Assembly: GCA_902587145.1 (NCBI GenBank)
Contig: CACIKD010000001.1
Span: 58,805 to 122,804 of the forward strand
Reading direction: 5' to 3'
DNA length: 64,000 bases
Source: an uncultured Pelagibacteraceae bacterium
Lineage (GTDB): Bacteria; Pseudomonadota; Alphaproteobacteria; Pelagibacterales; Pelagibacteraceae
Position 1 is the stretch's first letter; the number at the start of each line of letters is the position of its first letter. Below the pieces are notes generated by a model, which worked only from the letters and a program-made list of their open reading frames with translations, was not told where the DNA came from and did not search any database. A program made the position numbers and the translations under genes. Below, one piece after another: positions 1 through 64,000 of the stretch.

Positions 1-245
1 AAAGTACCTCTATTAGTAGTTTCCCAATAACCACCTTTTAAAATGATTGTTATATAGGACCAGTAATGGTCGTGTAAATCTCCTCTATCTTCCTTGAGTA
101 TTTTATGTACCAAAATATTGAACGGAAACCATTTAGGCCTTTTTCTAAATAAAACATAATACCTAATCATAAATGGTTCTGCTTTATCGTAATCTGGCCA
201 ACTTGGCCCTCTATCTAAAATCACTCTTTTCCTGCTCTTAAACAT
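1..245 (-). CDS. Partial cupin-like protein (3' end off window)
   Basis: Reverse-strand open frame from ATG at 245 reads MFKSRKRVILDRGPSWPDYDKAEPFMIRYYVLFRKRPKWFPFNILVHKILKEDRGDLHDHYWSYITIILKGGYWETTNRGTF; HDH..GGYWE cupin-like motif; truncated by the window edge. Confidence 0.6.
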   Translation of the reverse strand, partial: MFKSRKRVILDRGPSWPDYDKAEPFMIRYYVLFRKRPKWFPFNILVHKILKEDRGDLHDHYWSYITIILKGGYWETTNRGT

Positions 246-248
246 GAT

Positions 249-413
249 TTAATCAATTAATAAGGCTATAATTAATAAAATTCCCACTACTAGAATAGCT
301 ATTCCTGTTGTTAAAGTTAAATTTCTACTTTTGTTTTTTAGTTTTTCCCAACGATACATTAAAAAAAATGCTACGATCGGTACTGATAGTCCTAAAATTA
401 TATATTTAAGCAT
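249..413 (-). CDS. Small membrane protein (54 aa), unknown function
   Basis: Reverse ORF MLKYIILGLSVPIVAFFLMYRWEKLKNKSRNLTLTTGIAILVVGILLIIALLID; two predicted TM segments; not in ORF track because it is short. Confidence 0.5.
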   Translation of the reverse strand: MLKYIILGLSVPIVAFFLMYRWEKLKNKSRNLTLTTGIAILVVGILLIIALLID

Positions 414-459
414 TAAATCATTTTAACTTATTTGCTTGACTTCTAAAATGAGTTATTAT

Positions 460-494
460 ATTACTAATGATAATTAATTGTTATCGATAGTAAT
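460..494. repeat. Imperfect inverted repeat, 14-bp arms, 7-bp spacer, upstream of tyrosine recombinase
   Basis: ATTACTAATGATAA-TTAATTG-TTATCGATAGTAAT; arms match 12/14; ends 3 bp before ATG at 498. Confidence 0.8.
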
Positions 495-497
495 GAT

Positions 498-1451
498 ATG
501 AATGAACTTACAACTGACATAAAAGCTTTACAAGACGAAACATTAAATAATCTTAAAACCTCTAAAGCCAGTAATACTTTGAGGGCTTATAGATCTGATT
601 TTAGAGATTTTGCAGGTTTCTGCGCTAAACACGGCTTCAAATCAATGCCTTCGGATCCTAAAATCGTATCTTTATACCTAACTCATCTATCAAAAAAATC
701 TAAAATTAGTACTTTAAGGCGTAGATTGGTGTCGATAGGCGTTGTTCATAAATTAAAAGGTCATTATCTAGATACCAAACATCCAGTAATCATTGAGAAT
801 TTAATGGGTATAAAAAGATTAAAAGGGAGCAAACAGATAGGTAAAAAACCAATATTAATCAATCACTTAAAACAAATAATTAATGTAATTAATGAACAAG
901 ATATTGAGGAAATTGTAAAACTAAGAAATAAAGCATTGATACTAATTGGATTTGGAGGTGGTTTTAGACGTACAGAGTTAATATCTATTGACTATGAAGA
1001 TCTTGAATTCGTTGATGAGGGTGTAAAAATAATACTTAAAAGGTCTAAAACAGATCAATTCGGAGAAGGTATGATTAAAGGCCTTCCCTACTTTTCAAAA
1101 GAAACTTATTGTCCAGTAACAAATCTCAAAAATTGGCTAAAAATTTCAAAAATTAAAAATGGGCCTATTTTTAGAAGATTTGCTAAAGGTTCTGCATTAA
1201 CAAAAAATCGGCTAACAGATCAGTCAGTGGTTCTTATAATAAAAGATTGTTTGAAAGTAGCTGGTATTGCAAATGACAATTTCTCAGGACATAGTTTAAG
1301 ATCTGGTTTTGCCACTGTAGCTGCAGAAGCTGGAGCAGATGAGAGAAGCATAATGGCTATGACAGGACATAAAACATCACAAATGGTCAGAAGATATATT
1401 AGAGAAGCTAATATATTCAAAAACAATGCATTAAATAAAGTAAAGATATGA
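498..1451 (+). CDS. Tyrosine recombinase / phage-type integrase
   Basis: GFRRTEL (Arg I), HSLRSGF (HxxR), TGHKTSQMVRRYI (H...Y) catalytic motifs; N-terminal SAM-like domain. Confidence 0.93.
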   Translation: MNELTTDIKALQDETLNNLKTSKASNTLRAYRSDFRDFAGFCAKHGFKSMPSDPKIVSLYLTHLSKKSKISTLRRRLVSIGVVHKLKGHYLDTKHPVIIENLMGIKRLKGSKQIGKKPILINHLKQIINVINEQDIEEIVKLRNKALILIGFGGGFRRTELISIDYEDLEFVDEGVKIILKRSKTDQFGEGMIKGLPYFSKETYCPVTNLKNWLKISKIKNGPIFRRFAKGSALTKNRLTDQSVVLIIKDCLKVAGIANDNFSGHSLRSGFATVAAEAGADERSIMAMTGHKTSQMVRRYIREANIFKNNALNKVKI

Positions 1452-2221
1452 TTAAAGATTTGGAGTTCTTGTTTAAAAAAGTATTTTTTTCTGAGAGTTA
1501 TTTATTAAAGAAGAGATTAAAAAGAGCTATTAATAAAGGTTATGAAAAAGAACTTTTGATTATAGATAAATTTGCAGATAAATCTAAAGATGCTTTAGAT
1601 GTTGGTGTTTACAGAGGGGTATATTCATATAAATTATCTCAGAATTTTAAAAATATACATTCATTTGAGCCTAATCCCCTTCTCTTTCCCTATTTAGAAA
1701 AAAATTTAATTAAATTAATTTCAAATGTAAAATTATATAATCTAGCGTTATCAAATGTAAACGGTGTAACAGAACTCAAGCTGCCTTTAAGAACAAAATC
1801 AATTTTTAAGGACAACATAGAAGAATTATTCCAATTAGGAGCAGCAACTATGCACCCAAATAATAAGATTGATAATTACAAAAAAGTACCAATTATAACG
1901 AAAAGATTAGATGATATAGAAATAGGAAATAAAATCGGACTTATAAAAATTGATGTTGAGGGACATGAAAAAAATGTACTAAAAGGAGGAATAGAAACTG
2001 TAAAAAATAATAAGCCTGTCCTACTTGTAGAAATTGAGGAAAGGCATACGAAAAATCCAATAACAGAAACTATAAATTTTATAAAATCAATTGGTTATAA
2101 AGGATTTATATCAAAAGAGAATGATTTAATTGAGATAGACAAAGTTATAGACTTAAAGAAAGAAAACAATTTTTTTTTTCTACCATTAGATCACAAGCTA
2201 ATCCAATCCTCAGGCCAGTAA
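1448..2221 (+). CDS. FkbM family methyltransferase
   Basis: DVGVYRGVYSYKLSQNFKNIHSFEPNP and GLIKIDVEGHEKNVLKGG motifs; start overlaps integrase stop (ATGA). Confidence 0.88.
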   Translation: MIKDLEFLFKKVFFSESYLLKKRLKRAINKGYEKELLIIDKFADKSKDALDVGVYRGVYSYKLSQNFKNIHSFEPNPLLFPYLEKNLIKLISNVKLYNLALSNVNGVTELKLPLRTKSIFKDNIEELFQLGAATMHPNNKIDNYKKVPIITKRLDDIEIGNKIGLIKIDVEGHEKNVLKGGIETVKNNKPVLLVEIEERHTKNPITETINFIKSIGYKGFISKENDLIEIDKVIDLKKENNFFFLPLDHKLIQSSGQ

Positions 2222-3126
2222 TCCTTATTTTTAATATTAAGAAACTTAAAAAAATTTAATTTGGGTCTAACAACAATTTTATCATTATTTTTTGCTAACC
2301 AAGTTCCCCACCAATTAAAAGCCGAAGGAATAACGGCATAATGTTTACATTTTGTCATTAAGTATAGATCTAAATGCATTTTTTCTACTTCGTCTAATAT
2401 ATTTGAATTATCTACAAATTTAACGTCATAATTTTTAAAGATATCATTAAGATTTTCAAAATTATTACTCCATAAATAAAATGATGGGGATTTAAGCTTC
2501 TTTTTAAAATATTCTATTGCATTAAATACAAATGAAACTTGTTCATCTAAAAAGCTTTTTGATTTATTGCGATCTAAATTTGTAATACTATTAAACTTTT
2601 CAGTAAATCTGTTTTGTCTAAGACAAAGAGAAACTGAATCATTTTTAACAATGTCATCAAAGTATTTATTTTTTTGAAATTTAAGCTTTTTTTTAGGAGT
2701 GAATATATTTAACAAATCTTTTTTATATTTCGAAAAATACTTTTCCGACTCAAAATACCCTTCCATATATAAAGTATCTTTATACGACTGATTTGTATTA
2801 ATCACATTAAATTCAGTTTCTTTATTTTGTTGATATTTTTCTAATATAAAGGATTTTTTTTTGATAAAAGGATCAATCTTTTTAATAATTTTTCTCCTTA
2901 AATAACCACTTATATTCGTGAAATTGTCCTCAGAGGAAGTAATGTCATCTGGTATTTCAAAACCATCTAAAGCATAAGTATAAATATTTTTTCTTGATTT
3001 ATAAGAGGATAAATTATCAAAATAAAATTTTCTTTTTAATAATTTAGATGCAGCATAACCCGCAGCGAACATGAACATTTGATTACCTAAATTGTTTGAT
3101 AACCTAATTATTAATTTTTCTTCCAT
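2191..3126 (-). CDS. Glycosyltransferase family 11-like (alpha-1,2-fucosyltransferase type)
   Basis: N-terminal LSNNLGNQMFMFAAGYAASK and C-terminal SAFNWWGTWLAKNNDKIVVRPK are GT11 hallmarks. Confidence 0.85.
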   Translation of the reverse strand: MEEKLIIRLSNNLGNQMFMFAAGYAASKLLKRKFYFDNLSSYKSRKNIYTYALDGFEIPDDITSSEDNFTNISGYLRRKIIKKIDPFIKKKSFILEKYQQNKETEFNVINTNQSYKDTLYMEGYFESEKYFSKYKKDLLNIFTPKKKLKFQKNKYFDDIVKNDSVSLCLRQNRFTEKFNSITNLDRNKSKSFLDEQVSFVFNAIEYFKKKLKSPSFYLWSNNFENLNDIFKNYDVKFVDNSNILDEVEKMHLDLYLMTKCKHYAVIPSAFNWWGTWLAKNNDKIVVRPKLNFFKFLNIKNKDYWPEDWISL

Positions 3127-4117
3127 TGACCAATAAATTTTCTATTCTTTTAATAGTGACATTAAAATTTTTTTTTGGGATCATAAACTCATAACTTTTT
3201 AACTTAGGAACAAATTCATGAAATGCATTTTTATATTTATAAAAATCTTCAATAGAATTAATTTCACAGTTAAATAAATCAATAACTTTTGTTTTTTGAA
3301 TTGCTGCCATTGAAGTAATTGAACCGTGAAAAGAAATAACGATCTTCGCGTTTCCAATTAATTTAAACAAATGTTCTGCTTTAATATTGGGATAATAATC
3401 CACAAATTGATCATTCTTAATTTTATATTTTTCTAATAATAAATTATTTGTCTGATTATCATTTAGATCATTTGTTAGCACGATCCTTTTATCTAATTTT
3501 TTTAATTTATCTATAAGTATGTATAAATCTGATAATCCTAAATTTAATTTGCTAAATTTAAATTTATTATAATGAACTAGTATGTAGTTCTTTTTATTTA
3601 GCTCAGATTTCAATTCTTCTTCAACAATTTCAAATAAACTTTTTGTACTTTCGTTGTTTGTTAAACTCATATTTAGTTCGTTTATTGATTTTCTAATTTT
3701 TTTTGATCCCCTGTCATTAATTGCTATCTTATCCATCAATTTTCTTAAAAATAACGCAGGTCTTTTATAATTAATATTATCTACGCAGATACCAAAAAAC
3801 TTTATTCTTTTTAAATAAAAAATAAGTGGTAAGTAAAATAAATAATTGCTCGGTTTAAAGATATAAACTTCTTTTATATCGTTTCTTAAAAAAAATAAAA
3901 ATAAATTAAACTTATCTATAATATTAATTTTTTCTGTTATAACTTTAAAATTAACATTATTTGATTTAAATAAAAACTTCATTTCTGAATTGTAATGAGA
4001 TAAAAAAATTAATATTTTTTTGTTTAAATTATTTTTGATTATATTTTGTATTGCATTGTAAGCATGGAGCAAATCGCCAATTTTGTCATTTTTAAAAATA
4101 ATAATATCTTCATTCAT
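3104..4117 (-). CDS. Glycosyltransferase family 9-like (heptosyltransferase-related)
   Basis: MNEDIIIFKNDKIGDLLHAYNAIQNI start; KIVISFHGSITSMAAIQKTKVIDLF GT9-like C-terminus. ORF track starts at 4153, but MNED at 4117 fits the family better. Confidence 0.7.
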   Translation of the reverse strand: MNEDIIIFKNDKIGDLLHAYNAIQNIIKNNLNKKILIFLSHYNSEMKFLFKSNNVNFKVITEKINIIDKFNLFLFFLRNDIKEVYIFKPSNYLFYLPLIFYLKRIKFFGICVDNINYKRPALFLRKLMDKIAINDRGSKKIRKSINELNMSLTNNESTKSLFEIVEEELKSELNKKNYILVHYNKFKFSKLNLGLSDLYILIDKLKKLDKRIVLTNDLNDNQTNNLLLEKYKIKNDQFVDYYPNIKAEHLFKLIGNAKIVISFHGSITSMAAIQKTKVIDLFNCEINSIEDFYKYKNAFHEFVPKLKSYEFMIPKKNFNVTIKRIENLLVNGRKINN

Positions 4118-6239
4118 TATGCCACATGTGTTTTGTTTTGCTTTTAATGTCAAAAGTTTTATTTAAAATAAAATCAGCTACTAATGTTGAATTAAAATAC
4201 TTTAAATACTTATTTCTTCCTTTTTTACCAATCTTTCTTCTTAACTTTTCATCTTGAGATATTTTAGAAATCTTTTCAGACAAATCATTTAAATTTTTGT
4301 AAAAAACCATTTCATCTTTTTCAAAAAAGTCTTGATAACCAGTTTTTTCGTCTATTAATGTTACTAATCCATTACCAATTATTTGAGTAATTCTATCGCT
4401 GCTATAATATTTTATAGGCTCTCCCCTACTCAAATTTAAGCCCATTTTTGAATTCGATATAGTCTTAAAATAATGATCGGCCCAAATTGGTTGCACTTTA
4501 TCTATACCATAAACATCAAATTTTACATTTTTGGTTTTATCAATTAATTTTTTAACAAACGAAGCCCTATCATCAGACTTGCCAGTCTTTAGTATGCCTC
4601 TATGCACTCCATGACTAAGTGCGAAAAAAACATCCATGTTACAATTTTTATTATAATTTTTTAAAGTTTCAAAAGAACTATCAGAAGGATTTGGAATAAA
4701 ATAATTTCTAGTTTTTTTTGACAAAAAATTTAAAACATCAGGGCTAGTAGTTAAAAAATTAGCTTCCATAAAATCCGATTTATCTAAAATACGACTTTTA
4801 TTCCTGTGGAAATCTGGTCCATTTTTATTTAATGGATCAAGAAACCATTGAGACATTTTAAGATTAGGATAATCATCTTTAAGCTCTCCTAAAGTTTCAG
4901 GAGAAACTAAATCTGCGTGACCAAATATAATTGCATCTGGTTTAAAATTATAACAAGTTTTTTTCAGTTTATTGTTTAGATTTTTAGCCCCAGATAAATC
5001 CTTATAGCTTTTGTAATATTTTTGAATATCTCTATCACTGAATTCTAGTATACTATGTCCAAGTCTTATTAGACCATTATTTATTCTTCTGCCTGTATTA
5101 AAAAATAATCTACCATCATGTCTCTCATTAAAATTAGTCACATGAAGTATTCTTAGAGAAATATTTTTCTTAACATTAAATAATTTTAAATATTTAAATT
5201 TTTCATCACGATAATTATCAATCAATGAAGATACAAATTTATGAGTTAAATAAAAATTGACAATAGATTTTTTTTGTAATTCATACCTTGCTAATTTGTT
5301 TTTAATTAAATAATCAATATTTTTATATAAAGAAGCTACATTAAGTTCTTTTAAAATTAATCCATTTGTAATTGTTTCAGGCAAACCACCTCTATTGCTA
5401 ATAATTACAGCGCAACCAGCTGAAGAGGCCTCTAGACTGGTCCTTCCAAATGGTTCTTCCCATCTTGAACAAACAACTGCGATACTCGTTCTTTTATATA
5501 TGTCGATGACTTTTTTGTGTGAAATAAATCCATAGTTCTTTAAATTCTTATGATTGAACTCTATTTTATCTCTTTGTTCATCACCAGCAACATTAACTTT
5601 CCAATTTGGATATTTTTTTAATATTTTTAAAACTGCCTTGCCAAAAATATCATATCCTTTAGATTTATTTAATTTTCCAACAAATGTTATTTCTTTTTTT
5701 TTATTTTTTGGATTAACATTGATTTTTTTAGCTGATTGAAAAACTACCAATAATTTCTCACTATTGATAAACTTATTTTGCATACCCTCTAAAAATCTCT
5801 TTTTAGACCAATTACTATTAAAAATTATTTTATAACAAATTTTTAACAAATATTTTCTTTCTTTTACTGTTTTTGAACCCGACATAGTTAGTGGATCGTT
5901 ATGAAAATACAAAACAAGATTTCTCTTTCTTAAGGAATTTACAATTACAGACAAATAATTAGGCCTATTATGAACTTCAATTAGATCTGAGGGATTTTCT
6001 TTTTCATTCAATATAAATTTTTCTACATATTGTTTGCTTTTACTTTTAAACCTAAAATTTGATAGTGATATATTGTGATATTTTATTGGGAATTTTTTTT
6101 TCAAACTAGTATTGCCATAAACAACTATATCTTTTTTATACTTACTTAAAGCAGCTGTATCTTTAACAAATAGTGAAACAGCGCCAGGGTAACTTGGTGA
6201 AAAATTTTCTTTGTAAGGTAGTAAAATTGAGATTTTCAT
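4110..6239 (-). CDS. Two-domain glycosyltransferase (N-terminal GT4/group 1 plus C-terminal glyco_trans_1_2-like domain)
   Basis: First half: VGKLNKSKGYDIFGKAV...SRWEEPFGRTSLEASSAGCAVI; second half: ILHVTNFNERHDG...NLSRGEPIKYYSSDRITQIIGNGLVTLIDEKTGYQDFF. Confidence 0.85.
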   Translation of the reverse strand: MKISILLPYKENFSPSYPGAVSLFVKDTAALSKYKKDIVVYGNTSLKKKFPIKYHNISLSNFRFKSKSKQYVEKFILNEKENPSDLIEVHNRPNYLSVIVNSLRKRNLVLYFHNDPLTMSGSKTVKERKYLLKICYKIIFNSNWSKKRFLEGMQNKFINSEKLLVVFQSAKKINVNPKNKKKEITFVGKLNKSKGYDIFGKAVLKILKKYPNWKVNVAGDEQRDKIEFNHKNLKNYGFISHKKVIDIYKRTSIAVVCSRWEEPFGRTSLEASSAGCAVIISNRGGLPETITNGLILKELNVASLYKNIDYLIKNKLARYELQKKSIVNFYLTHKFVSSLIDNYRDEKFKYLKLFNVKKNISLRILHVTNFNERHDGRLFFNTGRRINNGLIRLGHSILEFSDRDIQKYYKSYKDLSGAKNLNNKLKKTCYNFKPDAIIFGHADLVSPETLGELKDDYPNLKMSQWFLDPLNKNGPDFHRNKSRILDKSDFMEANFLTTSPDVLNFLSKKTRNYFIPNPSDSSFETLKNYNKNCNMDVFFALSHGVHRGILKTGKSDDRASFVKKLIDKTKNVKFDVYGIDKVQPIWADHYFKTISNSKMGLNLSRGEPIKYYSSDRITQIIGNGLVTLIDEKTGYQDFFEKDEMVFYKNLNDLSEKISKISQDEKLRRKIGKKGRNKYLKYFNSTLVADFILNKTFDIKSKTKHMWHNE

Positions 6240-6484
6240 TTAACTTTTTTTTTTAATATATTTCTTATCAATCTATTCTTCTTTATATAATATTCTCTCG
6301 AAATTGCTTTACTTTTTGTCTCATGTTTCTCTTTATATATTAACTTCCATTTACGACCTCTGGTAAACTTAGCTCCTTTTCCAGTATTATGAAGCTTGAT
6401 TCTATTTTGTAAATCTTTAGTGTAACCAACATAAGTAACACTTTTTTTATTTTTTGATTTGAGCATATAAACATAATAGCTCAT
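6236..6484 (-). CDS. GIY-YIG nuclease superfamily protein (UPF0213/YhbQ-like)
   Basis: YYVYMLKSKNKKSVTYVGYTKDLQNRIKLHNTGKGAKFTRGRKWKLIY. Confidence 0.9.
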   Translation of the reverse strand: MSYYVYMLKSKNKKSVTYVGYTKDLQNRIKLHNTGKGAKFTRGRKWKLIYKEKHETKSKAISREYYIKKNRLIRNILKKKVK

Positions 6485-6489
6485 ATTTT

Positions 6490-7944
6490 TTATTTAATAC
6501 CAAGATGAGTATATTTAATATTTAAGTAATCTTTTATGGCCATGGATCCACCTTCCCTGCCATATCCTGTCTGTTTTATGCCCCCAAAGGGAGCCTCTGC
6601 GACTGCAACAACGGGAGTATTGACAGCAACACAACCTGTCTCCATGAGTTCTGAAGCTTTATGTGCTTTTTCTAAATTATTTGTATAAATATAACTACAT
6701 AATCCTAAATCATTGTTATTTGCTCTTTTAATAACTTCATCAAAATCTTTGAATGAAAGAATGGGAACTAGTGGACCAAATGGCTCTTCTTTCATGATAG
6801 TGTAATTATCTTTCACGTTATCAAATATAGTTGGTTCATAGAAGAATCCTTTATTAAATCCTTGTGGTCTCCTACCTCCTAATAATACATTAGCACCTTC
6901 TTTTTTTGTTTTTTCCACTAATTTTTCAATTCCATCTAATCGTTGTTTAGTAGTCATGGGACCTAATGAAACATTTTTGTCCATACCATTGCCAACTTTT
7001 AGTTTTTTTGTTTTTTCAATCATTAAATCCGTAAAGTCTTTTTTTTTATTTTCATGAATATAAAACCTGCTCGGAGAAATACAAACTTGGCCGTTATTTC
7101 TAAATTTAGCTGAAACTGCCATGTCGGTAACTGTATTTAAATCTACATCCTCAAATACTATAAACGGTGAGTGCCCGCTAAGTTCCATTGTAACTCTTTG
7201 AACTTTATCAGCTGCTTGTTTTAATATTAATTTACCAACTCTTGTTGAGCCTGTAATAGATATTTTTTTAATAATGTCTGACTTTATTAATTCAGAAGAA
7301 ATTTCTGCTGGATCGCCAGATAATAAATTTACTACACCTGGAGGAACACCAGCTTCATTACAAATATCAACAAGTTCCATGACACTACCTGGCGTGATTA
7401 CATCTGGTTTGACAATTACAGAACATCCAGCAGCTAAGGCAGTAGAAATTTTTCTAGAAGCTAAAACAATTGGAAAATTCCATGGAACTAAAGCAGCTAC
7501 TACTCCAACTGGTTGATAATATACATGTATACGAGTATTTGAAAATCTACTTTGATTAATTTCACCAAAAATTCTTTTTGTTTCTTCAGAATTCCATTCA
7601 AAAATATCAGCAGCTCCACCAACTTCACCAGGTGATTCTGAAATTGGTTTTCCAACTTCCAGGGTTAACCATTTAGATAAAATATCTTTTTTTTTTCTAA
7701 TTAAATCTGAGATTTTTCTTATAATTTTTGATCTCTCCCATGGAGAAGTATTTTTCCATATCTCTAATCCTTTTTCAGCAGATTTAAGAGCCAATTGTAT
7801 ATCTTTGTTATTTGCTTTTGATGCTTTTCCTAAGACTTCTTCTGTGGCAGGATTTATTACTTCGTAAGTTTCATTGCCAGATGAACTTTGCCATTTACCA
7901 TTTATAAACTGTCCAAATTTCTCATACATAGTTTTAAATACCAA
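6490..7944 (-). CDS. NAD(P)-dependent aldehyde dehydrogenase
   Basis: ALDH signatures: VPWNFPIVLASRKISTALAAGCSVIVKP, MELSGHSPFIVF, NNGQVCISPSRF. Confidence 0.93.
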   Translation of the reverse strand: MVFKTMYEKFGQFINGKWQSSSGNETYEVINPATEEVLGKASKANNKDIQLALKSAEKGLEIWKNTSPWERSKIIRKISDLIRKKKDILSKWLTLEVGKPISESPGEVGGAADIFEWNSEETKRIFGEINQSRFSNTRIHVYYQPVGVVAALVPWNFPIVLASRKISTALAAGCSVIVKPDVITPGSVMELVDICNEAGVPPGVVNLLSGDPAEISSELIKSDIIKKISITGSTRVGKLILKQAADKVQRVTMELSGHSPFIVFEDVDLNTVTDMAVSAKFRNNGQVCISPSRFYIHENKKKDFTDLMIEKTKKLKVGNGMDKNVSLGPMTTKQRLDGIEKLVEKTKKEGANVLLGGRRPQGFNKGFFYEPTIFDNVKDNYTIMKEEPFGPLVPILSFKDFDEVIKRANNNDLGLCSYIYTNNLEKAHKASELMETGCVAVNTPVVAVAEAPFGGIKQTGYGREGGSMAIKDYLNIKYTHLGIK

Positions 7945-7962
7945 AGAATAGTTTTTAAATTA

Positions 7963-8037
7963 TGGCGGTCCCAAGGGGAATCGAACCCCTCTTTCATGGA
8001 TGAAAACCATGTGTCCTAACCGATAGACGATGGGACC
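7963..8037 (-). tRNA. tRNA-Glu (anticodon UUC), CCA encoded
   Basis: GGTCCCATCGTCTATCGGTTAGGACACATGGTTTTCATCCATGAAAGAGGGGTTCGATTCCCCTTGGGACCGCCA folds as a 75-nt cloverleaf. Confidence 0.97.
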
Positions 8038-9800
8038 TCATTTTTGTGAATCTTATTAACAGAAATATCATCGATAATAAACTCTACATTTTTTTCACCT
8101 TTCCATTCATTCAAACTCAGTTTTCCCACAATGTTGAAGGTATTTTTCTTATTATTAAGCAAAAATTGACCAAGATCAGTGTCATAAGAGTTAAAAGCGA
8201 TGGTTTTAATAGATGATCCATCTTTTGATAATAAAATCGACTTAATATGATTTTTTCCAACAATCAATGATTTTAAAACTTTAACATTTTCTATGATAAA
8301 TCGTGGCTCAGGATTTCCAGATCCAAAAGGCGATAATTTTTCTACTTTCTTATAAAAATCGAAATTTAGTGCTGAAGCGGAAATCAAACTATCTAAATAA
8401 ATTTCATTTCTTCCAAAATTTTTGTCTATTTTCTTCTTAAACATTTTCGTTATGAATTCTTTAAATTGTTTAATTTTATTTTCTTCAATTGAAAAACCTC
8501 CTGCCATTTTGTGCCCACCTCCTTTAATCAAAATTTTATTTTGAATTGCAGCTAGAATAACTGCTCCAATATCGAACCCTAAAATTGATCTAGCAGAAGC
8601 TTTACCAATATTATCTTTTAAAGAAATTATTACAGTAGGTTTGTTAAATTTTTCCTTAATACGTGAAGCAATAATACCAATTACACCCTCGTGCCAGTTG
8701 TTGCCACATAGAACAAGAACTGGATCATTAACGTCATCATTTACAGTATTTAAAACTACGTTAAGAAGATCTGATTCAAGTTTTTTCCGGTCCAAATTAA
8801 ATTTTTCTAATTCTGTCGCTATTTGAAAACTCTCTTTTGGGTTGTTATTGAGTAATAAATTAGCGCCATGAGAACATTTTCCAACCCTTCCACCTGCATT
8901 AATTCTAGGTCCAATTACATAACCCAAATGATAAGTTGATGCTTTCGTTTCAATTTTACATAAATCAATCAGTGTTTTTAACCCTAAATTTTTTTTAGAA
9001 TTAATTATTTTAAGACCTTGTTTTACAATAGCTCTATTAAGACCAATTAAAGGAACTACATCACAAATAGTACCTAATGAAACTAAATCTAAAAAATTAA
9101 GCAGATTTGGTTCTTTAATTTTATTTTTTAAAAACCATCCTTGTTTTCTTAAAGCAGAATTTATTGAAATTAAAGTCATAAAGCATACTCCAGCAGCACA
9201 CAAATAATTTAATTTTGAGTCATCATCAAATCTATTAGGGTTAATTATAGAATAAGCATTAGGTAAATTTATTTCAGACTGATGGTGATCTAGCACAACT
9301 ACATCAACTTTATTTCTATTTGCAAAATCTATTGCGTCAAATGACATTGTACCGCAATCAACAGTTATTATTAAATTTACTTTTTTATCAATTAAATTTT
9401 GAAAACTTTTTATTGATGGACCATATCCTTCAGACCTTCTATCTGGGATATATATTTCAAAATTTTTTTTAATAATTTTAAGATAATTTCCAATTATAGC
9501 AGTAGAGCTTGCTCCATCTACATCATAATCACCAAATATTCCAATCCGTTGATTTTCATTAATTGCTTTTAATAATCTTAATGTCGTTTTTTCCATATCT
9601 CTTAAAGTATTTGGATTGGGTATGAGATTTTTTATTGATGGTTCTAAAAAAGATTTAATAGAATCTTTTTCTATATTTCTTATTGATAGAAGTTTCGCCG
9701 TAATTTCATCTAATAAGTAATTTTCTTTTAAAAACTCAACATAAGATGAGTCGAATTTTTTATAAATCCAATTTTTTCCTGACAGTGACAATTCACTCAT
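8016..9800 (-). CDS. recJ: Single-stranded-DNA-specific exonuclease RecJ
   Basis: GDYDVDGASSTAI, DHHQ, GPRINAGGRVGK, GGGHKMAGGF motifs; TAG stop lies in tRNA-Glu. Confidence 0.95.
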   Translation of the reverse strand: MSELSLSGKNWIYKKFDSSYVEFLKENYLLDEITAKLLSIRNIEKDSIKSFLEPSIKNLIPNPNTLRDMEKTTLRLLKAINENQRIGIFGDYDVDGASSTAIIGNYLKIIKKNFEIYIPDRRSEGYGPSIKSFQNLIDKKVNLIITVDCGTMSFDAIDFANRNKVDVVVLDHHQSEINLPNAYSIINPNRFDDDSKLNYLCAAGVCFMTLISINSALRKQGWFLKNKIKEPNLLNFLDLVSLGTICDVVPLIGLNRAIVKQGLKIINSKKNLGLKTLIDLCKIETKASTYHLGYVIGPRINAGGRVGKCSHGANLLLNNNPKESFQIATELEKFNLDRKKLESDLLNVVLNTVNDDVNDPVLVLCGNNWHEGVIGIIASRIKEKFNKPTVIISLKDNIGKASARSILGFDIGAVILAAIQNKILIKGGGHKMAGGFSIEENKIKQFKEFITKMFKKKIDKNFGRNEIYLDSLISASALNFDFYKKVEKLSPFGSGNPEPRFIIENVKVLKSLIVGKNHIKSILLSKDGSSIKTIAFNSYDTDLGQFLLNNKKNTFNIVGKLSLNEWKGEKNVEFIIDDISVNKIHKNEVPSSIG

Positions 9801-10741
9801 TTCTTTGGGTGAAAATTTTTAATTTTCTTAAAGATTTTATAGTCTTTATGAAGAGCAAATGTAGATACCTCATATTTTTCTCCTAAGTCTTTAATTCCAT
9901 CTACAATGTCACCACTAGTAATAGCAGAAGCACAAAATATAACGTCCCCTTTAATCATCTCATCTATATTATATTTTTTTTTCTCATCTTTAATACCTAA
10001 TTTTTTAGCTCTTGTTAGTTGTTCATTGTCTAAAACTAATCTTGTTTGAATTTGACCGCCCATGCAAGATAAAGCAGCAGCTGCTAAAACCCCTTCAGGA
10101 CCTCCTCCGATACCTAAATAAATATCAACATTTGTATTAGGGTCAGCAACAGATATTGCACCGGATACGTCTCCATCAGATATAAATTTTATATTTACAT
10201 TAAGATTTTCCAATTTTTTTATGATTTCTTCATGCCTTGGCCTCTTTAAGACACAAGCTGTGATCTTATCGATGTTTTTTTTCTTTGCCTCAGATAAAAG
10301 TTTAATATTTTTTTCAACACTATTATCTAAATCTAAAAGATCTTTTGGTAGATTTGGACCGATTGATATCTTTTCCATGTAAGTATCTGGAGCAGAAAAT
10401 AAATTTCCTTTTTCACAAACTGCCAACATTGAAAATGCATTAGGTAGGTTTTTAGCTACGAAATTTGTTCCCTCTAACGGATCTAAAGCAATATCGAGTT
10501 CTGGACCATTTTTCGTTCCAACCTTTTCTCCGATATAAAGCATTGGTGCTTCGTCCATTTCGCCTTCACCAATTACTACCTCACCATTCATATCTATCGT
10601 ATTAAGCTCATTTCTCATCATATCTACAGAGCCTTTGTCAGCTGCGTTTTTATCTCCTTTTCCTATAAAGGGAAACGCACCTATAGCGGCTTTTTCAGTA
10701 GCTCTTATAAATTTATTAAAATAATTTTTATCTATAGACAT
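9797..10741 (-). CDS. glpX: Class II fructose-1,6-bisphosphatase
   Basis: VVIGEGEMDEAPMLYIGEKVG, DPLEGTN, GIGGGPEGVLAAAALSCMGG. Confidence 0.95.
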   Translation of the reverse strand: MSIDKNYFNKFIRATEKAAIGAFPFIGKGDKNAADKGSVDMMRNELNTIDMNGEVVIGEGEMDEAPMLYIGEKVGTKNGPELDIALDPLEGTNFVAKNLPNAFSMLAVCEKGNLFSAPDTYMEKISIGPNLPKDLLDLDNSVEKNIKLLSEAKKKNIDKITACVLKRPRHEEIIKKLENLNVNIKFISDGDVSGAISVADPNTNVDIYLGIGGGPEGVLAAAALSCMGGQIQTRLVLDNEQLTRAKKLGIKDEKKKYNIDEMIKGDVIFCASAITSGDIVDGIKDLGEKYEVSTFALHKDYKIFKKIKNFHPKK

Positions 10742-12036
10742 TAGCCATTTTCAATTCTTAATAATTTTGGTTTTCGAATTATATAAGACTTTTTGGCTAA
10801 AGTTTTCAATGTTTTTTGAATATCATTATCTTTTGATCTGTGAGTAATTATTACAATTGAAGATTTTTTTTTATTTTTATAAGGATTTTGCAAAACTCTT
10901 TTTATTGAAACTTTGTTATTAGAAAAAATTTTAGTCACATCTGATAAAACACCGTATTTATCTTTTACATTTAATCTTATGTAAGAAGAAAAAAACAATT
11001 CTTCTATTTTACCACCTGAATATTTTTTTCTTTTTTTATTAGATATAGCAAATGGAAATTTAATATTACCTCTTAATATAGATGAAATGTCAGACACTAA
11101 AGCCGAAGTTGTTGCGGATGGTCCAGCACCCTCACCTTGTATAATGTTTTTTCCTATTGGATTTCCCTCAACGATTACAGCATTTAGAACACCATTTACA
11201 CCTGCAATGTAGGAAGATTTTTTAACCAAAGTTGGATGTACTCTTTGAAAAATTTTATTGTTTAAAATTTCAGAAAAACCCATTAATTTGATTTTGTAAC
11301 CTAATTTATTTGCATTATTGATATCTTCTTCATCAACATCTTTTATACCTTCAACATGAATGTTTTTATTTATAAAAGAGTTAAAACTTAAACATGACAA
11401 TATTTTAACTTTTGAAGCCACATCATCGCCGTTGATATCAGAGGATGGATTTGACTCCGCATAACCAAGTTTTATAGCTTTATTAATCGTTTGACTGAAT
11501 GAAGTTTTATTTATTTCCATTGAAGATAAAACATAATTAGAAGTTCCATTTAAAATTCCATAGATACGATTAATTTTGTTTGCGATTAATCCTTCTTTAA
11601 TTGACCTAATAATAGGGACACCTCCACAAACAGCTGCTTCAAACTCTAAATTTACTTTATTCTTTTCAGCAATCGATGATAGCTTATCTCCATATTTAGA
11701 AATTAACGCTTTGTTAGCTGTAACTACATTTTTCTTATTCCTTAGTGCTCCAAAGACTAATTTTTTTGCTGCTCCTTCCGCACCACCTATAAGCTCAACT
11801 ATAATATCAACATCTTTATTTTTTAAAATAGAATTAAAATTATCTACCCATTGATTTTTTTTAAACTTTATATTTCTTTTTTTATTTTTATTTTTTGCTG
11901 AAATGTATAGAATTTTAAAACTAGAATTATTTTTATTAGATATATTATCTTTATTTTTAATAAGGAAATTATACAAATAGCATCCAATATTACCAAGGCC
12001 AACAATTGCAATATTATATAACTTTTTTTCTCTCAT
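10741..12036 (-). CDS. hom: Homoserine dehydrogenase with ACT domain
   Basis: NVVTANKALIS, GILNGTSNYVLSSM, GEGAGPSATTSALVSDI motifs. Confidence 0.95.
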   Translation of the reverse strand: MREKKLYNIAIVGLGNIGCYLYNFLIKNKDNISNKNNSSFKILYISAKNKNKKRNIKFKKNQWVDNFNSILKNKDVDIIVELIGGAEGAAKKLVFGALRNKKNVVTANKALISKYGDKLSSIAEKNKVNLEFEAAVCGGVPIIRSIKEGLIANKINRIYGILNGTSNYVLSSMEINKTSFSQTINKAIKLGYAESNPSSDINGDDVASKVKILSCLSFNSFINKNIHVEGIKDVDEEDINNANKLGYKIKLMGFSEILNNKIFQRVHPTLVKKSSYIAGVNGVLNAVIVEGNPIGKNIIQGEGAGPSATTSALVSDISSILRGNIKFPFAISNKKRKKYSGGKIEELFFSSYIRLNVKDKYGVLSDVTKIFSNNKVSIKRVLQNPYKNKKKSSIVIITHRSKDNDIQKTLKTLAKKSYIIRKPKLLRIENG

Positions 12037-12038
12037 AA

Positions 12039-12554
12039 TTATTCTCTTAAAGAAATATTAGGATAACCTTTTTCATTATTTACTTTTATTAAATAGTTAG
12101 CGATAGAATCAATATCACATTTTTCAAGTTTAATACAAATATCTTGGGAGTTATCATTTGAATTATAAGAAGATAAAGTATTAATCTTATTTTTTTTCTT
12201 TAAAAATACTTCTTTTTTAGCTAATTCTTTTTTTTGTTTATATTTTTTTTTCTTTTTTTTTAATTCTGCTTTTTTTTCTTTTACTTCATCTTTAGAAAGC
12301 TTTTTTACTATTTTTTTATTTTTATTTTTAAATACTTTGATTTTAGGTTCATCACCTTTTATATTAAGATCTACTAAACTATAATTTGTTTTTTCGTTTT
12401 TTGTTATAATTTGGACCTCTAAAGTTAAATTTTCTTCAAAATATTGTTTTGCTTCGGCTTTGTTAACACATTTGTGATCTCCGCAAATAAGTATGCTTTG
12501 ATGTTTTGAGCAAGAAATTAATAAAACAATAATTGTTAATAAAAATATTTTCAT
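12039..12554 (-). CDS. Putative lipoprotein, Lys-rich, unknown function
   Basis: Signal peptide with lipobox LLISC; CGDHKCVNKAEAKQYFEENL; Lys-rich centre. Confidence 0.6.
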   Translation of the reverse strand: MKIFLLTIIVLLISCSKHQSILICGDHKCVNKAEAKQYFEENLTLEVQIITKNEKTNYSLVDLNIKGDEPKIKVFKNKNKKIVKKLSKDEVKEKKAELKKKKKKYKQKKELAKKEVFLKKKNKINTLSSYNSNDNSQDICIKLEKCDIDSIANYLIKVNNEKGYPNISLRE

Positions 12555-13582
12555 TTAAGACCAGAAGTTTCTTTAAAACTGAATAAGACATTCATGTTTT
12601 GAATAGCTTGACCAGCAGCACCTTTTATTAAGTTATCTATTGAAGAAAAGATTACAATTTTATTCTTAAGCCTTGTTTGGCAAACAGAAATATCACAATT
12701 ATTAGTTTCGATTACACTGCCAGTACCAATTTGTGTGTTTGGTTTATGAATATTTATAAAAAAATCACTCTTATAATAGTTCTTTAACGTGTTGACTATT
12801 TTTTTTACCGTAACATTATTTTTTTTATATATATAAATTGATGAAAGGATTCCCCTAAAGCTAGGTATTAAATGAGGGTTAAATGTAAATAAAATATTTT
12901 TTGCTATTTTTTTTAATTCTTGATCTAATTCTGCAATATGTCTATGATTTTTTACTGCATAAGCATAAGTTGATGAATAAAAGTTTTTAAAATTAAACTT
13001 TGATTTATAATTTTTACCAGCACCAGAGTATCCAGATTTTGAGTCTATTGTTATATTTTTAAGATTAATAAATTTTTTCTTTAATAGTGGAACCAATGGG
13101 ATTTGTATTGATGTTGGATAACAACCAGGATTTGAAACTATTCTAAAGTCTTTTATTTTTTCTTTTTTAAGTTCCGTAATTGAATATATTGATTTTTTTA
13201 TTAATTCTTTTGCTTTATGTATTGTATGATAAGTTTTCTTATATATTTTTCCATCTTCTAACCTAAAGTCTGCAGATAAGTCGATAAACTTTAATTTAAG
13301 ATATTTATAATATAATTTTTTAACTAATTTTTGTGCCTCGCCATTCGGTAATGATAAAAAAAGTAAATCAATTTTTTTCCAATTTACATTATTAATATTT
13401 GATATTTTAGGTAGTTTCTTTTTAATTCTTTTATCAAATTTTTTAATTTCTTTTCCTAAATTTTTTTGAGCACATAAATTAATAATTTTGACTTTTGAAT
13501 GTTTTGATAACAAGTAAACAAGATCTAATCCCACATAACCTGTGGCTCCAGCAACTACTACATTGATAAATTTTTTGGCCAT
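12551..13582 (-). CDS. argC: N-acetyl-gamma-glutamyl-phosphate reductase
   Basis: GATGYVGLDLV, SNPGCYPTS, AELDQEL motifs. Confidence 0.94.
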   Translation of the reverse strand: MAKKFINVVVAGATGYVGLDLVYLLSKHSKVKIINLCAQKNLGKEIKKFDKRIKKKLPKISNINNVNWKKIDLLFLSLPNGEAQKLVKKLYYKYLKLKFIDLSADFRLEDGKIYKKTYHTIHKAKELIKKSIYSITELKKEKIKDFRIVSNPGCYPTSIQIPLVPLLKKKFINLKNITIDSKSGYSGAGKNYKSKFNFKNFYSSTYAYAVKNHRHIAELDQELKKIAKNILFTFNPHLIPSFRGILSSIYIYKKNNVTVKKIVNTLKNYYKSDFFINIHKPNTQIGTGSVIETNNCDISVCQTRLKNKIVIFSSIDNLIKGAAGQAIQNMNVLFSFKETSGLK

Positions 13583-13625
13583 AAATAACTTATATCACTA
13601 AATTAATATTTTTAAATTTAAATGA

Positions 13626-14066
13626 TTATCTTTTAGAAAATTGGAAACTTCTACGAGCTTTTCTATGACCGTATTTTTTTCTTTCAACAACTCTGGAGTC
13701 TCTAGTTGTGAGTTTGTCTTTTTTTAATTCTTTTTTTAAATTTTCATCGTGTGAAATTAATGCTCTAGAAATTCCTAAAATTATAGCACCTGCTTGACCG
13801 GATAATCCTCCGCCTTTTACTGAACATTTAACATCATAATTGTTTATTACGTTTGTTATCTCAAGAGGTCTGGTTACAATAAGTTGATGCACTGGTCTTT
13901 TAAAATAATCTCCCATAAGTTTTCCATTTACAAATATTTTTCCTGATCCTTTTTTAACCCATACTTTTGCTATTGATTTTTTTCTTCTTCCTGTTGAATA
14001 TTTACTATCCTTAAAATCAAGTTTTAACTTTTTAATTTTTTCTTTATTTATAGCGGTTTGTTCCAT
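13626..14066 (-). CDS. rpsI: 30S ribosomal protein S9
   Basis: YSTGRRKKSIAKVW...TRDSRVVERKKYGHRKARRSFQFSKR. Confidence 0.98.
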   Translation of the reverse strand: MEQTAINKEKIKKLKLDFKDSKYSTGRRKKSIAKVWVKKGSGKIFVNGKLMGDYFKRPVHQLIVTRPLEITNVINNYDVKCSVKGGGLSGQAGAIILGISRALISHDENLKKELKKDKLTTRDSRVVERKKYGHRKARRSFQFSKR

Positions 14067-14527
14067 TAATTTTTAACTATATTTTTTTTATTTTGTTTAT
14101 TAAAATCAATTAATTTTGGATTTTGATTTACGTGTGGATGAGTCATTCCTTTGTAAATTTTTAGTTTAGTCATTTGTTTTTTTGCTAAAGGACCACCAGG
14201 CAGCATCCTTTTTACAGCTAATTTTAAAATATCTTGTGATTTATTTTTTTCAGATAAAGTTAGAGGAGTAGAAACTTTAATACCTCCTGGATGCCCAGTA
14301 TGTCTATAATATTTCTTGTTAATAAATTTTTTTCCTGAAAATTTGATTTTATCAATGTTAGTAACCACTACGTAATCTCCATTGTCCATATGAGGGTTAT
14401 AGGTAGGTTTATTCTTTCCTCTTAGTAATTTAGAAATAAAAGCTGCTAGTCTTCCAACAGCAGTGTTTTCTGCGTTAATGAGATACCAATCTTGCTTAAT
14501 TTCTTTTTTTTTAATAAATGGTGTCAT
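14066..14527 (-). CDS. rplM: 50S ribosomal protein L13
   Basis: WYLINAENTAVGRLAAFISKLLRGKNKPTYNPHMDNGDYVVV. Confidence 0.98.
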   Translation of the reverse strand: MTPFIKKKEIKQDWYLINAENTAVGRLAAFISKLLRGKNKPTYNPHMDNGDYVVVTNIDKIKFSGKKFINKKYYRHTGHPGGIKVSTPLTLSEKNKSQDILKLAVKRMLPGGPLAKKQMTKLKIYKGMTHPHVNQNPKLIDFNKQNKKNIVKN

Positions 14528-14572
14528 ATCAAACGCGATAACTACTAATAAAAAAACAAAAAGTCAATTTTT

Positions 14573-15589
14573 TTATGACAATTTATGATTTAGATTTAGA
14601 ATGGTAAATACTAAAATTACGCTCGTAATTTGATGCAAAGAAGCCAAATAAAGATTTAATCCACTTATAAGAGTAAAAATACCTAAAAAAACCTGAATAG
14701 TTAAAACAAAAAATACAGCTAAATAATTATTTAAAAATTTAATATTTTTTTCAAAAAATAGTTTAATACCAATAAACAAAGTTAATAAAATGATTAAATA
14801 AGCAATATTTCTATGTAAGAATTGAACAAAACTTTGATTGTTAAAAAGATTAATGACATTAGAATCTAAAAGTTTTACATCATCAGGAAAAAATGAAAAA
14901 TTCATTTTTGGCCAAGTTTGATAAATTAAACCAGCATCTAAACCTGAAACAAATGCACCAATTACAATTTGACATAAAATTAATAAAAATAAAAATTTAA
15001 TTAATTTAGGTTTTGTATTAAAAAAGATTTTTTTCTCATTATTTTTATAATTTAAATAATTCCAAATTAAAAATGAAATGATAACAAATGCTAATAATAA
15101 ATGTAAAGATAATCTATAATGACTTACAGAAGTGTTGGCTGTTAATCCACTTTCGACCATATACCAACCAATAATTCCTTGTAATAATATTAAAAAAAAT
15201 ATGAAATAAAAAATTAATAACATTTTTTTATTAAATACTTTCGCGAAAGTAAAAAAAACTAGCGGTATTAAATATACCAAACCTATTATTCTACCAAATA
15301 ATCTATGAAAATATTCCCAATAAAATATTACTTTAAATTCTTCTAAAGTCATTAATGGGTTTACAAGTTTAAATTGTGGAATTTCTTTATATAAGTTAAA
15401 ATAAATTATCCATTTATCTTTTGTTAATGGTGGTAAAATACCTTCGAATAATTCCCATTCTGTTATAGATAAACCAGAGTCAGTTAGTCTTGTTAAACCA
15501 CCAACCATAATCATCAAAAACACAAGTATTATCATTGATAGAAGCCAGATACGAATTAAGAAATTATAAGAAATTTTATTAGTTTCCAT
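14573..15589 (-). CDS. ctaA: Heme A synthase (COX15/CtaA)
   Basis: MIMVGGLTRLTDSGLSITEWELFEGILPPL; multi-TM; FVSGLDAGLIYQTWPKM. Confidence 0.94.
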   Translation of the reverse strand: METNKISYNFLIRIWLLSMIILVFLMIMVGGLTRLTDSGLSITEWELFEGILPPLTKDKWIIYFNLYKEIPQFKLVNPLMTLEEFKVIFYWEYFHRLFGRIIGLVYLIPLVFFTFAKVFNKKMLLIFYFIFFLILLQGIIGWYMVESGLTANTSVSHYRLSLHLLLAFVIISFLIWNYLNYKNNEKKIFFNTKPKLIKFLFLLILCQIVIGAFVSGLDAGLIYQTWPKMNFSFFPDDVKLLDSNVINLFNNQSFVQFLHRNIAYLIILLTLFIGIKLFFEKNIKFLNNYLAVFFVLTIQVFLGIFTLISGLNLYLASLHQITSVILVFTILNLNHKLS

Positions 15590-15640
15590 TATATAAATAT
15601 ATAATTATTATTTAAAATCTCATATAATATTTATGTCGCT

Positions 15641-15919
15641 ATGATAAATAAAAAATTAGAAAGTATAAGAAAAAAACTCGACAATCTTGATAACCATTTT
15701 TTATCACTTATTAAAAAAAGAACATTACTTGTTAATCAAGTTTTATTAACAAAAAAATTTAAAAATCAAATAGTTGACAAAAAAAGAATTAAAAAAATAC
15801 TTGCTAATATAAAATCTAAATCTATTAAAAAAAATATAGACGTCAAAATAACGAACGAAATTTGGAAATCGATGATTAGAGCTTATATTAAATACGAATT
15901 TAGAAAGTTTAAAAAATAA
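15641..15919 (+). CDS. Chorismate mutase (AroQ-type)
   Basis: LESIRKKLDNLDNHFLSLIKKRTLLVNQV...IWKSMIRAYIKYE matches AroQ helix pattern. Confidence 0.75.
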   Translation: MINKKLESIRKKLDNLDNHFLSLIKKRTLLVNQVLLTKKFKNQIVDKKRIKKILANIKSKSIKKNIDVKITNEIWKSMIRAYIKYEFRKFKK

Positions 15920-15921
15920 GA

Positions 15922-16113
15922 TTATTTACTGTGTGGTGGTAATTTTTTTTCTACAAAAAATTCATGTTTTCGTGTGTTGGGATTATATTTTTTAATCTTC
16001 AATTTTACTTTTGCCTTTTCACCTTTTGTAGGTTTTTTAGCATAATAAACAAATGCACTATCAGGTTTGCTTTCAGGTACCATTCTTACTTTAAGATGTG
16101 TTTTTTTAGCCAT
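15922..16113 (-). CDS. rpmG: 50S ribosomal protein L33
   Basis: MAKKTHLKVRMV...VKLKIKKYNPNTRKHEFFVEKKL. Confidence 0.88.
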   Translation of the reverse strand: MAKKTHLKVRMVPESKPDSAFVYYAKKPTKGEKAKVKLKIKKYNPNTRKHEFFVEKKLPPHSK

Positions 16114-16474
16114 ATTTTTTTATCCCTTTAATTTTTTTTAAAATGTTTTTTGATTTGTTTTTAATATTCATTTTAAAATAATCTTTTTCTATATTATTTT
16201 TATCAGTTTCGTCAATAATTTTTTTTCCTTTTAAAATGTTTTTAGCTCCTTTAATTGTAAGACCTTTATCTCTTAATAAAAACTTTATATATGTAATTTT
16301 ATCAACTTGTTTTTGATTATAGTAGCGTCTATTTCCTTTTAAAATAACAGGTTTAATTTCACTAAATTCTTTCTCCCAGAATCTAAGAATATGATTTAAT
16401 GGTTTACCGGTTTTTTTATTAATTAGATTAAGTCTAATTGATAATTCGGATATATTTAAATAATTTTTTACCAT
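16106..16474 (-). CDS. MerR family transcriptional regulator
   Basis: HILRFWEKEFSEIKPVILKGNRRYYNQKQVDKITYIKFLLRDKGLTIKGAK. Confidence 0.9.
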   Translation of the reverse strand: MVKNYLNISELSIRLNLINKKTGKPLNHILRFWEKEFSEIKPVILKGNRRYYNQKQVDKITYIKFLLRDKGLTIKGAKNILKGKKIIDETDKNNIEKDYFKMNIKNKSKNILKKIKGIKKYG

Positions 16475-16481
16475 TTTAAAA

Positions 16482-16778
16482 TTAATTAATTTTTTTTTTG
16501 AGTGTGTCTGAAACTTTAAATTTTATTGTATTTCTAGAGGTTATGATAAATTTTTCTTTAGTTTTTGGGTTTCTACCCTCTCTTTTGTTTTTAAAAACAA
16601 CATTAAAAGTTCCAAGATTTTTCAGATTAATTTTTTTATTATAAACTAAGTTTGATATTATAATTTCAATAATATCCTCGGTAATTTTTTGAACGTTTTT
16701 TGATGAAAATCCAATCGCGGAAGTAAGTCTAGTTATAATTTCTCTTTTTCCTAGATTCTGTTTAAGTTTTGTTGTCAT
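16482..16778 (-). CDS. Integration host factor / HU family DNA-binding protein (IhfA-like)
   Basis: KREIITRLTSAIGFSSKNVQKITEDIIEIII...LKNLGTFNVVFKNKREGRNPKTKEKFII; position after plsX. Confidence 0.9.
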   Translation of the reverse strand: MTTKLKQNLGKREIITRLTSAIGFSSKNVQKITEDIIEIIISNLVYNKKINLKNLGTFNVVFKNKREGRNPKTKEKFIITSRNTIKFKVSDTLKKKIN

Positions 16779-17802
16779 TCAGATGACTCAAATTATTTTT
16801 GATTTGACTCATTAAATTACCTTTTACAATATTATAACATAGATCTATAGAATGATGAAATCCTACAGAGTCAGTAGAACCATGACTTTTTACAACAGGA
16901 CCGTTCAACCCTAAAAATATTGCTCCATTAAATTTTCTAGGATCTAATTTTTCTTTAAATTTTTTCAAACTAAAATATGAAAATAATAAAGAGAATTTTG
17001 ATAATATATTTTCTTTTAAAGAAATTTTTAAATTATCAGTGATAAATTTTGCAGTGCCTTCGGCAGTTTTTAGCGCTATGTTTCCAGTAAAACCATCTGT
17101 AACAATTACGTTAGTTATTCCATCGGTAATTTTATTACCCTCTATGTAACCGTTAAAAATAAAGTCACCATTTTTACTAATTTCTTTTAATCTAGAATAA
17201 GCCTTCTTAATTGTTTCTGTTCCTTTTATTTCTTCAGAGCCTACATTAAGCAATGCAACATTAGTTTTTTCGTTTGGAAATAATGATTTATGTAATGCAG
17301 ATCCCATTTCTGAAAATTCAATTAAATTTTTTTCATCACATTCAATATTCGCACCAAGATCTAACACTATATTCATACCATTCATGTTAGGCCATAATCC
17401 TGCTAGAGCTGGTTTGCTAACCCCATTAATTGTTTTAAGAATCATTCTTGATATAACTAATAAAACACCAGTGTTGCCTGCCGATAGAGAAATGTCGCTC
17501 TCAGACTTAACTTGTGAATAAACACAATTCCACATACTGCTATTTTTTGAAGTTTTAACAGCTGTCAATGGAGTTTCATCATCTGAAACTATTGACGAAG
17601 TATGAAAAATCTTAAAACAATCATTTGAAATATTGTATTTTTTTAATTCAGAATTAATTTTTTCTTCATCACCAAAAATATTGAAAAAAAAATCATTATG
17701 ATTTCGATGTTTTTGATAAAACAAATTTATGCCCTCGATATTTTTATTTGGTGCGTTCTCACCACCCATTGCATCGATTGCAATACTAATTTTTTTATCC
17801 AT
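16762..17802 (-). CDS. plsX: Phosphate acyltransferase PlsX
   Basis: SIAIDAMGGENAP; VLDLGANIEC; ALLNVGSEEIKGTE; GFTGNIALK. Confidence 0.96.
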   Translation of the reverse strand: MDKKISIAIDAMGGENAPNKNIEGINLFYQKHRNHNDFFFNIFGDEEKINSELKKYNISNDCFKIFHTSSIVSDDETPLTAVKTSKNSSMWNCVYSQVKSESDISLSAGNTGVLLVISRMILKTINGVSKPALAGLWPNMNGMNIVLDLGANIECDEKNLIEFSEMGSALHKSLFPNEKTNVALLNVGSEEIKGTETIKKAYSRLKEISKNGDFIFNGYIEGNKITDGITNVIVTDGFTGNIALKTAEGTAKFITDNLKISLKENILSKFSLLFSYFSLKKFKEKLDPRKFNGAIFLGLNGPVVKSHGSTDSVGFHHSIDLCYNIVKGNLMSQIKNNLSHLNDNKT

Positions 17803-17809
17803 ATATATT

Positions 17810-17983
17810 TTATATGTCTAGAATTTTTTTTCCGTTATAGAAACCGGTTTTAAGATCTATATGATGAGAAATCCTATATTCACCAGTTTTTTTATCTTCA
17901 ACAACATTGACATTTGAAATCTTGTGATGAGATCTTCTTTTGTTCCTTTTAGAAACTGTTGTTTTTCTTTTTGGTACTGCCAT
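17810..17983 (-). CDS. rpmF: 50S ribosomal protein L32
   Basis: Reverse ORF MAVPKRKTTVSKRNKRRSHHKISNVNVVEDKKTGEYRISHHIDLKTGFYNGKKILDI; shorter than ORF-track cutoff. Confidence 0.95.
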   Translation of the reverse strand: MAVPKRKTTVSKRNKRRSHHKISNVNVVEDKKTGEYRISHHIDLKTGFYNGKKILDI

Positions 17984-17985
17984 AA

Positions 17986-18483
17986 TTAATATTCAAATTT
18001 ATCCAAATCTTTTATCATATTTTTATTAATAATATCAAAACAAAAATTAAAGTATTTTACAAAGTAATCGTTTAGTTTTGCTGATATTTCATCGTTTTTT
18101 TTAATTAAAAATAAAAATTTAATCATTTCATTAATATTGATTTTATTCGGTTTTTTGTGATCCAAAAATTTTAAAAGTAGATCATGAAAAATTTGGTTAA
18201 AATTCTTCATTTTTTTGTTCACAGTGACATCCCCATGACCCATCTCTCTAAGATTATTCTCAATATTTAAAAAAATATTGTCATATATTTCCTGCGATAA
18301 GTCTTTATTATCTTGTTTTTTTTTCAAACAATTTAGAATTATTACTAAATGAGCAAAAATTAAAATAATCCTGTTTTCTAATTTGTCTTCAAGTTTAATA
18401 TCTTTGTAAAAATAAATATTTCGTGATAATTTTACTAAATTATTGTAAATAAAGTTATGTTTTTTATATTTAAAATCAAACAT
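17986..18483 (-). CDS. Ubiquinol-cytochrome c chaperone-like protein (CBP3/UQCC family)
   Basis: LEDKLENRIILIFAHLVIILNCLKKK...NIENNLREMGHGDVTVNKKMK. Confidence 0.8.
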   Translation of the reverse strand: MFDFKYKKHNFIYNNLVKLSRNIYFYKDIKLEDKLENRIILIFAHLVIILNCLKKKQDNKDLSQEIYDNIFLNIENNLREMGHGDVTVNKKMKNFNQIFHDLLLKFLDHKKPNKININEMIKFLFLIKKNDEISAKLNDYFVKYFNFCFDIINKNMIKDLDKFEY

Positions 18484-18933
18484 TTTAAAAAATTAATATT
18501 TATATCATTAATATTTATATTATCTAATTGCCAATTTAAAGACCCTATAAAAGGCCACGGTATAAACTTTTTGAAAAATAGATCTGAAAAAATATCGCTA
18601 AATAAAAGTAATAAAAATGATGTAATAAAGGTTCTTGGGTACCCTCACACAAAATCAATTGATGATGAAAATTTATGGTTTTATTTTGATAGAAAAATAG
18701 CTTCTGGAAAGTTGGTAAGACTCGGAGATATGAATCTTTTAGAAAACAATGTTCTAATTCTAAATTTTGATAAATACGGAATATTAATTAAAAAAGAATT
18801 TTTTAGTAAAGAAGATATGAAAAAAATTAAATATTCTGAAATGAAAACTGAAAATCCTGTTACTCAAGATAGTTTTGTGACATCTTTTTTACAAAGTGTC
18901 AGACAAAAAATGTATGGAAAAAGAAAATTTTAG
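18457..18933 (+). CDS. bamE: Outer membrane assembly lipoprotein BamE-like
   Basis: Lipobox [33 protein letters not shown] is SmpA/OmlA-like. Confidence 0.82.
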
Positions 18934-21032
18934 TGAGCAATTATAGATAATAGTAACAGGGCAACAATATTTGTAATTTTAATCATCGGGTTAACTGCTG
19001 GTCCAGCGGTATCTTTGTAAGGATCACCTACAGTATCACCTGTTACAGCAGCTTTGTGAGCTTCAGATCCTTTTCCGCCAAAATTTCCATCTTCTATGTA
19101 TTTCTTAGCATTATCCCACGCTCCTCCACCTGCTGTCATTGAAATGGCCACGAACAAGCCTGTTACTATAACACCTAATAACATTGCTCCTAAGGCAGCT
19201 AAAGCAGCAACTTTTCCGGCAATAAATAAAATTAAAATATAAAGAACTATAGGAGACAAAACTGGCAACAAGGAAGGAATGATCATTTCTTTAATTGCAG
19301 CCTTTGTTAACAAATCTACCAATCTACCATAATCAGGTTTTCTTTTACCTTTCATAATTCCAGGTATCTTTTTAAATTGTCTTCTTACCTCAACAACCAC
19401 TGCACCTCCAGCTCTACCAACAGCCTGCATGCCCATTGATCCAAATAGATAAGGGAGTAAACCGCCAATTAATAAACCTATTACTACATAGGGGTTGGAT
19501 AAATCAAAACTGACTTCCATTTGATATAACGAAGAAGTTTTATCTAAAGAATAATATTTAATATCTTCAGTATAAGCGGCAAATAAAACTAAAGCTCCCA
19601 AACCTGCAGATCCGATTGCATATCCTTTTGTTACAGCTTTGGTAGTATTTCCTACCGCATCTAAAGCATCTGTTGTTTTTCTTACATTTTTTGGAAGTTT
19701 GGACATTTCGGCAATTCCACCTGCGTTATCGGTTACTGGACCGTATGCATCAAGAGCAACAACCATTCCGGTTAAAGCTAACATTGAAGTTACTGCGATC
19801 GCAATTCCGAATAAACCAGCAAAATTGTAAGTGCTTATAATTCCAATTACGATAATCAGAGCGGGTATAGCTGTAGCCTCCATTGATATAGCTAGGCCCT
19901 GTATCACATTTGTACCATGACCTGTTGTAGAAGACTGAGCCACACTTTTAACAGGCCTGAAGTTAGTACCTGTATAATATTCTGTAATCCAAATAATTAA
20001 ACCCGTTATAATTAATCCTATAACAGCACATATGTATAAATCAAAACCAGTAAAAGTTATGTTTGAGTATGAATAACTTTCCGTTAAACCTAAAGTAGCT
20101 TTTGTCAAAGGATATAAAATTAGTAAAGATAGAATGGCTGTTGCAACAAAGCCTTTATATAAAGCACCCATAATATTTTTACTATTTCCTAGTCTTACAA
20201 ACCAAGTCCCTATGATTGATGTAATTATACATGATCCACCTATTGCTAGAGGATAAACCATCATGTTTGGTGTTTCAGGAAAAAAAATCGATGCAAGAAC
20301 CATGGTTGCAACTATTGTTACTGCATAAGTTTCAAATAAATCGGCTGCCATTCCAGCACAATCACCGACGTTGTCCCCAACGTTGTCTGCAATTACAGCA
20401 GGATTACGTGGATCATCTTCTGGTATACCAGCTTCAACTTTGCCGACCAAATCTGCTCCAACGTCAGCTCCTTTTGTAAAAATTCCACCACCTAATCTCG
20501 CAAAAATTGAAATTAAAGATGCACCGAAACCCAATGCTACTAAAGCGTTTATAATGTCTCTACTATCAGTATTTAGGTTTACTAAAATAAGATAATAAAT
20601 TGCAATTGATAAAAGAGCTAAACCCGCAACTAATAAGCCCGTAATAGCGCCTGATTTAAAAGCAATACTTAAACCTGCTTGTAAACTTTTTCTAGATGCT
20701 TCTGCGGTTCTTACATTGGCTTGAACTGAGATTAGCATACCAACATAACCTGCAATACCTGATAACGTAGCCCCGATCAAATATCCAAATCCAACTAAAA
20801 AATTAAAGAAATAAGTAACAATAATCAAAACTATTAAACCTACTATTGCTATCGTTTTATATTGTCTATTTAAGTAGGCTTTTGCACCAATTTGAATTGC
20901 TCCAGCTATATCTCTCATCTTTTCATTTCCAGCACTAGAAGATAAAATTTGGCCAGACAATAGATAGCTATAGCCCACGGCTAATATTCCAGAAAATATT
21001 ATTAAATAGAGAAGTTCAAGAGAAGAATTCAT
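18930..21032 (-). CDS. hppA: Membrane-bound proton-translocating pyrophosphatase (K+-independent type)
   Basis: [54 protein letters not shown] motif. Confidence 0.97.
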
Positions 21033-21114
21033 ATAGTTTAACGATAAATGCCAAAATATAATAAGAAACGCAAGCTAAACTTTAAGTAATAATGTATCAA
21101 ATTGTTCAAAAAAA

Positions 21115-21510
21115 TTAATTTTTTCTTATCAAAACAGATAATTTGTCTAAAATAGCATTTAAATATTTAATTTGAGCTTTTTCTAAAAAAAAATGAGAAG
21201 TCTTAAGATACTCACTTATTATCACTTTTTTTGGATTATTATGTTTATATAATAGCTCAAAAACAGCTGCAAATATAATAATTTTGAGTAATTTATCAGT
21301 TCTTTTTAGATCAATATCGTCCTTTAAAAATTTTTCTATCGTTTCCTCTATAAGCTCTCTTCTTTCTAAAGTTCCCTCGGTTACATCTTTGATAAATTTC
21401 TTATACTGACTTTTATTGTATATAATTTTTTCCTCCGGATTTAAAACTTTAGAATAAAGTTTTTGAATTATTTTGACTCTTGGAGTGGAGTTTTTAGTCA
21501 CATTAACCAT
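21115..21510 (-). CDS. nusB: Transcription antitermination protein NusB
   Basis: DDIDLKRTDKLLKIIIFAAVFELLYKHNNPKKVIISEYLKTSHFF; position in rib operon. Confidence 0.85.
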   Translation of the reverse strand: MVNVTKNSTPRVKIIQKLYSKVLNPEEKIIYNKSQYKKFIKDVTEGTLERRELIEETIEKFLKDDIDLKRTDKLLKIIIFAAVFELLYKHNNPKKVIISEYLKTSHFFLEKAQIKYLNAILDKLSVLIRKN

Positions 21511-21898
21511 TTTTAATCACTTCTAAGACTGCATTTGCAGCCTCTTTTCCTTTTAGATGAGATCTCTTCTTTGCCTGACTCATATTTAGTGCAGTAATAA
21601 TACCATTGCCTATCGGTTTTTTTGACTCTGTAGATAAATTTGATAATGATACAAATGTAGCGTTGCAAATAAAATCAAAATGCGGGGTTTTTCCTTTTAT
21701 GACACAACCTAGTGCAATAAAACCATCATAACGATTTAAATTTTTAGATATTACAACAGGAATTTCAAAAGTTCCTGGTACTTTGATAATGGTAATATCT
21801 TTTTTGATATTATTAAATTTTTTTAATGATCCATTTATTAGATTTTTTGTTAAATCTTTATAATAATTTGATGCAACAATTAAGAATTTTTTTTTCAT
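21503..21898 (-). CDS. ribH: 6,7-dimethyl-8-ribityllumazine synthase
   Basis: VPGTFEIPVVISK, GFIALGCVIKGKTPHFDFICNA, PIGNGIIT. Confidence 0.94.
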   Translation of the reverse strand: MKKKFLIVASNYYKDLTKNLINGSLKKFNNIKKDITIIKVPGTFEIPVVISKNLNRYDGFIALGCVIKGKTPHFDFICNATFVSLSNLSTESKKPIGNGIITALNMSQAKKRSHLKGKEAANAVLEVIKNG

Positions 21899-22965
21899 TT
21901 TATAATTTCTTGTTTTATAATTTTAATTCCAAAACCATCTAATCCGATAATTTTTTTTTTAGACCTAGATACTAATATCATATTTTTTATATTTAAATCT
22001 TTTATTATTTGAGCTCCAATACCATAATATCTAAGTATATTGTTGTTTTTTGTTTCTTCAAAAATTTTCTGCTTAAGAGATTTTTTGTCTTTAACTATGA
22101 CCAAAGCGAAATCATTATAGGTAGATAAATATTTTAATGATTTTTCAATTTGCTTATTTTTAATGTTAAATTTATTTTTTTTCATCAATTGGGAAAGTAC
22201 ACGTACTCTTATTGATTTATTTTTATTAAGCTTCCCTCTTTTAATAACAAAACATTCAGATTTATCTACTAAGTTTTTATATGTCAAAAAATCATATTTT
22301 TGTTTTTTTAATGTAATATTTTTAACTTTAATATTTTTAATCAATTTTTCATTCTTGAGTCTAAATGAGATTATATCTTCGATACTAGCGATTTTTAATT
22401 TATGTTTTTTTGCAAATATTTTTAAATCTTTTAACCTTGCCATTCTTCCGTCTTGATTCATAACTTCGCAAATAACAGCGCTAGGATTTAATTTGGATAA
22501 CTTTGATATATCTACTGAAGCTTCAGTGTGACCTGCTCTTTCTAAAACTCCTCCTGATCTAGCTACAAGTGGAAATACATGGCCTGGAGAAACTATATCT
22601 TTTTTTCTTGAATTTTTACTTATAGCAGTTTTAATTGTTTTAGCTCGATCAAATGCCGATATTCCTGTGGTGATACCCTTTTTTGCTTCAATTGAAATTG
22701 TAAAAGCTGTTTGCATTCTAGCTTTGTTTAAAGATGACATAAGCGGCAGATTTAATTCATCTACTTTTTGTTTAGTAAGAGCCAAGCAAATGAGTCCTCT
22801 GCCGTGAGTTGCCATAAAATTAATATTTTTTGAATTACATTTAGATCCTGGAATTATTAAATCTCCCTCATTTTCTCTATCTTTGTCATCAACTAAAATA
22901 AACATTTTGCCTCTTTTGGCATCTTTTATAATTTCTTTTATAGGTGATAAGTGATTTTTAGTCAT
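21895..22965 (-). CDS. ribB: 3,4-dihydroxy-2-butanone 4-phosphate synthase fused to degenerate GTP cyclohydrolase II-like domain (RibBX-type)
   Basis: N-half: VDDKDRENEGDLIIPG, MATHGRGLICLALT, RAGHTEASVDI. C-half lacks the GCHII zinc Cys residues and REGRGIG segment. Confidence 0.9.
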   Translation of the reverse strand: MTKNHLSPIKEIIKDAKRGKMFILVDDKDRENEGDLIIPGSKCNSKNINFMATHGRGLICLALTKQKVDELNLPLMSSLNKARMQTAFTISIEAKKGITTGISAFDRAKTIKTAISKNSRKKDIVSPGHVFPLVARSGGVLERAGHTEASVDISKLSKLNPSAVICEVMNQDGRMARLKDLKIFAKKHKLKIASIEDIISFRLKNEKLIKNIKVKNITLKKQKYDFLTYKNLVDKSECFVIKRGKLNKNKSIRVRVLSQLMKKNKFNIKNKQIEKSLKYLSTYNDFALVIVKDKKSLKQKIFEETKNNNILRYYGIGAQIIKDLNIKNMILVSRSKKKIIGLDGFGIKIIKQEIIK

Positions 22966-23550
22966 TTAATTATTAATTTCATGAAGATATTTGCCGAAAA
23001 TATCAAACTCAATGTTAACTAAATCATTAGCTTTCAAATTTTTAAGATTTGTTAATTTTAAAGTGTGAGGAATTATATTAATTTCAAAGAATTTATTTTT
23101 TTTTTTTGAAATAGTTAAGGATACACCGTTAATATGAATAGAAGCTTTTTCAACTATATATTTATTAAATTGTTTAGGTGTTTTAATTTGAATTATCCAA
23201 GTTTTGTCTACAATTTTTATATTAAGAATTTTTCCAACTGTATCAACATGGCCCTGAGTATAATGACCAGAAACAATTTCTCCATATTTTAAAGATTTCT
23301 CCAAATTTATAGTCTTGCCAACTTTGATTTGAGAAAAATTCGATCTTTTTATTGTTTCATCGGACAGATAGAAAGTTAATATCTTATTTTTTTTTGATGT
23401 AAGTGTTAAGCACACTCCATCACAAGAAATTGAGTCCCCCAAAGAATTTTTCTTTAATTTTAAATTTGAGTAGATTGACAGTATCATGCTCTTTTTACTT
23501 TTTTTTATATTTTTTATTGTACCTGTATTTTTAATAATTCCGTTAAACAT
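22966..23550 (-). CDS. ribE: Riboflavin synthase alpha subunit
   Basis: [47 protein letters not shown]. Confidence 0.95.
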   Translation of the reverse strand: MFNGIIKNTGTIKNIKKSKKSMILSIYSNLKLKKNSLGDSISCDGVCLTLTSKKNKILTFYLSDETIKRSNFSQIKVGKTINLEKSLKYGEIVSGHYTQGHVDTVGKILNIKIVDKTWIIQIKTPKQFNKYIVEKASIHINGVSLTISKKKNKFFEINIIPHTLKLTNLKNLKANDLVNIEFDIFGKYLHEINN

Positions 23551-24647
23551 TAATTTAATCTTTCTAAATAAACATTGTCGTTATTTAAATAAACTTTAAG
23601 TTTGTTTTTTAGTTTTATCTTTTTAATTAGTTTATTGCTAGAGTTATTAAAACCATTTTTATTTAAATTCGTATCAGTTTTAAAAATATAAATATTATTT
23701 AATAGCTTATTATTTATTAAAAAATTTATGAAAGTTAAACCAGTTTCGATAAAAATTCTTGAAAAATTTAATTTAGTAAATGATTTAAATATCTTTATAT
23801 AATCATCTCTTGTGTTCATTCTTTCCATAATTAATACCTTAATATTATTTTTTTTAAGCCAATTAATCTTTTTTTTGTTATTATTCGTTGTATATAAATA
23901 AATTTTCCTATGTAATTTTTTTTTAAAAATATCTAAACTTTTTTTAATTTTTAAGTCTCTATCTATAATAATTAAATTTGGTGATTTATTTTCCAATCCG
24001 TTAATTCTACAGTTTAGTAATGAATTATCTTTATTTATACTTTTTGAAGTTGCTAACAAAGCATTATATTGGGACCTTAAAAAATGTGTCAACCTTCTTG
24101 ATTGTTCATTTGTAATCCATTTATTCTTTCTGTTAATTGTAAAATAATCTTTTGATAAAGCCAGTTTCACATCAATTATTGGTAACTTATCCTTTTTATG
24201 TCTGAGATAACTCTCATAAAACTTAAGAGCCTTTTTTTTAAGAAAAAATTTACTAATTGATATATTTTTTTTACTAAGAACTTTTTGGGACTTATTATTA
24301 CTTCTTTCGTCTATATCATTTATTGGATAAAAAACTCTTTTTATTTTTTTATTTTTTATAATATTGGTACATGGAGGTGTTTTGCCATAGTGCGAGCATG
24401 GTTCAAGAGTTATATAAATATTTGAATTTTTAAAATTAATATTTTTGTTTAAAGCGTTATATTCCGCGTGTGGTCTTCCATTAATAGATGTGTAACCACT
24501 GGAAATTATACTACCATCTTTTTCAACAACACAACCTACAGAGGGATTCTCTTTAGTGGACCCCAAATTTATCTTTGCCAATTCGAATGCTAAAGCTAAA
24601 TTTTCAATATGTTTTGTTTGAGTTTTATTTCTTTTTTGACTTGCCAT
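23550..24647 (-). CDS. ribD: Riboflavin biosynthesis deaminase/reductase RibD
   Basis: [44 protein letters not shown] track extends to 24710, but MASQKRN at 24647 is a plausible start. Confidence 0.92.
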
Positions 24648-25092
24648 GTAACTCATCAATGTATTCACCAAATTCTCCAATTTCTTTGAAATTTGTGTAT
24701 ACTGAGGCAAACCTTATATAGGCAATTTTATCAAGTTCCTTAAGCTCATCCATTACTTTTCTTCCAATTATACTTGATTGAATTTCTGATTGTCCCATTT
24801 CCTCCAGCTCCCTCGAAATTTTCGAAACTATTTTTTCAGTAGTATCTGAATCAATTGGTCTTTTTTTTAACGCAGTGAAAAGTGATTTTGCTAATTTTTC
24901 TCTATCAAATGGTGATCTTCGACCATTTTTTTTTATTACAGTTAATTCCCTAAATTGAACTCTTTCAAATGTTGTAAAACGTTGACCACCTCCACAGGTA
25001 CACACTCTTCTTCTTCTAATTGCTGTTCCATCTTCTGTTGGTCTTGAATCAACAACGGATGTATCTTTTTCTCTACAAAAAGGACAAATCAT
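24625..25092 (-). CDS. nrdR: Transcriptional repressor NrdR
   Basis: [46 protein letters not shown] zinc ribbon plus ATP cone. Confidence 0.97.
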
Positions 25093-25103
25093 AGAATATT
25101 TTA

Positions 25104-26405
25104 TTATCCGCTATATATTGGAAAATCTGAACAGAGTTCAACAACCTCTTTCTGTACTTCTTTTTCAATTTTTGTATTATTTTTTGGGTTTTCTGAAAGT
25201 CCTTTAATAACTTTTGTTATAAGTTTTCCAACTAATTTAAATTCTTCTGCTTGAAAACCTCTTGTTGTAGCAGCAGGTGTTCCTAATCTAATACCTGAAG
25301 TAATCATCGGACTTTGTGTGTCAAAAGGAATACCATTTTTATTACAAGTAATGTTTGCTCTACCTAAACTTTCTTCAGCATCTTTACCTGTAACTCCATA
25401 TGGTCTTAAATCAACTAACATTAAATGAGTATCGGTTCCTCCTGAAAATATTTTAAAATTATTTTCAATAAGTGTTTCGCTTAAAACCTTGGCATTTGAA
25501 ATAACATTTGAAGTATATTTTTTAAATTCTTCGCTTAAAGCTTCTTTAAAGCAAACGGCTTTGGCTGCCACAACATGCATTAGTGGACCGCCTTGAAGAC
25601 CAGGAAAAACAGCACTATTAAATTTCTTATAAAGAGTTTCATCATTAGTTAAAATTATTCCACCACGCGGTCCTCTTAAAACTTTATGAGTTGTAGATGT
25701 TACAACATCAGCATATTCTAAAGGATTGGGATAAGCACCACCAGCGACCAGCCCGGAAAAGTGAGCCATATCAACTAACAAATGTGCATTAACTTTTTTA
25801 CAAATATCTTTGAATTTTTTAAAGTTTATAATTCTTGAATAAGCACTGCCTCCAGCAATTATTAATTTTGGTTTATGCTCTAAGGCTAACTTTTCTACAT
25901 TGTCATAATCTATTAAACCTGTGTCCTCTTTAACATCATAATGTACCGCGTTAAACCATTTACCTGATTGAGCTGGTTTTGCTCCATGAGTTAAATGCCC
26001 ACCAGAATTTAAACTCATACCTAATATAGTGTCTCCTGGTTTAATTAAAGCTAAATATACAGCTCCATTAGCTTGTGCACCTGAGTGCGGCTGCACATTA
26101 GCAAATTTACAATTAAAAAGTTTTTTTGCTCTTTCTATCGCTAAATTTTCTGATATATCAACAAATTCACAACCTCCATAATATCTTTTGCCAGAATAAC
26201 CCTCGGCATATTTATTTGTTAAAACAGAACCTTGAGCCTCTAAAACAGCTCTTGAAACAATATTTTCAGATGCAATCAATTCAATATGATTTTTTTGTCT
26301 TACGAATTCATGCGAAATTGAGTCAAAAAGATCTTTATCTGAATTTTTTAAATCTCTCTCGAAGAAGTTGCTCGAAATTCTTTTTATTTTAGTTACTGAC
26401 GACAT
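25104..26405 (-). CDS. glyA: Serine hydroxymethyltransferase
   Basis: [50 protein letters not shown]. Confidence 0.98.
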
Positions 26406-26843
26406 TTAAATTTTTTTAATTCTCCTTTTGTGTCTTCCACCTTCAAACTTTGTATTCAAAAAAATTTTAATAATTTTTTTAATATCTTTTCTTTTAGTCA
26501 ATCTTGATCCTAAACACAATACATTAGCATTATTATGCTGGCGAGACAATTGGGTTGATTTAATATTATATGCTACAGCAGCCCTAATTCCTTTTGTTTT
26601 ATTAGCTGAAATTGCCATACCTGTGCCGGAACCACAAACTAGTATGCCAATGTCACTTTTTCTTTTAGAAACTCTATTTGAGACCTTTTTAGCATAATCA
26701 GGATAATCAACTGATTTCTTCAAAAAAGGTCCTAAGTCTACAGTAGAGATTTTAGATTTAATTAAGTGCTCTTTGATAAATTCTTTAGTATCGTAACCTG
26801 CGTGATCAGATGAAATACAAATTTTTTTAAATATTGAATTCAA
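26406..26843 (-). CDS. rpiB: Ribose-5-phosphate isomerase B
   Basis: ISSDHAGYDTKEFI; VDYPDYAKKVS; GILVCGSGTGMAISANK. Confidence 0.96.
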   Translation of the reverse strand: MNSIFKKICISSDHAGYDTKEFIKEHLIKSKISTVDLGPFLKKSVDYPDYAKKVSNRVSKRKSDIGILVCGSGTGMAISANKTKGIRAAVAYNIKSTQLSRQHNNANVLCLGSRLTKRKDIKKIIKIFLNTKFEGGRHKRRIKKI

Positions 26844-27439
26844 TTAGTGAATCTGTTTTCTAACATGCAGGCAACAATATGAATTCTATTTTGCTCGCCT
26901 CCATTAAAGAAATTATGATATCTTGTGTTATTCGTAATCCAAACCTTTCCATCAGCTGGCATATGCTTTGCAACATCCTCTATAACCATTTTACAGCCAG
27001 GATTAGTTATTATTGGTATATGTAATCTCGGTTCAGGATCTCTGTGCCAACTTAAAGTGGTTCTAGGTTCTTTTAATAATATTCTTACTCTCCCCAACTT
27101 AAATTTTTTACTTAATGTTTTATAAACTTCTTCAAAATAAGTGTTTTTAAATTCTTTTGTTATCTCAGAATATTTGGACTCATCTATAGGCTTATCTCTA
27201 ACAACTTCTTTTCCAGACTCATCTGGTTTTGTATAATATATTCCTCTAACATTGTGACCTTGTATTGAGCTTTCATCGCCCGGAATTTTATTCATTGGAA
27301 TTGCAGCAAAATTTGTTATTCCAAGTGTTTGATATTTTGAATTTTTTAAAATTTTTTCAAGGTCGGATCTTAATTTATTAATATCAAATTTTAGATCCGG
27401 AACTTGATAAAAATCTTCAAATGTTGCTGAGTTAGACAT
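26840..27439 (-). CDS. Aspartyl/asparaginyl beta-hydroxylase-like 2OG-Fe(II) dioxygenase
   Basis: TLSWHRDPEPRLHIPIITNPGC...WITNNTRYHNFFNGGEQNRIHIV: HxD...H...R arrangement. Confidence 0.75.
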   Translation of the reverse strand: MSNSATFEDFYQVPDLKFDINKLRSDLEKILKNSKYQTLGITNFAAIPMNKIPGDESSIQGHNVRGIYYTKPDESGKEVVRDKPIDESKYSEITKEFKNTYFEEVYKTLSKKFKLGRVRILLKEPRTTLSWHRDPEPRLHIPIITNPGCKMVIEDVAKHMPADGKVWITNNTRYHNFFNGGEQNRIHIVACMLENRFTN

Positions 27440-27517
27440 AATTATCTATTAAATTACTTTGCTTATAAGGTATAATATTATATTTGTCGCATAAATAATA
27501 TTATAAAAAATAAAAAA

Positions 27518-28513
27518 ATGAAGATTTTAGGCAAATTTCCATCAACAAGATTGAGAAGAGTTCGCAACTCAGATTGGGTCAGAAGATTAGTATCAGAAAA
27601 CAACTTATCTGCTAATGATTTAATCTTGCCGATATTTTTAACTGAAGGCAAAAATAAAAAAGAAAAAATTAAGTCAATGCCAGGTATCTACAGATATTCT
27701 TTAGATAAATTATCAAGCATTTTAGATGAAGCAGAAAAATTTAAGATACCTATGATTTCGCTTTTTCCAAATACTTCTAATCATCAAAGAGACCATAAAG
27801 GTTCTGAGGCACTAAATGAAAATAATCTTGTTTGTAGAGCTATAAAATTAATAAAAAAAAAATATAATAAATTTGGAGTTATGACTGATGTTGCTTTAGA
27901 TCCATACACATCACACGGTCATGATGGAATAATACTAAACGACAAAATTGATAATGATGAAACTCTGAAGATTTTAGAGAAACAAGCTTTACTACAAGCG
28001 TCGGTAGGTTCTGATATTATTGCTCCTTCAGATATGATGGATGGAAGAATAGGAATAATTAGAAAGTCTTTAGATAAGAATGAATTAAAAGATACTCAAA
28101 TACTATCTTATGCTGTTAAATACGCTTCAAATTTTTATGGGCCGTTCAGAGATGCAATAGGATCGAAACAAAAATTAAAAGGTGATAAAAAAACTTATCA
28201 AATGGATATGAGAAATTATACTGAGTCTTTAAGAGAAGTTGGTTTGGATATAAAAGAGGGAGCTGACTTTGTTATGGTAAAACCTGGAATGCCTTATCTG
28301 GACATTATTAGTCAAATAAAACAAAATTTTAAAATACCAGTATTTTCATATCAAGTTTCAGGAGAGTACTCGATGATTGCTAATTCTATTAAAAATAAAA
28401 GTTTAAATGAAAATATTGTCTATGAAAGTTTAATTTCACTGAAAAGAGCAGGCTCAAATGCTATAGTAACTTATTTTGCATTAGATGTTGTAAAAAAAAT
28501 AAACAAATATTAG
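27518..28513 (+). CDS. hemB: Delta-aminolevulinic acid dehydratase
   Basis: RLRRVRNSDWVRRLV; GVMTDVALDPYTSHGHDG; IAPSDMMDGRI; MVKPGMPYLDI. Confidence 0.97.
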   Translation: MKILGKFPSTRLRRVRNSDWVRRLVSENNLSANDLILPIFLTEGKNKKEKIKSMPGIYRYSLDKLSSILDEAEKFKIPMISLFPNTSNHQRDHKGSEALNENNLVCRAIKLIKKKYNKFGVMTDVALDPYTSHGHDGIILNDKIDNDETLKILEKQALLQASVGSDIIAPSDMMDGRIGIIRKSLDKNELKDTQILSYAVKYASNFYGPFRDAIGSKQKLKGDKKTYQMDMRNYTESLREVGLDIKEGADFVMVKPGMPYLDIISQIKQNFKIPVFSYQVSGEYSMIANSIKNKSLNENIVYESLISLKRAGSNAIVTYFALDVVKKINKY

Positions 28514-29178
28514 GAAAAACAACTTTCAAAAAGTACCCTGGACTTTGGCAAGTACAAATTATTAGGTAAAAAAAATTTATTTAACATCAGATTCCGAGTA
28601 AAAGATAAAGCGTGATTTATGATTTCTTTTGAAAAACTGTCTGGAATTTTGCCATTAATGATAAACTTTGGAACTTTATATGAAATATTATCTATGTTTA
28701 TAGATAAGATATCTTTTGAAGAACTTGATTGGTCAGTTGTAAATCCAAAACCTAATTGCTTAATAAGATTTACCTCCCAAAATGAATAAATTAAAGGCCA
28801 ACTTTTATCATCCAAATTTTTGACTAGATTATCTAATGATAAATAAATATTATTATGTGTTTCTTCATCTGGTAATAAAGAGTTAAGTAAGTCGGCAATT
28901 GATAAAATTAGGTAAGATCTTTTTTTATCATTAAAATATCTTGGGCTAATAGCTTCTATAATTTCAGTTTTTAAATAACCTAATTTGTTACGATTTTTTG
29001 AGTTGTGTATTAAAAATATTTTATTTCCTATTTGTAAATAGTTTTTAATCTTTCTTGAAGTACCTCCATAAACTATTCCTGAAATTTTACCGTGTGTTTT
29101 AGTAAAAGCACTAATTATAACAGCATTTTCTCGAAACTTTTTTTTACTTATTAAATAGCCCTCGTCTTCCCAGTTCAT
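28510..29178 (-). CDS. recO: DNA repair protein RecO
   Basis: MNWEDEGYLISKKKFRENAVIISAFTKTHGKISGIVYGG. Confidence 0.9.
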   Translation of the reverse strand: MNWEDEGYLISKKKFRENAVIISAFTKTHGKISGIVYGGTSRKIKNYLQIGNKIFLIHNSKNRNKLGYLKTEIIEAISPRYFNDKKRSYLILSIADLLNSLLPDEETHNNIYLSLDNLVKNLDDKSWPLIYSFWEVNLIKQLGFGFTTDQSSSSKDILSINIDNISYKVPKFIINGKIPDSFSKEIINHALSFTRNLMLNKFFLPNNLYLPKSRVLFESCFS

Positions 29179-29840
29179 ATTTTTAAATCTTCAATTAATT
29201 TTTTTGCTGCATTTTGTTGGGCTTCTTTTTTTGATGATCCAGTTGCAGTAATCATTTTTGAATTAGGTGTTTTGACTGTGACTTTAAAAATTGGCTTATG
29301 ATGAGGACCAGATGTTTTTAATAAAGTATAAGTAGGAAGTTTTTTAAATTTTTTAAGACTATATTCTTGTAATTTTGTTTTTGAATCAACAATTGTTAAA
29401 TTAGACTGCTTGAGTGAAGAATCCCAATATTTTAAAATAAATTTCTCTGCATTTTTTAAATTACCATCTTCAAAGATTGCTCCAATAAGTGCCTCTAAAC
29501 AATCCCCAGAAATTTTTTCATTTTTGTGCTCATTTTTTTTATAATTTGAACCTAACAACATGTATTTTTTTAAATTTAGTATATTAGCAATTTCTGCACA
29601 TTTTTTTTTATTTACAAGATTTGCATATTTTTTGTCGATAACACCCTCTTTCTCATTAGGATATTTAATTAGTAAATTTTTTGAGATCACTAGCCCTAAA
29701 ACTCTATCTCCTAAAAATTCAAGTTTTTCATTATTAATATTTTCATCGTAGCTTTTGTGGGTTAAACATCGTGTCAATAGGTCTTTTGAATTAAATTTGT
29801 ATTTAATAACCCCCTCTAAATCTTTAAATCTACTTATCAT
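29175..29840 (-). CDS. rnc: Ribonuclease III
   Basis: NEKLEFLGDRVLGLVIS; dsRBD GSSKKEAQQNAAKKLIEDL. Confidence 0.96.
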   Translation of the reverse strand: MISRFKDLEGVIKYKFNSKDLLTRCLTHKSYDENINNEKLEFLGDRVLGLVISKNLLIKYPNEKEGVIDKKYANLVNKKKCAEIANILNLKKYMLLGSNYKKNEHKNEKISGDCLEALIGAIFEDGNLKNAEKFILKYWDSSLKQSNLTIVDSKTKLQEYSLKKFKKLPTYTLLKTSGPHHKPIFKVTVKTPNSKMITATGSSKKEAQQNAAKKLIEDLKI

Positions 29841-30574
29841 AATTTTTTAAAAGTTCTTTTAAATCTAAAAGAGTCTTTCCAATTCCATAATTTTAAAACA
29901 CTGCTCTTTAATGTATCATTTGAAAAAAAAATTAGTTCTGCTTTTCCAACTAAATTTAACTTATTTACATAACCTACTTCGGATAAAAATCTGCTATCCT
30001 TTGAACAGTCTCTATTATCACCTAGTAAAAAATAATTGTTATCTGGTACTGTGTACACATCTGTATTTTGAAGTGTTCCAGCACTATTATAGACGGCTTT
30101 ATATTTTACTCCATTTGGTAATGTTTCCTCATAAATTTTTACAGGAAAATTTATTTTACCACATCTAATACTCATACTTTCATTTACTTTATTTCTTATT
30201 ATTTTCTTTTTATTTAAATAAATATCTCCATTTATAAATTGTAGGGTATCACCCGGCTTGCCTATTAATCTTTTTATGTAATCAGTTCTATTGTCTGAGG
30301 GTGTTTTAAAGACAACTAGATCTCCTCTTTGCGGTTCTTTGAAAAATATTCTTTTTTTATATAGGGGTGGACTAAATGGAAATGAATGTTTGCTATAGCC
30401 ATAAGCGAATTTAGAAACAAATAATCTATCACCAACAAGCAAAGTTGGTTCCATTGATGAGGATGGAATATAAAAAGGCTGATACAACAAAGATCTTAAA
30501 AGCACAGCAATAATAAGAGCATAAATAAGAGTTTTGATATTATCTATTACAACATTTTTTATATTTTTTTTCAT
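29837..30574 (-). CDS. lepB: Signal peptidase I
   Basis: QPFYIPSSSMEPTLLVGDRLFVSK; RGDLVVFKTP; YIKRLIGKPGD; GDNRDCSKDSR. Confidence 0.97.
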   Translation of the reverse strand: MKKNIKNVVIDNIKTLIYALIIAVLLRSLLYQPFYIPSSSMEPTLLVGDRLFVSKFAYGYSKHSFPFSPPLYKKRIFFKEPQRGDLVVFKTPSDNRTDYIKRLIGKPGDTLQFINGDIYLNKKKIIRNKVNESMSIRCGKINFPVKIYEETLPNGVKYKAVYNSAGTLQNTDVYTVPDNNYFLLGDNRDCSKDSRFLSEVGYVNKLNLVGKAELIFFSNDTLKSSVLKLWNWKDSFRFKRTFKKL

Positions 30575-30954
30575 ATTGAAATTGTAACAAACGCAACGGC
30601 ATAATCTTTTTCGTCAGCAATTGACAAAGAGATTTTATATATTTTTTTTTTTAGTTTTCTCTCAACAATTTTTTTTGTCTTATTAATCAACTTTATATAT
30701 GGTTTACCAGATTTTTCATTTAAAACGACGATTTCATTGAAACTAATACCTTTAGATATACCTGTTCCTAGAGCTTTTGAGAATGCCTCTTTAGCAGCAA
30801 ATCTTTTTGCAAAACAATTAGAATTTACTTTACTTCTTTTACACTTTAAAATTTCTTCCTGGCTATATATTCTTGATAAAAACGGTTTTTTGTTAAGAGA
30901 TTTTTTTAATCTATTCACTTGTATTATATCAGTGCCAACACCGAATAGTTTCAT
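30571..30954 (-). CDS. acpS: Holo-[acyl-carrier-protein] synthase
   Basis: GVGTDIIQVNRL; FAKRFAAKEAFSKALGTGI. Confidence 0.95.
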   Translation of the reverse strand: MKLFGVGTDIIQVNRLKKSLNKKPFLSRIYSQEEILKCKRSKVNSNCFAKRFAAKEAFSKALGTGISKGISFNEIVVLNEKSGKPYIKLINKTKKIVERKLKKKIYKISLSIADEKDYAVAFVTISI

Positions 30955-31676
30955 TTGTGCAAAATCCCTTTAAATTTTTTGATAGTTTTACTTAAACCTT
31001 CAAAAATTGACTCTCCAATTAGAAAATGTCCAATATTAAATTCTTTAATTCCTTTAACTTTTTTTAATATTTTAGCAGATTTAAATGTCAGACCATGGCC
31101 TGCATGTACCTCTAAACCTAATTTATTACCAAAAACCACAGCTTTTTTAATCCTATTGAGTTCGTAATCGAAATTTTTATTGTCATTAACAAGATTGCAA
31201 AATCTTCCTGTGTGAATTTCTACACAATCAACATTTAATTCTTGTGACTTTTTAATATCTTGGATGCTAGGTTCAATAAATAAACTCACTCTAAATCTAT
31301 TTTTTTTTAGTTTTTTTATCAATTTATTCAAAAACCTATTCCTATGACTTAAATTTAAACCACCTTCTGTAGTTAATTCTTGCCTTTTCTCTGGAACGAT
31401 ACAAATAAAATCTGGTTTGCTTTTTAAAGCTATTTTCAGCATTTCGTTCGTAGCGGCTATTTCTAAATTAAGTGGAATTTTTAATTTCGATTTAATTTCT
31501 TTAAGATCGAATTCTCTTATATGACGTCTATCTTCTCTTAAATGTATTGTAACAGACTCAGCCCCGCTCTTCTGAGCCAATAAAGCTGCTCTCAATGGGC
31601 TGGGATAAGTTTCACCTCTTGCATTTCTTACAGTTGCAACATGATCTATATTTACTCCAAGTCTGATTTTACTCAT
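30951..31676 (-). CDS. pdxJ: Pyridoxine 5'-phosphate synthase
   Basis: RLGVNIDHVATVRNARGETYPSPLRAALLAQKSGAESVTIHLREDRRHI. Confidence 0.97.
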   Translation of the reverse strand: MSKIRLGVNIDHVATVRNARGETYPSPLRAALLAQKSGAESVTIHLREDRRHIREFDLKEIKSKLKIPLNLEIAATNEMLKIALKSKPDFICIVPEKRQELTTEGGLNLSHRNRFLNKLIKKLKKNRFRVSLFIEPSIQDIKKSQELNVDCVEIHTGRFCNLVNDNKNFDYELNRIKKAVVFGNKLGLEVHAGHGLTFKSAKILKKVKGIKEFNIGHFLIGESIFEGLSKTIKKFKGILHK

Positions 31677-32257
31677 TAAAGATTTCTGCTTCCAGGTTTT
31701 ATTGCTTTAAGAGCTGATAAGCTACTTGGTAAATTTTCCTCTGTGTATGTTGGAATATTTAAATCAACCTGTGAAACAATTTTTCCTTTCAAAGATGATT
31801 TTCCATTGGACCTGTTAATCAAACATGCATATCCAACAATATTTGCTTCATTATCTAATACTAGTTTTGAGCATTCTAAACTTGATTTTCCTGTAGTAAT
31901 AACATCTTCTACGATTAAAACTTTCTGATCTTTTTTTATTATAAAATCTCTTCTTAGTTTAAATTCTCCATTAACTCTTTCAGAAAAAATAGTCTCTTTA
32001 TTTAATAATCTGCCAATTTCATAGCCAATTACTATGCCTCCCATTGCAGGAGATAATATAATGTCAAATTCTTTAAATTCACTATTAATTTTTTCTGAAA
32101 GAGACTCGCAAATCTTTTTTGCTTTGTCTGGTTTACTCATTAATTGAGCACATTGAACGTATTGTGGACTGTGTAATCCTGAAGATAATATAAAATGACC
32201 CTCTATAAGGGCATTAGCTTCTTTTAAAATTTTCAAAGATTCTTTGTAAGAAAGCAT
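31676..32257 (-). CDS. pyrE: Orotate phosphoribosyltransferase
   Basis: GHFILSSGLHSPQYVQCA; VLIVEDVITTGKS. Confidence 0.94.
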   Translation of the reverse strand: MLSYKESLKILKEANALIEGHFILSSGLHSPQYVQCAQLMSKPDKAKKICESLSEKINSEFKEFDIILSPAMGGIVIGYEIGRLLNKETIFSERVNGEFKLRRDFIIKKDQKVLIVEDVITTGKSSLECSKLVLDNEANIVGYACLINRSNGKSSLKGKIVSQVDLNIPTYTEENLPSSLSALKAIKPGSRNL

Positions 32258-33959
32258 TTTTTTTATTTTTATGTCTAACTATTTTAAATTTATAATCTTT
32301 TTGCTTGATCTGACTTATCAAGTTTGTAAAATTTTTCAAATCTTTAATCTGAATATCGAAAGAAAATTGTAAATAATCTTCTTTTCTTTTTATAAGTTCA
32401 ATATTCACAATATTGCTTTTGTTGAGACCAATTAAAGTACTTATTTCACCTAAAACACCGGGATTGTGGGGCAAGTCAATTATTAAAGATGTATTATAAA
32501 CTTTTTCCTCGTCCTGCTGTTTATTACTCCTACCTTGCCAATACTTTCTTATTGAAGCACGTGCCTTTCCAGTTTTTGAAGATGACAACCAATGTAGAGA
32601 AGGTGAAACATTCGAAGATGTAAGAATTTTAACCATATCTCCATTTTTAAGTATCGTTTGGACTGGCATTTCTTTACCATTAATTTCACATCCTATAGCT
32701 GTATCGCCAACTTTAGTGTGAACAGCATAAGCAAAGTCTATTGGGGTACCATTTTTAGGTAATTTAATTACTGCTCCTTTGGGAGTAAAACAAAAAACGT
32801 TATCTTGAAACATTTGTAATTTTGTAAATTCATAATAATGCTCAGGACTATTTCCTGTTTCAATAATTTCAACTAAATCTCTTAGCCAATCATATTCTTT
32901 CCAAGAAAGTTCAGAAAATTTTTCTGAAGATTTATATTTCCAATGAGATGCGATACCTCTTTCAGCGAACTCATGCATCTCATAAGTTCTTATTTGTACT
33001 TCAATTCTTTGTTTATATGGACCTATTAAAGCAGTATGGATAGATTTATACTTATTGATTTTAGGTGTAGAGATATAATCTTTAAATTTTCCTGGAATTG
33101 CAGAGTATTTGGAATGTAAAATACCAAGAGTTTTATAACAATCCTCAATAGAATTTAATAAAATTCTAAAACCTACAATGTCAGTCAATTGTTCTAAAGA
33201 TATTTTTTTGTTTTGCATCTTACGCCAAATTGAAAAAGGAGTTTTTTCTCTCCCTGCTATTTTAGCCGTGACACCATTTTCTTTTAGTAGATTAATTAAA
33301 TCTACTGAAATTATTTTGAAATTATCATCTCTATTGTTTTTAATAAATTTAAGTCTTTCTTGTATCAAATCTCTTGCTTTCTTGTTTAAAATTTCAAAAG
33401 ATAAATCCTCTAACTCATCTCGTATCCTATTCATTCCCATTCTATCTGCTAAAGGTGCATAAATTTCCATGGTCTCCTTAGCTTTTCGCACCATTTTTTC
33501 TTTGCCTTTAACAAATTTGATAGTTCTCATATTGTGTAGTCTGTCTGCTAATTTTACTAATAACACACGGATATCTTTAGAAGTTGCTAAGATTAACTTT
33601 CTAAAATTTTCAGCTTTAGAGTCACTTGAAGCTTTATCTTCAAGAGCAGAAATTTTAGTAACTCCGTCAACTAAATTTGCAACCTCTTCACCAAATTCTT
33701 TTTTAACTGTTTCATAAGTTACCTTAGTATCTTCGATTGTGTCATGTAACAATCCAGTAGTAATAGTTGCACTATCAAGTTTTAAATCTGTGAGAATTTT
33801 TGCTACAGCCACTGGGTGAATAATGTATGGAACGCCTTCATCCCTTTTTTGATTTTTGTGAGCGTCAATTGCAAATTTAAATGCCTTATTTAGTGAGTCA
33901 TGATTTAGAAATTTATTATAAGACTTAATTTCATTTATTAATTCATTGTTATTAATCAT
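32214..33959 (-). CDS. spoT: RelA/SpoT (p)ppGpp synthetase/hydrolase
   Basis: HD-domain GLLHDTIEDT; synthetase ISTPKINKYKSIHTALIGP; TGS and ACT-like regions. Confidence 0.95.
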   Translation of the reverse strand: MINNNELINEIKSYNKFLNHDSLNKAFKFAIDAHKNQKRDEGVPYIIHPVAVAKILTDLKLDSATITTGLLHDTIEDTKVTYETVKKEFGEEVANLVDGVTKISALEDKASSDSKAENFRKLILATSKDIRVLLVKLADRLHNMRTIKFVKGKEKMVRKAKETMEIYAPLADRMGMNRIRDELEDLSFEILNKKARDLIQERLKFIKNNRDDNFKIISVDLINLLKENGVTAKIAGREKTPFSIWRKMQNKKISLEQLTDIVGFRILLNSIEDCYKTLGILHSKYSAIPGKFKDYISTPKINKYKSIHTALIGPYKQRIEVQIRTYEMHEFAERGIASHWKYKSSEKFSELSWKEYDWLRDLVEIIETGNSPEHYYEFTKLQMFQDNVFCFTPKGAVIKLPKNGTPIDFAYAVHTKVGDTAIGCEINGKEMPVQTILKNGDMVKILTSSNVSPSLHWLSSSKTGKARASIRKYWQGRSNKQQDEEKVYNTSLIIDLPHNPGVLGEISTLIGLNKSNIVNIELIKRKEDYLQFSFDIQIKDLKNFTNLISQIKQKDYKFKIVRHKNKKNAFLQRIFENFKRS

Positions 33960-34471
33960 TAATTCAATATATCACTTTTAATAAGTCTTGTAATCTCATT
34001 ATGGGAATTTTTATCTAATTCTTTAAAAAAACTATCTATATTTTTATTATATATTGGATGAAACCAATTAGGTTCAATCTCTTTTAAAGGGTAAATTACA
34101 AAATTTCTTAAATGTAGCCTTGGGTGTGGTGTTTCTAGTTCGTCATTTTTAATAATTTCACCGTTAAAATCGATTATATCTATATCACATGTTCTTGGCT
34201 CATTCTTTTTAATCCGAGTTCTTCCAAGTTTTTTTTCAATTTTTTTTAATTCATTGAGTAACTCAATTGCTTTAAGGTTGCTCTCAAATTTGACACATAG
34301 ATTTAGAAATTTTGGATCTGAACTATTTGGGTATGATGGAGTTTCATAAAAACTTGATATTTTTATTAACTTTAAATTTAAATTCTTCAAGTGGTTTATT
34401 GCTTTTAATATATTGGTTTCTCTACCTCCCTCCTCTAACGGAAGATTTGACCCTAAATTTAAATAAATCAT
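33959..34471 (-). CDS. folK: HPPK (2-amino-4-hydroxy-6-hydroxymethyldihydropteridine pyrophosphokinase)
   Basis: [39 protein letters not shown]. Confidence 0.95.
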
Positions 34472-34938
34472 TTGTTTTTTCTACTAAAAATTTTTGCTTT
34501 TTCTCTCTGCCAATCTCTTTTTTTCTTAACTAACCTTTTATCATATAATTTTTTTCCTTTGCCTACAGCTACTTGTATTTTTGCTTTACCTTTATAAAAA
34601 TACATTTTTGTTGGTACAATGGTCATTCCTTCCTGATTAACTCTACCAATTAGAGTATTAATTTGTTTTTTTGACAGTAGTAATTTTCTCTCTCTTTTTG
34701 GATCATGATTATTGTATGAAGATTGCTTATACAATGGAATATGTGAATTAATTAAAAATATTTCACCTCCTATGTCTACAGCATAAGAGTCAGCTATACT
34801 TCCTTTGCCAATTCGCAATGATTTCACCTCGGAACCTTTTAACACAATTCCAGCTTCATATAACTCTTTAAAATAGTAATTAAAACTTGCTTTGCGGTTT
34901 AAGCAAATGATTTTTTGAGAAACATTTTTTGATTTCAT
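34468..34938 (-). CDS. smpB: SsrA-binding protein SmpB
   Basis: [46 protein letters not shown]...DWQREKAKI. Confidence 0.97.
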
Positions 34939-35810
34939 TAGAGTAGTTTTGCAAATTTAAGTGCTTTTTCTACTTCTTTTTTTGTTTTTTCAGTTACTTG
35001 TACTAATGGCAGTCTTACTTCTGCCGGAGAAAGCTTTAAAAGAGATGCAGCGTATTTTACCGGTGAAGGATTGCTTTCAATGAAGAGTGCTTTATGTAAT
35101 GGAGACAAAAGATTATTGATCGATTGTGCAGTTTCATTGTCTTTCGACAAGGAGGCTTTATGAAAATCGGCGCAAAGTTTTGTTGCAACGTTGGCGGTAA
35201 CACTTATACAACCAACGCCTCCCCTTTTATTAAATTCGAACGCATTATCATCCTCTCCGGTTAATTGGATAAACTCTTTTCCCATTTTGTTAAGCTGCAT
35301 AGATACCCTATTTAAATCACCTGTAGCATCTTTTACACCTTTAATATTTTTTAACTCATATAATCTTGCCATTGTATCTACTGTCATATCAATAACAGAT
35401 CTAGAAGGTATATTGTAAATGATGATTGGAATACCTACGCTGTCATTAATTGATTTGTAATGTTGGTATAATCCTTCCTGAGTTGGTTTGTTATAATATG
35501 GCGTTACAATGAGTAGACCGTCTGCACCAGCATTTTCCGCATGTTTCGAAAGTTCTATTGCTTCTGAAGTAGAATTAGAGCCAGTACCAGCTATAACTGG
35601 AATTTTACCTTTACATTCTTTAATTGCTATCTCAATTACTTTTTTATGTTCAATATGAGATAAAGTTGGAGACTCGCCAGTTGTACCAGCTGGTACAACG
35701 CCATTAGTGCCATTTTTAAGATGGTGGTGTAATATTTTACTATAATTGGCTTCGTCCAATTTATTATTTTTAAACGGTGTTATTAACGCTACGATTGAAC
35801 CTTTGAACAT
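34938..35810 (-). CDS. dapA: 4-hydroxy-tetrahydrodipicolinate synthase
   Basis: [57 protein letters not shown]. Confidence 0.97.
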
Positions 35811-35843
35811 AAATCAATATAAGATTAATTATTATCTATTTTT

Positions 35844-38096
35844 ATGCTTATTCGATTAATTAGTCTAGCTGTTTTATTGCTTTTAATTGATACAAATCAC
35901 ATCAGTTTAGCTGATGAAAATTTCATATTGCCTAAAGACAAACCTTCAGTTTTTAAAAAAATTGAAAAACCTAGAGCACCAAGTAAAGACTTATTACCAC
36001 AATCAAAACCAGTTATTAAAACTGAAACTACTCAAAAAAAGGAGGAGGTTAAAGAGAAAGTTAAAGTAAAAAAAAAGGAAGAAGAAAAAATAGTAAAAAA
36101 AGTTGAAAAAAAAATTAATGTAGATGCTTTCGTATTACCTCAAAAAAAGCCAAAAACAATTAGAAAAAAAACTGCTTCAGTTAAAAAATCAAAGTTTTTA
36201 AGTCAAAAAGATTTTGAAAGGGCAAAAATAGCATTTAGTCAAATAAAATCAGGAAAAGTGATTACTGGATACAAAACTTCTGAAAAAATAAAAGATAAAG
36301 ACTTTAAATTGTTTGTTCAGTGGCTTTATTTAATGAAGAGTTCAAACAATGCAACATTTTCAACATATGAAACCTTTATAAGAAATAATCCAGATTTTCC
36401 AAGAATAGGAAGATTACAATATTTAGCTGAACAAAAGATTTATCTTAAAAATTCCTCTCCTAAAAATATAATTAGATGGTTTGAAGATTTTCCGCCTGTA
36501 AGCGGTACAGGAAAACTAAAATTAGGTGAAGCATATTTTGATCTTAAAGATATTAAGAATTCTGAAGAATTAGTAAAGGAAGGTTGGATAAATGCAGATT
36601 TAAGTAAGAGTCAATTAAGATTTTATCGAAAGAAATTCAAATCAATATTAGATAGTGAAGATCATATTAAAAGAGCAGATTATCTGGCCTGGAATAGAAA
36701 ATATTGGGACCTTAAGAGAATGCTTGTCTATTTGCCATCAGATTTTAAAGCCTTATATAACGCTAGACAAATATTAATGAGTAACTCTTACGGAGTTGAT
36801 AATGCTATTGCAAAAGTTCCTGATAGATTTAAAAAAGATGTTGGACTTGAATACGATAGATTAAAATGGAGAAACAGAAGAGGAAGATTAGAGTCTTCTC
36901 TTCAAATACTTTACGATAATTCAAATAAATCAGAGGAAGAATTAGTTAGAGCTGACCTATGGTGGAAACAAAGAGAAAGTATAGTTAGAAGTTTAATTTA
37001 TAAAAAAAGGTATAAAACTGCTTATAAAGTAGCAAGTGAACACTCACTCTCTTCAGGGCCAGAATTTGCAGAAGCTGAATGGTTAGCGGGTTGGATTGCT
37101 CATTCATTCCTTAAATCACAAGAATATGCTATAAATCATTTTTTAAATTTTTATGACAATGTAAGTTATCCTATTAGTGTAGCAAGAGGCGCTTACTGGT
37201 TAGGAAAGTCATATCAAGAAACCGGTAACACAAAAAAAGCTGAAGAATATTTTAAATCTGGCTCAAAATTTTTAACAACATATTATGGACAGCTGAGTTT
37301 CAAAGAAATTAATTATGGAGGGGAATTTATCTTAAAAGAAGATGCTTCATATTCCAAAGATTATGAGAAAGAATTCTCAAAAAATAGACTTGTTAGAATT
37401 ATTAAAATTCTTAAAGAGCTAGATCATACAAAATATTCAAAAGATGTGCTTAAACATCTAGCAAATTTAAATATTGAGCAAGGTAGCGAAGTATTAGCGG
37501 CAAAATTATCTACAGAGATAGAGAGATATGATTTTGCTATTCAAATTTCTAAAAGAGCTTCCTATGAAAAAAGATTTTATTTAAAATATAATTACCCAAT
37601 TATTTCAACACCAAGAGAAATTAACAATAAACCTATGCCCCCAAGTGAAATGATACACGCCATTATAAGGCAAGAAAGTGAATTCGATAGTAAAGCAAAT
37701 AGTTATGCTGGTGCTAGAGGCATGATGCAGTTAATGAAATACACTGCAAAGATTGTGGCAAAACAAGCAAAGTTGCCTTATAGCATAAGTGGTTTAACAG
37801 ATGATCCTATTTATAATATCAAATTGGGGTCTTATTATTTTGACGGATTATTAAATGATTATAATGGAGTTTATCCTTTCGCAATAGCAGCCTACAACGC
37901 GGGTCCTAATAGAGTAAAAACTTGGAGAAGAGTAAATGGTGATCCAACTAAAAATCAATTAAGCTATATAGACTGGATTGAATTAATAAGATTTAAAGAA
38001 ACTAGGAATTATGTTCAAAGAGTTCTTGAAAACGTTAATGTTTATAAATTTATGATTAGTCAAGAACCCGTAAAAATTGAAGAATTTTTTAAATAA
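35844..38096 (+). CDS. Soluble lytic murein transglycosylase (Slt family)
   Basis: C-terminal IRQESEFDSKANSYAGARGMMQLM...AIAAYNAGPNRVKTWRR lytic transglycosylase fold; N-terminal signal peptide and Lys-rich linker. Confidence 0.92.
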   Translation: MLIRLISLAVLLLLIDTNHISLADENFILPKDKPSVFKKIEKPRAPSKDLLPQSKPVIKTETTQKKEEVKEKVKVKKKEEEKIVKKVEKKINVDAFVLPQKKPKTIRKKTASVKKSKFLSQKDFERAKIAFSQIKSGKVITGYKTSEKIKDKDFKLFVQWLYLMKSSNNATFSTYETFIRNNPDFPRIGRLQYLAEQKIYLKNSSPKNIIRWFEDFPPVSGTGKLKLGEAYFDLKDIKNSEELVKEGWINADLSKSQLRFYRKKFKSILDSEDHIKRADYLAWNRKYWDLKRMLVYLPSDFKALYNARQILMSNSYGVDNAIAKVPDRFKKDVGLEYDRLKWRNRRGRLESSLQILYDNSNKSEEELVRADLWWKQRESIVRSLIYKKRYKTAYKVASEHSLSSGPEFAEAEWLAGWIAHSFLKSQEYAINHFLNFYDNVSYPISVARGAYWLGKSYQETGNTKKAEEYFKSGSKFLTTYYGQLSFKEINYGGEFILKEDASYSKDYEKEFSKNRLVRIIKILKELDHTKYSKDVLKHLANLNIEQGSEVLAAKLSTEIERYDFAIQISKRASYEKRFYLKYNYPIISTPREINNKPMPPSEMIHAIIRQESEFDSKANSYAGARGMMQLMKYTAKIVAKQAKLPYSISGLTDDPIYNIKLGSYYFDGLLNDYNGVYPFAIAAYNAGPNRVKTWRRVNGDPTKNQLSYIDWIELIRFKETRNYVQRVLENVNVYKFMISQEPVKIEEFFK

Positions 38097-38097
38097 C

Positions 38098-38190
38098 TGG
38101 CGGAAGAGGAGAGATTCGAACTCTCGGTACGATGTTACTCGTACGGTTAGTTAGCAACCAACTGGTTTCAACCGCTCACCCACTCTTCCG
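38098..38190 (-). tRNA. tRNA-Ser (anticodon GCU), CCA encoded
   Basis: CGGAAGAGTGGGTGAGCGGTTGAAACCAGTTGGTTGCTAACTAACCGTACGAGTAACATCGTACCGAGAGTTCGAATCTCTCCTCTTCCGCCA; long variable arm. Confidence 0.97.
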
Positions 38191-38258
38191 TATTTCCAGT
38201 GTTATTTAGTACTAATTATTAAATTATTACCATATAAATCAATCAAAAAAATGGTGAA

Positions 38259-39131
38259 ATGAAAAAAAAATTATTTGAAGGATCTTTATTCACTGTAGGC
38301 GCTTCTCTTTGGTGGGGTATCATTGGTGTAATTTATTTCAAATTTGTGTCTTTTGCGTCACCTGTTGAATTGACAATACATCGTACTATTTGGACAACAG
38401 TACTTTTAGTATTTACAACCTTTTATTTTGGAAAATGGTCAGAATTTAAAAAAGTATCTAAGTCTCTAAGTACTCTAGGTTTATTATTTCTTACTGGAGT
38501 TTTAGTTTCTATTAATTGGTTTACATGGCTTTATTCTATCTCAGTAAACAATATGCTAGATGCATCACTTGGATATTATATTTTTCCTATATTAAGTGTT
38601 TTTTTGGGAAGGATATTTTTAAAAGAAAAAATTAATAGAAATAAATCAATCGCTATATTTCTTGTCTTTTTATCTATAATTTATTTACTAATTGAATTTA
38701 AGAATATTCCATGGATTGGTTTAACAGTTGCAATCACATTTAGTTTTTACACTTTAATAAGAAAAAAAATAAATATTTCATCAGATATAGGATTATTTTT
38801 TGAAACTTTGTTGATATCCCCAATAGCATTAATTTTATTCAGCTCTCTTGTTTTCAATAATACAAATGTCTTTGGATTTGATAATCCTACATTATCTTTT
38901 TATTTGTTTTTTGCAGGATTTATGACACTCGTTCCTCTCTTTATGTACATAAAAGGGTTTGAATTAATAGGAATAGGACCTGCGAGCATGATATTTTTTT
39001 TGACACCAACGGCTCAATTTTTTTTAAGTATATTTTACCTCGGTCAACCACTTGAAATGGAAAAATTAATAAGTTTTTTATTTATATGGATAGCAGTAAT
39101 AATTTACCTTAACGAATTGCGTAAAGAGTGA
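38259..39131 (+). CDS. rarD: EamA-family permease, RarD-like
   Basis: ASLWWGIIGVIYFKFVSFASPVELTIHRTIWT; SINWFTWLYSISVNNMLDASLGYYIFPIL. Confidence 0.85.
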   Translation: MKKKLFEGSLFTVGASLWWGIIGVIYFKFVSFASPVELTIHRTIWTTVLLVFTTFYFGKWSEFKKVSKSLSTLGLLFLTGVLVSINWFTWLYSISVNNMLDASLGYYIFPILSVFLGRIFLKEKINRNKSIAIFLVFLSIIYLLIEFKNIPWIGLTVAITFSFYTLIRKKINISSDIGLFFETLLISPIALILFSSLVFNNTNVFGFDNPTLSFYLFFAGFMTLVPLFMYIKGFELIGIGPASMIFFLTPTAQFFLSIFYLGQPLEMEKLISFLFIWIAVIIYLNELRKE

Positions 39132-40555
39132 AATAAAATTATTATAAGAGGAACAAATAGAGATATAAGAAAAGATATAAAAAGTAGATTTGTTCTTATA
39201 AAAATTGAAAAATTATCAATAGATATCAAATTTCCTACTAAAATACTTGTCTCAAAATTTTGACTTGGAAAAAACAACAGACCAAAAATCAAACCAAGAA
39301 TTATTGAATAAGCTGCAAGTTTAGGATTAATATTTTTGTTAAAAAAACCATAAAAAATTGTAACAACAGCAGCACAGCAAAGAAGATCGGCCAGTAAAAA
39401 TAAGTATAATATACTGTATCCTCTTGATGCAAAAATAAAAACTATAGAACATATAAATAAAATAATAAAATTTGTTTTTTCTTTAATTTTTTTACCTTTA
39501 ATCGTTTTGTTTATTTGACTACCATTCACGATTAACAAACTTGAAATAGCATTTATTAATGTGTCAATAGTACTTAATGTTAATGACAATGCTAAAATTA
39601 ATACTGACACAACTATAAGAGATTTTTTTTCATCTAAAATTAAGTTAAAGAAAGCAAGATCTGGAGTAACTTTTGAATTTAATGAAAAAGATATTAAACC
39701 TGAATATCCCATCCAAAAAACAATTATAAAAATTATAATAGATGAATTAATTAAACTTTTTTTTAAAATTGAATTATTTTTTGCTGAAAAAACTCTTTGC
39801 CAATTTCCTTGATGAAATAAATTTGTACAAGCCACTGCTATGAAAAAAGTTAAACCAGCTGTGTAGTTGGGTAAATAATCTTTGCTAATTAATTGTGGTG
39901 AATTTATTTTTATTGTTTCATAGCTAGTTAGATTTAAGTTATTAAAAACTAAAATTAATGAAAATATAATAATACACATTATGAAAATAAACTGATATTT
40001 GTCAGTAATAATTGAAAGTTTAAAACCCCCTCTTAATATATAAAGTAAACAAATGATTAAGGTTAAACCTGCGGTAACCCATAATGGAATTTTTGAAATA
40101 TAATTTAATAAAAATGCTATAGCCGTCACCTCAGCAATTAAAAAAATTATCAAATAAAATAGTATTAAGAATAAACTTAATTTTAATATAGTTTGGCCAA
40201 ATCTTTTTTGTATAAATTCAGTTAGTGTTAAACCGTTTGGAAATTCTCTTCGGATTTTAGGGCCAAAATTGTAAAGAAATAACATTGGCGCAGCCGTACC
40301 TAATGCATAACCGATTACAGCACCTATCCCTCCCCAAGTTGCTGCAGAAGGAGGACCAAACAAAATCCAAGCTCCAAGTGCTGATGCTGTCAGGCTCGAA
40401 GTTAATGAAAATGTATTTTCATCCCTATCACCAACAATATAATTTTTATTATTAAATATTTTTTTATTATTTAAGTAACCCAGCCATATAAAGAACAGGC
40501 CAATTAATATTGTGATAGTTATTGTTGTTTGTTGCGATAAAAGTATTTTATCCAT
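39104..40555 (-). CDS. thiV: Sodium:solute symporter family transporter, TPP-riboswitch controlled (ThiV-type putative thiamin-precursor transporter)
   Basis: SSS-family multi-TM protein; preceded immediately by a THI element. Confidence 0.8.
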   Translation of the reverse strand: MDKILLSQQTTITITILIGLFFIWLGYLNNKKIFNNKNYIVGDRDENTFSLTSSLTASALGAWILFGPPSAATWGGIGAVIGYALGTAAPMLFLYNFGPKIRREFPNGLTLTEFIQKRFGQTILKLSLFLILFYLIIFLIAEVTAIAFLLNYISKIPLWVTAGLTLIICLLYILRGGFKLSIITDKYQFIFIMCIIIFSLILVFNNLNLTSYETIKINSPQLISKDYLPNYTAGLTFFIAVACTNLFHQGNWQRVFSAKNNSILKKSLINSSIIIFIIVFWMGYSGLISFSLNSKVTPDLAFFNLILDEKKSLIVVSVLILALSLTLSTIDTLINAISSLLIVNGSQINKTIKGKKIKEKTNFIILFICSIVFIFASRGYSILYLFLLADLLCCAAVVTIFYGFFNKNINPKLAAYSIILGLIFGLLFFPSQNFETSILVGNLISIDNFSIFIRTNLLFISFLISLFVPLIIILFHSLRNSLR

Positions 40556-40625
40556 AGCTCCCTTACTGAATTACCGGTCAGGTTCGTCGGGTATAATCTC
40601 AGTCTTTCTGACACCCCGTATTTTT
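40556..40625 (-). promoter_or_regulatory. TPP riboswitch (THI element)
   Basis: Reverse strand ACGGGGTGTCAGAAAGACTGAGATTATACCCGACGAACCTGACCGGTAATTCAGTAAGGGAG matches conserved GGGGUG, CUGAGA, ACCCG, GAACCUGA, AAGGGA blocks. Confidence 0.94.
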
Positions 40626-41909
40626 TTATACTACTATTTTAGGCAAAGAGTCAAATGAAGCAGTATCTATTTTAGATGAATGTTCTCTTCTCATTTTCCA
40701 ACCTTTGCTTAGTCCTGCTTGAGCTATACTGATCGCATATCGTCCGTATTTTGTATTAGTATAATCTATAGCTTTCATTAATTTCTTAGATTTGTTTTCA
40801 AGAAGTGGAGTTAAAAGATTCTGATCATTTTGATTTGCATCTTTCAATCCTGATAGGATTATTCCAGCTTTTTGATAAGCATAACCGTATTTGTATATAT
40901 CGGTTAGTGCTTTAACAGCATTTTTTATTAATTCTATGCTATTACTAGTAGGGATTGCTAAATCTATTGTTTTTGAATTAGAGTAATATCTTCTATTTTT
41001 ATCAAATGGACTTGTTCTGATAAATACTGTTATTGTTTTTGCTATTTGATCATCAGCTCTAATTTTTTCTGCTGCATTCAAGCAATGTGTAATAACTGAT
41101 TCCTCTAATTCATTTAAATCTTTTACTTTTCTACCAAATGATCTTGAGACACAACAATTCTTCCTTTTCTCTTGATCTATTTGTAAGTCAATACAAGGTA
41201 TTCCTCTTAGTTCCATCGCTGTTTTTGCACCTAAAACATTTGTTCCTTTTTTTACCCACGTGTTTGAAACATTTTTTAAATCATAAGCGTTGCTTATATT
41301 GTTCTTGTGGTAAAACTTAGACAGCTGTTTACCTATCCCCCAAACATCTTCGATTGGAAATTTTTTTAACTTTTCATCAATATTTGTATTTAAATAAATT
41401 ACACCTGCTTTTTCTTTTTTCGCTATATGATTGGCAACTTTACTTAATGTTTTTGTGCTGGCTATACCTACGCTTGTTGGAATACCCGTCCACTTAAGAA
41501 CTCTTGATCTTATCTCTCTTCCATAATCCTCAACTCCTTTTTCATCTATAAAAGATAAATCAATGAAAGCTTCATCGATCGAATAAATTTCTACTTTTGG
41601 TGAAAAAGTTTTTAATACTTTCATAACTCTTCTCGATATATCTCCATACAATGCATAGTTTGAAGAATACACTTCAACTTTATTTTTTTTTACTAATTCT
41701 TTTACTTTGAAGTAGGGCTCTCCCATTTTAATACCTAAATCTTTTGCTTCTCTTGATCTAGATATTACGCATCCATCATTATTTGATAAAACTACTACAG
41801 CTTTTTTTTGTATTTTAGGATTAAAAAGTCTCTCACAGGATACGTAAAATGAATTACAATCTACTAAAGCTATTTTATTTTTCTTAGTTATGTACTTGAT
41901 GGATGACAT
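40626..41909 (-). CDS. umuC: Y-family DNA polymerase, UmuC-like
   Basis: ALVDCNSFYVSCERLFNPKIQKKAVVVLSNNDGCVISRSREAKDLG; YSIDEAFIDLS. Confidence 0.96.
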   Translation of the reverse strand: MSSIKYITKKNKIALVDCNSFYVSCERLFNPKIQKKAVVVLSNNDGCVISRSREAKDLGIKMGEPYFKVKELVKKNKVEVYSSNYALYGDISRRVMKVLKTFSPKVEIYSIDEAFIDLSFIDEKGVEDYGREIRSRVLKWTGIPTSVGIASTKTLSKVANHIAKKEKAGVIYLNTNIDEKLKKFPIEDVWGIGKQLSKFYHKNNISNAYDLKNVSNTWVKKGTNVLGAKTAMELRGIPCIDLQIDQEKRKNCCVSRSFGRKVKDLNELEESVITHCLNAAEKIRADDQIAKTITVFIRTSPFDKNRRYYSNSKTIDLAIPTSNSIELIKNAVKALTDIYKYGYAYQKAGIILSGLKDANQNDQNLLTPLLENKSKKLMKAIDYTNTKYGRYAISIAQAGLSKGWKMRREHSSKIDTASFDSLPKIVV

Positions 41910-42282
41910 AAGTTACCACTCCCCAAATAATTACTTCTTGGTCTTTTGCTAAATGAATTCTTTCTGATTTTTTTTTAGATCCAGATGTTAAAAATGTTTC
42001 TCCTTTTTCTTTCAGGATTGTTTTCACCACTAATTCATCGTTAACATTGGCTATAACTGTTGAAAGATTTTTTGGGTTAATACTTCGATCTACTATTAAT
42101 AAATCACCATCGTAGATTCCCACACTATTCATAGACTTGCCTTGAACTCTAATTATAAATGTTGCTGGTGAATTTTTTATAAGATGATGATTTAAATCTA
42201 CATCATCCTCTATATAATCTGTTGCGGGAGAGGGAAAACCCGCTCCTACTTTGTGTATATAATAAGGTATTTTCAACTCCAT
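41884..42282 (-). CDS. umuD: UmuD-like / LexA-family S24 peptidase
   Basis: AGFPSPATDYIEDDVDLNHHLIKNSPATFIIRVQGKSMNSVGIYDGDLLIVDRS; overlaps umuC. Confidence 0.94.
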   Translation of the reverse strand: MELKIPYYIHKVGAGFPSPATDYIEDDVDLNHHLIKNSPATFIIRVQGKSMNSVGIYDGDLLIVDRSINPKNLSTVIANVNDELVVKTILKEKGETFLTSGSKKKSERIHLAKDQEVIIWGVVTYVIHQVHN

Positions 42283-42286
42283 AAAT

Positions 42287-42301
42287 GTTCTTATTTTGTT
42301 C
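42287..42301 (-). promoter_or_regulatory. Putative SOS box (GTTC-N7-GTTC)
   Basis: GTTCTTATTTTGTTC, 4 bp upstream of umuD ATG and just downstream of a TTGACT-N17-TATAAA promoter. Confidence 0.75.
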
Positions 42302-42302
42302 T

Positions 42303-42331
42303 TTTATAGAAAAAAATTTTACTTTAGTCAA
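42303..42331 (-). promoter_or_regulatory. Predicted sigma70 promoter of umuDC
   Basis: Reverse strand TTGACT-17 bp-TATAAA. Confidence 0.7.
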
Positions 42332-42389
42332 CCATTATGTGGGGCAATATGCGTTTGGAAAATGAACGACTGAAAAGTTAAAAGAAAAT

Positions 42390-43157
42390 ATGAAAAAAAT
42401 TATAATAATTTTTACCTTATTATTAATTACCGCATCAGCAAACGCGGAGTCTAAACTTCAAGCAATCAAAAAAAATGGAGAGTTAAGAGTTGGAACGACT
42501 GGAGATTGGGATCCGATGTCCATGAAAGATCCAGCTACTAATAAATATAAAGGTTTTGACATTGATGTCATGAGAGAACTTGCAAAAGATATGGGCGTAA
42601 AAGTTAAGTTTGTGCCTGCAGAGTGGAAAACAATAGTGGCTGGGATTACAGCTGATCGATACGATATTTCAACAAGCGTAACTAAAACTCCAAAAAGAGC
42701 TGAAGTAGCTGGTTTTACTACTACATATTATAAGTACGCAACTGTACCGATTGTTTTAAAAAAGAATTTAAAAAAATTTCCTACTTGGGAGTCGCTAAAT
42801 AATAGTAATGTGAAAATTGCAACAACATTAGGTACTTCTCAAGAAGAAAAAGCAAAGGAATTTTTTCCGAAATCAAAACTACAATCTGTTGAAGCCCCTG
42901 CTAGAGATTTTCAAGAGGTTCTTGCGGGTAGAGCTGATGGAAATATTACAAGTTCAACTGAAGCGAATAAATTAGTTATTAAATATCCTCAATTAGCCAT
43001 AGTTCCTGATGGTGGAAAAAATCCAGCATTTTTAGCGATGATGGTTCCAAAAGGAGATAAAGTTTGGAATGATTATGTAAGTAATTGGATTAAAAAGAAG
43101 CAAGCTTCAGGTTATTTTAAGAAATTACTCTCTAAGTACAATTTAAAAAGCTTATAA
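42390..43157 (+). CDS. Periplasmic solute-binding protein / cyclohexadienyl dehydratase (PheC)-like
   Basis: Signal peptide; [69 protein letters not shown]. Confidence 0.82.
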
Positions 43158-43198
43158 TTTAAGTTTCAATACCCTCCATTAACAAATATAGTTAAATA

Positions 43199-43933
43199 GT
43201 GAAATTTTTAAAATTAATCTCTATTCTATTTTTACTTCAGGGATGTAGTTCTAACTATGAATGGGGTTGGTATATATTAAGTCCTGATAATATAGAAGGT
43301 CTAACAAATCTAAAGTTTTTAATTAGCGGTATTACAACAACTATTTATATTTCAGTAGTATCTATAGCTCTGGCTATGATTATAGGTTTGATAGTTGCCC
43401 TCCCATCTTTATCTAATAATAAATTTTTAAGTTATTTCAATATAACTTATGTCGAAATCGTAAGAGCAATTCCCTTATTAGTTTTAATTCTTTGGATATA
43501 TTACGGTCTTCCAATTATGATAGGAGTAAGTTTCTCACCATTTGTATCAGGCATAATAGCATTGACTATTAGCGAGAGCGCATTTCAAGCAGAAATTTTT
43601 AGGGCTGGTATAAATTCTATTTCAAAAGGACAACATGAAGTTTCTGAGTCACTTGGAATGAATTTCTGGAAAAAAATGAGATTAGTAATCCTTCCGCAAG
43701 CAATTAAAGTTGTGCTGCCTGCAATGGGAAATCAATTTGTGTATGTTTTAAAAATGTCCTCTCTAGTATCCATTATAGGAATAGGAGATTTAACAAGAAA
43801 GGCAAATGAACTAGTTACAACTACCTATAGACCATTAGAAATATATACTTTTTTAATCCTAGAATACTTGGTATTAATATTAATAGTCTCTTACCTTGTG
43901 AGAAAATTAGAAAATAAACTAAAATACAAATAA
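43199..43933 (+). CDS. Polar amino acid-type ABC transporter permease (GTG start)
   Basis: GITTTIYISVVSIALAMIIGLIVAL; EAFQAEIFRAGINSISKGQHEVSESLGMNFWKKMRLVILPQAIKVVLPAMGNQFV EAA loop. Confidence 0.92.
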   Translation: MKFLKLISILFLLQGCSSNYEWGWYILSPDNIEGLTNLKFLISGITTTIYISVVSIALAMIIGLIVALPSLSNNKFLSYFNITYVEIVRAIPLLVLILWIYYGLPIMIGVSFSPFVSGIIALTISESAFQAEIFRAGINSISKGQHEVSESLGMNFWKKMRLVILPQAIKVVLPAMGNQFVYVLKMSSLVSIIGIGDLTRKANELVTTTYRPLEIYTFLILEYLVLILIVSYLVRKLENKLKYK

Positions 43934-45280
43934 CTTTTTTAAAGAAACTCTAAATACTCTCTTCAAAAAAAATGGAACAAAAGTTAATACGACTAATCCC
44001 ATCATCCAATTTGTTACCAAGATTGTGTAGAAAATATCTTGGTACTCACCGTTTCTTATATTAATTACATACCAGAGAGACATAAATGGTATTAACGTAA
44101 GTCTAAGTATCGTCATATATAAACTATAAATTGGTCTTTTAAGCGCTTGGAATAAAGCAGAAGTAATAAAAAATACAGGATAAACGGGCCCGATAAGAGC
44201 AGCGACTTGTAAGTAAAGCGCCCCTCTTTGAATGACCTCAAGGTCGTTTGTAAAAAAAGAAATTATAATTTCAGATGTTAAATAAACAAAGATACCAGCT
44301 AACACCATAAACCCGGAACCAAACATTAATGCTTTTCCATAAACTTCTTTTACTCTGAAATGCATTTTTGCTCCGTAGTTTTGACCGGCAATCGATAAAA
44401 CGGCAGTGTTTAAACCTATAACAGGTAGTAATAAAACTTGTTCTATTCTTACTGCTGTACCATAACCTGCTGTTGCTAGCTCACCAAATTGACCAACAAA
44501 ATAGAAAATATTAAATACTCCAAACATTATCATTAGCATGGTGAACATTATTGGAACTGACTGTTTAAAAAGTGTGCTGATATAATCAAACTTTGGTTTA
44601 AAGCATTCTAGATATAAGTACTTTTTTAATTTACAGCAGTAAACTTTGTTGGCTAGATATATTAAGCCTACACACTGTGAAACTAATGTAGCTATTGCTA
44701 AACCAGCTATTCCGAATGCTGGTATAAACCCATAACCAAAAATAAACAAAGGATTAAGAAATATATTCAAGAAGAAAGTGAATATTAAAACGTTTCTATA
44801 ACTTTTCGTATCACCTTGTGCATTCAGAGTTCCATTTAAAGATAACTGAGCTAATACAATTATTGCACCAAAAAATATTATATCTAAGTATTCACGTGTT
44901 AAAATTATACTTTCTTCAGTAGAACCCATAATTCTTAAAAGTTCATCGGAAAAATTTAAACCAAACAAAGTTACAAAAATTGAGATAACAATTGCTAGCA
45001 CTATAGACTGAGCAACATACATAGAAGCTTTTCTGTCCTCTTTAGCCCCAATAGAGTTGCTTATTAAAGCTGTTGTACCAGCTCCAATACCAACAGCTAC
45101 AGCTATTGCTATAAAATAAATTGGCCAAGATTTTGCTATTGCTGCTAGCGCTTCTGGAGAAATTCTTCCTGCAAAATAAGTATCAACTAGATTATAAAAA
45201 GTTTGAAAAAGAGATCCAGTACTTGCAGGTATAGTTACTTTTCTTAAAAGTTGCCAAATTGAACCTTTTGTTAAATCCAT
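43919..45280 (-). CDS. MATE family efflux transporter
   Basis: IPASTGSLFQTFYNLVDTYFAGRISPEALAAIAKSWPIYFIAIAVAVGIGAGTTALIS. Confidence 0.93.
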   Translation of the reverse strand: MDLTKGSIWQLLRKVTIPASTGSLFQTFYNLVDTYFAGRISPEALAAIAKSWPIYFIAIAVAVGIGAGTTALISNSIGAKEDRKASMYVAQSIVLAIVISIFVTLFGLNFSDELLRIMGSTEESIILTREYLDIIFFGAIIVLAQLSLNGTLNAQGDTKSYRNVLIFTFFLNIFLNPLFIFGYGFIPAFGIAGLAIATLVSQCVGLIYLANKVYCCKLKKYLYLECFKPKFDYISTLFKQSVPIMFTMLMIMFGVFNIFYFVGQFGELATAGYGTAVRIEQVLLLPVIGLNTAVLSIAGQNYGAKMHFRVKEVYGKALMFGSGFMVLAGIFVYLTSEIIISFFTNDLEVIQRGALYLQVAALIGPVYPVFFITSALFQALKRPIYSLYMTILRLTLIPFMSLWYVINIRNGEYQDIFYTILVTNWMMGLVVLTFVPFFLKRVFRVSLKKLFVF

Positions 45281-45282
45281 AT

Positions 45283-46188
45283 TTAATATTCCTTTTGAAA
45301 CTTATGCTTCTTTCCCGCTTTTTTGGCAAGATTAATTTGATTTTGTCTCATTCGAAATCTTGACTTTTGCAAACTTGATAGTGTGTCATAACATCTTTCA
45401 CAAGAAACGCCCTCTTCATATTTTTTTGATTTCTTATCTTTTGTTGATATAGGTTTTCGACATCCACCACAAATTGAAAAAGTTCCTTGTTTTAATTTAT
45501 GTTTTAAAGAAACTCTATTATCAAAAACAAAACATTCACCTTTCCATAAACTATCTTTTTTTTTAGTATTGTTGAGATAATTAATTATTCCACCTTTTAA
45601 CTGAAACACGTTTTTGAAACCCTTTTGTTTTAAAAAAATTGATGCCTTTTCGCATCTAATACCTCCAGTGCAGAACATCGCAACAGGTTTTGTTTTTTCG
45701 ATTTTATTTAAAAATTTAGGAAAATCTCGAAAATTTTGTATTTTTGGATTCATTGCATTCTTAAAAGTGCCAACGCTATATTCAAAGGGTTTTCTTACGT
45801 CAATCAGAAGAGTTTCTTTTTTTACAATTAACTTATTCCAAGATTTTCCAGACAAATACCTATTACGTCTTTTGCTTTCACTCTTAATTTTTAAACCAAG
45901 TGGTACAACTTCTTTTTTTACTTTTACTTTTGCTTTGTGAAATGGTTGAAAACGACTAGTAGTAATATTGCTACTATCAAATTCTGTGAATTTAAATTCT
46001 TTTTTTAGTAATTTTAAAATTTTAGAAATATCTTTGCTATTGCCTGCAAGAGATCCATTGATACCTTCTGACGAGATTATAATTGATCCTCTAATACTGG
46101 TATTTGATATTTCGTTTTCAAGATAAGTTTTGTGTTTTTTTAATAAATTAATCTTTTTAAACTTGTAAAATCCAGAAATAGTGAACAT
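45283..46188 (-). CDS. trhO: Rhodanese-domain tRNA uridine hydroxylase TrhO-like (YceA)
   Basis: GSIIISSEGINGSLAG; LLIDVRKPFEYSVGTFKNAMNP; MFCTGGIRCEKAS; C-terminal Cys-rich segment. Confidence 0.93.
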   Translation of the reverse strand: MFTISGFYKFKKINLLKKHKTYLENEISNTSIRGSIIISSEGINGSLAGNSKDISKILKLLKKEFKFTEFDSSNITTSRFQPFHKAKVKVKKEVVPLGLKIKSESKRRNRYLSGKSWNKLIVKKETLLIDVRKPFEYSVGTFKNAMNPKIQNFRDFPKFLNKIEKTKPVAMFCTGGIRCEKASIFLKQKGFKNVFQLKGGIINYLNNTKKKDSLWKGECFVFDNRVSLKHKLKQGTFSICGGCRKPISTKDKKSKKYEEGVSCERCYDTLSSLQKSRFRMRQNQINLAKKAGKKHKFQKEY

Positions 46189-46841
46189 TATTTTTTAATA
46201 CAAATAGTTAACCCATCTCCAATAGGAACTATGTTCTTTGTAATCCTTTTATCTTGTTTAACATGATTATTAAAATGCCTGATAATATTAGTAAATTTAT
46301 CGTTATTTGCTTCGTCGGCAACTTCACCATGCCATAATACGTTATCAATAACTATAAGACCCTTTTTATCTATCAAATTCATACAAGATTCATAATAATT
46401 TAGGTAATTTTCTTTATCAGCATCAATAAAAATTAAATCAAATAACTTTTTTGTATCTTTTAATTCTTTTAAACTCTCTATAGCTGGTTTGATAATTTGT
46501 TTAATCCTTTTTTCTTTGGCTTTGTCATAAAAGTATTTAGCCTTATTGCTAAATTCGGGATTTTTATCTAAACTAATTAAAATTCCATCAGCAGGAAGTG
46601 CCATAGCCATAGATAAAGCACTAAATCCAGTAAAACTACCAATCTCTAAAATTTTTTTTACATTTGAAACTTTTATTAATGTTTGTAGAAATTGAGCTTG
46701 TGATATAGATATTTGTAATCTTTGCTGATCTCCTAGACTTTCATTGTACTGAATTATTTCATTCTGAACGTCAGACAAAGTTTCTGAATGATCAATAATA
46801 TATTTTTCAAGATTATCAGTTAAATCTAATTTTTTAGGCAT
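46188..46841 (-). CDS. SAM-dependent O-methyltransferase (caffeoyl-CoA O-MT family)
   Basis: ILEIGSFTGFSALSMAMALP; FDLIFIDADKENYLNYYE; GLIVIDNVLWHGEV. Confidence 0.92.
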   Translation of the reverse strand: MPKKLDLTDNLEKYIIDHSETLSDVQNEIIQYNESLGDQQRLQISISQAQFLQTLIKVSNVKKILEIGSFTGFSALSMAMALPADGILISLDKNPEFSNKAKYFYDKAKEKRIKQIIKPAIESLKELKDTKKLFDLIFIDADKENYLNYYESCMNLIDKKGLIVIDNVLWHGEVADEANNDKFTNIIRHFNNHVKQDKRITKNIVPIGDGLTICIKK

Positions 46842-46843
46842 AA

Positions 46844-48322
46844 TTAGCCTTTTAAAAGTTTTTTTAAGATATCGTTTGTTAACTGTGGATTGGCTTTTCC
46901 ACCTGATTGTTTCATAACTTGACCAACAAAAAAACCAAATAATTTTTCTTTACCGGACTTATACTGTTCAACTTTATCTTTGTTCTTAGTTAATATTTCA
47001 TTGATAATTTTTTCTAATTCTTTGGGATCACTTTGCTGTTTCATACCTTTTGACTCAATGATTTTTTTTGCATTATCCCCGCTCTCTACCATTAATTCAA
47101 AAACTTCTTTTGCTATTCTGCCAGAAATTTCCCCTGACTTTATTGATTGAACTAATTCAGCAAAATTTTTAGCAGTGATAGGTGACTTAGATATATTAAG
47201 TCCTTTGTCATTTAACATTGCAAATAAATCTCCCATCATCCATGTTGCTGCAAGCTTTTTGTCGGATAATTTTGCAACCTCTTCATAGTAATTTGAAATT
47301 TCTTTTTCAGAAACTAATACATTCGCTTCATATGAGTTAAGTCCGTAATCTTTCATAAATCTTTCTTTTTTATTATCAGGTAACTCCGGTAAAGTTTTTT
47401 TTAAATCATCTATTAACTTTTGCTCAATTTTGAGAGGCAAAAGATCAGGATCTGGAAAATATCTGTAATCATGAGCATCCTCTTTTGATCTCATGGATCT
47501 TGTCTCATTTTTTTTTGTATCAAAAAGTCTTGTTTCCTGCTCAATCTTTTTCCCTTCATCTAATAATTCAACTTGCCTATTGGCTTCATATTCTATTGCC
47601 ATTTGCATAAATTTTATTGAATTTACATTTTTTATTTCACATCTGGTTCCAAATTTTTTATCTCCTACTTGTCTTACTGATACGTTAACATCAGCTCTTA
47701 ATGAACCCTCTTGCATATTACCGTCGCAAGTTCCTAGATATCTCATTATAGTTCTAAGTTTTTTTATGTAAGCATTAACTTCTTCTGGAGATCGAAGATC
47801 TGGTTTACTTACAATTTCCATTAATGCAATTCCAGAACGATTTAAATCGACATAAGTATTAGATGGATCCATATCGTGAATACTTTTACCTGCATCTTGT
47901 TCTAGATGAAGTCTTTCAATGCCAATCTCTTTTGAACCGTATGGCATATCTAATAAAACTTTTCCTTCGCCAACTATAGGATTTTTATACTGTGAGATCT
48001 GATAGCCTTGAGGAAGGTCTGCATAAAAATAATTTTTTCTATCAAAAACAGAATTATTATTAATTTTTGCATTTAATCCTAAGCCAGTCCTTATAGCTTG
48101 GTTTATACATTCTTTGTTTATAACTGGCAGCATACCAGGAAAAGCTGAGTCTATAAGACTTACTTGGCTATTAGGTTCAGCTCCAAATTTAGTTGCAGAA
48201 CCAGAGAAAAGTTTTGAGTTTGAAGATACTTGGGCATGAACTTCTAAACCAATTATTACCTCATAATTGTTTTTCTCTCCTTTTATAAAATAATCAAATT
48301 TATCTTTGCTCATAACCACCAA
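46844..48322 (-). CDS. gatB: Asp/Glu-tRNA amidotransferase subunit B
   Basis: [56 protein letters not shown]. Confidence 0.98.
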
Positions 48323-49767
48323 TTTTTTATTTCATTTTTAAAATTACAATTTTTTTCAAAAGCATAGGCCACATTCAATATATTTTGCTCATCTAAAGTC
48401 TTTCCAATTAATTGCAATCCAAGTGGAAAGCCCTTTTTATCTAAGCCTGCTGGTACGGATATTGCGGGTAAACCAGCTAAATTTACCGGTACTGTAAATA
48501 TATCATTGAGATACATAGAAATAGGGTCATTAGTCTTTTCACCAATTTTAAATGCAGAACTTGGTGTTGAAGGTGTCAAAATAGCATCTACCTTACCAAA
48601 ATTTTCATCAAAATCTTTTTTAATAAGCTGTCTAACTTTTTGAGCTTTAAGATAATAAGCATCGTAGTATCCTGATGATAAAACGTAAGTACCAATTAAG
48701 ATTCTTCTCTTTACCTCATCTCCAAATCCTTCGGATCTTGTATTCTCATACATTTCAATTAAATCATTTCCTTTTGATGATCTATAACCATATTTTACAC
48801 CATCATATCTAGCCAAATTTGAAGACGCTTCAGCTGGTGCAACTATATAATATGTTGGCAATGCATACTTTGTATGAGGGAGAGAGATATCAATTATGTC
48901 GGCACCTAAATCTTTTAAAATACTTTTTCCCTTGTTCCACAATTCATCAATTTCTTTTGGCATATTTTCAACTCTATATTCCTTAGGTATACCAATTTTG
49001 AGACCTTTAATATCTGTTTTCAAGTTTTTTGAGTAATTTTCTTTTTTCTTTTCAATAGATGTAGAGTCTTTTTTATCAAAGCCGGCCATAGCCTCTAACA
49101 TGATCGAACAATCTTTAACAGATTTAGTCATTGGACCTGCTTGGTCAAGTGATGATGCAAATGCAACAATCCCCCAACGCGAACACAATCCATAGGTGGG
49201 TTTTAATCCAACAGTTCCAGTAAAGGAAGCAGGCTGTCTTATTGATCCACCTGTATCCGTACCTATTGTTGCAGGAGTTAAATCAGCTGCAAGTGCAGAT
49301 GCAGAGCCACCAGATGACCCCCCAGGAACAGTGTCCTTTGCTATTGGATTTATAACATTTCCAAAATAACTTGTTTCATTAGATGATCCCATTGCATATT
49401 CATCACAATTCAATTTACCGAGTAAAATTGCTCCCTCTTTCCATAAATTTTCTGTAACAGTGGACTCATATTGAGGTATAAAATTTTCAAGCATTTTACT
49501 ACCAGCAGTGGTTTTAAATCCATTTGTACAAAAAAGATCTTTTACAGCCAATGGGACTCCTGGGAGTAAAGTGTTTAAATTTGGTTTTTTATCAAACTCT
49601 TTTGATTTTTGAATTGTATGTTCAAAACAGGTGGTTATATACGAATTAAGTTTTTTGCTTTTATTTACTTTATCTATGTAAAGATTGGCAAGTTCTTCAG
49701 ATTTAATCTCTTTTTTTTTTATTAAATCTATTATTTCCGATAAGTTTTTTTTAACAATTTCTGACAT
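48310..49767 (-). CDS. gatA: Asp/Glu-tRNA amidotransferase subunit A
   Basis: [53 protein letters not shown]. Confidence 0.98.
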
Positions 49768-50054
49768 TATTCAATTACCTTTGGAACAACAAAAAATTCC
49801 TCATTTTTTTTTGGCGAATTTTCAAGAATTTTATTTCTTATTTTTCCATCATTTATTTGGTCTTCTCTTGATCTGAGCGGTGTGTTTAAAATTGAAGATA
49901 ATGGCTCTACTTTATCAGTATTTAACTCATTTAATTGCTCTATAAATTTGAATATAGATGTCAAATCTTTAGCTAATGAGTTAGATTTTTTTGAATCTAT
50001 AGAAATTCTAGCTAACTTGCTAATATGTTTAATTTTATCTTTATCTATGGACAT
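49767..50054 (-). CDS. gatC: Asp/Glu-tRNA amidotransferase subunit C
   Basis: [12 protein letters not shown]...[23 protein letters not shown]. Confidence 0.96.
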
Positions 50055-50108
50055 CTGTGAATTATGTTATTTATATAGGAAATTAATATCATAAAATATA
50101 ATAAATAA

Positions 50109-50573
50109 ATGTTGGATATTGAGGAATTTAAGAAAAAACTAGACAAAAAATCAAGGCTTATAGGCATTGATCCTGGAAAAAGACGTATTGGAATAGCTAT
50201 TTCAGATGAAAATAAAAAAGTTGCTACTCCGTACACAACTATAGTTAAAAAAGATTATTCCAGTTTTTTGGCTCAAATAAAGAAAATAGTTCAGGAAAAT
50301 GCTATTAAAGGCATTGTGATTGGAAACCCAATAAATATGGATGGCTCATCTGGTTCCTCCGCTCAATCTGCAAAAGATTTAGGTATAAATTTATCAAAAG
50401 ATGTTACACAAAATATCACAATGTGGGATGAGAGATTATCTAGTGAAGGGGCTTTCAATTTATCTAGCAATTTAGATATAAATGTAAGTAAAAAGGTCCA
50501 AAAATTAGACGAAAATGCGGCTCAATTCATATTACAAGGAGCTTTGGATTATTTAAATAAAAATAATACTTGA
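50109..50573 (+). CDS. ruvX: Holliday junction resolvase-like YqgF/RuvX
   Basis: LIGIDPGKRRIGIAISDENKKVATPYTTI; WDERLSSEGA; DENAAQFILQGALD. Confidence 0.95.
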   Translation: MLDIEEFKKKLDKKSRLIGIDPGKRRIGIAISDENKKVATPYTTIVKKDYSSFLAQIKKIVQENAIKGIVIGNPINMDGSSGSSAQSAKDLGINLSKDVTQNITMWDERLSSEGAFNLSSNLDINVSKKVQKLDENAAQFILQGALDYLNKNNT

Positions 50574-50599
50574 TAAGATAGTGCAAAAGGCCTATAGAG

Positions 50600-51553
50600 T
50601 TGATTTTAATGGCAGTAGTAAAAAAGATTTCAGCTATTAAAAACTCACCCAAACATCTATTAGGTATTCAAAACTTATCAATTTTAGAGGCTAAAAAAAT
50701 TCTTAATGAAGCAAAAACCTTCATAAAGTTAAATAGAAGTAATACTAAAAAACTAGACACATTAAGAGGCAAAACTCAAATTAATTTATTTTTTGAACCT
50801 TCGACTAGAACACAAAGTTCATTTGACTTGGCTGGAAAAAGATTAGGTGCTGATGTTATGACTATGAATATGAGTAACTCCGCTTTAAAAAAAGGTGAAA
50901 CTCTTATTGATACAGCTATGACATTAAATGCTATGCATCCAGATTTAATTGTAATAAGACACCAGGACTCGGGAGCGCCAAATTTACTTTCACAAAAAGT
51001 TAATTGTGCTGTAATTAACGCAGGTGATGGTAGGAGAGAACACCCTACTCAAGCATTGCTCGATGCTTTAACAATAATTAGTCGTAAAGGTAATATTGAA
51101 GGTCTCAAAATAGCAATTTGTGGAGATATACTCCATTCTAGGGTTGCCAGATCAAATATTTATTTAATGAATATGCTTGGAGCAGAAGTAAATGTGATTG
51201 CTCCTAAAACATTAATGCCAAAATCAATTGAACGATTGGGTGTAAAGGCTTTCACAAATATGAAAAAAGGTTTAGATGGTTGTGACATTGTTATGATGTT
51301 AAGGTTACAAAATGAAAGAATGCAAGGATCATTTCTTCCTTCTAAAAGAGAATACTATGAGTACTTTGGTTTAACTCCAGAAAAATTAAAATTTGCTAAC
51401 AAAAATGCTTTGATCATGCATCCTGGCCCAATGAACAGAGGGGTAGAAATAGATACTAAATTAGCTGATGATATTAATGTAAGTCTAGTAAAAGAACAGG
51501 TTGAACTTGGAGTAGCTGTTAGAATGGCATGTTTAAAACTATATTGTAAATGA
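50600..51553 (+). CDS. pyrB: Aspartate carbamoyltransferase catalytic subunit
   Basis: [52 protein letters not shown]. Confidence 0.97.
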
Positions 51554-52836
51554 ATGAAAAAATTATAATAAACGCTAGAATTGTTGACCCGTCCCAAAAA
51601 TTAGATGAAATGGGTTCAATAATTATTGATAAAAATGGAAAAGTAAAAGCTATTGGTAAAAAAATAACTAAAAAAGACTGTCCAAATGCTGAAGTAATTG
51701 ACGTTAAAAAAAATCTAATAATACCAGGTATCGTTGACATGAAGGCATTTGTTGGTGAACCAGGATTTGAATACAAAGAAAATTTTAGAACTTTAAGTCA
51801 AGCAGCTCTTGCAGGTGGTGTAACTTCTATTGTTACGATGCCTAACACAAAGCCAATTATAGATAATGTCTCCATGGTGGATTTTATAATGAGACGTGGA
51901 CGAGATAAATCAAAAATTAATCTCTTTCCGTGTGCTTCTCTCACAAAACAAATGGAAGGTAAGCTGATGACAGAATTTGGTTTATTATCAGCAAAAGGAA
52001 TTATTGGATTTAGTGATGTAAACAAAACAGTTCAAAATACTGAGACTATGGCAAGGATAATGGATTATGCATCCGATATTGGTGTTTTGATTATGCAACA
52101 TGCTGAGGATTACGAATTATCAAAAAATAGATGTATAAATGAAGGTGAAGTATCTAATAGACTTGGTTTAGGTGGAATATCGCCAATTGCTGAAAAAATT
52201 ATTATAGAAAGAGATCTCTCTTTATTAAGTGAATTCCCATGTAGGTACCATATCAATCAAATTTCATCTCAGAATTCTTTAGATGTTATTAAAAAAAATA
52301 AATTAAACGGTAAAAAATTTAGTGTTGGGGTTTCTATAAATAATATTTCCCTTAATGAAAATGATATTGGGGACTTCAAAACATTTTTAAAACTATCTCC
52401 TCCCCTTCGATTGGAAGATGATAGAAAAGCACTAGTAGAGGGAATAAAAAACGGACTTATTGATGTTATAGTTTCAGACCACACTCCTGAGGATGAGGAA
52501 AGTAAAAGGCTTCCTTTTGCTCAAGCAGCCACTGGTGCAATAGGTGTGGAAACTCTTTTACCTTTAGCCCTAGAACTTTATCATAATGAGTCTTTACCAC
52601 TTAATAAGATAGTTGAATGTCTAACAATAAATCCGTCAAATATTCTTAAAATTAATAAAGGCACTTTAAAAAAAGGATCCGATGCAGATATTTGTGTGAT
52701 TGATTTAAATAAACCATGGGTGGTCAAAGCAGGGAATTTAAAATCCAAATCTAAAAATACCGCTATTGAAGATAAGAGATTACAAGGTAAAGTTTTGATG
52801 ACCTTATTAAAAGGTGAACCTGTTTTTAAAATTTGA
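51550..52836 (+). CDS. pyrC: Dihydroorotase (PyrC-like)
   Basis: [57 protein letters not shown]. Canonical first metal HxH is replaced by KAF, so it may be a non-catalytic PyrX-type paralog. Confidence 0.85.
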
Positions 52837-53414
52837 AAATGGAAATTATAATTTTATCTTTGTGTTCATACATTATAGGGTCAATACCTTTTGGTTTAAT
52901 ATTAACTAAATTTTTTTTAAAAAAAGATGTAAGAAAAATTGGATCCGGTAACATTGGCGCAACTAATGTGCTTCGGACTGGCAACAAAGTTTTAGCTTTA
53001 TTAACCTTATTTTTTGATGTTGGCAAAGGATATTTGGTAGTTAAAGTTTCTTTTTTTTATTTTCCTGACTTAATATATTTAATGGGACTAATTTGTTTCA
53101 TTGGTCATATTTTTCCTGTCTGGCTAAAATTTAAAGGTGGTAAAGGAGTAGCAGTTTATGTTGGTATAATTTTAGCCCTATCATTTAAATTAGCTTTAAT
53201 TTTTGGAGCTACATGGTTAATTGTTTTATTTTTATTTAGATATTCTTCTCTCTCATCTATTCTGGCATCTTTATCGTTAATAATTTATAATTTATTTTTT
53301 GATAATAATTTCCAGAATATTTTCTTAATTTTATTTTTCTTGATAATTATTTATACCCACAAACAAAATATTTTGAGAATAAAAGATAAAAAGGAAACTA
53401 AAATTAAGTTTTAA
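52833..53414 (+). CDS. plsY: Glycerol-3-phosphate acyltransferase PlsY
   Basis: YIIGSIPFGLILTKFFLKKDVRKIGSGNIGATNVLRTGNK; KFKGGKGVAVYVG. Confidence 0.97.
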   Translation: MKMEIIILSLCSYIIGSIPFGLILTKFFLKKDVRKIGSGNIGATNVLRTGNKVLALLTLFFDVGKGYLVVKVSFFYFPDLIYLMGLICFIGHIFPVWLKFKGGKGVAVYVGIILALSFKLALIFGATWLIVLFLFRYSSLSSILASLSLIIYNLFFDNNFQNIFLILFFLIIIYTHKQNILRIKDKKETKIKF

Positions 53415-53484
53415 TTTATTAGCTTTTTTGTGTAAAATTTTAATAAATTTGACATTTATATTAAATTTTGAATAAGTCTCAAAT

Positions 53485-56052
53485 ATGAATTTAGTTATAG
53501 TTGAAAGTCCAGCAAAAGCTAAAACAATAAATAAATATTTAGGAACAGACTATAAAGTTTTAGCCAGTTACGGTCATATTAGAGATTTGCCATCTAAGAA
53601 TGGTTCTGTAGACCCTGATAAAAATTTTGAGATGCAGTGGGAGCTAGATTCATTTTCAAAAAAATATTTAAAAGAAATTACTGATGCTGCAAAAGAAAGT
53701 GATAAAATAATCCTAGCAACTGACCCGGATCGAGAGGGTGAAGCAATTGCTTGGCACGTAAAACAAGTTTTAGACGATAAAAAATTATTAAAAGGAAAAA
53801 AACTTGAAAGAGTTGTATTTAATGAGATTACTAAAAATGCAGTATTAAATGGTATAAACAATCCAAGAGAAATTGAAGACACTTTAGTAAAAGCTTATCT
53901 AGCGAGAAGAGCTTTGGATTATCTTGTTGGTTTTAATATCTCGCCTATTTTATGGACTAAACTTCCTGGATCAAAATCTGCTGGGAGAGTTCAGTCAGTT
54001 GCTCTCAAACTAATAACTGAAAGAGAACACGAAATCGAATCCTTTAAACCTGAGGAGTACTGGACTATTGATGCAAGTTTTAAAAACTCAAAAGATAAAA
54101 ATATATTTTCAAAATTAAACCTTATTGATGAAAAAAAAGTTGAGAGATTTAGTTTTAAAAATAAAAATGATATTAATAAGGCAACTGAAAATATAAATAA
54201 ACATGAATATTTTGTTAAAGATGTAAATTCAAAAATAGTTAAAAGAAATCCTTCCGCACCTTTCACAACTTCAACACTTCAACAAACTTCTTCTGGAAAA
54301 TTTGGATTCGGAGCATCAAGAACAATGCAAATAGCACAACGATTATATCAAGGAATTGAAATTGATGGAGAAACAATTGGCCTTATCACTTATATGAGAA
54401 CCGATGGAACAAATATTTCTAATGAAGCAGTCAAAGAATTTAGATCTTTTGTTGAAGATGACCTCGGTAAAAATTATTTACCAGATACTCCAAATAATTA
54501 TAAAGGAAAAAAAGCTAAAAACGCCCAAGAGGCACATGAAGCAATTAGACCTACAGATATTAAAAAAAAACCTGATGAGATGAAAAAATATCTAAGCACA
54601 GATCAATTTAAATTATATGATTTAATATGGTCAAGAGCTCTAGCATCACAAATGAAAGCCGCGGAATTTAACAGAAACACTATTCAAATTCATTCAAAAG
54701 ATAACAGCGTACAGTTTACTTCTAGCGGTTCTGTAATTAAATTTGATGGATTTTTAAAAATTTATTCTTTTCAAAACGATGATGAAGAAAAAAATATATT
54801 GCCAGAAGTTAAAGTTGGAGAAAAACTATCTCTAGGAGAATTAATTGATGAACAGCATTTTACATCACCTCCTCCAAGATATTCGGAGGCGAGTTTAGTG
54901 AAAAAAATGGAAGAATTAGGTATTGGTAGACCATCTACGTATGCTAGCATTATATCGGTTTTATCAACTAGAAATTATACAGAATTATTAAATAAACGAT
55001 TTCACCCTACTGACAGAGGTAAATTATTATCAGCATTTTTGGAAAAATTATTTTCTAAATATGTTGATTATAATTTTACAGCAGATTTAGAAAATCAACT
55101 TGATGAAATAACTAGTGGTAAAACTAATTATCTTAATGTCTTAGAAACTTTTTGGAAAAGTTTTTATAATGATGTGGGCTCTGTAAAAGATATTAGGACT
55201 AGAGAAGTATTAGATTTACTTAATGAAAGTTTAGGTGATTTAATATTTGATAAAAATGAAGATAATCAAATTGATAGAAAATGTAAAATTTGTGACAATG
55301 GAGTATTAAGTCTTAAAAATAGCTTTAGAGGTGGTGCTTTTATAGGTTGTTCAAACTATCCGGAGTGTAAATTCACCAGACCCCTATCAAAAGCTAAAGC
55401 TTCACAGCAATCTTTTCTGGCTGAACCAAAATTAATAGGAAAAAACGATGACGGGAAAGAAATTTTTTTAAAAAATGGAAGATTTGGTCCTTACTTACAA
55501 TATCAATTAAACGATGAAGAAATTGAAAAACCAAAGAAGAAAAAAAAGTTAAAGACACAAAATAATGATAATTTAAAAAATGTCTCAATTCCAAAAGGTC
55601 TTTCTTTAGAAGATGTTGATTTGGAAAAAGCAAAATACTTATGCTCTTTACCGAAAAGTATTGGTAAACATCCTGAACTTAATGAAGATATAACTATTAA
55701 TGTTGGAAGATTTGGTCCTTACCTAAAATGTTCAAACAAGTCAGCTAGACTCGAAACTATCGAAGATCTTTTTTCTATTGGGCTCAACAGAGCTATAACT
55801 TTAATTTCAGAAGCAAAACCTGGGAGAGTTTCGTCATCCGAAATAAAAAATATTGGAGAACATCCAGAGGATAAAAAACCCGTAAGAGTAATGAAGGGTC
55901 AATATGGGCCGTATATAAAATACAAATCTCTTAATGCAACAATACCAGAAGATAAAGATCCTTCTGAAATTACAATGGAAGAGGCATTGATATTAATTGA
56001 AAAAAGAAGAGAATACGATAAAACAAAAAGAAAAGGAAAAAGAAAAAAATAA
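53485..56052 (+). CDS. topA: DNA topoisomerase I
   Basis: MNLVIVESPAKAKTINKYLGTDYKVLASYGHIRDLP; ATDPDREGEAIAWHV; GLITYMRTDGTNIS; three C-terminal GxxGPY repeats. Confidence 0.98.
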   Translation: MNLVIVESPAKAKTINKYLGTDYKVLASYGHIRDLPSKNGSVDPDKNFEMQWELDSFSKKYLKEITDAAKESDKIILATDPDREGEAIAWHVKQVLDDKKLLKGKKLERVVFNEITKNAVLNGINNPREIEDTLVKAYLARRALDYLVGFNISPILWTKLPGSKSAGRVQSVALKLITEREHEIESFKPEEYWTIDASFKNSKDKNIFSKLNLIDEKKVERFSFKNKNDINKATENINKHEYFVKDVNSKIVKRNPSAPFTTSTLQQTSSGKFGFGASRTMQIAQRLYQGIEIDGETIGLITYMRTDGTNISNEAVKEFRSFVEDDLGKNYLPDTPNNYKGKKAKNAQEAHEAIRPTDIKKKPDEMKKYLSTDQFKLYDLIWSRALASQMKAAEFNRNTIQIHSKDNSVQFTSSGSVIKFDGFLKIYSFQNDDEEKNILPEVKVGEKLSLGELIDEQHFTSPPPRYSEASLVKKMEELGIGRPSTYASIISVLSTRNYTELLNKRFHPTDRGKLLSAFLEKLFSKYVDYNFTADLENQLDEITSGKTNYLNVLETFWKSFYNDVGSVKDIRTREVLDLLNESLGDLIFDKNEDNQIDRKCKICDNGVLSLKNSFRGGAFIGCSNYPECKFTRPLSKAKASQQSFLAEPKLIGKNDDGKEIFLKNGRFGPYLQYQLNDEEIEKPKKKKKLKTQNNDNLKNVSIPKGLSLEDVDLEKAKYLCSLPKSIGKHPELNEDITINVGRFGPYLKCSNKSARLETIEDLFSIGLNRAITLISEAKPGRVSSSEIKNIGEHPEDKKPVRVMKGQYGPYIKYKSLNATIPEDKDPSEITMEEALILIEKRREYDKTKRKGKRKK

Positions 56053-56054
56053 TT

Positions 56055-56282
56055 ATGAAAAAATCATTTTTAATATTTATTTTTGCATTCAGTCTCCAAT
56101 CGAATATTTTTGCTGAAGAAAATTGTAAAGATTTACCAGGATTTAAAAAATTAGGAAAAGGTTCTGTTGAATATACAAAATGTATTGCAAAAAAAGGAAA
56201 AGAACTTGGAAAGAAAGGTTTAAAAAAACTAAACACTGACTCTAAACTAACTGATTGGATTAAAAAACAAATAAATAAATGA
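56055..56282 (+). CDS. Small secreted two-Cys protein, unknown function
   Basis: MKKSFLIFIFAFSLQSNIFAEENCKDLPGFKKLGKGSVEYTKCIAKKGKELGKKGLKKL: signal peptide, tight spacing to topA and ridA-like gene. Confidence 0.65.
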   Translation: MKKSFLIFIFAFSLQSNIFAEENCKDLPGFKKLGKGSVEYTKCIAKKGKELGKKGLKKLNTDSKLTDWIKKQINK

Positions 56283-56743
56283 GTTTAATAGAAGATAAAC
56301 TAAAGAAATTAAATATTGTTTTACCTGAGCCAAAAGCTCCTGTTGGTGCTTATGTTGCTACTAAAATAGTAGGAAATTTGTTGTTTATTTCTGGGCAAGT
56401 TTCTATCGATAAAAGTACAAAACTTATTACTGGTAAAATTGGTAAGGATTTAAATTTAGATGAGGGATATGAGGCAGCTAAAAGATGTGGGCTAAGTATT
56501 GTTGCTCATGTAAAAAATGCTTGTGGTGGAGATTTAGACAGAATAAAAACCTGTGTAAAATTAACTGGATATGTTAATTCAACTGATAATTTTAAGGATC
56601 AACCTAAAATAATTAATGGCGCTTCAGATATTATAGCAAAAATTTTTGATGAGAAGGGTGAGCATACAAGAGCAGCTGTAAGTGTAAATAGTTTGCCCTT
56701 AGGTGTTGCTGTTGAAGTAGATGCTATTTTTGAAATAAATTAA
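56279..56743 (+). CDS. RidA/YjgF family protein
   Basis: KAPVGAYVATKIVGNLLFISGQVSID; KTCVKLTGYVNST; RAAVSVNSLPLGVAVEVDAIFEI. Confidence 0.94.
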   Translation: MSLIEDKLKKLNIVLPEPKAPVGAYVATKIVGNLLFISGQVSIDKSTKLITGKIGKDLNLDEGYEAAKRCGLSIVAHVKNACGGDLDRIKTCVKLTGYVNSTDNFKDQPKIINGASDIIAKIFDEKGEHTRAAVSVNSLPLGVAVEVDAIFEIN

Positions 56744-58040
56744 TATCTGGCCTTCCAATCGAATAATACTTAATTTTATTTTTCTTCATTTCATCAGCAT
56801 TATAAAGATTTCTTAAATCGTAAACCTTAAATTTTCTATTTTTAACAATATTTTTAAAATTAATTGATTTAAATTCATCCCACTCGGTAAGTAAAATTAT
56901 TAGGTCTGAACTAAAACAATTTGATTTGATATCTTTTTTATAAAAACAATTTTTAATTTTTTTGAATATATTTTTTTCTCCAGATGGGTCGTAATAAGTG
57001 ACGATTGCACCTTTTTTGGTAAGATAAGGAATCATTTTTAGGCTAGAAGAATCTCTCATATCGTCTGTGTTTGGCTTAAATGTAACCCCTAAAAACGAAA
57101 TTCTTTTATTTTTTAAATTAGAACCTAATATTTTATGTATTCTTTTTGTAAGTAAATTAAATCTTTCTTGATTAGATTTGATTACAGATTTGACTACAGA
57201 TAAATTTATTTTATACCGTTCAGCTGCTGATACTAAGCCTTTTGTATCTTTTGGAAAACATGAACCCCCATAAGCAGGTCCTGCCCTCAAAAATCTACTT
57301 CCTATTCTATTATCTGATCCCATACCTAATGAAATATCTTCGATATTTATTCCAGATTTTTCACATAAATTCGCAAGTTCATTTATAAAGGTGATTTTTG
57401 TCGCCAAAAAAGCATTAGAGGCATATTTAATTAACTCTGCTCCCCTTCTTGAAGTTGTAAAGAATTTTGATCCTTTATTGATTAAAGGTGTATAAAGTTT
57501 TTTCATTATATTAAACTGTTTTTTTTCATTTGACCCAATTATAATTCTATCGGGGTATCTAAAATCACGTATCGCTTCTCCTTCCCGCAAGAATTCTGGA
57601 TTAGATATAACAGTAAAAAGTTTTTTCTTTTTTCTTAAAAGTTTTTCAATTTCATCACCGGTACCGATTGGGACTGTTGATTTAGTTACAATAATTTTTT
57701 TCTTTTTTGAATATTTTAGTATTTCTTTTGTACATTTATAAACGTAAGATAAATCGACCTTAATTGATCCTTTTTTTTTCGGTGTACCAACACAAATAAA
57801 AATTATATCTGATAAATTAATAGCATTTTTAATGTTTGAGGTAAAAAATAAACGTTTAGCGGAAAAGTTTTTTTTAATTAACTCATCTAATCCTGGCTCA
57901 TAAATTGGAGAGATACCTGAATTAAGTTTATCTATTTTATTTTTATCTTTATCAACGCAAATAACTTGGTTTCCTATATCAGCAAAGCAAGTACCGCTTA
58001 CTAATCCAACATAGCCTGTACCTATCATACAGAGTTTCAT
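56724..58040 (-). CDS. ugd: UDP-glucose 6-dehydrogenase
   Basis: MIGTGYVGLVSGTCFADIGNQVICVDKD; GPAYGGSCFPKDTKGL; GVTFKPNTDDMRDSSS. Confidence 0.96.
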   Translation of the reverse strand: MKLCMIGTGYVGLVSGTCFADIGNQVICVDKDKNKIDKLNSGISPIYEPGLDELIKKNFSAKRLFFTSNIKNAINLSDIIFICVGTPKKKGSIKVDLSYVYKCTKEILKYSKKKKIIVTKSTVPIGTGDEIEKLLRKKKKLFTVISNPEFLREGEAIRDFRYPDRIIIGSNEKKQFNIMKKLYTPLINKGSKFFTTSRRGAELIKYASNAFLATKITFINELANLCEKSGINIEDISLGMGSDNRIGSRFLRAGPAYGGSCFPKDTKGLVSAAERYKINLSVVKSVIKSNQERFNLLTKRIHKILGSNLKNKRISFLGVTFKPNTDDMRDSSSLKMIPYLTKKGAIVTYYDPSGEKNIFKKIKNCFYKKDIKSNCFSSDLIILLTEWDEFKSINFKNIVKNRKFKVYDLRNLYNADEMKKNKIKYYSIGRPDINLFQK

Positions 58041-58855
58041 CTATTCTCCTTTGAAATTTCTATCCCAGATTTAATGTAGCCATTTAAAGTTCCACAATCT
58101 AAATACTTTCCTTTAAAAATATTTCCATAAAATTTTTCATTTTTTAAAATTAGATTTTTTATCGCATCAGTAATGTGAATTTCATTTCCTTGACCTGGTT
58201 TAAGTTTTTTAATTTCACTCATTATTTTTTTAGGTAAAATGTATCTTCCAATTATAGCATAATTTGACTTTGCATCTTTTAATTTTGGTTTTTCAACAAC
58301 GTCTGTAATTTGAAAACTATTTTTTTTCTTATTTTTAAAGGATAATATACCCCATCGTGAAACAGTTTTTTTTGGGACTTTTTTTGTACCTATCACAGAC
58401 CCTTTTTTTTGTTTATGTAATCTTATCATCTCTTTAGTACAATTTTTTTTTATAATAAGATCGTCTGGTAAAAGCATTAAAAAATATTTTCCCTTAATAA
58501 GATTGTTACATTTTAATACAGCATCACCCGTACCTTTTGGTTTATTTTGATAAACAAATTTTATCATTTTCCTGTATTTTTTAAGCTTCCTATATTCCTT
58601 ATCAATTTTATTATCTTTTTTTTTCTTTAATAATTTTTTATAAAAAAAATCGTTGTAAAAATATTTCTTTATATTCATCTTTTTTTTAGAAATGATAAAT
58701 ATAAATTGCTTAACACCAGCTTCTAAGCACTCTTCCAGAATATATTCTAAATTTGGTTTTCCATTTATTGGCAACAATTCTTTAGGCATAACACTTGTTA
58801 AAGGCAACATTCTTGTACCTAAACCTGCTAGTGGAATAATTGCTTGTTTTATCAT
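58037..58855 (-). CDS. galU: UTP-glucose-1-phosphate uridylyltransferase
   Basis: QAIIPLAGLGTRMLPLTSVMPKELLPINGKPNLEYILEE; KPKGTGDAVL. Confidence 0.95.
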   Translation of the reverse strand: MIKQAIIPLAGLGTRMLPLTSVMPKELLPINGKPNLEYILEECLEAGVKQFIFIISKKKMNIKKYFYNDFFYKKLLKKKKDNKIDKEYRKLKKYRKMIKFVYQNKPKGTGDAVLKCNNLIKGKYFLMLLPDDLIIKKNCTKEMIRLHKQKKGSVIGTKKVPKKTVSRWGILSFKNKKKNSFQITDVVEKPKLKDAKSNYAIIGRYILPKKIMSEIKKLKPGQGNEIHITDAIKNLILKNEKFYGNIFKGKYLDCGTLNGYIKSGIEISKENR

Positions 58856-58893
58856 ATGATTCTTTTAATAATTAATATCATTACAACTTATAA

Positions 58894-59712
58894 ATGAAAA
58901 TAATTAGGCAAAAAAAAGACCTTAACAGGTTAATTGGTAAGAAAAATTCCTTCTCTTTTGTGCCAACTATGGGTGGATTACATAAGGGTCATGAGTTCTT
59001 AATTAAAAAGGCGAGAAAAAAAAATAAAAATATTCTTGTAAGTATCTATGTAAATCCTAAACAATTTAACTCAAAAAACGATTTCAAATCTTACCCTAGA
59101 AATTTTAAAAAAGACGTTCAGATATTAAAAAAACTCAAAGTTAAATACTTATTTTATCCTAATTATAATGATATTTTTTCGTTTAAGACTAAAAATAAGA
59201 TTTACTTACATCCTTTCTCTAAAAAATTATGTGGTAAATATAGATCTGGTCATTTTAGAGGTGTTTTAGATGTTGTGAATAGATTGCTTGAGATATTAAA
59301 ACCAAAATATATGATTCTTGGTGAAAAAGATTTTCAACAATTATTTTTAGTAAGAAAACATATCATTAAAAACAATATTAAAACCTCAATTATAGCTCAT
59401 AAGACAGTTCGAAATCAAAATTTTGTACCCTACTCTTCGAGAAATCTAAATTTAAATAAATATGATAAAATTTTAGCTTCAAAAGTTTTTAAAACATTAA
59501 GAAATGAAAAATTCTTTATAAAAAGAAAGAAAATTAAAAAAATTAATTTATTAAATGTAAAAAATAAAATTTTAAAAATGGGTATTAAAAAGATTGATTA
59601 TATCGAGGCTTTAAATTTAAAAAGTTTGAAAAAGGCAAAAAAGTTTAACGAAAAATTTAATATTTTTTCAGCTTTTTATATCGGTAATGTAAGGCTAATT
59701 GATAATTTTTAG
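58894..59712 (+). CDS. panC: Pantoate-beta-alanine ligase
   Basis: FVPTMGGLHKGHEFLI; ILVSIYVNPKQF; LGEKDFQQLFLVRK; SSRNLNLN. Confidence 0.9.
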   Translation: MKIIRQKKDLNRLIGKKNSFSFVPTMGGLHKGHEFLIKKARKKNKNILVSIYVNPKQFNSKNDFKSYPRNFKKDVQILKKLKVKYLFYPNYNDIFSFKTKNKIYLHPFSKKLCGKYRSGHFRGVLDVVNRLLEILKPKYMILGEKDFQQLFLVRKHIIKNNIKTSIIAHKTVRNQNFVPYSSRNLNLNKYDKILASKVFKTLRNEKFFIKRKKIKKINLLNVKNKILKMGIKKIDYIEALNLKSLKKAKKFNEKFNIFSAFYIGNVRLIDNF

Positions 59713-61088
59713 TTTAAAAAGAAATAAGATCCTATTCCCAAGAAAGATAGAAAACCTATAACATCTGTTATAGTGGTAACAAAAACACTTGAAGCTAGTG
59801 CTGGATCAATGTTTACTTTTTTTAAAGATACTGGAACTAATATTCCAAATAAACCAGCTACAATCATATTTAAAACCATCGAAATTCCAATTAATAATGA
59901 AAGTTTTAATTCTTGAAACCAAAATTGAACAATCACGCCTGTGATAATAGCAAAAATAATTCCATTCAATATTCCAATTAAAAATTCTTTACCCACTATT
60001 TTATTAAAATTACCTGAAGACAGTTCTTTAGTAGCTATTGCTCTTATTGTAACTGCTAATGTTTGCATACCGGCATTTCCTCCCATTGATGCAACAATTG
60101 GCATTAAAAAAGCTAAAGCTACCATTTGTTCAATTGATGCTCCAAATAAACTTATTACCCAAGTAGCTAAAAGCGCTGTAAATAAATTTAGCAAAAGCCA
60201 ATTAAATCTTCTTTTTGTTTTTATAAGAACACTATCAGTTATTTCTTCATCTCCAACACCAGCTAACCTAAGAACATCTTCTTCTGCCTCTTCTTGAACT
60301 ACAGTAACTACGTCATCTGCCGTTATCATTCCCACTAACTTATTATTTTTGTTTACCACGCCAGCAGAAACTAGGTTGTAATTTTCAAAAGCATGTCCAA
60401 CTTCTTCTTTGTCCATATTTACAGAAATTAAAACTGGCATTTCTCTCATGATTGAATTCATTTTTTTTTCTCTAGGAGTTCTAAGTACTCTAGATGACGG
60501 AACTATTCCAATAGGTTTAAATTCATTGTCTACAACAAATATTTCTAAAAATTCTTCTGGTAAATCTTTACTTTCTCTTAAATAGTCAATTGTTTGGCCA
60601 ACAGACCAGTCGCTGGGTACAGCGGTGAACTCTCTTTGCATAATTCTAGCCGCCGAGTCTTCGGGGTAACTTAATCCTTCTTCAAGCAAAAATCTGTCTT
60701 TAGGAGGAAGTTTATCTAAAACAGAATTTTTTTTTTCTATGTTTAAATTTTCAATAATAGAAATTGCATTGTCTGACTCTAATCTTTTGATTATTTTTGC
60801 TATGGAATCTGAAGATAATAACTGTAAAATTTCAGTCTGGATTGACTCATTTATTTCTACAAATATTTCTGGGTCGATATCAAATTCTTCAATTTCTATT
60901 AATTTTGCCCTTGTTTCAGATGACAAGTTTTCAATTAAATTTGCAACATCAGATGGGTGGAGATCTTCTAACGTCTGATTTATAAACTTTAGATCAGACG
61001 ATTTGATCTTATCACTAAATATACTTAAAAACTCTTTATTAAAATCAAAGTTAACGTTTTTCCCACCTATAGATTTAATTAAACTCAT
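59709..61088 (-). CDS. mgtE: Magnesium transporter MgtE
   Basis: LHPSDVANLIENL repeat domain, CBS pair, TM domain MPIVASMGGNAGMQTLAVTIRAIAT. Confidence 0.96.
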   Translation of the reverse strand: MSLIKSIGGKNVNFDFNKEFLSIFSDKIKSSDLKFINQTLEDLHPSDVANLIENLSSETRAKLIEIEEFDIDPEIFVEINESIQTEILQLLSSDSIAKIIKRLESDNAISIIENLNIEKKNSVLDKLPPKDRFLLEEGLSYPEDSAARIMQREFTAVPSDWSVGQTIDYLRESKDLPEEFLEIFVVDNEFKPIGIVPSSRVLRTPREKKMNSIMREMPVLISVNMDKEEVGHAFENYNLVSAGVVNKNNKLVGMITADDVVTVVQEEAEEDVLRLAGVGDEEITDSVLIKTKRRFNWLLLNLFTALLATWVISLFGASIEQMVALAFLMPIVASMGGNAGMQTLAVTIRAIATKELSSGNFNKIVGKEFLIGILNGIIFAIITGVIVQFWFQELKLSLLIGISMVLNMIVAGLFGILVPVSLKKVNIDPALASSVFVTTITDVIGFLSFLGIGSYFFLN

Positions 61089-61149
61089 AAAAATCCTTGA
61101 TTTCTTTTTTTGAGACTAATAGTTCATAAAATGATAAAATTCAAATTAA

Positions 61150-61761
61150 ATGAGCATAGAAGTAAAAATTAGCAAAAAAAGAGTAAATTATAAAAAAGCT
61201 ATGTATATTCTTGAAAAAAGAGTTGAGAATGTAAAAAAAGGCTTAAAAAAAGAATTCATTTGGATACTTGAACATCCAACAACATTTACTGCTGGTATTC
61301 GATCTAAAGAAAATGAGATTTTAGACAAAAACATTAAAGTCTTAAAAACAAATCGTGGTGGAAAAATTACCTTACATAACCCAGGTCAAAAAATAATTTA
61401 TTTTGTAATAAATTTGAATGAAAGAAAGAAGGATATAAGATTGTTTATTAATATTATTGAAAAAAGTATTATAGAGATTTTAAAAAATTATAATATTAAA
61501 GCTTATTCAGATAAAAAAAATATTGGGATTTGGGTTAAAAATAAAAAAATATCTGCAATAGGAGTAAGAGTAAAAAATTGGATCGCCTATCATGGATGTT
61601 CTATTAACATTAATAACGATTTATCTTATTATAAAAAAATTGTCCCATGTGGACTTGATAATAAAATGGTTACGTCATTTAAAGACTTAGGTTTTAGGAA
61701 AGTCAGAGGAATTAATGAAAATATTAAAAAGATATTTTTAAGAAATTTATCTAAAATATAA
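61150..61761 (+). CDS. lipB: Octanoyltransferase LipB
   Basis: FIWILEHPTTFTAGIRSKENEIL; TNRGGKITLHNPGQKIIYFVINL; KISAIGVRVKNWIAYHGCSINI. Confidence 0.95.
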   Translation: MSIEVKISKKRVNYKKAMYILEKRVENVKKGLKKEFIWILEHPTTFTAGIRSKENEILDKNIKVLKTNRGGKITLHNPGQKIIYFVINLNERKKDIRLFINIIEKSIIEILKNYNIKAYSDKKNIGIWVKNKKISAIGVRVKNWIAYHGCSININNDLSYYKKIVPCGLDNKMVTSFKDLGFRKVRGINENIKKIFLRNLSKI

Positions 61762-62649
61762 ATCTAATTTTTTTTTAAAATCAGAGTCCGGTTGAGCCTG
61801 ATAATTAAATTTTTCATTATTTTTAATAAATTTGATTTTATAAGCATGTAAAAGCATGTATTGATCTTTAAAACGTTTGTTTTTATTTAAAAAATATTTT
61901 TGATCTCCAATTATGGGGTAGCCTCTCATTGAAAGTTGTTTTCTTAATTGATGCTTTCTACCGGTTTTTGGATTTAATTCTAACAGGGAGTACTTACTAT
62001 TAGTCTTTAATACTTTTAAAAAGGTAATTGCTTTAAGCTTTGTTTTTTTATTATCATCAAAATATATTAGAAAATCCTCCATTTTTTTTATATTTTTTGG
62101 AAAACTTCCTTTAACGATTGCTAAATAAGTTTTATGAATTTTTCTTATTCTAAATAACGAGGTAAAAAATTGTGCTGCCTGCTTGTTTTTAGCTATTAAA
62201 AATATACCAGACGTTTCTTTATCTAATCTATGAACAACGTAAGGTTTAGTATAATCAAAGTACTTTGATTTTTTAAAAATATCTACAATATTTTTTAAAT
62301 TATTTGTACCTGACTGAACTGCAATGCCCCTAGGTTTATTTATAACTATATAATCAGTGTTGTCGTGTATTATAATTTTATCTAATCCTCTTTTTTCTTT
62401 TAATGTTGGTAAATAATGGATCTTTTTCTTAAAATTCGTTGGTTTATAATTTGATAGATTAAATACAGAAACTTCATCTCCCTCGCTTAGTCTAAAAGAT
62501 GTTTTAATTTTTTTTTTATTTACTTTAATCTTATTTTTTCTTAAAAGTTTTTGAATTAAAGAATTAGGAAGATTTATAATTTCTTCTTTAAACCATTTAT
62601 CAAAGCGAGACTTATTATAATTTTTACTTACAATAAATTTATCTGGCAT
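61747..62649 (-). CDS. RNA pseudouridine synthase (RluC/RluD family)
   Basis: N-terminal S4 domain; VVHRLDKETSGIFLIAKN; GRKHQLRKQLSMRGYPIIGDQKY. Confidence 0.94.
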   Translation of the reverse strand: MPDKFIVSKNYNKSRFDKWFKEEIINLPNSLIQKLLRKNKIKVNKKKIKTSFRLSEGDEVSVFNLSNYKPTNFKKKIHYLPTLKEKRGLDKIIIHDNTDYIVINKPRGIAVQSGTNNLKNIVDIFKKSKYFDYTKPYVVHRLDKETSGIFLIAKNKQAAQFFTSLFRIRKIHKTYLAIVKGSFPKNIKKMEDFLIYFDDNKKTKLKAITFLKVLKTNSKYSLLELNPKTGRKHQLRKQLSMRGYPIIGDQKYFLNKNKRFKDQYMLLHAYKIKFIKNNEKFNYQAQPDSDFKKKLDLYFR

Positions 62650-62661
62650 ATTAAATATGCT

Positions 62662-63105
62662 TTATTTATTAACAACTTTTGGTGTCTCTGAAGATTTTTT
62701 ATCTTTGTTTTCAACTTTTTTTGGCTTGTCGATTTTTTTAGCCTCTACGTTACGATCAACTAATTCTATTACAGCCATAGGCGCGTCATCTCCAGTTCTA
62801 AACCCTGCTTTTAAAACTCTGGAATAACCGCCTTTTCTTTTACTATATCTCTTTGATAATTCATTAAATACTTTCAATACAGAAGATTGATTTTGTAACT
62901 TTGAAAAGAGTTTTTTTTTATTATTGAGGTCATTTTTTTTGCCAATTGTAATTACTTTGTCTATTTGAGGTTTAAGCTCTTTTGCTTTTGGTAAAGTAGT
63001 TATTATTTGCTCGTATTTAATTAAAGAATTGAGCATATTTTTAAATAAAGCTTTTCTATGCTCTGACGTTTTATTAAGTTTTCTATATCCTAAATTATGT
63101 CTCAT
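62662..63105 (-). CDS. rplQ: 50S ribosomal protein L17
   Basis: [57 protein letters not shown]. Confidence 0.98.
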
Positions 63106-64000
63106 TAATAACTATTCTCCTCAAGCTTTTTTGACATTTCAGCAATGTTATCTGGAGGCCAATTAGGTATTTCCATTCCTAGATATAAAGACATAGTATT
63201 TAAGACTTCCTTTATTTCATTAAGTGATTTTCGACCAAAGTTTGGTGTTCTTAACATCTCTGGTTCTGTTTTTTGAACTAAATCTCCTATATAAATAATA
63301 TTATCATTTTTTAAACAATTCATGGATCTAACAGACAATTCAAGTTCTTCAACTCTTTTTAATAAATTTTTATTAAATTCTGGTTCTGAAGATTTAACCT
63401 CTTTTACAATTTCTTTTGGATCTTCAAAATTAACGAACATTGAAAGCTGATCTTGAAATATTCTTGCTGAATAAGCAATTGCATCTTCTGCGGCTACTGT
63501 CCCATTAGTTTCTACGTTCATGACTAATTTATCGTAGTCAAGTGCACTACCAGCTCTTGTATTCTCTATTGAGAATGATACTTTTTTAACTGGGCTAAAT
63601 AAAGAATCTATTGATATCAATCCTAAAGGACTATCTTCTGATCTGTTTTTTGGAGCGGGAACATATCCTTTTCCAGAATTCACGAATAGTTCCATATGAA
63701 AATTTGTTTTCTCATCAACGTTACATATTGTTTGTTCGGGATTTAAAATTTCTACTTCTGGTCCTAATGTTATATCTTTAGCTTTAACTTCTTTTGGACC
63801 TTTAATATCTAAAATAATTTTTTTAGAACTTGTCGAATTACATTTTATTGCTAAATTTTTTACATTTAACACAATGTCTGTTACATCTTCTCTCACGCCC
63901 TTTATAGATGAGAATTCATGTAAAACACCATCAATTTGTATTGCTGTAACAGCTGCGCCTTGAATTGATGATAGTAAAATTCTTCTTAATGAATTTCCTA
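63105..64000 (-). CDS. rpoA: RNA polymerase alpha subunit (5' end off window)
   Basis: Reverse frame continues past ORF-track start: [95 protein letters not shown]. Confidence 0.98.

Follow-up and report, generated by a model that had tools for sequence, protein, structure and literature searches.

Single-recombinase modules with linked sites are described for XerS/difSL and XerH/difH (PMC2731167), and the XerL/dif system of the Legionellales, found in 2022, had been missed by the 2009 survey (PMC9765430). In this survey of proteobacterial dif/Xer systems (Carnoy and Roten, 2009), Pelagibacter ubique was listed without a dif/Xer system, and the absence was taken to indicate that dif/Xer is dispensable in streamlined genomes (PMC2731167). 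On the side of mobile elements, P1 Cre separates phage-plasmid dimers (PMC8138268). A search of the open-licence literature for papers combining Pelagibacter or SAR11 with the resolution of chromosome dimers or with dif returned, besides PMC2731167, only an unrelated paper, with subscription papers mostly outside its scope; Pelagibacter is not mentioned in the main texts of a 2017 Xer review and a 2011 dif prediction paper.

Here, we analyzed a 64-kb stretch of DNA from an uncultured member of Pelagibacteraceae, referred to at its full length as the window. An inverted repeat near its start is very probably the chromosomal dif of SAR11, and the gene next to it would encode the sole recombinase for dimer resolution, a Cre-like enzyme replacing XerC/XerD. 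The role at the terminus, the Cre-like ancestry, and the phage copies of the site go beyond what an earlier note on this DNA had proposed.

An inverted repeat in front of a recombinase gene

The 35-bp repeat at 460–494 reads ATTACTAATGATAA-TTAATTG-TTATCGATAGTAAT and ends 3 bp 5' of the recombinase ATG (498). Re-reading the sequence, we recovered the 14-bp arms (pairing at 12 of 14 positions), the 7-bp asymmetric spacer, and the 3-bp gap to the ATG that the earlier note had described; the bases GAT (495–497) separate the right arm from the start codon. The features are as follows.

436..441, + strand: −35 element TTGACT, conserved (TTGACA in most orthologues)
457–462, + strand: alternative −10 TATATT, a consensus match only
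459..464, + strand: probable −10 TATTAC, a consensus match only, 17 bp from the −35 element and running into the left arm at its outer end
460..473, + strand: left arm ATTACTAATGATAA, predicted site of one recombinase monomer, with invariant inner GATAA
474..480, + strand: asymmetric 7-bp centre TTAATTG, the proposed crossover region, nearly always TTAAT[T/G]G in orthologues
481..494, + strand: right arm TTATCGATAGTAAT, predicted site of the second monomer, with invariant inner TTATC
498..1451, + strand: Cre-like single tyrosine recombinase, 317 aa, with a Phage_integrase domain

A direct repeat of TAATGATA had also been pointed out at 465–472 and 491–498; these positions are right, but the repeat is incidental, because the bases between the site and the ATG differ among orthologues.

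On its own, the repeat at 460–494 is unexceptional in AT-rich DNA. The window contains 7 inverted repeats of at least 12/14 with 6–8 bp spacers, against 6.2 expected from dinucleotide shuffles, and about 0.015 repeats of such quality are expected per 150-bp stretch. Since such repeats are common in the window, the case was built on comparison and not on the repeat alone. Their near-expected frequency is what would be seen if 460–494 were a chance palindrome of AT-rich DNA; this explanation is contradicted by the conservation before 83 orthologues, the covariation of the arms, and the position of the site, and its probability is practically nil.

We found the repeat upstream of all 83 orthologous recombinase genes examined, about 0–10 bp before the start codon. 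The core GATAA-N7-TTATC was invariant or nearly so in these upstream regions, and the centres read TTAAT[T/G]G apart from a small number of cases (TTTATTG, TTAAAAG, and TTAATAG). The outer arms occurred in two versions: type A, ATTACTAAY...AATAGTAAT, which is that of the window, and type B, TTTCC...GGAAA. When covariation was scored on 80 distinct site sequences, the five inner arm pairs were invariant, and two-sided changes were observed at offsets 5 (CG/TA), 7 (AT/TA), and 9 (CG/TA) from the centre; the arm bases thus shift on both sides together, and the dyad is preserved while its sequence changes. The 17-bp core pattern occurred in one copy per genome in 82 genus-level genomes, while the same search found it in no genome beyond the genus, and the 35-bp site of the window was single-copy in its own genome (685 kb, 61% complete; up to 3 mismatches allowed). 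Most genomes of the same genus contained one orthologue of the recombinase each, with 61–97% identity. The repeat is raised above chance because it is conserved before orthologues, has a single-copy core, and shows two-sided arm changes. In plan (14-7-14, intergenic, AT-rich, and conserved), it resembles a dif/Xer-type site. The earlier proposal of a tyrosine-recombinase core site dedicated to the neighbouring recombinase, with an asymmetric 7-bp centre and a dif-like look, is supported.

The promoter is also conserved among orthologues (TTGACA-17-TATTAY), and TTGAC was invariant in 49 type-A sequences. The overlap of promoter and left arm, from which possible autoregulation had been proposed, is real and shared by orthologues. 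It is likely that the bound recombinase represses its own expression, because it would cover the transcription start; such autorepression is compatible with a role as dif and does not compete with it. A crossover in the promoter had additionally been thought to couple recombination to expression. This part is not expected to hold: two identical sites recombine back to the same sequence, and the crossover should therefore not be coupled to expression.

The same arrangement could be explained by an operator only, at which the recombinase or another dimeric regulator represses the promoter and which is not recombined. The −10 element reaches into the left arm, the predicted transcription start lies inside the site, the promoter is conserved, and a conserved operator would likewise yield conservation and covariation. 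However, an operator leaves unexplained both the conserved asymmetric centre and the terminus location in 4/4 genomes (see below). In addition, similar sites with a 6–8 bp spacer occur beside plasmid and phage recombinases, the sites of pelagiphages stand apart from any recombinase gene, and the 7-bp spacing is dominant even where 4–9 bp were permitted. We consider an operator without recombination unlikely.

Recombinase family, Xer/FtsK complement, and position on the chromosome

The catalytic residues R158, K184, H265, R268, H291, and Y300 were invariant in an alignment of 22 sequences, and the active site is thus intact. The recombinase scored far under the cut-offs of the XerC, XerD, XerA, and XerS models (XerS: 41 bits against a cut-off of 267). 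When the family profile was compared with solved structures, P1 Cre reached 98 bits, XerD 68, and XerH 43; the Cre match (hmmsearch, E 4e-27) extended over profile positions 34–311, which is nearly full length. An AlphaFold2 model (mean pLDDT 89.6) gave the same picture in Foldseek: the best 33 PDB matches were all Cre or the Cre-derived Tre, and XerH ranked below Cre in fold as well as in profile score. Identity to P1 Cre was only about 20–23%. A tree was built with plasmid, phage, and Negativicutes proteins, XerC/D, and P1 Cre. In it, the Pelagibacteraceae recombinases formed one group (96/100) within the plasmid, phage, and Negativicutes proteins, and XerC/D stood on a separate branch with 100/100 support; the place of P1 Cre is unsure because its branch is long. 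We therefore ruled out XerS by model score, XerH by profile and fold, and XerC/D by model scores and tree. Judged by profile and predicted fold, the recombinase is Cre-like, and the tree groups it with plasmid and phage enzymes.

We then considered the 60 family genomes of 80% or better completeness. The recombinase gene was present in 49 of them, with exactly one copy in each of the 11 single-contig genomes. It was missing in 11 of the 60, including 6 of the 37 that are at least 90% complete; these are fragmented assemblies, and we provisionally put the absences down to assembly gaps. No protein above the Xer cut-off, and hence no canonical XerC or XerD, was found in any of the 60 genomes. 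The best scores against the XerD model in the genus were about 70–86 bits, nearly all from the Cre-like recombinase itself. A sister family (f2) has two Xer proteins at about 320 and 255 bits; because the cut-off of the XerD model (329.6 bits) is missed by f2 too, the comparison is to be read as a contrast of scores. The FtsK-gamma domain, which activates Xer recombination, was present in 57 of the 60 genomes and in all 37 of the best genomes, as would be looked for with a dif site. We know of no precedent for control of a Cre-like enzyme by FtsK-gamma, and to our knowledge P1 Cre does not require FtsK. A few Pelagibacter genomes also contain a second tyrosine recombinase with a longer frame of 464 aa (G034:C1:250542-251396 and G051:C6:63275-64129), which probably belongs to a mobile element.

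The maximum of the cumulative GC skew marks replication termination. In G271, a complete chromosome of 1.21 Mb from a sister genus (skew computed without the last 11 kb), the skew maximum was located at 771,546, which is 2.1 kb from the site (773,630); the minimum was located at 159,778, and the site lies 50.7% of the way round the chromosome from it. The distance between the site and the skew peak was 1.1 kb and 1.0 kb in two large Pelagibacter contigs (G021 and G034, respectively) and 1.7 kb in the contig of the window, which therefore begins almost exactly at the terminus. Thus, all four Pelagibacteraceae tested (the terminus sample also includes one Veillonella, discussed below) had the site 1.0–2.1 kb from the peak, the exact place of which is partly set by the skew of the adjacent gene itself. 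A single copy at the terminus is what characterizes a dif site.

Directly 3' of the recombinase, at the terminus, lies a variable-looking block of surface-sugar genes (window 1448–6239), which includes genes for an FkbM methyltransferase and glycosyltransferase-like proteins. It is adjoined by a gene for a small protein of 82 aa with a GIY-YIG endonuclease domain (window 6236–6484).

The neighbourhood bears on a further explanation, in which the repeat serves a genomic island or integrative element for attachment or excision and the gene is the integrase of that element. The earlier note had likewise thought of an island border. The gene does adjoin a variable-looking surface-polysaccharide region, and plasmids and phages commonly carry members of its protein family. 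Against this, each genome has a single copy and the second border is absent; the recombinase forms one clade that was found in 10/10 genera sampled in the family, with the site before the gene wherever examined; and the site lies at the replication terminus of genomes that have lost XerC/D. We regard this explanation as highly improbable. The earlier note had also held that the lack of another genomic copy would speak against a recombination site. The single copy is confirmed, yet it is expected of a dif site, whose partner would be the same site on the sister chromosome; the lack of a second copy therefore does not refute a dif function.

For such a dif site, dimer resolution would proceed as follows. 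Sister chromosomes fused through replication and homologous recombination would be the substrate. Two recombinase monomers would bind the arms of each site, which end in GATAA and TTATC, and septal FtsK would bring both copies of the terminal site together. A recombinase tetramer would then synapse the two sites, Tyr300 would cleave, and the strands would be exchanged across the 7-bp centre, giving two monomers.

Copies of the site in pelagiphages, plasmids, and other chromosomes

Three viral contigs matched the type-A host site at 34/35 positions, including the centre. In the pelagiphage isolates HTVC035P, HTVC100P, and HTVC106P, a type-A site is directly followed by a type-B site between genes near terL, with a few mismatches, and Greip has a type-A site. 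At the same stringency, no site was found around terL in HTVC204P, HTVC024P, Skadi-5, HTVC203P, Lederberg, HTVC034P, or HTVC028P, which are phages of the HTVC010P type; HTVC010P itself has no site around terL but one weak match. The 17-bp core pattern was found in at least 120 stretches of viral contigs, and the exact type-B Pelagibacter site was absent from the viral contigs searched. A reading of the viral core stretches as a coding motif was dropped, as perfect TTCCGATAA...TTATCGGAA arms with a 6–8 bp spacer recur in unrelated contigs.

Among 60 distinct viral type-A sites, the spacer was 7 bp in 43, 8 bp in 9, 6 bp in 7, and 4 bp in 1, and only 4 overlapped an ORF of 100 aa or more. A type-B-like site followed within 75 bp downstream in 37 of the 60, compared with 1 of 60 in shuffled sequence. 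The viral type-B spacers, for which 4–9 bp were permitted in the search, were 7 bp (104), 6 bp (17), or 8 bp (8). No recombinase genes adjoin the sites of the pelagiphages, and a check of the three phages and two contigs for a Phage_integrase domain was negative; HTVC100P and HTVC106P encode putative repressors or transcriptional regulators. That phages lacking an integrase carry copies of the site, often both versions in tandem, suggests that pelagiphages without a tyrosine integrase may exploit the host enzyme through these copies.

The copies could instead serve the phages themselves, with the host enzyme resolving phage multimers or circles at them, and not be mimics for integration; we regard this as a strong possibility that falls just short of an even balance. 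The commonest viral type-A centres (CTTATGA and TTTATGA) are unlike that of the host (TTAAT[T/G]G), and exchange with the chromosome should therefore be hindered. In addition, no phage proteins were found near the terminus in three SAR11 assemblies, that is, no prophage. On the other hand, the three contigs noted above match the host site at 34/35 positions with the centre included, and of 112 distinct viral type-B sites, 51 had a host-like TTAANNG centre, where chance alone would give about 0.5%.

In other viral contigs, a type-B site lies near a tyrosine recombinase gene, in many within 100 bp (L315, L318, L327, L339, L362; L312, L337; L338, L367, L320, L307). Some of these genes are about 1.1 kb long and encode distant relatives of the enzyme in the window; several recombinase subfamilies seem to share the type-B motif.

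In the plasmid and phage records searched, the closest sequences from outside SAR11 were plasmid-borne and 35–43% identical. Upstream of the gene, three of eight plasmid relatives have perfect 11-bp repeats that are separated by 7 bp and have GATAA/TTATC at their inner ends; in a fourth, the repeat matches at 10/11 positions and the spacer is 6 bp. The chromosomal recombinase gene may be derived from a plasmid or phage, an origin for which the tree shows no direction. The Cre-like enzyme SCre of Shewanella acts at SloxP, whose inner half-sites likewise end in CCGATAA.

When bacterial genomes were scanned for TTCCGATAA-N6..8-TTATCGGAA, matches were obtained in many Pelagibacteraceae, several Negativicutes (Veillonella, Megasphaera, Anaerovibrio, Mitsuokella, and Selenomonas), and others, such as Bacillus, Paenibacillus, Myxococcales, and Hymenobacter. 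A homologous recombinase often lay no more than a few hundred bases from the match, and the spacers at the sites of relatives were mostly 7 bp, also 6 or 8 bp. All seven Negativicutes genomes tested had one homologue each, with 36–41% identity, and none of the seven reached a canonical XerD-like score (best: 138 bits, Allisonella). Veillonella denticariosi has both site and homologue, and its site lies about 3.4 kb from the skew peak (L410, G606:C6:333400). Further Negativicutes chromosomes contain TTCCGATAA-N7-TTATCGGAA (L403, L418, L428, L443, L454, L459, L462, and L470); in these chromosomes, as in V. denticariosi, the site is probably dif. Because the Negativicutes have the site, one homologue, and a terminus location in Veillonella, this design of site and recombinase probably serves at least two distant chromosomal lineages.

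Taking phages and chromosomes together, one may propose that a Cre/lox-type system derived from a plasmid or phage replaced XerCD for chromosome dimer resolution in both Pelagibacteraceae and Negativicutes, and that members of the very abundant HTVC010P type of pelagiphages, which lack a tyrosine integrase, integrate with the host enzyme via tandem mimics of the host dif, one per host version. We advance this combined proposal tentatively, as possible rather than probable.

The motif was also found in other settings. Rickettsiella massiliensis (Legionellales) has a perfect palindrome, TTACTTCCGATAA-TGCAAT-TTATCGGAAGTAA (L453:1932-1955), and its genome contains a weak match to the recombinase of the window (E 5.7e-4); the palindrome may be a dif of the XerL type, which would connect the site of XerL with the type-B motif. 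Marine gammaproteobacteria of the Oceanospirillales type (Marinomonas, Bacterioplanes, Thalassolituus, and others) contain TTCCGATAA-N6-TTATCGGAA (L402, L413, L421, L427, L434, L447, and L467), and no homologous recombinase was found near these sites. In two MAGs, TTCCGATAA-N6-TTATCGGAA occurs twice on one contig, about 185–200 bp apart (L401:3829-4037, Prevotellaceae; L417:3646-3869, Lachnospiraceae).

Comparison with known systems

If the proposed dif site is real, the SAR11 bacteria, the most abundant in the sea, do resolve chromosome dimers and do so with a single Cre-like enzyme; the argument for dispensability would therefore fail for SAR11, and the published record of Pelagibacter as lacking dif/Xer would need correction. 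SAR11 would gain a defined marker of its terminus and a gene open to testing, and a further single-recombinase type would stand beside XerS, XerH, XerA, and XerL. Plasmid Cre-like systems would be linked with the maintenance of chromosomes in two distant lineages, and a route of entry into the chromosome would be predicted for integrase-less pelagiphages. The pairs of recombinase and site could also serve as orthogonal Cre/lox tools.

P1 Cre/loxP and the Cre-like systems VCre, SCre, Vika, Nigri, and Panto share with SAR11 one recombinase and a palindromic site near its gene. Unlike P1 Cre/loxP, the SAR11 system is chromosomal, family-wide, single-copy, and located at the terminus. Its centre is 7 bp, compared with 8 bp in loxP, and lox sites have 13-bp arms around an 8-bp spacer; the site is therefore lox-like in plan and not in dimensions. 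The site is 3 bp from the start codon, whereas this distance is about 420 bp in P1 Cre/loxP.

Among the chromosomal systems, XerS/difSL of streptococci and lactococci likewise has a single recombinase and a dif linked to its gene at the terminus (PMC2731167), but the SAR11 recombinase is outside the XerS family (41 bits versus 267). XerH/difH of Helicobacter and Campylobacter is similar in its single recombinase and a site that is often gene-linked and near the terminus (PMC2731167), whereas the SAR11 family profile gives XerH 43 bits versus 98 for Cre. XerL/dif has a single recombinase and palindromic arms, was missed in 2009, and is exploited by a mobile element (PMC9765430); unlike the SAR11 enzyme, XerL is longer, with its catalytic tyrosine at Tyr387. 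The SAR11 system resembles XerC/XerD-dif in its proposed function, terminus location, and probable dependence on FtsK, but XerC/XerD-dif works with two recombinases and two different half-sites, whereas SAR11 has one recombinase and one type of half-site.
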